The notes beneath the pieces were generated by a model. That model saw only the letters and a program-made list of their open reading frames with translations, was not told where the DNA came from and did not search any database. Both the position numbers and the translations under genes were made by a program. From Methylotenera sp. (GTDB taxonomy: Bacteria; Pseudomonadota; Gammaproteobacteria; Burkholderiales; Methylophilaceae), in contig NZ_JABFRA010000061.1 in assembly GCF_013141425.1 (NCBI RefSeq), forward strand, positions 1 to 36,768: DNA of 36,768 nucleotides, in the 5' to 3' direction. Below, piece by piece: positions 1 through 36,768 of the stretch. The number at the start of each line of letters is the position of its first letter. The first letter of the stretch is position 1.

Positions 1-359
1 AAGGGCCTTTTTTAATAGGGCAAAGTATTAAACATCTCAATTTAAAAATGTTAGCCATCGCTTTAGATATGTGTGTGCCACCACTGGCACTTCTTATATT
101 AATTATTGTGGGCTTGTGTGGCTTGGGCGTTACTTTGAGCGTATTCACCCAGCAACTATTTCCATGGTTGTTGCCAGTTGTCTTTTTATTACTGGTTGGC
201 GCTGCCGTGATGTTAGCCTGGTTGAAATTTGGGCGATCAATTTTGTCGTTTAACACCTTGATGATGGCGCCATTCTACGTGCTTGCAAAAATCCCCTTGT
301 ATGTGAAATTTTTATACAAGCGCCAATCAGAGTGGGTGCGGTCAAAGCGCGATTCTTAA
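1..359 (+). CDS. Glycosyltransferase family 2, C-terminal fragment (cut by window start)
   Basis: The frame is open from base 3 through an internal ATG at 48 to the TAA at 357-359, so this is the end of a longer gene, not a 103-residue protein. The visible part has two adjacent hydrophobic segments (about the first 60 residues after the internal Met) and then a basic cytoplasmic tail containing KIPLYVKFLYKRQ and EWVRSKRD. That membrane-anchored, basic ending resembles the C-termini of processive family-2 glycosyltransferases of exopolysaccharide clusters. The catalytic domain lies outside the window. It is followed after 41 bp by another polysaccharide glycosyltransferase in the same direction, which fits an EPS operon. 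Family assignment rests on the tail only and is moderately sure. Confidence 0.6.
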   Translation, partial: GPFLIGQSIKHLNLKMLAIALDMCVPPLALLILIIVGLCGLGVTLSVFTQQLFPWLLPVVFLLLVGAAVMLAWLKFGRSILSFNTLMMAPFYVLAKIPLYVKFLYKRQSEWVRSKRDS

Positions 360-400
360 ACGCATTTGATTCCAGTAAAAATTATTAATAAAGACAAACT

Positions 401-1180
401 ATGGCAAATTTGATTGAAAAAAAGATTCATATTTTTGGGGTGACAATTAACCCATTAACCATGGCGGAAGCGGTTGATTCGCTGAGTTCATGGATAAAGG
501 GCGATGAACGTAACTGTAAATTTGTGGTGACACCTAATGTGAATTGCGTTGTATTGTTAAGTAAAAACGCGGCGTATCGTGAAGCTTTTTCACATGCGTC
601 CATGGTGGTTGCAGATGGCAAGCCCGTTGTGCTTGCTGCCAGAATGTTTGGTGAAGATATTCCAGGTACAGTAACGGGTAGCGATTTAGTGCCCGCTATT
701 TTTCAGCGTTTTAACGATGAGGCGCAACATGAGCTAAAGGTATTTCTGTTAGGGGCGATGCCTGGTGTAGCGGAGGTAGCTACGCAAAACATTGAACGTA
801 CTTATCAGCATGTAAAAGTATCTGGCTTATATAGCCCGCCGTTTGGGTTTGAAAAAGATGCAGCTGAGTGTGAGCGTATTTGCCAATTGATTAGCGCTAG
901 TCAAGCGGATTTTTTGCTGATCGGACTCGGTGCGCCAAAACAAGCGACTTGGGTGAACCAGTACGCAAGTAAACTCCCAGTGAAAATTGCCATTTGTGCT
1001 GGGGCAACGATAGACTTTTTAGCTGGTAATAAACCGCGTGCTCCTAAATGGATTAGCCATATTGGCATGGAGTGGTTTTATCGTATGGTGACCGAGCCGA
1101 GGCGATTAGTTAAACGCTATACTAGTGATGCCTTGGTTTTTCCAAGGTTAGTTTGGAAGGAATGGATGCTTAGGCGTTAA
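401..1180 (+). CDS. WecG/TagA/CpsF family glycosyltransferase
   Basis: This 259-residue protein matches the usual length and layout of the WecG/TagA/CpsF family (GT26), which transfers a sugar from an NDP-sugar to a lipid-linked acceptor at the cytoplasmic face of the membrane. Visible family segments are VVTPNVNCVV near residue 45, VADGKPVVLAA near 70, FLLGAMPGVAEVA near 115, LLIGLGAPKQATWV near 165 and the C-terminal RAPKWISHIGMEWFYRM with a basic end. There is no signal peptide. It follows the glycosyltransferase fragment by 41 bp, so both probably belong to one exopolysaccharide operon. Its last 11 bases overlap the end of the convergent gmhB. The sugar and acceptor cannot be read from sequence. 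Confidence 0.9.
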   Translation: MANLIEKKIHIFGVTINPLTMAEAVDSLSSWIKGDERNCKFVVTPNVNCVVLLSKNAAYREAFSHASMVVADGKPVVLAARMFGEDIPGTVTGSDLVPAIFQRFNDEAQHELKVFLLGAMPGVAEVATQNIERTYQHVKVSGLYSPPFGFEKDAAECERICQLISASQADFLLIGLGAPKQATWVNQYASKLPVKIAICAGATIDFLAGNKPRAPKWISHIGMEWFYRMVTEPRRLVKRYTSDALVFPRLVWKEWMLRR

Positions 1181-1745
1181 GTTGGGCTAAATTAATTTCA
1201 TCGAGTGATGAGACTGTGAAGAAGTTTAGGTGGTTGGCGGTTTGAGTTTCATTATTAACTTCACCATTGGAAGAGTTTGAGTTCAAAAGAAAGCAATGCT
1301 TCACGTTAGCTGCCTGTGCTGCCTCTATGTCAGATAGGCTATCGCCCACTAAGACTGATTTTTCCATATCAATATGGTGTTTTTTTTGTGCTGTTATCAG
1401 CATACCTGGTGCGGGTTTTCTGCAATTACAATTTGTGTGATATTCACCAATGCCATGTTCTGGATGATGCGGACAAAAATAGATATCGTCAATGATAGCT
1501 TGGTGTTGCTTAAACTCTTTTCTCATCCATTCACTGAAACTCAAGAATGTAGCTTCTGAGTAGTACCCTCGTGCAATGCCAGCTTGATTGGTAACGATGA
1601 TGACTTTGTAGCCAAGCTGATTGGCGCGTTTAACTAAACCAAATATCCCATCGATAAATTCACAGTCTTTTACTTTATGAACGTAGCCTTTATTGATGTT
1701 GATGACGCCATCGCGATCTAGAAAAAGCGCGGGTGATTCCTTCAT
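1170..1745 (-). CDS. gmhB: D-glycero-D-manno-heptose 1,7-bisphosphate phosphatase (HAD-IIIA)
   Basis: This 191-residue cytoplasmic phosphatase removes the C7 phosphate from heptose 1,7-bisphosphate. HAD motif I is FLDRDGVIN, with catalytic Asp10 and Asp12; motif II is VTNQAG; motif III/IV is the lysine region plus VGDSLSDIEAA. Between them lies the GmhB zinc loop, CPHHPEHG followed by CNCRKP, which separates GmhB from the related histidinol phosphatase. The ATG at 1745-1743 overlaps the hddC stop as ATGA, so translation is probably coupled. It is the last gene of the heptose operon, and its stop overlaps the convergent wecG-like gene by 11 bp. The neighbouring hddA, gmhA and hddC support the alpha-heptose (GDP) version of the pathway. 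Confidence 0.9.
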   Translation of the reverse strand: MKESPALFLDRDGVININKGYVHKVKDCEFIDGIFGLVKRANQLGYKVIIVTNQAGIARGYYSEATFLSFSEWMRKEFKQHQAIIDDIYFCPHHPEHGIGEYHTNCNCRKPAPGMLITAQKKHHIDMEKSVLVGDSLSDIEAAQAANVKHCFLLNSNSSNGEVNNETQTANHLNFFTVSSLDEINLAQLNA

Positions 1746-2452
1746 GTTTTATTGACCATGGCGGGGACTTTTTGTTGACCCAATGCATAATCTTCTGGAA
1801 TGCCAATATCGATAAAGTCGGTTACATTGTCGTATGCAATCAGATTGAGTTGGGGTAAAAACTGAGTTAAAAGGTTAACTTCGAACGAGAATCTGGGTGG
1901 TAACTCAAATTCGTCAAATATAGATTTATCGACTAAGTAGATACCTGCGTTTATTAAACCTGACCCTAATTTACCCTTTTCTGCAAAGCCGGTGATTTGG
2001 TTGGTCTCATTCTTTATGACGGTGCCGTATCGGCTGGCATTTTCTACTTTTGCTACCGCCATAAACAGTTTGGAGTTATAGGCAGATGCAAAGTCTATGA
2101 ACTGATTTAGGTCAGCCATAGCAAGGGTGTCACCGTTCAAAACTAATATCTGCGGCTCAGGAATTTTTTGACAAGCGTTTTTAATGGCACCACCAGTGCC
2201 TAAAGGCTCTGTTTCAACAATGTAGTGCAGATTCATTTTATTGAACCTATGTCCAAAAAAACTCTGAATATGCTCGTGCAGGTAACCAACTGAAAGATAT
2301 ACGTCTTTAGCCCCTTCATTTTCTAAATGACTCAATAGCCACCACAGAAAAGGTTTTCCGCTAATATCTGCAAGAGGTTTGGGTAGATCAGGCACTACAC
2401 TTTTAAGCCGTGTGCCAAAGCCGCCAGCCAGAACAAGAACTGGTAACATCAT
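1742..2452 (-). CDS. hddC: D-glycero-alpha-D-manno-heptose 1-phosphate guanylyltransferase-like nucleotidyltransferase
   Basis: This 236-residue nucleotidyltransferase has the signature LVLAGGFGTRLKSVVPDLPKP at the N-terminus (nucleotide binding), LGTGGAIKNA near residue 85 and VLNGDT near 105 (metal-binding Asp), the pattern of sugar-1-phosphate NTP transferases. Its short length without a C-terminal beta-helix fits HddC. GTP specificity is inferred from the operon, which contains the HddA kinase; the bacterial ADP-heptose route would instead use HldE. The ATG at 2452-2450 overlaps the gmhA stop as ATGA, with no good Shine-Dalgarno sequence, which suggests coupled translation. A second ATG follows immediately at 2449. 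Substrate assignment is less sure than family assignment. Confidence 0.82.
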   Translation of the reverse strand: MMLPVLVLAGGFGTRLKSVVPDLPKPLADISGKPFLWWLLSHLENEGAKDVYLSVGYLHEHIQSFFGHRFNKMNLHYIVETEPLGTGGAIKNACQKIPEPQILVLNGDTLAMADLNQFIDFASAYNSKLFMAVAKVENASRYGTVIKNETNQITGFAEKGKLGSGLINAGIYLVDKSIFDEFELPPRFSFEVNLLTQFLPQLNLIAYDNVTDFIDIGIPEDYALGQQKVPAMVNKT

Positions 2453-3030
2453 GTGCGAGGAAACATTCTAAGCTCTACTAAGCCGCAGATAATGTGCCCA
2501 AGGAGTAGGTGCCCTTCTTGGATTTTTGGTGTTTCGGTAGAAGGAATCTCAATTGAGAAATCGCAAAGATCGGGTTGGCTCCAGCCATTTTTGCCTGTAA
2601 AGCCAATCACCTTTAGGCCTAACTGCTTGGCAGTTCTCATGGCGGTAATTATGTTGGGTGATTTTCCAGAAGTTGAGTATGCCCAGAAAATATCGCCTGG
2701 GCGACTGGTGGCTTGTATCTGTCTTGCAAACAGCATTTCGTAGCCATAATCATTACCTATGGCAGTTAAGATTGAGGTGTCTACAGTAAGAGCAAAAGCA
2801 GCTAATCCGGGTCTGTCATAATTGAATCGGCTCACAAATTCGCCAGCAATATGTTGTGCATCCGCAGCACTGCCGCCGTTTCCAGCAAGTAAAATTTTGT
2901 TGCCGTTATTCAGGGCGGCGCAAATTTCTCCCACACAAACTTCAGCCTTAGCAAGAATATCTTCGTTTGTGCGTATGTTTGAAAATACGCTGATAGCCTT
3001 ATCTATTTCATTATTGATAAAAGTTCTCAT
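2449..3030 (-). CDS. gmhA: Sedoheptulose 7-phosphate isomerase
   Basis: This cytoplasmic SIS-domain enzyme converts sedoheptulose 7-phosphate to D-glycero-D-manno-heptose 7-phosphate, the first step of heptose activation. Visible family motifs are LAGNGGSAADAQHIAGEF, STSGKSPNII and PSTETPKIQEGHLLLGH, the last carrying the conserved Gln and His of the active site. I place the start at the ATG at 3030-3028: it overlaps the hddA stop as ATGA and has a GGAG about six bases upstream, giving 193 residues. An in-frame ATG at 3042 would add MENR and would place the GGAG inside the gene. It lies second in the hddA-gmhA-hddC-gmhB operon. Confidence 0.92.
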   Translation of the reverse strand: MRTFINNEIDKAISVFSNIRTNEDILAKAEVCVGEICAALNNGNKILLAGNGGSAADAQHIAGEFVSRFNYDRPGLAAFALTVDTSILTAIGNDYGYEMLFARQIQATSRPGDIFWAYSTSGKSPNIITAMRTAKQLGLKVIGFTGKNGWSQPDLCDFSIEIPSTETPKIQEGHLLLGHIICGLVELRMFPRT

Positions 3031-4067
3031 CCTATTCTCCATGATTGGGTGCCTGTGTCTGTGAAGTTGCAGGTGGATACTTGTCCTTCGAATTTGGAAA
3101 GAGCACGCATGACGTAAGGGCGCTGAGCTGGATCGACAAAAAACATCATAAAGCCACCACCACCAGCGCCAGAAACCTTACCAGACTTTGCCCCAGCAGC
3201 AATAGCAGCATTATAAATTTCATCAATTAATGGATTAGTGATACTTTCAGCCATATTCTTTTTTGAGGCCCAGCCCAACTGCATCGATTTAGCAAAGCCT
3301 TCGAAATCCGCTTTTAAAATAGCTTCTTTCATACTTTGTGCTTCTGCTTTTACGCCATGCAATGCGTCTATATACTTTTGATGTCCAGTTTTTACATTTT
3401 TAGTTTGTTCATCAATAATTTTTGCTGATTCCCTAGTAACTCCTGTATAAAAAAGTACTAATGAAGATTCAAGTTCTGCCTTAATATGCGCTTTAATTCG
3501 AAGTGGATTTACAATCACCCGGTCTTTGTAGAACTCCATAAAGTTCAAGCCGCCAAATGTGGCGGCGTACTGATCTTGTTTACCACCAGTTAAGCCTAAG
3601 TCATTTCGTTCAATATGATAGGCAAGTTGAGCGATTTCATACTCACCAAGCGGTAAGGATAAGAGCTCGCAAAACGCTTGCACTAAGGCAACAACCATTG
3701 TTGAGGATGAACCTAAACCTGAACCTGGAGGCGCCTCAGAGTGTGTGATGACAGATATTGAGAGAGGTTTGTTATTATTGAAATCTTTAACTATCCGATT
3801 GTATACACCGACGTGCAAATCAAGCCCTGAAACTCGCTCTAGCTGATTGGACATTTTTCCAAACCATCTATTATTATTATCAGCGGCGATAAATTCTATA
3901 TGGTCATCTGAGCGACGTACTATGGTGGCATAGGCATATTTGTCTATAGTTACATTTAAAACTAAACCACCAAAATCATCGGAATATGGAGATACATCCG
4001 TTCCACCCCCAGCTAGTCCTAGTCTTAATGGTGCTCTTGCTCTAATGGTTGAGGTGTCTTTGTTCAT
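3027..4067 (-). CDS. hddA: D-glycero-alpha-D-manno-heptose 7-phosphate kinase (GHMP family)
   Basis: This 346-residue GHMP-superfamily kinase phosphorylates heptose 7-phosphate at C1 in the alpha configuration. Evidence is the N-terminal RAPLRLGLAGGGTDVSPY, the ATP loop PPGSGLGSSSTMVVAL near residue 115 and the C-terminal KVSGAGGGGFMMFF near 300, which are the three GHMP motifs in the HddA/FKP-kinase arrangement. It is the first gene of the operon; the ATG at 4067 is preceded by a modest GAGAA. The three genes downstream supply the isomerase, guanylyltransferase and phosphatase, which strengthens the assignment. The closest alternative is another sugar kinase of the same family, such as a fucokinase-like enzyme. 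Confidence 0.88.
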   Translation of the reverse strand: MNKDTSTIRARAPLRLGLAGGGTDVSPYSDDFGGLVLNVTIDKYAYATIVRRSDDHIEFIAADNNNRWFGKMSNQLERVSGLDLHVGVYNRIVKDFNNNKPLSISVITHSEAPPGSGLGSSSTMVVALVQAFCELLSLPLGEYEIAQLAYHIERNDLGLTGGKQDQYAATFGGLNFMEFYKDRVIVNPLRIKAHIKAELESSLVLFYTGVTRESAKIIDEQTKNVKTGHQKYIDALHGVKAEAQSMKEAILKADFEGFAKSMQLGWASKKNMAESITNPLIDEIYNAAIAAGAKSGKVSGAGGGGFMMFFVDPAQRPYVMRALSKFEGQVSTCNFTDTGTQSWRIG

Positions 4068-4436
4068 TCAATTCTCATTGGGTGATTAGCTTAAAAAGTA
4101 TTTCTTTAATTTGTGTTTAAATTTAAGGAAAATTTATTCAAAAAATTAGTATTAAATAAGTTGGTATTGTAACATTTTGGTACTAACTATAATTATATGA
4201 AAGATTTTAACTGGTGCGGATAGAGTAAGATTCTGATGGGAAATTAAAATATATTCAATTTACACTTTAACTTTGTAAGTCAACTCTGACAAGTAGTTTA
4301 ATTCGATTTGCTTTATAATATAGCTGAATCATATTTGTACGTAATTTCGTACCTATCAACTAATAGCAATTATTTTTAGTCTTTTGTAATTTTATTAAAA
4401 TATATTGAATGAAATTTCCTTCTGGATAGGATGTAA
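4068..4436. other. AT-rich divergent intergenic region between hddA and galE
   Basis: This 369-bp gap separates the minus-strand heptose operon from the plus-strand galE gene and must hold promoters for both. It is much more AT-rich than the flanking genes. Plus-strand TATAAT hexamers are present at 4188-4193 and 4314-4319, but neither has a convincing -35 box at 16-18 bp; the first has TTGTAA at a 15-bp spacing. A 16-bp palindrome lies at 4337-4352. I see no small gene and no RNA gene. Confidence 0.5.
4337..4352. promoter_or_regulatory. Palindrome GTACG-N6-CGTAC, candidate operator
   Basis: The sequence GTACGTAATTTCGTAC is a perfect 5-bp inverted repeat with a 6-bp AT-rich centre. It lies about 85 bp upstream of galE and 18 bp downstream of a TATAAT hexamer, a position where a dimeric repressor could act. 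No regulator is identified and the arms are short, so chance is possible. Confidence 0.25.
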
Positions 4437-5414
4437 ATGAAAGTTTTAGTAGTTGGTGGTGCAGGTTATATCGGTTCACACATGGTAAAAATGCTCTTGG
4501 CTAACGGGCATGCGGTGGTGACGTTTGATAACCTTTCTGGTGGCCATCGGGATGCGGTGCTGGGTGGTGAGTTTGTGTATGGCGATTTAGCTGATACTGA
4601 GGCGTTAGATAAAGTATTTACAGAGTACAAACCGCAAGCAGTGATGCATTTTGCTTCGTTTATCCAAGTGGGTGAATCTGTGCGTCGGCCTGATATTTAT
4701 TACCGCAATAATTTTTCAAATACGCTTAATTTGTTAGATGCCATGGTGACTCATGGTGTGAAGCATTTTATCTTTTCATCTACCGCGGCGGTGTTTGGCG
4801 AGCCAGATTATGTGCCGATTGATGAAGCGCACCCGAATAGGCCAGTGAATCCTTATGGTCGCTCTAAATGGATGGTGGAGCAGGTTTTAGCGGATTATGA
4901 TTTGGCATTTGGCTTGAAGTCTGTATGTTTACGCTATTTCAACGCGGCAGGGGCAGACCCTGAAGGGCAGTTGGGTGAGCGTCATGACCCAGAAACCCAT
5001 TTAGTGCCTTTGATTTTGCAGGCGGCTTCAGGTCGACGTACCGAAATTCAGGTGTTTGGGCGTGATTATGATACGCCTGATGGCACTTGTGTGCGTGACT
5101 ACATTCATATTGTTGACCTTTGTTCAGCGCACCTGCTGGCCTTGCAGTATTTAGTGAACGGTGGTGTGAGTGAACGCTTTAACCTTGGCAATGGTGCGGG
5201 GTTTTCCGTACAGCAGGTGATTGATACTGTGGAAAAAGTGACAGGTCGCAAGGTGAAGGTGGTTGACGGCCCCCGTCGTGCGGGTGACCCAGCGCGCCTG
5301 GTGGCAGATGCTACGCGAGCGCGTGCTCAGTTAGGCTGGAAGCCAGTGTTCGATGATTTGGAAGCGATTGTGGCGCATGCTTGGGCTTGGGAAACTAAGT
5401 TTAAGCCCTTGTGA
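4437..5414 (+). CDS. galE: UDP-glucose 4-epimerase
   Basis: This 325-residue extended SDR enzyme interconverts UDP-glucose and UDP-galactose in the cytoplasm. The NAD-binding Rossmann motif GGAGYIGSH starts at residue 7. The catalytic serine/threonine region is FSSTAAVFG near 120, and the YxxxK pair is in NPYGRSKWMVEQ near 145. RYFNAAGADPEGQLGERH is the GalE-specific substrate segment, and the protein ends in the usual small C-terminal lobe. GGATAGG lies about six bases before the ATG. A nucleotidyltransferase gene follows after 68 bp, so the two probably form a sugar-nucleotide operon feeding surface polysaccharide. GalE is favoured over UDP-GlcNAc 4-epimerase by the GERH segment, though some members use both substrates. 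Confidence 0.93.
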   Translation: MKVLVVGGAGYIGSHMVKMLLANGHAVVTFDNLSGGHRDAVLGGEFVYGDLADTEALDKVFTEYKPQAVMHFASFIQVGESVRRPDIYYRNNFSNTLNLLDAMVTHGVKHFIFSSTAAVFGEPDYVPIDEAHPNRPVNPYGRSKWMVEQVLADYDLAFGLKSVCLRYFNAAGADPEGQLGERHDPETHLVPLILQAASGRRTEIQVFGRDYDTPDGTCVRDYIHIVDLCSAHLLALQYLVNGGVSERFNLGNGAGFSVQQVIDTVEKVTGRKVKVVDGPRRAGDPARLVADATRARAQLGWKPVFDDLEAIVAHAWAWETKFKPL

Positions 5415-5482
5415 TTGATTTAGTATTTAATTAGTTTGAAATTTTATTTCAAAAACATAAAGAGTTAAAGGAAATACATACA

Positions 5483-6595
5483 ATGGCAATTAGATTAAAA
5501 GGCATGATTCTAGCCGCGGGGCAGGGCACGCGCGTGCGTCCACTGACGAAGGATATGCCAAAGCCGATGATTCCGATTTTAGGCAAGCCGGTGCTGGAAT
5601 ATTTGATTGAGCACCTTGCGCGGCATGGTGTGAAAGAAATTATGATTAACGTGGCACACCTGAATAAGAAGATTGAGCATTATTTTGGTAATGGTCAACG
5701 TTTTGGTGTGCAAATCGGCTATTCCTACGAAGGTAAATATGACCATGGCGACTTGGTGGCTAAACCGCGTGGTTCAGCGGGTGGTATTCGCCATATTCAA
5801 GATTTTGGTGGTTTTTTTGACCAAACAACCATTGTGATGTGCGGCGATGCGCTGATTGATTTGGATATTGGGGCTGCGCTGTTTGAGCATAAGCAAAAAA
5901 AAGCCATGGTGAGCATTGTGACCATGGAAGTGCCAAATTCTGAAGTGAGTAATTATGGTATTGTGGAAACCGATTCTGAAGGGCGTGTGATTTCGTTTCA
6001 AGAGAAACCGCAACCCAGTGAGGCGCGTTCGAATTTAGCCAGCACGGGAATTTACTTTTTTGAACCTGAGGCGATTGATTTAATTCCGCCAGGGGAAACA
6101 TTTGATATTGGCAGTCAGCTGTTTCCACTTTTGGTGGAAAAAGGCTTGCCATTTTATGCGCAACGGCGTTTTTATCACTGGATCGACATTGGCCGTATTT
6201 CAGATTACTGGGAAGTGCTGCAGCGCGTAATGAAGGGGGAGATTAGTTACATGGAGATGCCAGGCAAGGAGGTTAAACCCGGCATTTGGGTTGGCCTAAA
6301 CACAAAAATCGATTGGGACAACGTTAAGATTGAAGGCCCTGTTTACATTGACTCCAGCACGCAAATTGATGCAGGGGCTGAGATTATTGGCCCTTGCTGG
6401 ATTTCGCATGGTTCGCATATTCGAAAAAATGCAAAAGTCATTCGCTCCATTCTGTTTGAGTACACGCGCATCAATGCGAATACAGAGGTTTCGGAGATGA
6501 TTGTTTCGCCAACGTATTGTGTGGATAGAGCGGGTGAAACCTATTATATTGGTGATGAGCGTTGCACGCACCGCTGGGGCGATTCGCGGGCATAA
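5483..6595 (+). CDS. Sugar-phosphate nucleotidyltransferase with C-terminal left-handed beta-helix
   Basis: This 370-residue protein has an N-terminal nucleotidyltransferase domain (to about residue 240) with ILAAGQGTRVRPLTKDMPKPM, the metal-binding VMCGDALIDLD near 115 and EKPQPSEARSN near 175. The C-terminal domain (about 260-350) has hexapeptide-like repeats, for example GLNTKIDWDNVKIEGPVYI, of a left-handed beta-helix. This layout is that of mannose-1-phosphate guanylyltransferase and glucose-1-phosphate thymidylyl/uridylyltransferase-like proteins, so the nucleotide and sugar cannot be fixed. AAAGGAA precedes the ATG by nine bases. It follows galE by 68 bp in the same direction. The last gene before the nuo operon, it has no clear terminator behind it. 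Confidence 0.82.
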   Translation: MAIRLKGMILAAGQGTRVRPLTKDMPKPMIPILGKPVLEYLIEHLARHGVKEIMINVAHLNKKIEHYFGNGQRFGVQIGYSYEGKYDHGDLVAKPRGSAGGIRHIQDFGGFFDQTTIVMCGDALIDLDIGAALFEHKQKKAMVSIVTMEVPNSEVSNYGIVETDSEGRVISFQEKPQPSEARSNLASTGIYFFEPEAIDLIPPGETFDIGSQLFPLLVEKGLPFYAQRRFYHWIDIGRISDYWEVLQRVMKGEISYMEMPGKEVKPGIWVGLNTKIDWDNVKIEGPVYIDSSTQIDAGAEIIGPCWISHGSHIRKNAKVIRSILFEYTRINANTEVSEMIVSPTYCVDRAGETYYIGDERCTHRWGDSRA

Positions 6596-6704
6596 CAAAA
6601 TTCTCGAATAAAAACACAATGCTACTCGGTTGATACTAATCAAATTGATTTATTGCCTTGTTATTTAAAATCGCTTTATTCATAAAAACGGCAGTAAATT
6701 AGTC

Positions 6705-6726
6705 ATAAGCCTGTAGTAAGGCTTAT
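6705..6726. repeat. Perfect 8-bp inverted repeat in nuo upstream region
   Basis: ATAAGCCT at 6705-6712 is exactly complementary to AGGCTTAT at 6719-6726, with a 6-nt loop. No T-run follows on the plus strand, so it is a poor intrinsic terminator. It could be an operator or an RNA hairpin at the end of the galE-nucleotidyltransferase transcript. Confidence 0.45.
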
Positions 6727-6870
6727 CGGTATTAGGTTACAATTACGCCGTTGCGAAGATTGAAGAATTTAAACTGTTGAATTAAGCGATTATTCTACGG
6801 GTGTTTGTCATCAATATGCCGCAACGGGTGTGTGAAAATGCTGGACGATGCTGAAAATATGGCCTGTTTA

Positions 6871-6931
6871 GGTTTTTAGAACTGGATATTTTTAGTGCTT
6901 GGTATTTTTAGAAGTTGGTATTTAGAGATTA
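6871..6931 (+). repeat. Degenerate tandem repeat of GGTATTTTTAGA units before nuoA
   Basis: Units begin at about 6871 (GGTTTTTAGAACT), 6884 (GGATATTTTTAGTGCTT), 6901 (GGTATTTTTAGAAGTT) and 6917 (GGTATTTAGAGATTA). The period is 13-17 bp. The array ends only 17 bp before the nuoA GTG start, directly upstream of its ribosome binding site. Confidence 0.5.
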
Positions 6932-6947
6932 GGTTTGGGGCTAGTAA

Positions 6948-7304
6948 GTGTTAGAAAATTACTTTCCGATATTGATGTTTATCCTCGTGGGCTTAGCTGT
7001 CGGCGTCGGCCCTCTTGTATTAGGCTTGCTGGTTTCGCCGCATAAGCCTGATTCTGCAAAAAATTCCCCTTATGAATGTGGTTTTGAGGCGTTTGAAGAT
7101 GCCCGCATGAAGTTTGATGTGCGCTATTATTTAGTTGCTATTTTATTCATATTGTTCGATTTAGAAATTGCTTTCTTGTTCCCATGGGCTGTCGTGCTTC
7201 AAGAAATTGGCCTGTTTGGTTTTATTGCCATGATGATATTTTTAGGTGTGTTGGTCATCGGTTTTATTTACGAGTGGATGAAGGGCGCCCTAGAATGGGA
7301 TTAA
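6948..7304 (+). CDS. nuoA: NADH-quinone oxidoreductase subunit A
   Basis: This 118-residue membrane subunit of complex I helps form the quinone-site junction between the peripheral arm and the membrane arm. It shows three transmembrane segments (about residues 8-28, 62-82 and 88-108). The conserved loop [20 protein letters not shown] near residue 45 contains the invariant Cys and acidic residues. The start is a GTG at 6948, giving the typical MLENYFP N-terminus, with a G-rich TTGGGG about seven bases upstream. It is the first of fourteen nuo genes; nuoB follows after 43 bp. Confidence 0.96.
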
Positions 7305-7347
7305 ACCTAAAAGCGGCATTAAACCTTAGAGTGAGACTAAGTCAGTC

Positions 7348-7824
7348 ATGAGTATTGAAGGTATTTTAGAAAAAGGATTTGTGACCACAACGCTGGATAC
7401 GGTGATTAATTATACCCGCACTGGTTCAATGTGGCCGATGACTTTTGGTTTGGCCTGTTGCGCGGTAGAGATGATGCACGCGGGTGCGTCACGTTACGAT
7501 TTAGACCGTTTTGGCATTGTGTTTCGTGGCAGTCCACGTCAATCGGATGTAATGATAGTAGCGGGTACGTTGGTTAATAAAATGGCGCCAGCCCTGCGTA
7601 AAGTTTACGATCAAATGGCAGAGCCGCGTTGGGTAATCTCAATGGGTTCTTGTGCAAACGGTGGTGGTTATTACCATTATTCTTATGCGGTAGTACGCGG
7701 ATGTGATCGCATTGTGCCCGTGGATGTTTACGTGCCAGGTTGCCCACCAACAGCTGAGGCCTTGCTCTACGGCATCATTCAGCTGCAAAATAAAATTAAA
7801 CGTACCAATACGATAGCGCGCTAA
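7348..7824 (+). CDS. nuoB: NADH-quinone oxidoreductase subunit B
   Basis: This 158-residue peripheral-arm subunit carries the terminal 4Fe-4S cluster N2, which passes electrons to quinone. The four ligands are visible: the tandem Cys37-Cys38 in [12 protein letters not shown], Cys102 in [11 protein letters not shown] and Cys132 in [11 protein letters not shown]. The protein is full length. It lies between nuoA and nuoC, with a 4-bp gap to nuoC. Confidence 0.97.
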
Positions 7825-7828
7825 CGAC

Positions 7829-8425
7829 ATGGCCACTAAATTAGAGCAATTATTAACAAGCTTGCAAGCATCGCTGGGCGACAAAATATCCAAGTCTATT
7901 GTTGAGTTTGGTGAAATAACTATTGAATGTAAGGCGGCAGATTATTTAAATGTGTGCCAGATTTTGCGTGACGACAGCGCTTTAAAATTTGAACAGTTAA
8001 TCGATTTAAGTGGCGTGGATTATCAAGCTTATGGCGATGGCGCTTATGAAGGTTTGCGTTACGCTGTGGTTAATCACTTGTTATCTGTTTCACTTAATCA
8101 GCGTGTGCGTTTACGCGTTTTCGCGCAAGATGAAGATTTTCCGATATTGCCAACTTTGGTTGAAACTTGGCCAGTGGCCAATTGGTTTGAGCGCGAAGCC
8201 TTTGATTTATTCGGCATTATGTTTGAGAACCACCCCGATTTACGCAGATTGCTCACCGATTATGGCTTTGTTGGCCATCCGTTCCGTAAAGATTTCCCGA
8301 TGATTGGTACTGTTGAAATGCGTTACGACCCCGAACAGCAGCGCGTGATTTATCAGCCAGTATCCATTGACCAGCGTAATAATGTGCCGCGCGTGATTAG
8401 AAGCGAAGGGGCGCACCATGGCTGA
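7829..8425 (+). CDS. nuoC: NADH-quinone oxidoreductase subunit C
   Basis: This is the 30-kDa peripheral subunit, 198 residues, which packs against NuoD and has no cofactor. The signature [29 protein letters not shown] lies near residue 115 (quoted here only as a landmark by its [12 protein letters not shown] core), followed by GHPFRKDFP. It is separate from NuoD, unlike the fused NuoCD of Escherichia coli. Its last 8 bp overlap the nuoD start, which suggests coupled translation. Confidence 0.96.
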
Positions 8426-9671
8426 AATTCGTAATTACACCATGAACTTTGGCCCGCAGCACCCTGCGGCGCACGGCGTATTGCGTTTGGTGCTGGAGTT
8501 GGATGGTGAAGTGATTCAGCGTGCAGACCCGCATATTGGCTTGCTACACCGTGGTACCGAAAAGCTCGCTGAAAATCGTACTTACTTGCAATCGATTCCG
8601 TACATGGATCGTTTGGATTATGTGTCCATGATGTCCAATGAACATGCCTACGTGATGGCCATTGAAAAGATGATGGGCATCGATGTGCCGATTCGCGCAC
8701 AATATATACGTGTGATGTTCGATGAGATTACTCGTGTGTTAAATCACTTGTTATGGATTGGTGCGCATGCGCTGGATGTCGGTGCGATGACAGTGTTCTT
8801 ATACGCCTTCCGCGAACGTGAAGACTTGTTTGATTGCTACGAAGCCGTTTCTGGTGCGCGTATGCATGCCGCGTATTACCGCCCAGGTGGTGTGTATCGT
8901 GATTTACCAAACCACATGCCGCAATATGCTGTTTCACCGTTGCGTAACGCTAAGACTGTTGGCAAGCAAAATGAGAACCGCCAAGGTTCCTTGCTGGATT
9001 TTATTGAAGATTTCACCAATCGTTTTCCTAAGTATGTCGATGAGTACGAAACCTTGCTAACCGATAACCGTATTTGGAAGCAACGTACCGTGGGTATTGG
9101 TGTAGTGACACCTGAACGTGCTTTGGCGTTAGGTATGACAGGCCCAATGTTACGAGGCTCAGGCATTGAATGGGATTTGCGTAAAAAACAACCGTATGAA
9201 GTCTATGCAAATTTAGATTTTGATATTCCAGTGGGTGTTAATGGCGATTGTTACGACCGTTACTTGGTACGTATGGAAGAATTTAGGCAATCGAATCGCA
9301 TCATCAAACAGTGTGTCGATTGGTTGCGTAAAAATCCCGGCCCAGTGATTGCTACTGATAACAAAGTCGCTCCGCCTGATCGCGAAGGCATGAAGAGCAA
9401 CATGGAAGATTTGATTCACCACTTCAAGCTGTTTACTGAAGGTTTTCACGTGCCAGCAGGTGAGGCTTATGCAGCGGTTGAGCATCCAAAAGGTGAGTTC
9501 GGTATTTACATGGTGTCTGATGGTGCTAATAAACCGTATCGCCTGAAAATTCGCGCTCCGGGTTTTGCCCATTTAGCAGCATTAGACGAAATGACGCGCG
9601 GCCACATGATTGCTGACTTGGTCGCAATTATTGGTACGCAGGATATTGTTTTCGGCGAAATTGATAGATAA
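8418..9671 (+). CDS. nuoD: NADH-quinone oxidoreductase subunit D
   Basis: This 417-residue, 49-kDa subunit forms much of the quinone-binding cavity next to NuoB and descends from the large subunit of NiFe hydrogenases. Recognisable parts are [20 protein letters not shown] at the N-terminus with the quinone-pocket His, [14 protein letters not shown], the [12 protein letters not shown] segment with the conserved Tyr, and the C-terminal DIVFGEIDR ending. The hydrogenase metal cysteines are absent, as expected. The start overlaps nuoC by 8 bp, and nuoE follows after 17 bp. Confidence 0.97.
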
Positions 9672-9688
9672 AAGTCTGATAGATAAAA

Positions 9689-10162
9689 ATGTTAAGTCCA
9701 CAAGCCATTGAAAAAATTGATTACGAGCTGACGAAATACCCAGCGGATCAGCGCCAAGCGGCGGTGATGAGTGCTTTACGCATTGTTCAAACAGAGCGCG
9801 GCTGGCTTTCAAATGAGAGCATTTCTGAAGTTGCGCAATATCTAGGCATGCCAGAAATTGCAGCCATGGAAGTGGCGACTTTTTACAATATGTATGATTT
9901 GTCACCTGTTGGAAAATACAAAATCACGGTATGTACCAATATTTCCTGCATGTTGCGCGATAGCGATGTGATAGTTGATCATTTGAAATCTAAGTTAGGC
10001 GTTGGTTTTAATGAAGTTACGCCTGATGGTAAATTCTGCCTTAAAGAGGGCGAATGCATGGGTTGCTGTGGTGGCGCACCTTTGCTACATGTGAACAATA
10101 CGCAGATGCATGAATTTTTAACCACTGAAAAAGTGGATGCGATTTTGGAAGAGTTAAAGTAA
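9689..10162 (+). CDS. nuoE: NADH-quinone oxidoreductase subunit E
   Basis: This 157-residue subunit of the NADH-input module has a thioredoxin-like domain that carries the 2Fe-2S cluster N1a. The four ligands are Cys82 and Cys87 in VCTNISC, and Cys123 and Cys127 in ECMGCCGG. The N-terminal helical part includes [11 protein letters not shown], typical of the family. Its stop overlaps the nuoF start by one base (TAATG). Confidence 0.96.
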
Positions 10163-11499
10163 TGGCGACCAAAAAGGCAAAATTAACGATAAAAGCCCCT
10201 GTAATGACTGACTTAAAAGGTCAAACATTACTTTGTCTCCGTACGCTTACGGAGGAAAATCCAGCCGCATTAGAAACCTACATCAAAATCGGTGGCTATT
10301 CTGCTTTAAAACGTATTGTGACTGAAAAAGTTAAAGCGACTGACATTATTACCGAAGTTAAAAATTCAGGTTTGCGTGGACGTGGTGGTGCTGGCTTCCC
10401 AACCGGGCTTAAATGGAGCTTTATGCCACGTTACTTTGATGGCACAAAGTATCTGGTTTGTAATACCGATGAAGGTGAGCCTGGCACTTTTAAAGATCGT
10501 GACATTATTCGTTACAATCCACATCAGTTGATCGAAGGCATGGCCATTGCCGCTTACACATTGGGTGCCCGTGTAGGATATAACTATATTCACGGTGAGA
10601 TTTGGCAGGACTTCGAAACCTTTGAGGCAGCTCTACATGAAGCAAAGGCGGCTGGTTATTTAGGTGAAAATATTTTAGGTACTAATTTCAGCTTTGATTT
10701 ATATGCAGTGCATGGTTACGGCGCCTATATTTGTGGTGAAGAAACTGCGCTGATTGAGTCAATTGAAGGTAAAAAAGGTCAGCCACGCTTTAAACCACCA
10801 TTCCCAGCAAGTTACGGTGTGTTCGGTAAGCCGACAAATGTAAATAATACTGAGAGTTACACTTCTATCCCTTGGATATTGGAAAATGGCGGTCAGGCTT
10901 TTGCTGATTTAGGTGTACTTAACTCAGGCGGTACAAAGCTTTTCTCAGTATCTGGGCATGTTGAAAAGCCGGGTAATTATGAAGTGAAAATGGGTACACC
11001 GTTTAATGAGCTATTAGCGCTTGCAGGTGGTGTTTGGAAAGGCCGCAAGTTAAAAGCGGTAATTCCAGGTGGCCCTTCAACACCAGTGATGACTGCAGAA
11101 GCAATTATGGCTGCAACGATGGACTATGACGGTTTAAGTAAAGCACGTTCTAGTTTAGGTGCGGGTTCAATGATTGTGATGGATGAAACCACTTGTATGG
11201 TGAAAGCTTTGCATCGTTTGTCTTATTTTTTCTATGAAGAAAGTTGTGGTCAATGCACGCCATGCCGCGAAGGCACAGGCTGGGTATATCGTGTGATCGA
11301 CCGCATTGTGAATGGCAAAGGCAAAATGGAAGATTTAGATTTGCTCACCGATATTAGTAACAACATTGCAGGGCGTACCATTTGTGCCTTAGGTGAAGCG
11401 GCAGCTACGCCTGTGTTGAGCTTTATCAAACATTTTAGACCAGAGTTTGAATACTATATTCAACATGGCAAGAGCATGGTGGAAAGTCAAAAATGTTAA
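10162..11499 (+). CDS. nuoF: NADH-quinone oxidoreductase subunit F (NADH/FMN-binding)
   Basis: This 445-residue subunit oxidises [20 protein letters not shown] near residue 75 forms the FMN/NADH glycine-rich site, and [14 protein letters not shown] near 100 and [17 protein letters not shown] near 190 are family hallmarks. The N3 4Fe-4S cluster is bound by three Cys in [12 protein letters not shown] near 370 and a fourth in TICALGEAA near 415. The N-terminus has a short basic extension before the conserved core. It overlaps nuoE by 1 bp and nuoG by 7 bp. Confidence 0.97.
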
Positions 11500-13928
11500 A
11501 TATTGAAATAGATGGCAAAGAACTCGAAGTCGAGCACGGTAGCACTATTATTGATGCCGCAGATAAGGCCGGTATTGCTATACCGCGTTTTTGCTACCAT
11601 CCTAAATTGTCTGTTGCAGCTAACTGCCGCATGTGCCTGGTGCAGGTTGAAAAATTCAATAAGCCACTACCAGCTTGCGCAACGCCAGTAGCCGATGGCA
11701 TGAAGATTTTCACACGCTCAAAATCTGCGATTGAAGCGCAGAAAAGTGTGATGGAGTTCTTGTTAATTAACCATCCGCTGGATTGCCCGATTTGCGATCA
11801 AGGTGGCGAGTGTGATTTGCAGGATATTGCGGTGGCTTATGGCACTAGTGGTTCACGCTATACGGAAGAAAAACGTGTTGTTTTTAACAAAAATATTGGG
11901 CCGTTAGTCAGCACAGACATGACGCGTTGTATTCAATGCACGCGTTGTGTACGTTTCCTGCAAGAAGTCGGTGGCATCATGGAGCTGGGCATGGTAGGCC
12001 GTGGCGAGCATGCGGAAATTACTGCGTATGTGGATAAGAGTGTGAACTCTGAATTATCCGGCAACATTATTGATTTATGCCCAGTTGGCGCATTGACCAG
12101 CAAGCCATTCCGTTACTCTGCACGAAGTTGGGAGCTGACACGTCGCCCAAGTATTGCGCCGCATGACAGTTTGGGTTCGCACATTGAAGTGCATGTCAAA
12201 GATAACAAAGTCATGCGTGTATTGCCGCGTGAAAAAGAAAGTATCAATGAATGCTGGCTTTCTGACCGCGATCGTTTTTCTTACGAAGGTTTGAATAGCC
12301 CAGATCGCCTCAAAGTACCGATGATTAAACACAGAGGCAATTGGGTTGAAACTGACTGGAAAACGGCGCTCGAATTTGCGGCAGGACAAATTAAAGATAT
12401 TACCAATGAACATGGTGCAGATGCGCTAGGCGTATTGGTATCGCCAAACAGCACGATGGAAGAAGGCTATTTGGCCAAAAAGTTGGCAAATAGCTTGGGA
12501 TGCGGCAATGTCGATTACCGTTTGCGTCAAACTGATTTTAGATTAGACGGGAAACGGCTCGGTACGCCTTGGATGGGTTGTAACATTCAGGAAATTGAAT
12601 CTCTGGATCGTATTTTGATCATTGGTTCAAACTTGCGTAATGAACATCCCTTGCTCGCACAACGTTTTCGTAAGGCAGTGGCCAATGGTGCGCAGCTTTC
12701 TATCATTAGTCCGCTGGATAACAATCCATTAATGGATATTGCGCATAAAGTGATTGTGCGCCCTAACGACATGGTCAATGTGCTGGGGCAAATATTGAAA
12801 GCGATGTCTGGTTTACAAAAACTTTCGCTTTCCTTACCGCGTTCGCTTACCGATTTACTCGCAGAAATCAAAGTGCGACCCAATACACAAGCCATTGCTG
12901 AAAGTATGGCGGGCCATGGCAAAGACTATGATTTAATTTCACCTAAAGTCGGCATTTTCTTAGGCAATATGGCCTTAAGTGATCCGCGCTTTACTGAAAT
13001 GTACAGTATGGCAGAAGCCATTGGCGGGATTTCAGGAGCGAAAGGTGGGATTTTACCGGCTGCAGCGAATAGTACAGGCATGCATTTGATGGGCGTGATG
13101 CCAAGCAGCAATGGGATGCATGCGCGTGCGATGCTTGAAGTACCACGTAAAGCTTATTTATTGCTGAATATTGAGCCAGAATTAGATTGCCAGCATGCTG
13201 CTTTAGCTAAAGCAGCGATGGAGAAATCCGAATGTGTGGTCGCATTGACCGCATTTAAGTCACAAGCGCTAGAAAATGCGGATGTCTTGCTGCCGATTGC
13301 GCCATTTACCGAGACTTCTGGTACTTTTATGAGCATGGAAGGCCGCGTGCAAAGCTTTACCGCGGTTACTCGACCATTGGGTGAATGTCGCCCCGCTTGG
13401 AAAGTATTGCGTGTGTTAGCGAATACTTTGGGCTTGCAAGGATTTGATTTTGAAACAAGTGAACAAGTGAAAGACGCCATTTTTGCTGGGGATAAACCTT
13501 CTGCAGTGGTGTGGCGTAGCCTGAACAATAATTTGCGAGAATTGGTTGAGATTCAGGTCAATATTAAACATGACGGCTTGCAACGTATCGGCGAAGTGCC
13601 GCAGTATGAATCAGATCCGATTGTACGTCGTTCCGCACCGCTACAAAAAACCAAATACAACATTAAACCAATGGCGCGCATGTGTGCAACACAGTTAACG
13701 GAGTTGGGCTTAATTGATGGCGATTATGTACTGGCTAAACAAGATAAGGGCAGTGCAGTGCTGAGGGTTAAACTTGATAATCACGTTGCCAAAGGTTGTG
13801 TACGTGTTGCTGCAGCGCATGAAGACACCATTGGCTTGGGTGATTTAATGGGTGATATTACCATTGAAAAAACATCCCCAGATCAAGCGACTACCCGTGA
13901 AGCCATTGCTAGGGAGGCGCGCCTTTAA
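11493..13928 (+). CDS. nuoG: NADH-quinone oxidoreductase subunit G
   Basis: This 811-residue subunit is the largest of the peripheral arm. The 2Fe-2S ligands are in FCYHPKL, NCRMC and the Cys of LPACATPV (residues about 34-62). The His-Cys 4Fe-4S site is in [14 protein letters not shown], and a further 4Fe-4S cluster is in CIQCTRC plus the Cys of [10 protein letters not shown] molybdopterin-oxidoreductase-like domain, which carries no cofactor in complex I, fills the rest. The CxxC-type motif for the extra N7 cluster, expected just after residue 210, is absent, so this NuoG is of the N7-less type. It overlaps nuoF by 7 bp and nuoH by 1 bp. Confidence 0.96.
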
Positions 13929-14989
13929 TGGAATGGTTAGCAAATTTATTTGGTAGTTACTGGCCTGCCGTGCAACTGACAGTTTGGACCTTGCTTAAGA
14001 TTGTTGCTATCGTTGCGCCTTTGATGGGGGCTATTGCCTATCTGACACTCGCCGAACGTAAAGTGATTGGCTACATGCAGGTACGTATTGGCCCAAATCG
14101 TGTCGGTTATTTTGGCTTGCTGCAGCCGATTGCGGACGGCTTAAAGCTGTTATTCAAAGAAATCGTAGTGCCAACCGCTTCAAATAAAGGCTTGTTTTTA
14201 CTCGCGCCTGTTTTAGCGATTGCCCCTGCCTTTGCGGCTTGGGCGGTGGTGCCTTTTGATGCAACTCTCGTTCTGGCGGATGTGAATGCAGGTTTGCTGT
14301 ATATATTAGCCATGACTTCAGTGGCGGTTTATGGTGTGATTATTGCGGGTTGGGCATCGAATTCCAAGTATGCTTTTTTAGGTGCTATGCGTTCTGCGGC
14401 ACAGATCGTGTCGTATGAAATTGCAATGGGTTTTGCTTTAGTAGGCGTGTTGATGTGTGCAAACTCATTGAATCTAGGTCAGATTGTGTTGGGTCAAGCA
14501 GGCGGGGTGCAGCATTGGTATTTCTTACCATTATTCCCTTTGTTTATCGTTTATTTTATTAGTGCAGTGGCTGAAACCAACCGTGCGCCGTTTGACGTAG
14601 CGGAGGGGGAATCCGAAATCGTTGCGGGTTTCCATGTGGAGTATTCGGGCATGTCATTTGCGGTATTTTTCTTAGCGGAATACGCCAATATGATTCTGGT
14701 TTCAATGCTTGCTGCGATTATGTTCTTGGGTGGCTGGTTAGCACCATTCCAATTTATGAATGACATTGTAGTTTTTGGATTTAGGCCGCTAGCAGATGGC
14801 CTTCCATGGCTGTTAGGAAAAGTTGTTTTCTTCTTGTTCTTCTTTTTATGGTTTAGAGCAACATTCCCAAGATACCGCTACGACCAAATTATGCGTTTAG
14901 GCTGGAAAGTATTTATACCAATTACCATTGTTTGGATTGTGTTTGTTGGCGGTATGATGCAAACACCGTGGGCTTACTTATTCCACTAA
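13928..14989 (+). CDS. nuoH: NADH-quinone oxidoreductase subunit H
   Basis: This 353-residue membrane subunit, with about eight transmembrane helices, forms the entrance of the quinone channel. Conserved segments are [20 protein letters not shown] near residue 45 and the cytoplasmic acidic loop [19 protein letters not shown] near 215, which links quinone chemistry to proton pumping. The C-terminal [13 protein letters not shown] is also typical. The start overlaps the nuoG stop as TAATG. nuoI follows after 31 bp. Confidence 0.97.
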
Positions 14990-15020
14990 AAGATGGCGCC
15001 AAAATTATTACCAAAATTTT

Positions 15021-15512
15021 ATGATTACTAAAATTAAAAATATATTATCGAGCTTAATGCTCGTAGAACTGCTAAAGGGCATGGCGCTTACTGGCCGTTA
15101 TTTCTTTGCACCTAAAATTACCGTGCAATATCCTGAAGAGGTAACGCCTCAATCAAATCGATTCCGTGGTTTGCATGCTTTGCGCCGCTACCCAAATGGT
15201 GAAGAGCGTTGCATTGCTTGTAAATTGTGTGAAGCAGTTTGTCCAGCCATGGCCATTACCATTGAATCGGAACAACGGGAAGATAATACGCGCCGCACCA
15301 CACGCTACGATATTGACCTGACTAAATGTATTTTTTGTGGCATGTGCGAGGAATCTTGCCCGGTTGACTCAATTGTTGAAACGCGCGTATTTGATTACCA
15401 CGGTGAACAACGCGGTGACTTGCTTTATACCAAAGAAATGTTGCTTGCAGTTGGTGATAAACATGAGAAGCAAATTGCTGCAGATCGTGCACTAGATAAA
15501 TCTTTTAGATAG
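15021..15512 (+). CDS. nuoI: NADH-quinone oxidoreductase subunit I
   Basis: This 163-residue ferredoxin-like subunit carries clusters N6a and N6b. The two CxxCxxCxxxCP motifs are [12 protein letters not shown] near residue 65 and [12 protein letters not shown] near 104. An amphipathic N-terminal segment, [16 protein letters not shown], contacts the membrane arm. The ATG has no clear Shine-Dalgarno sequence, but the N-terminus fits betaproteobacterial NuoI, so the start is kept. It lies 29 bp before nuoJ. Confidence 0.96.
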
Positions 15513-15541
15513 CGAAATCATTTAGGTAGAACCGAATCAAT

Positions 15542-16210
15542 ATGACCTTTTTTGGCTTACATTTCCAAGACATCGTTTTTTATACCTTGGCAGCTATTTT
15601 GCTCTATGCCGCGTTGCGCGTCATTACCACACGTAATCCTGTGTATGCGGCCTTGTATCTTGTTCTGGCATTTTTTACCGCGGCGGGTGTCTGGTTGCTA
15701 CTCGAAGCTGAATTCTTGGCGATTGCGCTGGTGCTGGTTTACGTCGGTGCAGTGATGGTGCTGTTTTTATTCGTGGTAATGATGCTGGATATTAATTTAG
15801 ATAAGTTGCGAGAAGGCTTTTGGAATGCACTACCAATCGCTTTGCCAGTGGGTGGTTTGATGGCAGTTGAAATGGTGTTGATAGTCGGTGTGCGTAATTT
15901 TGGTGCCGATAAAATTTTAGCCCCTCCTGCCCGTGCCGCTGATTACAGTAATACGGCAGAGTTAGGCCGTGTACTTTATACCGATTACTTATTACCTTTT
16001 GAATTAGCTTCTGTGGTGTTGTTGGTGGCTATTGTTGCGGCCATTGCCTTGACCTTGAGAGACAGAAAAGAAAGCAAATCGGTTGATCCTTCCAAACAAG
16101 TGCTAGTGAAAAAGACAGATCGACTTCGCATCATTAAGATGGCAGCCGTGGTTGAAAAAGCCGAAGTAAGTTCAGGTGAAGCACCAACGAATAGCAAGGA
16201 GGGCCAGTAA
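15542..16210 (+). CDS. nuoJ: NADH-quinone oxidoreductase subunit J
   Basis: This 222-residue membrane subunit has five predicted transmembrane segments, the third containing the conserved [20 protein letters not shown] with its pi-bulge region and Tyr. It contacts NuoA and NuoK in the membrane arm. The C-terminal 50 residues are charged and poorly conserved ([12 protein letters not shown] onward), which explains a slightly long protein. The stop overlaps the nuoK ATG by one base. Confidence 0.95.
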
Positions 16211-16515
16211 TGGTCGGTTTATCCCATTACCTTATTTTAGGTGCGCTACTGTTTGCAATTAGCGTGATTGGCATCTTTTTAAACCGTAAAAATGTCATCA
16301 TTATTTTGATGGCGATCGAGTTAATGCTGTTAGCTGTTAACCTTAATTTTATTGCCTTCTCACATTATTTACATGATATTGCAGGTCAGGTATTTGTGTT
16401 CTTTATTCTCACAGTAGCTGCGGCTGAATCTGCCATTGGCTTGGCCATCTTGGTCGTATTGTTCAGAAATCTACGGACTATTAACGTAGACGATTTAGAT
16501 AGATTAAAAGGGTAG
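16210..16515 (+). CDS. nuoK: NADH-quinone oxidoreductase subunit K
   Basis: This 101-residue subunit has three transmembrane helices and is related to MrpC antiporter subunits. The conserved membrane Glu is in [14 protein letters not shown] near residue 36, and a second is in [13 protein letters not shown] near 72; both take part in proton transfer. The protein is full length. It overlaps nuoJ by one base and precedes nuoL by 7 bp. Confidence 0.96.
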
Positions 16516-16522
16516 CGAAAGA

Positions 16523-18541
16523 ATGACAATGCAACAAATTTATCTCGCTATACCATTGCTGCCATTGTTTGCGGCCATAGTAATTGGCTTGTTTGGTAAG
16601 CAATTACCGCGCGCAGCCGCACATGTGGTCACCATATTAGGGGTTGGTGCCTCATTCGTGCTGTCCGTCATTGTGCTTAATGATTCAATGACTGCCGCGC
16701 CATATAATGAAACCGTTTACTCTTGGTTAAAAAGCGGAAATTTTTCATTTGAAATTGGCTTCTTAATCGATCGCCTGTCTGCCATGATGATGGTCGTTGT
16801 GACTTTTGTTTCACTGATGGTGCATATTTATACCATCGGTTATATGGCCGAAGACAAAGGCTACGCGCGCTTTTTTAGCTATATTTCATTGTTTACTTTC
16901 TCCATGTTGATGTTGGTGATGTCAAACAATTTCATGCAATTGTTCTTTGGTTGGGAAGCCGTTGGTTTGGTTTCTTACCTGTTGATTGGCTTCTGGTATA
17001 CACGCCCAACGGCTATATATGCGAACTTAAAAGCCTTCTTGGTGAACCGTGTTGGTGACTTTGGTTTCTTACTTGGCATAGGTTTGGTGCTGTTCCATTT
17101 TGGTAGCTTAGATTACGCAGCGGTGTTCTCCGTTGCACCACAAATGGCGGATGTGCAAATCAATTTAATTGGTAACGCACAATGGTCATTAATGACGGTG
17201 ACCTGTATCCTGTTGTTCATTGGCGCAATGGGTAAGTCAGCGCAAGTGCCCTTGCATGTATGGTTGCCTGACTCTATGGAAGGCCCAACACCAATTTCAG
17301 CCTTGATTCACGCGGCAACAATGGTAACGGCGGGTATCTTTATGGTGGCACGCATGTCACCTTTGTTTGAATTATCCTCAACTGCACTTTCATTTGTGCT
17401 GATTATCGGTAGCATCACCGCACTCTTTATGGGCTTTTTGGGTATCATTCAAAACGATATCAAACGTGTAGTGGCCTATTCTACCTTGTCACAACTTGGG
17501 TATATGACGGTTGCGCTTGGTGCATCAGCCTATTCGGTAGCGATATTCCACTTGATGACTCATGCTTTTTTTAAGGCCTTGCTGTTCTTAGGCGCAGGTT
17601 CTGTGATTATGGGTATGCACCATGACCAAGACATACGGAACATGGGCAACTTGAAAAAATACATGCCTGTGACTTGGATTACTTCACTCATTGGATCTTT
17701 AGCCTTGATTGGTACGCCATTCTTATCTGGATTCTATTCAAAAGATAGCATTATTGAAGCGGCTAAAGCCTCTACGCTCACTGGCAGTGGTTTCGCCTAC
17801 TTTGCTGTATTGGCTGGCGTATTCGTCACGGCGTTTTATAGCTTCCGACTGTACTTCTTGGTATTCCACGGTAGTGAAAAGTGGCGTGTAGTTAAACACG
17901 ACGCACATCATGATGACCACGGACACCACCATGGCTTAGGTCTTAATGATGACCCGCACGAACCAGGCTGGGTGATTAAGTTGCCTTTGATTTTATTGGC
18001 GATTCCTTCATTAGCCATTGGTTATTTTGCTATTGAGCCAATGCTGTTTGGCAACTTCTTTAAAGGTGTGATTACTATTGATACAGCCGCTCATCCCGCG
18101 ATGCATGTGTTAACACATCATTGGCACACAATTTATCATTCTGCCACTGGCATGTCTTTACATGGTTTACTGACCTTACCTTTTGTTTTAGCTGCATCTG
18201 GTGTTGGCTTGGCTTACTTATTTTACATGAAGCGTCCAGATATTCCAGCAGCTATTCAAAATAGATTCTCAACCATCAATAAAATTCTTGAGAACAAATA
18301 CGGCTTTGATAGTTTTAATGAACGTGTATTTGCGGCAGGTTCACGTTTTATTGGGAATAAACTTTGGCAAATTGGCGATGTGAAGATTATCGATGGTGCC
18401 TTGGTGAATGGTACAGCCAATCTTATTGGCAAACTCTCTGGTGTGGTGCGTAAACTGCAAACTGGACTGATTTATCATTATGCATTTGCCATGATTATTG
18501 GCGTATTTTTTATGTTGTCGTTCTACTCGTTTAAATTTTAA
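16523..18541 (+). CDS. nuoL: NADH-quinone oxidoreductase subunit L
   Basis: This 672-residue antiporter-like subunit lies at the far end of the membrane arm and has the long lateral helix at its C-terminus. Conserved parts include FFGWEAVGLVSYLLIGFWY near residue 142 with the key Glu, and HVWLPDSMEGPTPISALIHA near 250 with the family Lys and His residues around it. A His/Asp-rich loop (KHDAHHDDHGHHHG) lies near 465-480. An ATG at 16529, two codons in, is an alternative start. nuoM follows after 18 bp. Confidence 0.96.
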   Translation: MTMQQIYLAIPLLPLFAAIVIGLFGKQLPRAAAHVVTILGVGASFVLSVIVLNDSMTAAPYNETVYSWLKSGNFSFEIGFLIDRLSAMMMVVVTFVSLMVHIYTIGYMAEDKGYARFFSYISLFTFSMLMLVMSNNFMQLFFGWEAVGLVSYLLIGFWYTRPTAIYANLKAFLVNRVGDFGFLLGIGLVLFHFGSLDYAAVFSVAPQMADVQINLIGNAQWSLMTVTCILLFIGAMGKSAQVPLHVWLPDSMEGPTPISALIHAATMVTAGIFMVARMSPLFELSSTALSFVLIIGSITALFMGFLGIIQNDIKRVVAYSTLSQLGYMTVALGASAYSVAIFHLMTHAFFKALLFLGAGSVIMGMHHDQDIRNMGNLKKYMPVTWITSLIGSLALIGTPFLSGFYSKDSIIEAAKASTLTGSGFAYFAVLAGVFVTAFYSFRLYFLVFHGSEKWRVVKHDAHHDDHGHHHGLGLNDDPHEPGWVIKLPLILLAIPSLAIGYFAIEPMLFGNFFKGVITIDTAAHPAMHVLTHHWHTIYHSATGMSLHGLLTLPFVLAASGVGLAYLFYMKRPDIPAAIQNRFSTINKILENKYGFDSFNERVFAAGSRFIGNKLWQIGDVKIIDGALVNGTANLIGKLSGVVRKLQTGLIYHYAFAMIIGVFFMLSFYSFKF

Positions 18542-18559
18542 GAAAAGTATAAAAAGAAA

Positions 18560-20071
18560 ATGGTTGATTACTTTTTCCTGCATGTTTTAAGCTTTGCCAT
18601 CTGGGTGCCAGTGCTGGCGGGGCTGGTGGTGCTTGCCACAGGCAATGATAACAAGCCTGATACGACCCGTTGGTTAGCTTTGTTAGGTAGTATCGTCAGT
18701 TTTCTTGTCACTATTCCTTTGTATACGCACTTCAATTTTGCCGAAGGCGGATTTCAGTTCCAAGAATTCTCTCGCTGGATTCCTGCCTTTAATATCCATT
18801 ACCAATTAGGTGCAGATGGCATTGCGGTGCCCTTAATATTATTGACCAGTTTTACTACTGTGATTGTGATTATTTCGGCTTGGGAAGTGATTGAGAAGCG
18901 CGTGGCACAATACATGGCGTCGTTTCTCATTATGAGTGGCCTTATGATTGGTGTGTTCAGTGCTTTGGATGCCATTTTGTATTATGTGTTTTGGGAGGCG
19001 ATGCTGATTCCAATGTTTTTAATCATTGGTATTTGGGGTGGTCCTAATCGCGTTTATGCCACGGTTAAATTCTTTTTATATACGCTACTTGGTTCATTAC
19101 TGATGTTGGTAGCATTTATCTACCTGTATTTTCAAACCGGTAGCTTTGACATCGCTGATTATTACAAGTTACAAATCCCGCTCAATGTGCAGGTGCTGAT
19201 TTTCTTGGCTTTTTTTGCAGCGTTTGCAGTCAAGATTCCGATGTGGCCTGTACATACTTGGCTTCCAGATGCCCACGTGGAAGCACCTACTGGCGGTTCG
19301 GTTGTATTGGCTGCCATTGCGCTAAAGTTGGGCGGATATAGCTTTCTACGCTTTGCCATGCCAATCGCACCTGATGCAGCACATTCTCTATCGGGTTTCA
19401 TGATTGCCTTGTCGTTGATTGCGATTGTTTATATTGCTTTAGTCGCATTGGTTCAAAAAGACATGAAAAAGCTAATTGCTTATTCGTCTATCTCGCACAT
19501 GGGCTTTGTTACATTAGGCTTCTTTATTTTCAACAATCTCGGCCTCGAAGGCGCAATCGTACAAATGGTTTCGCACGGCTTTATATCTGCGGCCATGTTC
19601 TTGTCTGTAGGTGTTCTCTACGACCGTGTACATAGTCGCCAAATCGAATCTTATGGCGGCGTAGCAAATACGATGCCAGTGTTTGCGGCATTTGCAGTAT
19701 TGTTTGCCATGGCCAATAGCGGACTGCCAGGTACCTCTGGGTTTGTTGGTGAATTTATGGTGATATTGGGAGCAATTCAGGTTAATTTTTGGTTTGCATT
19801 TCTAGCCTCGTTAACACTTATTTTTGGTGCCGCTTATACCTTGTGGATGGTGAAACGCGTATTTTATGGTGAAGTGGCTAATGAAAAAGTCGCTGCACTA
19901 AAAGATTTAAACAAACGTGAATTTCTGATATTAGCGTTATTGGCCCTGCTGGTATTGGCCTTAGGTGTTTACCCACAGCCGCTTACCGATATGACCAATG
20001 CAACGGTTACGCAACTTCTTTCACAATTAGCGCAAAGCAAGCTCCCCGCAGGTTTGCCATCAGGTCTATAA
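18560..20071 (+). CDS. nuoM: NADH-quinone oxidoreductase subunit M
   Basis: This 503-residue antiporter-like membrane subunit has about fourteen helices and is one of three proton channels. Family features are YVFWEAMLIPMFLIIGIWGG near residue 140 with the conserved Glu, and HTWLPDAHVEAPTGGSVVLA near 230 with the neighbouring Lys. LIAYSSISHMGF near 305 is the usual half-repeat landmark. It has a weak A-rich ribosome binding site and ends 3 bp before nuoN. Confidence 0.96.
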   Translation: MVDYFFLHVLSFAIWVPVLAGLVVLATGNDNKPDTTRWLALLGSIVSFLVTIPLYTHFNFAEGGFQFQEFSRWIPAFNIHYQLGADGIAVPLILLTSFTTVIVIISAWEVIEKRVAQYMASFLIMSGLMIGVFSALDAILYYVFWEAMLIPMFLIIGIWGGPNRVYATVKFFLYTLLGSLLMLVAFIYLYFQTGSFDIADYYKLQIPLNVQVLIFLAFFAAFAVKIPMWPVHTWLPDAHVEAPTGGSVVLAAIALKLGGYSFLRFAMPIAPDAAHSLSGFMIALSLIAIVYIALVALVQKDMKKLIAYSSISHMGFVTLGFFIFNNLGLEGAIVQMVSHGFISAAMFLSVGVLYDRVHSRQIESYGGVANTMPVFAAFAVLFAMANSGLPGTSGFVGEFMVILGAIQVNFWFAFLASLTLIFGAAYTLWMVKRVFYGEVANEKVAALKDLNKREFLILALLALLVLALGVYPQPLTDMTNATVTQLLSQLAQSKLPAGLPSGL

Positions 20072-20074
20072 GAC

Positions 20075-21529
20075 ATGGAAAATATACGTTACGACCTCAT
20101 TACTGCCTTACCTGAAATCGTCATTGTCTGTATGGCGATGTTTATTCTATTGGCTGATTTGTTTCTCAAGCCGAGCAATCGGATTACGATTTATGTGTTA
20201 GCGCAAGTAACACTATTAACTGCCGCCTATTTAACAGTTAGCACGCATGCACAAGGTGTAGGGTATGCGTTCTCAGGTACATTCGTCGATGATGCGATGG
20301 CCGACGTGCTCAAACTGATGATTTACCTAGGTACCTCGTTAATATTTGTTTATAGCCGACAATACCTCCAGTTACGGAACATGTTTCGTGGCGAATTTTA
20401 TGCTTTAGTGTTGTTCTCTGTGGTTGGCATGATGATAATGGTCTCAGGCCAGCACATGCTAACGTTGTACATTGGCTTAGAGTTGCTGTCACTGAGTCTT
20501 TACGCTTTAGTTGCTTTAGACCGCGACAATGCAAAAGCAACCGAGGCCGCTATGAAGTACTTTGTATTAGGTGCTTTGGCTTCTGGTTTGCTGTTGTATG
20601 GCATGAGTATGATTTATGGCATGACGGGTAGCCTGAATATCGCCGATATCAACCATGCCTTGAATACGGATGGAAATATACAGTCAGTCCTTGTGCTAGG
20701 TTTGGTGTTTATTGTTGCGGGCTTAGCATTTAAACTAGGCGCAGTACCGTTTCAAATGTGGCTGCCTGATGTTTACGAAGGCTCGCCAACTGCAGTCACC
20801 ATATTAATCAGCTCCGTGCCTAAATTAGCCGCCTTTGCCTTAGTGATTCGCTTATTGGTGCAAGGTTTAGGCGTACATTCGCTTGTAGTGGAATGGCAGC
20901 AAATGCTAGTGATTATGGCGGTGTTATCGATTTTTATCGGTAACGTTACAGCTATCGCACAAACCAACTTAAAACGTATGCTGGCTTACTCTACAATTTC
21001 CCACGTGGGCTTTGTGTTGCTGGGCCTAATGAGCGCGAGTATCAACGGGTTTAATTCTGCCATGTTTTATATTGCCAGCTATGTATTCATGACTTTAGCC
21101 GGCTTTGGCATGATTTTATTGCTGTCTCGCAAAGGTTTTGAAGCCGATAAATTGGATGATTTAAAAGGGCTGAATCAACGTAGTCCCTGGCATGCATTTT
21201 TGATGCTGATTGTGATGTTTAGCATGGCAGGGGTGCCGCCTACATTAGGGTTCTATGCCAAATTTAGTGTTTTGCAAGCTGCATTGCAGGCAGGATTTTT
21301 GTGGGTAGTGGTGTTTGCCGTGCTTATGGCGGTTGTCGGAGCATTCTACTATTTACGCATTATCAAACTGATGTATTTTGACGAACCTTTAGATCATCAT
21401 CCAATTCAGGCACCGATGGATATGCGCATTGTGCTAGGTTTCAATGCGCTAGGGTTGTTAGCTATTGGTATTATGCCACAAAGCTTGATGGAATTATGCC
21501 TATACGCCATCGGTAAAAGTTTAAACTAG
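20075..21529 (+). CDS. nuoN: NADH-quinone oxidoreductase subunit N
   Basis: This 484-residue antiporter-like subunit completes the membrane arm. The conserved Glu lies in YIGLELLSLSLYALVA near residue 135. The channel segment is FQMWLPDVYEGSPTAVT near 225, and LKRMLAYSTISHVGFVLLG near 295 is the typical half-repeat. The protein is full length. It is the last nuo gene and is followed by a possible weak terminator hairpin, then a 190-bp gap before an unrelated peptidase. Confidence 0.96.
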   Translation: MENIRYDLITALPEIVIVCMAMFILLADLFLKPSNRITIYVLAQVTLLTAAYLTVSTHAQGVGYAFSGTFVDDAMADVLKLMIYLGTSLIFVYSRQYLQLRNMFRGEFYALVLFSVVGMMIMVSGQHMLTLYIGLELLSLSLYALVALDRDNAKATEAAMKYFVLGALASGLLLYGMSMIYGMTGSLNIADINHALNTDGNIQSVLVLGLVFIVAGLAFKLGAVPFQMWLPDVYEGSPTAVTILISSVPKLAAFALVIRLLVQGLGVHSLVVEWQQMLVIMAVLSIFIGNVTAIAQTNLKRMLAYSTISHVGFVLLGLMSASINGFNSAMFYIASYVFMTLAGFGMILLLSRKGFEADKLDDLKGLNQRSPWHAFLMLIVMFSMAGVPPTLGFYAKFSVLQAALQAGFLWVVVFAVLMAVVGAFYYLRIIKLMYFDEPLDHHPIQAPMDMRIVLGFNALGLLAIGIMPQSLMELCLYAIGKSLN

Positions 21530-21539
21530 TTTCACCCTC

Positions 21540-21566
21540 AACTTGCTTGGCAAGTTACTTTTACTT
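21540..21566 (+). terminator. Possible weak intrinsic terminator after nuoN
   Basis: AACTTGC at 21540-21546 pairs exactly with GCAAGTT at 21550-21556 over a 3-nt loop. A T-rich but interrupted tail (ACTTTTACTT) follows. It begins 10 bp after the nuoN stop. The stem is short and the tail imperfect, so termination may be partial. Confidence 0.45.
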
Positions 21567-21720
21567 GTTATGTAAACAATCGTAATTTCCCTATTCTAAA
21601 GCCACTGTTTGGCTATATCTGGGTCAATTCACAACAAAAATATGCAAAATAATACTTGTATATTTTTGCTTGTCCTGCAAAATATCAACACACTAAACCT
21701 CTTAAAACTAAAGGCCAATC

Positions 21721-22578
21721 ATGCGCTTAGATGATGAACGTGAAAGTAGTAATGTGGAAGATAGACGCGGTAGTGGCGGCAGAATGCCTGTTGGCGCCAA
21801 AGGTATTGGCTTAGGCACGATCGCTATTGCTTTAGTCGCAATGTATTTCGGTGTTGACCCCTCGGTGGTACTTAATATAGGGCAGGGCTTGCAACAAGAG
21901 GCGCCTGTCGAGGCGCAAGCTATTCCAGCCAATGACACCGATGCAAAATTTGTCGCCAAAGTGCTCGGTAGCACCGAGGATACTTGGGCCAAGATTTTTC
22001 AAAACGCTGGTCTGCAATACCCTGCACCAACATTAGTACTGTTTAGAGGTGCAACACCTACAGCCTGTGGCACAGGTCAATCAGCCATGGGCCCATTTTA
22101 CTGTCCAGGGGACCAAAAGGTTTATATCGATTTAGCCTTTTATGATGAAATGAAAAATCGCTTCAATGCGCCTGGTGATTTTGCTCAAGCCTATGTGATT
22201 GCGCATGAGGTGGGGCATCATATTCAACATCTGATGGGAACCTCCGACAAAGTGCAGCAAGCCCGCCAGAGTGCTCGAAATGAAGCACAAGCGAATCAAT
22301 ATTCAGTGCGCTTAGAACTGCAAGCAGATTGTTATGCAGGGGTATGGGCAAATCATGCCGATGGTGCAAATCGCATTCTAGAACAAGGCGATATAGAAGA
22401 AGCCATGACTGCTGCGGCAGCGATTGGTGACGATGCTTTGCAAAAGCAGGCGCAAGGCTATGCTGTACCTGATAGCTTTACACACGGCACTTCGCAGCAG
22501 CGTATGCGCTGGTTTAATCAGGGGTTGAGTAGCGGTGATATTGGTAAGTGCGATACATTCAGTACGGTATCCATTTAA
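21721..22578 (+). CDS. Neutral zinc metallopeptidase, YpfJ family, membrane-anchored
   Basis: This 285-residue protein has the zincin motif HEVGHHIQH near residue 160, in which the Glu is catalytic and the two His bind zinc. The downstream ELQADCYAGVWA near 200 supplies the third ligand, which is the layout of the Zn_peptidase (YpfJ) family. A short acidic and basic N-terminus is followed by one hydrophobic segment (about residues 26-42), so the catalytic domain should face the periplasm. The internal Cys pair near CGTGQSAMGPFYC may form a disulfide. AAGG lies six bases before the ATG. Its substrate is not known. It is separated from nuoN and is not part of complex I. Confidence 0.88.
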   Translation: MRLDDERESSNVEDRRGSGGRMPVGAKGIGLGTIAIALVAMYFGVDPSVVLNIGQGLQQEAPVEAQAIPANDTDAKFVAKVLGSTEDTWAKIFQNAGLQYPAPTLVLFRGATPTACGTGQSAMGPFYCPGDQKVYIDLAFYDEMKNRFNAPGDFAQAYVIAHEVGHHIQHLMGTSDKVQQARQSARNEAQANQYSVRLELQADCYAGVWANHADGANRILEQGDIEEAMTAAAAIGDDALQKQAQGYAVPDSFTHGTSQQRMRWFNQGLSSGDIGKCDTFSTVSI

Positions 22579-22592
22579 AATAGGGTTAATTG

Positions 22593-23180
22593 ATGCTAAT
22601 CTCAGAGGATGATTTAATTGAGCATTGCCTTAGTTCGCAAACGATTGCTGCTGGGGGAATGCTAACCGTTAAATCTGATCAGGTTCGACTGCCAAATGGA
22701 AATTCCAGTGTACGTGAGTATGTTACTCATCCTGGTGCAGTATTGGTCGTACCTATTTTACCCAATGGCCATATTGTGCTTGAAAAACAATTTCGTTATC
22801 CATTGCGTCAGGTATTTATCGAATTGCCCGCGGGCAAGATCGATCCCGATGAAGATGTGCTGGTAACAGGGCAACGTGAATTGCTAGAAGAGACAGGCTA
22901 CACTGCGAGTCATTGGGTTAAATTGGGGTTGCAGCATCCTTGTATTGGCTATTCCAATGAAGTAATCCACATTTATCTAGCGCATGGCCTAGTGGCGGGC
23001 ACGCATCAGCGCGACGAAGATGAATCATTATTGGTCTTCCAAGATTCCCTGAACAATTGTTTAACGCAGATACAAAGTGGCAAAATCACCGATGGAAAAA
23101 CCATCATTGCCTTGTTTTTAGCAGAAAAATATTTGGCGCTGAATCCAGAATTGCAAACGCAATTGCAATGTGATGGCTAA
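22593..23180 (+). CDS. Nudix hydrolase, ADP-ribose pyrophosphatase-like
   Basis: This 195-residue cytoplasmic protein contains a full Nudix box, GKIDPDE followed after seven residues by RELLEETGY, near residue 88, which binds the metal and the diphosphate. The upstream ELPAG and the strand FRYPLRQVFIELP are typical of the ADP-ribose pyrophosphatase (NudF-like) group, which cleaves ADP-ribose to AMP and ribose 5-phosphate; the exact substrate is inferred. I choose the ATG at 22593, with TAGGG seven bases upstream, over the TTG immediately before it. It lies 14 bp after the peptidase gene and 5 bp before the SDR gene. Confidence 0.88.
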   Translation: MLISEDDLIEHCLSSQTIAAGGMLTVKSDQVRLPNGNSSVREYVTHPGAVLVVPILPNGHIVLEKQFRYPLRQVFIELPAGKIDPDEDVLVTGQRELLEETGYTASHWVKLGLQHPCIGYSNEVIHIYLAHGLVAGTHQRDEDESLLVFQDSLNNCLTQIQSGKITDGKTIIALFLAEKYLALNPELQTQLQCDG

Positions 23181-23185
23181 TTGTC

Positions 23186-24052
23186 ATGGCTAAAGTCCTG
23201 ATTGTTGGTTGTGGAGATTTAGGCGGTGAGGTTGCAAAGCAGCTATCTATTTTAGGTATAGAAACTCTTGGCCTAAGGCGCAGTAAGGAGGCTATTGATG
23301 GCGTGACCATTATTCAAGCAGATGTTACGCAACCATCAAGCCTAAGCTTACTTATTGCCATTAACCCGGAAGTCCTAATTTACTGTGTCGCGGCTAATGG
23401 TCAGACGGATGTGCAATATAAAACTCATTATGTGGATGGTTTGCATAATGTATTGGCGACGCAAACTAACAATTTAAAGCTGAAGCATGTGTTCTTTGTT
23501 TCCAGCACTCGTGTGTACGGTCAAAAAACCGATTTGCTTTTAAATGAGCAGACTTTAGCCAAACCAAGTGATTTTGGTGGCGAGCGTTTGCTCGAGGCTG
23601 AGAATTTACTTAGTAAACTACTTAACGATTCGCAAAAATTAGTCAATACCACGATATTAAGGCTTTCTGGTATTTATGGCCCAGGGCGCCTGCGCATGAT
23701 TAATTTAGCCAGATCGCCTGAAAAATGGCCCACACAAGATAGCTGGACGAACCGCATTCACCGTGATGATGCAGCAGCTTTTATGGTGTTTCTAACACAG
23801 CAAGTGTTGGCGGATGCTGCAATAAAAGCTTGTTATATTGTTACCGATTCAAAACCAAGTAGCCAGTATGAGGTCTTAACTTGGATTGCAAATAAAATGC
23901 AGATTAAGATAGAAAGTAACCCACCTCCTATTGAAGATGGTAAACGATTAAGCAATCAGGCTATGCTTGATAGTAGCTTTAGCTTGCGCTATCCTGACTA
24001 TGCGAGCGGTTATCAGGCACTGTTGGCGGAAATTAATACATCGCAAAATTAA
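23186..24052 (+). CDS. SDR family NAD(P)-binding protein, YeeZ-like
   Basis: This 288-residue protein starts with a Rossmann fold, KVLIVGCGDLGGEVAKQL, with the GxGxxG pattern of NAD(P)-dependent epimerase/dehydratase-like proteins. It has FVSSTRVYGQ near residue 110 and a downstream LRLSGIYGPGRL near 165, followed by NRIHRDDAAAFM. The usual YxxxK catalytic pair is not evident; the matching region reads SDFGGERLLEAE, as in the atypical SDR proteins related to E. coli YeeZ. The reaction is unknown. It lies 5 bp after the Nudix gene and 11 bp before the transglycosylase, so the genes are probably co-transcribed. Confidence 0.8.
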   Translation: MAKVLIVGCGDLGGEVAKQLSILGIETLGLRRSKEAIDGVTIIQADVTQPSSLSLLIAINPEVLIYCVAANGQTDVQYKTHYVDGLHNVLATQTNNLKLKHVFFVSSTRVYGQKTDLLLNEQTLAKPSDFGGERLLEAENLLSKLLNDSQKLVNTTILRLSGIYGPGRLRMINLARSPEKWPTQDSWTNRIHRDDAAAFMVFLTQQVLADAAIKACYIVTDSKPSSQYEVLTWIANKMQIKIESNPPPIEDGKRLSNQAMLDSSFSLRYPDYASGYQALLAEINTSQN

Positions 24053-24063
24053 TTGATCTGGTT

Positions 24064-25440
24064 ATGAAGTTTATCACTCCTTGTTTTCTTATGTCTTTTA
24101 GTTTTTTTGCAAACATTGCATTTGCAAACGAGGATTTTGCTTCCTGGGCAGAAGCACTTAAACAAGATGCGATGCGTGTTGGTATTACTGAAAAAACGGT
24201 AACCGAAACAATCTATCATGTAGAGCTATTACCTAACGTTATAAATCTGGATCGCTCTCAGCCTGAATTCGTCAGTCCATTTCTTGATTATTATCAGCGC
24301 CATGTTGATGTGACTAAAATTAGACGCGGCCAAGAAATGCTCATCAAGCACAAAGAGTTGCTTAATAAGGTCGAGGCGCAGTATGGTGTTCCGCAAACCA
24401 TGTTAGTGGCATTTTGGGGTATGGAAACCAATTATGGTCGCTTTCAAGGCAATGTTGATACGCTATCTGCTTTGGTAACCTTAGCTTACGATGGGCGACG
24501 TTCCATTTTTTTTCGTAATCAGCTATTCGATGCGATGCGTATGATAGACGCAGGTCATGCAGAAATTGAGGACTTTGAGGGCTCTTGGGCTGGGGCGTTC
24601 GGTCATATGCAATTTATGCCAAGTACCTTTATGACTTACGCTGTAGATGGTGACGGAGACGGAAAAATCGATCTAGTAAACTCCGTCCCCGATGCATTTT
24701 CATCTGCGGCCAATTATTTATCGCAAGTCGGTTGGCGCAAAGGCGAACCCGCAATGTTAGAAGTGCAATTGCCGGAAGATTTTGCTTGGCAAAATGCACA
24801 ACTCAACTTAAGAAAGCCGCTAGAGGAATGGGCTAGATTAGGTGTGATTTCAGCCCATATCAGTCCGTCAAAAGTTGGTGGAAGTTTTGCACAAGTGCGT
24901 TCACCTGCTAAAAAATTAATTTCTAAAAAAATCAATAGCAAATTAAGGTCGATTAACTATAACGTTGAAGTCAAAAATGACATCCCCGTTAATTCAAAAA
25001 GCGAAACAAGCTCAGCTTTACCTATAGTTGCAGGCCATGCTGCTATTGTTTTGCCACAAGGTTGGCGTGGCCCAGCCTTTATGGTGTTTGATAATTTTGA
25101 CGCGGTTATGGATTGGAACCGCTCGGTGAACTATGCGCTATCCGTTGTTCAACTGGCTAAGCGCCTGAGTGGTGAGCCGCCAATTCGAGGTGGGCAATTT
25201 GCCGAAATCGGCGCCTTATCTTTTCAGCAAATGAAAGCCTTGCAGGTCGAACTGAATGCCCAAGGTTTTGATGCTGGTGATGCAGATGGCTTTCCTGGTG
25301 TGCGGACTCAAGAAGCCGTCCGCGCGTTTCAAACTTCACAGCGATTGCCCGCAGACGGCTATGCCAGCCCCAATATATTTAATTATTTGAAGCTAATTTC
25401 TAAAAAAGTACATCCAGCTTTAACGCTACAAGAACAATAG
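24064..25440 (+). CDS. Lytic murein transglycosylase, MltB family, with peptidoglycan-binding domain
   Basis: This 458-residue exported enzyme cleaves peptidoglycan glycan strands with 1,6-anhydro ends. The N-terminus is a signal peptide, residues 1-21, with a likely cut after AFA. The MltB-type SLT domain (about 25-345) has the catalytic Glu in FWGMETNYGRFQG near 120, GAFGHMQFMPSTFMTYAVDGDGDG near 180 (landmark cores GAFGHMQFMPS and DGDGDGKIDL) and the late NWNRSVNYALSV-type segment (here DWNRSVNYALSV). A C-terminal PG_binding_1 domain (about 380-445) has GDADGFPGVRTQEAVRAFQ. A low-complexity insert rich in Lys and Ser lies near 275-315. There is no lipobox Cys, so it is predicted soluble in the periplasm. 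It ends 20 bp from the convergent ybaK-like gene. Confidence 0.92.
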   Translation: MKFITPCFLMSFSFFANIAFANEDFASWAEALKQDAMRVGITEKTVTETIYHVELLPNVINLDRSQPEFVSPFLDYYQRHVDVTKIRRGQEMLIKHKELLNKVEAQYGVPQTMLVAFWGMETNYGRFQGNVDTLSALVTLAYDGRRSIFFRNQLFDAMRMIDAGHAEIEDFEGSWAGAFGHMQFMPSTFMTYAVDGDGDGKIDLVNSVPDAFSSAANYLSQVGWRKGEPAMLEVQLPEDFAWQNAQLNLRKPLEEWARLGVISAHISPSKVGGSFAQVRSPAKKLISKKINSKLRSINYNVEVKNDIPVNSKSETSSALPIVAGHAAIVLPQGWRGPAFMVFDNFDAVMDWNRSVNYALSVVQLAKRLSGEPPIRGGQFAEIGALSFQQMKALQVELNAQGFDAGDADGFPGVRTQEAVRAFQTSQRLPADGYASPNIFNYLKLISKKVHPALTLQEQ

Positions 25441-25460
25441 TATTGTTACAGAAGAATTGT

Positions 25461-25952
25461 TCAAATCGTAAATTGGCCTTGGTCAGCTTCGCCAAGCAGT
25501 TTAAGTAAATCAGCCCCTTTTAGTGATAAGGCAAATCCCAATACGCCGCTACCAATCACTACGGTTTCATAGTCTTTTATACTGTTATCCACTAGGATTT
25601 TAATGTCCGTTGGGAGCGCAATAGGCGGAACGGCACCAACAACATAACCTGTAGCTGTTGATACTTCATCAAATTCTGCCATGCGACACTTGCGTTCATT
25701 TAAATAATTCCGCAACACGGCCCAGTCAGCACGCCTGCCTCCTGCTACAACCAATAACACATACTTATCTGAAGATGTTTTGAACAATACACTCCTAACC
25801 ACTGAATGTGGGTCTACTCCCAGCTTTAGAAGCAACTCTTCCAGATTTCGAACAGGTTTTTTATCTTCCGATAATGGAATTTCTATGACATCGTATGCAA
25901 TGCCTTCATGCGCCAAAAGAGCTATGACAGGGGAGCTAATAAAACTATTCAT
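25461..25952 (-). CDS. YbaK/EbsC-family aminoacyl-tRNA deacylase-like protein
   Basis: This 163-residue protein has the YbaK/aaRS-associated domain, a trans-editing fold that hydrolyses mischarged tRNA such as Ala- or Cys-tRNA-Pro. Visible parts are VVRSVLFKTSSDKYVLLVVAGGRRADW with the conserved Lys near residue 57 (core RSVLFKTS), FDEVSTATGYVVGAVPPIAL near 95 and IGSGVLGFALSLKGADLL near 130. I use the ATG at 25952 because AGGA lies eight bases upstream; an upstream in-frame ATG at 25994 would add fourteen residues of poor fit. The tRNA substrate cannot be told from sequence. It is convergent with the transglycosylase gene. Confidence 0.82.
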   Translation of the reverse strand: MNSFISSPVIALLAHEGIAYDVIEIPLSEDKKPVRNLEELLLKLGVDPHSVVRSVLFKTSSDKYVLLVVAGGRRADWAVLRNYLNERKCRMAEFDEVSTATGYVVGAVPPIALPTDIKILVDNSIKDYETVVIGSGVLGFALSLKGADLLKLLGEADQGQFTI

Positions 25953-26071
25953 ATGATTTTTCCTAAAGTTAAGTATTTTCACTATATTATTCATTTTAGC
26001 AAGCCACTTAAATCCGTTTTAAAAATCTAGTGTCAAATAGATAAATTTGTAGCTGTGCTTGTGTTTGTAGT

Positions 26072-26100
26072 TTGCGCTATAAGCCGCAATAAGCTAAAAT
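26072..26100 (+). promoter_or_regulatory. Candidate sigma-70 promoter of tRNA-Val, GC-rich discriminator
   Basis: TTGCGC (26072-26077) and TAAAAT (26095-26100) are 17 bp apart, a standard sigma-70 spacing with a 5/6 -10 match. The bases directly after, CGCGCTC, form a GC-rich discriminator of the kind found in stringently controlled stable-RNA promoters. Initiation would be near 26107, about 46 bp before the tRNA. It could also drive thrS by read-through. Confidence 0.6.
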
Positions 26101-26152
26101 CGCGCTCTAATTGAAATTCATTAAGATTAGACAAACAAGTAATTTAAAGTAT

Positions 26153-26229
26153 AGGCGGTTAGCTCAGTTGGTTAGAGCGCTTGGTCGACATCCAAGAGGT
26201 CAGCAGTTCGAGTCTGCTACTGCCTACCA
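26153..26229 (+). tRNA. tRNA-Val (anticodon GAC)
   Basis: A full 77-nt cloverleaf with encoded CCA. The acceptor AGGCGGT pairs with ACTGCCT. The D arm is GCTC/GAGC, the anticodon stem CTTGG/CCAAG encloses loop TCGACAT with anticodon GAC, and the T arm AGCAG/CTGCT encloses TTCGAGT. It lies upstream of thrS in the order I recall from other Betaproteobacteria. Confidence 0.96.
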
Positions 26230-26257
26230 ATTAAATCAAGAGGTTAGCTAATTTATA

Positions 26258-26292
26258 AGCCACAATCATAAATTTGTGGCTTTTGTTGTTTT
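26258..26292 (+). terminator. Intrinsic terminator/attenuator between tRNA-Val and thrS
   Basis: AGCCACAA (26258-26265) pairs with TTGTGGCT (26274-26281) over an 8-nt loop, followed by TTTGTTGTTTT. It ends just before the AGAGGGA ribosome binding site of thrS. It can end the tRNA transcript and partly limit read-through into thrS. Confidence 0.7.
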
Positions 26293-26305
26293 AGAGGGAA
26301 ACGAT

Positions 26306-28213
26306 ATGCCAGTAATACGCTTACCTGATGGTTCTGAACGTGCTTTTGATGCGCCTGTTACCGTGGCAGATGTTGCTATGAATATTGGCGCTGGTTTAGC
26401 TAAAGCTGCACTGGCGGGCAAAGTAAATGGCGTATTAGTCGATACCTCTCATTTGATAAGCCAAGATGCTGAACTAGCAATTATTACTGATAAGAATGCT
26501 GAAGGCGTTGATATTATCCGCCATTCCACAGCACACTTATTGGCTTATGCAGTTAAAGAATTGTTCCCGGATGCACAAGTCACGATTGGCCCTGTCATTG
26601 AAAATGGCTTTTATTATGACTTTTCTTACAAGCGTGCCTTTACGCCGGAAGATTTAATCGCTATTGAAAAGAAAATGGCTGAACTTGCTAAAAAAGATGA
26701 GCAAGTCATACGCAAAGTATTGCCTCGCGATGAAGCGGTAAGCTACTTCAAGGCTATTGGCGAACATTACAAAGCGGAGATTATTTCCAGCATTCCAGAA
26801 GGGCAAGATGTTTCACTTTATACCGAAGGTGGCTTTACAGACCTTTGCCGCGGTCCGCACGTGCCGAATACAGGCAAGTTAAAAGCGTTCAAATTAATGA
26901 AGTTGGCCGGTGCATACTGGCGCGGTGATAGTAATAATGAGATGCTGCAACGCGTCTACGGTACAGCTTGGCGCAATAAAGAAGAGCTTGAAGCCTATTT
27001 GTTTCAGTTAGAAGAAGCAGAAAAACGCGACCATCGTAAATTAGGTAAGCAGTTGGATTACTTCCACATGCAAGATGACGCACCAGGCATGGTGTTCTGG
27101 CATCCGCGTGGCTGGAGTATTTGGCAAGAAGTTGAGCAATACATGCGCCAAATGTTTAGAGATTTTGGCTATCAAGAAGTCCGTACGCCGACTATTATGG
27201 ACAGAACCTTGTGGGAAAAATCGGGACATTGGCAAAATTATCGTGACAATATGTTTGTGACTTCATCTGAAAGTCGTGATTACGCAGTTAAGCCAATGAA
27301 TTGCCCTGGCCATATTCAGATTTTTAATAGTGGATTGCACAGTTACCGGGATTTACCATTGCGTTTGGCTGAGTTCGGTTCATGCCATCGAAATGAACCC
27401 TCTGGTTCCCTGCATGGCTTGATGCGCGTGCGCGGCTTCACCCAAGACGATGCACATATTTTCTGCACTGAAGAACAAATTGAATCTGAAGTGGCTGACT
27501 TCATTAAAATGCTCTATAAGGCGTATGGTGACTTTGGCTTTACTGATGTTTTAGTGAAGCTTTCAACTCGCCCTGAAAAGCGTGTAGGTACAGATGAAAC
27601 TTGGGATAAAGCCGAGGCTTCACTGTCTAACGCACTAAATAAAAATGACTTAGCATTTGATTTACAGCCTGGCGAAGGGGCATTTTATGGCCCTAAAATT
27701 GAGTTTACACTTAAAGACTCATTAAGTCGTTTGTGGCAGTGCGGTACGATTCAATTAGACTTTAACTTGCCTGAACGCTTAGGTGCCGAGTACGTTGCGG
27801 AAGATAACAGCCGCAAGCGACCAGTGATGTTGCACCGTGCGATTGTAGGTTCAATGGAGCGATTTATAGGAATTTTAATCGAAAACTATGCTGGTGCGAT
27901 GCCGCTTTGGTTGGCGCCTGTGCAGGTAATGGTGTTGAATATTTCCGAAGGTCAATCAGAATATGTACGCCAAGTAGTTGAAAAACTAAAGAAAAATGGC
28001 ATCCGATGCGAATTTGACTTGAGAAATGAGAAGATTACCTATAAAATACGCGAACATTCGATGCAGAAAATGCCTTACTTGCTTGTAGCGGGTGAGCGTG
28101 AGATGCAAACAGGACATGTGGCCGTGCGTACCAGAAAAGGCGAAGACTTAGGTTCTATGCCGATTGAAGCGCTAATTGAGCGCTTAAAAGCAGAAGTTGA
28201 ATCTAAGAATTAA
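26306..28213 (+). CDS. thrS: Threonine--tRNA ligase
   Basis: This 635-residue class II synthetase charges tRNA-Thr. Domains in order are TGS (about 1-61, starting [11 protein letters not shown]), the tRNA-SAD editing domain with [10 protein letters not shown] near 63 and DLCRGPHVP near 180, the catalytic core with the zinc Cys in KPMNCPGHI, motif 2 in [11 protein letters not shown], the zinc His in QDDAHIF and [14 protein letters not shown] (motif 3), and the C-terminal anticodon-binding domain. I choose the ATG at 26306 because AGAGGGA lies six bases upstream and the N-terminus is canonical; an earlier in-frame start at 26276 falls in the terminator hairpin. It heads the thrS-infC-rpmI-rplT cluster. 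Confidence 0.96.
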
Positions 28214-28291
28214 GCTTCCAAAATGCCAGTTTTATCATTGGCTTTTGCTAGTTTCTGAAAATGCACGGCTTAACTATTTGGAGAATTTGAT

Positions 28292-28816
28292 ATAGCACAG
28301 GACAAAGAAACACGAATCAACGGTGACATTACTGGTTCGGAAGTACGCTTGGTTGGCATTGAGGGCGAACCTTTAGGTATCATGAGTTTGCGCGAGGCGT
28401 TTGCTAAAGCTGAAGACGCTGATATTGACTTAGTGGAAATTGCGCCGAACGCTGTGCCTCCCGTGTGTAGATTGATGGATTACGGCAAGTTCAAATATGC
28501 CGAAAGTAAAAAGCAGCACGAAGTTAAGCTCAAGCAAAAACAAGTGCAAGTGAAAGAAATTAAGTTCCGCCCTGGTACAGATGATGGCGATTATGCAATC
28601 AAAGTACGCAATATCATTCGTTTTATTGAAGATGGCGATAAAGCAAAAATTACATTGCGTTTCAGAGGGCGTGAGATTACGCACCAAGAGTTTGGCTTGG
28701 CTTTACTTAGACGTGTAGAAGCAGATACAAAAGAAGTGGCAATCGTTGAGCAGTTTCCTAAAATGGAAGGTCGCCAAATGGTGATGGTGCTAGGCCCTCA
28801 TAAAAAAGTGAAGTAA
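28292..28816 (+). CDS. infC: Translation initiation factor IF-3, AUA start
   Basis: This 174-residue factor binds the 30S subunit and proofreads the start codon. The N-terminal domain reads [10 protein letters not shown], then [13 protein letters not shown] and [19 protein letters not shown]; the linker is Lys-rich; the C-terminal domain contains [13 protein letters not shown] and ITLRFRGRE. After an in-frame TAA at 28271 there is no ATG, GTG or TTG until 28349, which would delete essential N-terminal sequence. GGAG at 28280-28283 sits eight bases before an ATA codon at 28292, directly before the conserved [10 protein letters not shown], so AUA is the probable start. Rare starts in infC are known (AUU in E. 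coli) and let IF-3 repress its own mRNA. rpmI follows after 144 bp. Confidence 0.9.
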
Positions 28817-28843
28817 GCCATAAGATTTGATAGATAGTTGGTT

Positions 28844-28871
28844 CATTAAAGATTTAATGTTTTGCATTAAA
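28844..28871 (+). promoter_or_regulatory. Alternating-arm hairpins in infC-rpmI gap
   Basis: Three 7-nt arms lie in order: CATTAAA (28844-28850), TTTAATG (28853-28859) and CATTAAA (28865-28871). The middle arm can pair with either flank but not both at once. The second pairing is a full 7-bp stem with a 5-nt TTTTG loop. The arms are AT-only apart from one G-C pair. This is a possible switch in the ribosomal-protein leader. Confidence 0.35.
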
Positions 28872-28901
28872 GTTGTAGTAAAAAAGTAGTAGCAAGAATC
28901 C

Positions 28902-28935
28902 GAGTGATACGGCTAAACGGCATGCCTAAGCACTC
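28902..28935 (+). promoter_or_regulatory. Candidate L20 operator hairpin before rpmI
   Basis: GAGTG (28902-28906) pairs with CACTC (28931-28935), and GGC (28911-28913) with GCC (28924-28926). The two helices are separated by a symmetric internal loop, ATAC facing TAAG. It ends 25 bp before the rpmI ATG. L20 is known to bind leader RNA of rpmI-rplT in other bacteria, but resemblance to its 23S site was not tested. Confidence 0.35.
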
Positions 28936-28960
28936 ATAACTTAAGTTCAAGGAGAACGAA

Positions 28961-29158
28961 ATGCCAAAGATGAAAACCAAGAGCGGTGCTAAAAAGCGCT
29001 TCAAATTCTTGGGTAACGGTAAAGTGAAACGTACTCACTCTCACTTACGCCATATCCTTACAAAAAAGACCACCAAGCAAAAGCGTAAATTACGCGGCAC
29101 GGCGATCATTTCTGCAACTGATATCAAGCGCGTCCGCGCTATGATGCCAACACAATAG
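28961..29158 (+). CDS. rpmI: 50S ribosomal protein L35 (bL35)
   Basis: This 65-residue, very basic ribosomal protein starts [15 protein letters not shown] and contains [21 protein letters not shown] (core [11 protein letters not shown]), the full bL35 pattern. AAGGAG lies seven bases before the ATG. It lies between infC and rplT in the conserved order, with rplT 9 bp downstream. Confidence 0.97.
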
Positions 29159-29167
29159 GAGTAGAAC

Positions 29168-29527
29168 ATGCCTAGAGTAAAACGTGGTGTCATTGCTCGC
29201 GCTAGACACAAAAAAGTATTAAAAGCCGCTAAGGGTTACCGCGGTCGTCGTAAAAACGTTTACCGCGTTGCTAAGCAAGCGGTAATGAAAGCAGGTCAAT
29301 ACGCTTATCGTGATCGTCGTCAAAAGAAACGTCAATTCCGCACATTGTGGATTGCGCGTATCAATGCGGGTTCACGTGAATTTGGCTTAACTTATAGCCG
29401 CTTCATGAATGGCTTGAAAAAAGCTGCGATTGAAGTTGATCGTAAAGTTTTGGCTGACTTGGCCGTGTTTGATAAAGCAGCATTTGCAAAATTTGTTGAT
29501 TTAGCGAAAACAGCTTTAGCCGCTTAA
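29168..29527 (+). CDS. rplT: 50S ribosomal protein L20 (bL20)
   Basis: This 119-residue, basic 23S-rRNA-binding protein needed early in 50S assembly starts [19 protein letters not shown] and contains [20 protein letters not shown] and [25 protein letters not shown] lies about five bases before the ATG. It ends the thrS-infC-rpmI-rplT cluster; a strong terminator begins 14 bp after its stop. In other bacteria it represses its own operon by binding leader RNA. Confidence 0.97.
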
Positions 29528-29540
29528 GTAATAGAAAAAT

Positions 29541-29568
29541 AAAAAAGAGGCTTCGGCCTCTTTTTTTT
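29541..29568 (+). terminator. Strong intrinsic terminator after rplT
   Basis: The stem AAAAAAGAGGC pairs with GCCTCTTTTTT around a TTCG tetraloop (29552-29555), followed by a run of eight T. The A-run on the left makes it potentially bidirectional. It separates the thrS-rplT transcript from pheS, so pheST probably needs its own promoter in 29569-29636 or read-through. Confidence 0.92.
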
Positions 29569-29594
29569 ACTGTAAAATCAATGAATTGTAATAA

Positions 29595-30635
<1,041 letters not shown>

Positions 30636-30665
30636 TAAATCTACTAATAAGGTCACAAAAGCATT

Positions 30666-33020
30666 ATGCAGTTCTCAGAAAATTGGTTACGTAGCCTTGT
30701 CAATACTGATTTAGATAGTCAGGCGCTTAGTCACGCTTTAACGATGGCTGGACTTGAGGTTGAAGAGATGCAGCCAGTCGCTGCACCGTTTAGTAGAGTG
30801 GTCGTTGCTAAGATTTTATCTGCTGAAAAGCACCCTGATGCAGACCGTTTGCAAGTCTGTAAAGTAGACGTGGGTCTGGCTGAGCCATTGCAAATTGTCT
30901 GCGGTGCACCAAATGCTCGAGCAGGCTTGCTTGCTCCTTGTGCGATGGTTGGGGCTGAATTGCCTGGCATTTCAATTAAACAGGCTAAGGTACGAGGCGT
31001 AGAGTCTTTCGGCATGATGTGCTCATCTAAAGAGCTTGGTATTAGCGCAGAAGCGACAGGTTTGCTTGAGCTAGATAGCAATGCGGTTGTGGGCCAAAGT
31101 ATTCGTGAACATTTAGATTTAGACGATAACCTGCTGACATTGAAGCTAACACCAAATCGTAGCGACTGCTTAAGCTTGGTTGGTATCGCTCGCGATGTTG
31201 CCGCTATCACTGGTGCTAAAGCAAGTTTTGCTGCTATCACAGCAATACCAGCAACAATGAAAGCGACTAAAAATGTAGTTGTGAGTGAATCTGCCTCTTG
31301 CCCAAGCTATAGCGGTCGTTTAGTTAGCGGTGTAAACGCAAAAGCAAGTACGCCAGCTTGGATGGTGAAACGCATAGAACGTAGTGGTTTGCGCAGCATC
31401 AGTGCTTTAGTTGATGTGACAAATTATGTGTTGCTTGAATTAGGCCAGCCTATGCATGCATTTGATGCGAATAAGCTCAAAGGTGATATTTCAGTACGTT
31501 TTGCAAAAGCGAATGAGCCTTTAAGCTTGCTAAATGAACAAGTTGTAGAGTTGAAGGCGGATGATTTGGTGATAGCAGATGGAAGTGGTGCGGTAGCACT
31601 TGCTGGCATTATGGGTGGTAAGCCAACCTCTGTTGATGACGCGACGACGGATATTTTTCTAGAAAGTGCTTTTTTTGCACCTTCTATCATTGCTGGTAAA
31701 GCGCGCAGATTAGGCTTGAGCACGGATTCTTCTTACCGTTTTGAACGTGGTGTAGATTTTGGTAACACAAGAAATGCACTTGAATATGCAACTAAACTGA
31801 TTTTGGAAATATGTGGTGGCCAAGCGGGTGAAGTGACACAAGTCACCGGTACATTGCCAGTTCGCCATTCAGTTAAATTAAGAATGTCACGTTTAGTATC
31901 TGTACTTGGTATTCCGTTTGAACAGACTAAAGTGGCTCAGTTACTTAAGCAATTAGGTTTTTCATTTATAGAGGAAGACGGTGAATTCACTGTCACACCA
32001 CCAAGCTACAGATTCGATATTAATATTGAAGAAGATCTAATTGAAGAAATCGCACGCTTGCATGGCTATGACCACATTCCAGCAACGCCTCCAGTAGCTA
32101 GTTTGCAAATGTTACCGGCGCCTGAAGTAAGGCTACATCAAAATAAATTACGCGATAGTTTGGTTGCTGAAGGCTACCAAGAGGTTGTGAATTACAGCTT
32201 TGTAGATGAAAGCTGGGAGCGAGATTTATTAGGCAATGCAAATCCAATCAAACTACAAAACCCAATTGCGAGCAATTTAAGTGTGATGCGCACTAGTCTT
32301 TGGGGTGGCTTACTCGATACACTTACTTATAATTTGAACCGTAAGCAAGACCGTGCGTTCCTATTTGAAGTAGGCGCTGTTTATTTTCCAAAAGTTGATG
32401 GTTTCGAAGAAAATACGCGAATTGCAGGATTGGCTTATGGCAGTGCAAAGCCAGAGCAGTGGTCAGCAGAGAATTCGGATGTAGATTTTTTCGATATCAA
32501 AGCGCATCTGGACAACCTTGCAGGCAGTAATGTTAGCTATCAAAAAGATGAGCATGTTGCCTTACACCCCGGACAAACGGCAAGAATTTTAAAAGATGGC
32601 AAAGCCATCGGTTGGATAGGTAAGTTGCATCCAAAATGGCAACAGCATTACAGTCTTAGTAGAAATGCCTATTTATTTGAACTGGACTTAGAAGCTATCA
32701 GCAAACGTCAAATTGCTACATACCAAGAAGTTTCAAAATTACTTCCGGTCAGACGCGATTTAGCCGTAGTTTTAGATGAAAATATTGCAGTTGAAAAGGT
32801 ATTTAGTGCAATTAAAAAAGCGAATCTAGCACTGGTGCATGATGTGGCATTATTTGATTTATACCAAGGACAAGGTATACCAGAAAATAAAAAAAGCCTT
32901 GCATTATCAGTACTTATGCACGATACTCAAAAAACTTTAACGGATAATGACGCTGATACAACCATAGCTAATCTGTTACAATTACTACAAAATGATTTTG
33001 GTGCGGTACTTAGAAATTAA
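30666..33020 (+). CDS. pheT: Phenylalanine--tRNA ligase beta subunit
   Basis: This 784-residue subunit carries the editing site and tRNA-binding parts. Domains in order are the N-terminal tRNA_bind OB fold (about 40-150, with KHPDADRLQVCKVDVG), the B3/B4 editing domain (about 210-370, with SISALVDVTNYVLLELGQPMHAFD near 245, core DVTNYVLLELGQPMHAFD), B5 (about 395-465), the catalytic-like core and the FDX-ACB domain (about 690-784, starting near SKLLPVRRDLAVVL). Length is usual. It is followed by a 112-bp AT-rich gap before ihfA. Confidence 0.96.
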   Translation: MQFSENWLRSLVNTDLDSQALSHALTMAGLEVEEMQPVAAPFSRVVVAKILSAEKHPDADRLQVCKVDVGLAEPLQIVCGAPNARAGLLAPCAMVGAELPGISIKQAKVRGVESFGMMCSSKELGISAEATGLLELDSNAVVGQSIREHLDLDDNLLTLKLTPNRSDCLSLVGIARDVAAITGAKASFAAITAIPATMKATKNVVVSESASCPSYSGRLVSGVNAKASTPAWMVKRIERSGLRSISALVDVTNYVLLELGQPMHAFDANKLKGDISVRFAKANEPLSLLNEQVVELKADDLVIADGSGAVALAGIMGGKPTSVDDATTDIFLESAFFAPSIIAGKARRLGLSTDSSYRFERGVDFGNTRNALEYATKLILEICGGQAGEVTQVTGTLPVRHSVKLRMSRLVSVLGIPFEQTKVAQLLKQLGFSFIEEDGEFTVTPPSYRFDINIEEDLIEEIARLHGYDHIPATPPVASLQMLPAPEVRLHQNKLRDSLVAEGYQEVVNYSFVDESWERDLLGNANPIKLQNPIASNLSVMRTSLWGGLLDTLTYNLNRKQDRAFLFEVGAVYFPKVDGFEENTRIAGLAYGSAKPEQWSAENSDVDFFDIKAHLDNLAGSNVSYQKDEHVALHPGQTARILKDGKAIGWIGKLHPKWQQHYSLSRNAYLFELDLEAISKRQIATYQEVSKLLPVRRDLAVVLDENIAVEKVFSAIKKANLALVHDVALFDLYQGQGIPENKKSLALSVLMHDTQKTLTDNDADTTIANLLQLLQNDFGAVLRN

Positions 33021-33037
33021 GCAATAAAGTAGAACTG

Positions 33038-33069
33038 TTAATTTATAAAAGTAATGATTAATTTATAAA
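33038..33069 (+). repeat. Two copies of TTAATTTATAAA before ihfA
   Basis: TTAATTTATAAA occurs at 33038-33049 and 33058-33069, a 20-bp period, inside the AT-rich gap between pheT and ihfA. It may be a bend-prone or promoter-linked element; ihfA is autoregulated in E. coli. A near-match to the IHF site core, AATCTATACATTT, lies at 33082-33094. Confidence 0.3.
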
Positions 33070-33132
33070 TTTAAAAAGAATAATCTATACATTTAAAAAA
33101 GCTCAAAAGCTAGAAATGAAATGGGAGTGGGT

Positions 33133-33426
33133 ATGACATTAACAAAAGCTGAACTTGCAGATTTGCTTTACGAGCAAGTTGGGTTAAATAAACGCGAAGC
33201 AAAAGATATGGTTGAAGCATTTTTTGAGGAAGTGCGAATCGCATTAGAAGCAGGAGACAGCGTTAAACTATCAGGATTTGGTAATTTTGAATTGCGTAAA
33301 AAATCTGAGCGTCCTGGCCGTAATCCTAAAACAGGCGAAGAAATACCCATTACCGCACGTCGCGTAGTGACTTTCCACGCGAGCCAAAAGTTAAAAAGCA
33401 AAGTTGAAGCGAATTACCTAAATTAA
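33133..33426 (+). CDS. ihfA: Integration host factor subunit alpha
   Basis: This 97-residue DNA-bending protein works as a heterodimer with IhfB in recombination, replication and transcription. The helical body [18 protein letters not shown] leads to [17 protein letters not shown]. The DNA-binding arm has [18 protein letters not shown] with the intercalating Pro. The ATG at 33133 has GGGAG five bases upstream and gives the usual N-terminus; an in-frame ATG at 33121 would add MGVG and bury that site. It lies downstream of pheT and before a MerR-family gene, a common arrangement. Confidence 0.95.
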
Positions 33427-33452
33427 TTGAATAATCAAATAAGTTTGATTAC

Positions 33453-33887
33453 ATGAGCGAACCCATTACAAAAGCACAGTTGCCACCGATACCAGCAAAA
33501 CGCTACTTTACCATTGGTGAAGTAAGCGAACTTTGTGGTGTAAAACCGCACGTGCTTCGCTACTGGGAGCAAGAATTCACCCAACTAAAGCCAGTAAAAC
33601 GTCGTGGTAATCGCCGTTATTATCAACACCACGAAGTTTTATTAATTCGCCGTATACGCGAACTACTCTACGAGCAAGGCTTTACCATTAGCGGCGCACG
33701 AAATCGCCTTGATGGACCAGATGAAGCCGAAATAAAAGCAGACGCAGGACAAACCACTGCGCAGTTAGATTCAGCGCTAAACGCTTCTGCAACAAGTAAA
33801 AATAAAGACTTTGATTTTAATTTAGTAAAAACAGAGTTGCTCGAAATCTTAAATCTATTGCGTCCTTCACTGTCCGCTTCTAAGTAA
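33453..33887 (+). CDS. MerR-family transcriptional regulator
   Basis: This 144-residue protein has an N-terminal winged-helix domain (about 18-88), with the HTH YFTIGEVSELCGVKPHVLRYWEQEF and the wing KRRGNRRYYQHHEV (landmark cores GEVSELCGV and RGNRRYY). The LLYEQGFTISGARNRL helix follows. The C-terminal third is low in conservation and lacks the Cys cluster of metal-sensing MerR proteins. It is the small MerR-like protein that follows ihfA in many Proteobacteria. Its target and signal are unknown. Confidence 0.88.
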   Translation: MSEPITKAQLPPIPAKRYFTIGEVSELCGVKPHVLRYWEQEFTQLKPVKRRGNRRYYQHHEVLLIRRIRELLYEQGFTISGARNRLDGPDEAEIKADAGQTTAQLDSALNASATSKNKDFDFNLVKTELLEILNLLRPSLSASK

Positions 33888-33937
33888 TAGAGTTTATTTA
33901 TTTCTGTAGTGTTTTTTCTTAGCACTAAATTTTGCAT

Positions 33938-33943
33938 TATAAT
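33938..33943 (+). promoter_or_regulatory. Candidate -10 box of tRNA-Pro promoter
   Basis: A perfect TATAAT lies 36 bp before the tRNA start, placing initiation near 33950. The expected -35 region around 33914-33920 is only T-rich and does not match well. The distance to a stable-RNA gene supports the call. Confidence 0.5.
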
Positions 33944-33978
33944 GGCAACCTTGCTGCAAGATAATTTTAGCATCGGTT

Positions 33979-34055
33979 CGGGGCATAGCGCAGCCTGGTA
34001 GCGTACATGCCTGGGGGGCATGGGGTCGCAAGTTCGAATCTTGCTGTCCCGACCA
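33979..34055 (+). tRNA. tRNA-Pro (anticodon GGG)
   Basis: A full 77-nt cloverleaf with encoded CCA. The acceptor CGGGGCA pairs with TGTCCCG (one G-U). The D arm is GCGC/GCGT, the anticodon stem CATGC/GCATG encloses CTGGGGG with anticodon GGG, and the T arm GCAAG/CTTGC encloses TTCGAAT. Its last 27 bases are repeated exactly at 36704-36730, so the gene has probably served as an integration site. Confidence 0.96.
34029..34055 (+). repeat. Candidate att site, copy 1 (3' end of tRNA-Pro)
   Basis: These 27 bases, from the T-arm through CCA, are identical to 36704-36730 in the same orientation. Identity stops on both sides (preceding G versus A; following TTAAAA versus AAACTT). Duplication of a tRNA 3' end is the usual footprint of tyrosine-integrase insertion, with the intact tRNA kept at one end. 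Confidence 0.8.
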
Positions 34056-34064
34056 TTAAAATCA

Positions 34065-34104
34065 AAGACTTACAGTTTAACGGCTGTGGGTCTTTTTTGT
34101 TTTA
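34065..34104 (+). terminator. Intrinsic terminator after tRNA-Pro
   Basis: AAGACTTACAG (34065-34075) pairs along all 11 positions, two of them G-U, with CTGTGGGTCTT (34084-34094) over an 8-nt loop. TTTTGTTTT follows. It starts 10 bp after the tRNA CCA. Confidence 0.8.
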
Positions 34105-34155
34105 TGGTGTCTATGGGTACACTCAAAAAAAGGTAGGTATTAAAATCATTGGTAA

Positions 34156-34299
34156 GGTAGAGGAGTTAAACTATTCAACCCCAATGCGCGTCTGGTACTC
34201 AATTATATCCAGACCAATTTAGATACTGACATTGTATTGAAAGGCAAGCGTGACGATAAAGAGAAGGTTGTCACTTTGCGCGCGCAATATGATTTCTAA
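34156..34299 (+). pseudogene. Remnant of outer-membrane porin C-terminus (OprO/OprP-like)
   Basis: The frame from 34156 to the TAA at 34297-34299 encodes 47 residues with no start codon; it begins right after an in-frame TAA at 34153. It contains LFNPNARLVLNYIQTN and ends TLRAQYDF. This matches the final beta-strands of phosphate-selective porins (NPNxRLxLNY then LRAQFDF), including the terminal Phe needed for outer-membrane assembly. The barrel upstream is missing; the preceding 100 bp hold a tRNA terminator and unrecognisable sequence. It is a 3' gene fragment lying 29 bp before modA. The resemblance is from memory of the family. Confidence 0.65.
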
Positions 34300-34328
34300 A
34301 AGTAACTAGAAATATTCAAAGGATTCAT

Positions 34329-35093
34329 ATGTTAAAAAAATTATTAGTGATTGGGCTGCTAACTATTGCAAGCTTTCTTTCTTTTATTGCACATGCCGAG
34401 CAGAAAATAACTGTATTTGCTGCAGCAAGTCTTACAAATGCAATTTCTGATATTGCTAGTGAATACGAGAAAGATAAACAAATAAATATTCAAACTTCAT
34501 TCGCTTCGTCGTCCACTTTAGCTAAGCAGATTGAAAAAGGTGCACCAGCAGATATTTTTATATCAGCAGATACAAAATGGATGAATTATTTGCAAGAGAA
34601 AAACCTCCTTAATGCAGGAAGTAAGGTTAATTTGTTAGGTAATCAATTAGTGCTGATTGCTCCCAAAGGCAAAGCATTTAAGATAGAAATGGAGAAAGGC
34701 TTCAATATTGCTGGTGCATTCAGTGGCAAATTATGCACGGGGGAGCTAGATTCAGTGCCTGTTGGGATTTACGCAAAGCAATCTTTAAAAAACCTTAACT
34801 GGTGGGATGCCATTAAAATGCGAATTGTGGGGACACAGGATGTTCGTGCTGCTTTGGTGTTTGTTGAACGTGGTGAGTGCGATGCAGGGATTGTCTATGA
34901 AACTGATGCCAAGGTGTCCACTAAGGTAGATAACGTTGCCGCCTTCCCTGAATCGAGCCATGACCCAATCGTATATCCTTTAGCCTTAACAAAAAATGCG
35001 AATCAAAGTGCTAATAGCTTTTATGATTATTTGAAGTCTGAAAAAGCAAAAGTTATCTTCAGCAAATACGGCTTTAACACTAACTTACAATAG
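34329..35093 (+). CDS. modA: Molybdate ABC transporter substrate-binding protein
   Basis: This 254-residue periplasmic protein binds molybdate (or tungstate). Residues 1-23 are a signal peptide, with a likely cut after AHA. The mature protein has VFAAASLTNAISDIA near 32, ASSSTLAKQIEKGAPADIFISAD near 60 (core SSSTLAKQI), and GIVYETDAKVS near 195, which form the oxyanion site with the conserved Ser and Tyr residues. AAAGGA lies about seven bases before the ATG. It is followed by modB after 15 bp. It is the first gene of the modABC operon inside the tRNA-Pro-flanked segment. No ModE-type operator was recognised upstream. Confidence 0.93.
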   Translation: MLKKLLVIGLLTIASFLSFIAHAEQKITVFAAASLTNAISDIASEYEKDKQINIQTSFASSSTLAKQIEKGAPADIFISADTKWMNYLQEKNLLNAGSKVNLLGNQLVLIAPKGKAFKIEMEKGFNIAGAFSGKLCTGELDSVPVGIYAKQSLKNLNWWDAIKMRIVGTQDVRAALVFVERGECDAGIVYETDAKVSTKVDNVAAFPESSHDPIVYPLALTKNANQSANSFYDYLKSEKAKVIFSKYGFNTNLQ

Positions 35094-35108
35094 AAGTTAT
35101 TTAATCAC

Positions 35109-35819
35109 ATGTTAGATATATTGCGATTTACACCTTCAGAGTTATCCATCCTGTGGTTATCTCTGAAAGTAGCTTTATTTTGTGTTGCGCTAATTTTGGT
35201 GCCAGCCATTGCGGTGGCTTGGGTTCTCGCCAGAAAATCATTCTTTGGCAAATCATTACTTGATAGCCTTGTGCATTTGCCATTAGTTTTACCACCAGTA
35301 GTCCCAGGATTTTTACTTCTTCTTCTATTGGGCAATCAAGGTCTAATAGGAAAATACTTGCACAACATCTTTGGAATAAGCCTAGCTTTTACTTGGATGG
35401 GGGCGGTGGTTGCCTCAGCAGTCATGGCATTTCCACTGTTGGTGCGTTCAACTAGATTATCTATTTCGCATGTCGATAGAGGTTTAGAGATTGCAGCACA
35501 ATCTTTAGGTGCACATCCACTGAAGGTGTTTTTTACTATTACCTTGCCATTGGCTATGCCCGGCATTATTACTGGTTTAATTTTAGCCTTTAGCCGCAGT
35601 TTAGGTGAGTTTGGGGCAACGATTACTTTTGTCGGTAATATTGAAAATGAAACGCGCACGCTACCATTAGCAATTTACAGTTATACGCAGATTCCTGATG
35701 GAGACTTACCCGCCTTAAGGTTAGTGATATTAAGTATGGTGTTAGCCTTGGGCGCATTGATGATAAGCGATAAGCTTGAACGTAAAGCTAATCAGAATAT
35801 TGGCCGTCATCATGATTGA
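35109..35819 (+). CDS. modB: Molybdate ABC transporter permease
   Basis: This 236-residue inner-membrane permease has about five or six transmembrane segments. The EAA loop that contacts the ATPase is LEIAAQSLGAHPLKVFFTITLP near residue 125 (core AAQSLGAHPLKVF). LPLVLPPVVPGFLLLLLLG near 57 and AFSRSLGEFGATITFVGN near 165 are ModB-specific landmarks. Length is normal for the family. Its stop overlaps the modC start by 8 bp, which suggests coupled translation. Confidence 0.93.
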   Translation: MLDILRFTPSELSILWLSLKVALFCVALILVPAIAVAWVLARKSFFGKSLLDSLVHLPLVLPPVVPGFLLLLLLGNQGLIGKYLHNIFGISLAFTWMGAVVASAVMAFPLLVRSTRLSISHVDRGLEIAAQSLGAHPLKVFFTITLPLAMPGIITGLILAFSRSLGEFGATITFVGNIENETRTLPLAIYSYTQIPDGDLPALRLVILSMVLALGALMISDKLERKANQNIGRHHD

Positions 35820-36450
35820 GGTTCATGCACGACTTAAACGCAAACATTTCGAGTTAGATGCCTCACTGCAATTAACTCAACGTGTGAATGCGATATACGG
35901 CCCATCTGGCTCTGGTAAAAGTACTTTGTTAAGTATCATTGCTGGCATCACACAGCCAGATAGTGGCCGCATTATGATTAATGGTGAATGTTTGTTTGAT
36001 AGTGAATTGCAAATTAACATACCTATACACGGGCGAAAGATTGGCTTGGTGTTTCAAGACGGTCGATTATTTCCCCATCTCACTGTGGAACATAATTTAA
36101 GCTATGCACTAAATTTTACTCCAGTACAAAAACAACAGTTCCAACTTAAGCAAATTGTTGAATTGTTGGAAATCGGTCAATTATTAAATCAACGACCTCA
36201 TCAACTTTCTGGCGGTGAGAAGCAGCGCGTGTCATTGGGACGTGCATTACTTAGCTCACCAAGATTGTTAATGTTGGACGAACCGCTAGCCTCTTTGGAC
36301 GAAAGACTCAAGGGCCAAATATTACCGTTTTTAAAGAGGGTCGCGGACGAAGTGGAAATTCCTATGATTTATATTAGTCATTCTATGGAAGAGATATTAA
36401 AAATTACTGACAACATCATTGATATCCAACTTGGAAAGATTATAAATTGA
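35812..36450 (+). CDS. modC: Molybdate ABC transporter ATP-binding protein, short form without TOBE/Mop domain
   Basis: This 212-residue ATPase powers molybdate import with ModB. Walker A is GPSGSGKS (30-37), the Q-loop Gln is in VFQDGRLFPHL (82), the signature is LSGGEKQ (132-138), Walker B is LLMLDEP (152-158) and the switch His is in YISHSMEE (190). I use the ATG at 35812, which overlaps modB by 8 bp; an in-frame start at 35776 would add twelve residues of modB-overlapping sequence. E. coli ModC has about 350 residues with a C-terminal molybdate-sensing domain. Here the protein ends just after IIDIQLGKIIN, and no continuation is seen in other frames downstream. It could be truncated or a naturally short form; the ATPase core is intact. 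Confidence 0.9.
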   Translation: MIEVHARLKRKHFELDASLQLTQRVNAIYGPSGSGKSTLLSIIAGITQPDSGRIMINGECLFDSELQINIPIHGRKIGLVFQDGRLFPHLTVEHNLSYALNFTPVQKQQFQLKQIVELLEIGQLLNQRPHQLSGGEKQRVSLGRALLSSPRLLMLDEPLASLDERLKGQILPFLKRVADEVEIPMIYISHSMEEILKITDNIIDIQLGKIIN

Positions 36451-36579
36451 GTGTCTCAGTTGGGTCGAAAGCACCGAAATTCAATGTCTGCTTTACTGCA
36501 CTCCAATTTTATTGTGTATTAATTACCGATTTGTAGCAAACCTATTTAGGGGACATAGGGTAAGTGAAATTCAAGATAT

Positions 36580-36615
36580 AAGAACGCCAGCATTAAAAAG
36601 TTTAGTGGCGTTCTT
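36580..36615. repeat. Perfect 10-bp inverted repeat downstream of modC
   Basis: AAGAACGCCA (36580-36589) is exactly complementary to TGGCGTTCTT (36606-36615). A small inner stem TAAA/TTTA (36594-36597 and 36601-36604) is possible in the loop. No T-run follows on the plus strand (GTGGCTATC), so it is not a classical terminator, though it may still mark the 3' end of the mod transcript. Confidence 0.5.
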
Positions 36616-36703
36616 GTGGCTATCAGTAGCTTAATTATGCTTAACTATGACATAAAGCTAATGCCTATAATGAGCGATAAGCATAGCATAGGTTGTTGAT
36701 TTA

Positions 36704-36730
36704 CAAGTTCGAATCTTGCTGTCCCGACCA
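36704..36730 (+). repeat. Candidate att site, copy 2 (partial tRNA-Pro 3' end)
   Basis: These 27 bases are identical to the last 27 bases of tRNA-Pro(GGG), from the T arm through the encoded CCA. Nothing upstream folds into the rest of a tRNA, so it is a fragment and not a second gene. It lies 2,675 bp from copy 1, in direct orientation. Confidence 0.8.
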
Positions 36731-36768
36731 AAACTTAAAATGAGTTACTTGTTGTAAATTAAAGCCTG

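Follow-up and report, generated by a model that had tools for sequence, protein, structure and literature searches.

The closest described relatives of the locus studied here are small islands at the 3' end of an RNA gene. According to the available part of PMC5704250, CIMEs descend from ICEs or IMEs, keep attL and attR at a tRNA 3' end, have lost their integration and transfer genes and are mobilised in cis. Within the family Methylophilaceae, the fGI-2 site of Ca. Methylopumilus holds additive flexible genomic islands that are between 330 bp and 42 kb long and are flagged by copies of a tRNA gene's final 20 bases, and some of them carry metal-transport genes (PMC10872708, available in part). 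The ssrA islands of Dehalococcoides are bounded by repeats of an RNA-gene 3' end, lie in tandem and in some cases lack an integration module (PMC3146451, also in part).

Here we describe a 2.65-kb insert behind tRNA-Pro(GGG) of a Methylotenera genome, contained in a window of 36,768 nucleotides (the whole stretch of DNA that was analysed, which is the entire contig C79). It is best read as a decayed, CIME-like islet carrying modABC. The features of the insert and its borders are collected in Table 1.

Table 1. Features of the tRNA-Pro(GGG) insert and its borders, in window positions
Feature	Position	Strand	Source
tRNA-Pro(GGG), intact; proposed integration target	33979..34055	+	ARAGORN
att core copy 1 (attL), the final 27 bases of tRNA-Pro	34029..34055	+	repeat search
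Left arm: terminator hairpin 34064-34095 and one TGGGTACAC box 34114-34122, +59 after the tRNA	34056..34124	+	
Porin gene 3' stub; a porin precedes modA in G033 and G034	34172..34299	+	
modA, molybdate-binding protein; mosaic, G033 similarity jumps near 34536	34329..35093	+	
Block common with G033:C154; 85-100% identical per 60 bases up to 36455	34536..36468	+	blast alignment end 36468
modB, molybdate permease	35109..35819	+	
modC, ATPase; short form as in G033 and G034	35812..36450	+	
Right arm with paired GTGGC boxes 36602-36622; also in G045 (twice), G029 and G041	36571..36703	+	
att core copy 2 (attR)	36704..36730	+	repeat search
Original right flank of tRNA-Pro, going on at C61:128; then a LuxR-type gene, minus strand	36731..36768	+	

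The repeat, the right flank and the empty site

An exact 27-bp direct repeat of the tRNA-Pro 3' end, reported in a preliminary description of this DNA, was confirmed by the repeat search. The two copies are identical over 27/27 bases and share one orientation, and the tRNA at one end is intact, an arrangement expected of an integrative element. The chance expectation for one copy of the 27-mer in this 2.48-Mb genome is about 2e-10. It had been considered that the repeat might be a tRNA-like sequence scattered genome-wide; this is rejected, since own-genome searches place the 27-mer at these two positions only. An apparent third copy (C61:63-89) is attR seen again, C61:1-127 being identical to C79:36642-36768.

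The window ends 38 bases past copy 2, and all data further to the right come from contig C61, which continues C79 through this 127-bp overlap; the basis of the join is the assembly overlap and synteny rather than reads. C61 starts with copy 2, followed by a LuxR-type gene (166-792, minus strand, GerE domain), then by type II secretion genes and, further along, flagellar genes (both named from reading translations). The LuxR gene is present at ≥78% in 4/52 genus genomes, namely our own, G034, G035 and G051. In G034 the order is merR, tRNA-Pro and directly the LuxR gene, the genes beyond it match those on C61, and our outer flanks, joined computationally, align to G034 at 73% over 1290 columns. 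The alignment with relatives that the preliminary description had proposed hence points to G034, which is another species, as an empty site from which the modABC segment is missing as a unit. Copy 2 is taken to be the right end of one insertion, because in G034 the LuxR regulator stands directly behind tRNA-Pro. The same two neighbours lie ~19 kb apart in G051, where a different insert ends in a 42-bp tRNA piece. In G035, tRNA-Pro and the LuxR neighbours are on different contigs.

The same description had offered a second option, in which copy 2 marks the border with a tandem element running beyond the window. Such arrangements have parallels: G045 has tandem right ends, with two arms 5 kb apart, and in G160 a left arm is also found behind the second copy. 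Here, however, the sequence past copy 2 enters the very LuxR gene that directly follows tRNA-Pro in G034. Reading onward through the 46 kb of C61 revealed no further repeat copy, with up to 6 edits allowed, and no integrase was found there. From these contents a tandem insertion is rejected, and we regard it as highly improbable.

A profile search of the window and C61, with the profile built from 7 own-genome tyrosine recombinases and 25 from relatives, detected no tyrosine integrase. This profile recovers the integrase of G172 (E 2.3e-28), a protein not used in building it. The genome itself contains 8 matches to Pfam PF00589 (Phage_integrase), on eight other contigs, with 2/8 in frames >400 aa that have an arm-binding domain. 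An integrase of its own, a further mark of an integrative element, was thus not found for the insert in the window or on C61, and for this reason the insert is described as a remnant.

Insertions at tRNA-Pro(GGG) in relatives and the element arms

Relatives all carrying modABC at this place, with the second repeat and no empty-site strain, had been named as one finding that would speak against an islet; this is not what was seen. modABC is absent behind tRNA-Pro in 40/40 genus loci (40 of 51 relatives are covered, with some loci shorter than 4 kb) and in 11/11 named loci, at least 4 of which lie on the same contigs as genus loci, as judged by length (L050, L051, L052 and L053). Three weak modC matches, at 31-36%, are other ABC ATPases.

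Other DNA is found at this tRNA. In G172, from another genus of the same family, tRNA-Pro and a second copy enclose 14.4 kb of DNA, which includes an integrase of 473 aa (Arm-DNA-bind_3, Phage_int_M and Phage_integrase) placed 207 bp from that copy. This is the only integrase among the five bounded inserts examined (our own, G041, G051, G160 and G172), none being found in the inserts of G160, G041 or G051. The G160 insert encodes a polyphosphate kinase and an exopolyphosphatase. An integrase-like frame abuts tRNA-Pro in G009, the sole case among the 40 genus loci. Fourteen proteins from such sites (G041, G045, G051, G160 and G172) gave no strong match in other tRNA-Pro loci, the exception being a protein outside the G160 copies with a 35% match in G002. 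tRNA-Pro(GGG) is an insertion hotspot in Methylophilaceae.

The right arm was searched by comparing loci with the insert and in 52 genus and 187 family genomes. Together with the repeat it matches G045 (84%, E 4.5e-49, and 73% for a second copy), G029 (74%) and G041 (71%). In these genomes the right ~130-160 bases recur and end in the same tRNA piece, and the paired GTGGC boxes are common to all five full copies, our own included. G012 has a 54-base part of the arm, running into an assembly gap. The right arm of G041 closes a ~10.1-kb insertion that starts at tRNA-Pro and has a matching left arm too. Its right copy is followed by a flagellar gene rather than the LuxR gene, and its right flank differs. 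The right arm of the G172 element is not the one seen here. No integrase was found beside the right arm in the stretches from G041, G045, G029 and G012, the last three of which are short or gapped, and the right arm had no match in the plasmids and phages searched. The box pattern occurs at 14 places in 13/187 genomes, compared to 2 for a reversed-pattern control; 6/14 are known arms or G012, and the other 8 have no tRNA tail within about 210 bases. Box-pattern matches in G034, G036 and G051 represent one homologous stretch, taken to be coding.

The first 70 bases of the left arm align without gaps to G160, with 54/70 identical behind tRNA-Pro and 53/70 behind the partial second copy. Because G160 matches behind both copies, the left-arm module is not confined to the position after the tRNA gene and can also follow a partial copy. 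The left arm recurs in G041, behind its tRNA-Pro. The corresponding comparison with the empty-site flank of G034 gives 43/84 columns with many gaps. The boxes after the hairpin are TGGGTA(A/C)AC-like. The +59 box is found in the window as in G041, G026 and G160, while the second box at +71, present in those three, is missing from the window. Counts of such boxes do not exceed those in shuffled sequences: 14/47 flanks have a box, where shuffles average 11.1 and reach 20, and 4 flanks have at least two, where shuffles average 1.2 and reach 4. Taken by itself, the hairpin has no diagnostic value, similar hairpins following tRNA-Pro in small genomes. Left-arm boxes precede arm-domain integrases at 8/30 loci in the forward and 0/30 in the reverse direction, a signal too weak, without a proper control, to serve as evidence.

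With the right arm common to insertions in G045, G029 and G041, and the left arm to those in G041 and G160, the 2.65-kb insert has the appearance of an element at both of its ends. Together with the empty site in G034 and the result of the integrase search in the window and on C61, these matching arms support the original suggestion of an islet that lost its integrase.

The modABC cargo and its origin

Only the mod genes and a porin stub are recognised inside the insert, in agreement with the initial account of its contents. ModA and ModB exceed the NCBIfam equivalog cut-offs (288.6 vs 253 and 322.2 vs 262, respectively). ModC scores 276.6 against a cut-off of 285.05, just below it because the protein is short: compared with family models of 353 positions it stops near position 210, the C-terminal part being absent. 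The stub corresponds to the last ~43 codons of a porin gene, the full form of which in G033 is Porin_O_P. The ModA match in the window is the only one in the genome. A formate dehydrogenase alpha subunit (909.9 vs cut-off 666.25) is a likely molybdate user; two further molybdopterin oxidoreductases are both below their cut-offs. A fourth match of the molybdopterin search, inside the window, is NuoG. A promoter scan from tRNA-Pro to modA gave none on the plus strand, with 3 sites in the region vs 8.6 expected. We infer that modABC is expressed, and it would then act as an ordinary molybdate importer.

The similarity of the cargo to G033 is uneven. Identity to G033 is 94-98% by gene segment at 34536-36455 and 94.5% overall at 34388-36468, while 34416-34535 is 67-73% identical to G033 and 83-85% to G019. 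Whether the cargo upstream of 34536 came from a G019-like source is uncertain, as G019 is nearest at 34236-34295 and 34416-34535 and not at 34296-34415. Core DNA is 77.7% identical to G033 over 1012 bases. At the protein level, identity to G033 is 99% for ModB and 96% for ModC, compared to 69% for PheT and 71% for MerR; the values for G034 are 94%, 83%, 81% and 86%, respectively. Because identity to G033 is high in the cargo and low in core genes, modABC is read as a horizontally exchanged mosaic. The modABC genes of G033 and G034 are located away from tRNA-Pro, downstream of a complete porin gene and a short ModE-like gene. When our genome was searched at the DNA level with the G034 locus, neither ModE nor the full porin was found, and the one porin-like match, on C97, spans 159 bases. 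Of the 51 other genus genomes, 13 have a ModA relative (62-87% identity), two of these in fragmentary form.

The mosaic modA indicates that homologous recombination did act at the locus, and it could be argued, given that no integrase is left, that no integrative element was ever involved: modABC would have arrived by homologous or illegitimate recombination, the tRNA piece being duplicated by chance or by rearrangement. The duplicated piece nevertheless coincides exactly with the 3' end of the tRNA, and this piece also closes inserts with common arms in G041, G045 and G029 and inserts with other arms in G051, G160 and G172. Recombination alone is therefore very unlikely to be the explanation.

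Proposed history and comparison with known systems

The reading that we favour, with a probability of roughly 0.86, is an integrase-driven insertion at tRNA-Pro(GGG) with later loss of the integrase and most of the element body, modABC being captured and exchanged. It brings together the repeats, the empty site, the shared arms, the mosaic cargo and the search that found no integrase. A tyrosine-integrase element would have integrated into tRNA-Pro(GGG) at the 3' end, so that the tRNA was restored and the 27-bp partial copy came to lie 2.65 kb downstream. The element would then have lost its integrase along with almost all of the remaining body, keeping a truncated left arm, both core repeats in full and some 130 bp of the right arm. 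Between the arms, part of a modE-porin-modABC locus, comprising the porin stub and intact modABC, may have been taken up, the relative order of loss and capture being presumed. Homologous recombination would have exchanged the captured cargo, over most of its extent, with the mod locus in the G033 lineage, and modABC presumably now serves the cell as an ordinary molybdate importer.

A variant in which the islet is still a minimal, mobilisable cassette, with both att sites working and a resident or incoming integrase excising modABC in trans, seems unlikely to us. Identical core repeats, a conserved right arm and the 8 Phage_integrase matches of the genome, two of them in the >400-aa frames with an arm-binding domain, speak for it; on the other hand, the left arm lacks the second box, the cargo has a broken porin gene at one end and no matching integrase was identified. 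A broader and equally doubtful proposal is that the tRNA-Pro(GGG) docking site of Methylophilaceae shuffles ordinary chromosomal operons between genomes as small att-bounded cassettes, with the integrase in trans. The cargoes that bear on it are modABC here, ppk-phosphatase-ppx in G160, parE-parC in G045, polysaccharide and lipid-transport genes in G051 and a two-component and ABC set in G041 (the last two named from reading translations). If true, core functions and not classic accessory genes would be moved about by a trans-acting integrase.

Returning to the favoured reading of a decayed islet, the tRNA-Pro(GGG) hotspot of Methylophilaceae is now documented by an empty site and by decayed and integrase-bearing versions. 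The locus shows that the sole molybdate importer detected in a genome can be housed in an element remnant and have undergone horizontal exchange, which bears on how nutrient-uptake operons move among related methylotrophs without an obvious vehicle. Molybdate uptake as the sole cargo had been thought unusual for such an islet, and no report of modABC in this role appears in the listed titles and opening abstract lines of the literature on modABC and molybdate transport, islands, cis-mobilizable elements and Methylotenera. PMC3056050 places modABC outside putative islands, and the available part of PMC3596284 describes modABC genes with no mention of an island.

The kind of element is already known, from CIMEs and from small tRNA-repeat islands in Methylophilaceae; the cargo is unusual. 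Both att sites are kept in the islet and no integration or transfer genes were recognised, so that it resembles a CIME by structure (PMC5704250, as far as available), with a single molybdate operon as cargo. No neighbour element was seen at this tRNA-Pro site. The G172 element (L312) uses the same tRNA and has the same 27-bp core copy, and differs in its length of 14.4 kb, its integrase, its other right arm and the longer tRNA-like piece at its right end. The Dehalococcoides islands share the RNA-gene repeats as bounds but use a serine recombinase and a tmRNA target, according to the part of PMC3146451 available, unlike the tRNA-Pro islet. Closest in lineage are the fGI-2 islands, which, in the accessible text of PMC10872708, occupy a tRNA-Lys site, whereas the islet described here occupies tRNA-Pro(GGG) of a Methylotenera-like genus and carries modABC.

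Inserts and an integrase-like frame at tRNA-Pro

In one relative (L311), the interval bounded by tRNA-Pro and a repeat of the tRNA's end holds polyphosphate kinase, a phosphatase-like gene and exopolyphosphatase. The left arm, the stretch that follows the tRNA in the window, is present behind each of the two end copies. In another relative (L296), two copies of the right arm, which precedes the islet's right-hand repeat, carry the tRNA-Pro end and enclose a parE-parC pair. parE is the best NCBIfam match of the first gene, with a score under the cut-off; the putative name parC comes from our own reading. In G009, an integrase-like frame, apparently truncated, immediately adjoins tRNA-Pro.

Features of the window and of loci from relatives (coordinates count within each locus)
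Locus	Feature	Coordinates
Window	modC	35812-36450
Window	sequence directly 3' of modC	36452-36495
L138 (G009)	integrase-like frame	692-1228
L220 (G033:C154)	tRNA-Arg(CCG)	7848-7924
L296 (G045:C175)	right arm with tRNA-Pro end, two copies	1969-2138; 6964-7102
L311 (G160:C2)	tRNA-Pro end	1981-2007
L311 (G160:C2)	second copy	7613-7639
L313 (G087:C76)	hybrid tRNA-Pro	2671-2747

Versions of tRNA-Pro(GGG)

Two versions of tRNA-Pro(GGG), distinguished by their anticodon stem and T arm, occur within the genus. Genome G019 has both (L152, L258), the second on a separate contig and accompanied by a left-arm-like hairpin. In the hybrid tRNA-Pro of L313, the anticodon stem matches one version and the T arm matches the other, as would follow from replacement of the gene's 3' half.

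The mod locus

The family model has 353 positions, and the window's ModC stops at around position 210, a short form common to the window, G033 and G034; the ModE-like protein of G033 is likewise short (116 aa). The mod locus closest to the window's, L220, adjoins a tRNA-Arg(CCG) gene. Short sequences similar to that directly 3' of the window's modC are dispersed in several genomes of the genus (G043, G006, G042, G044).
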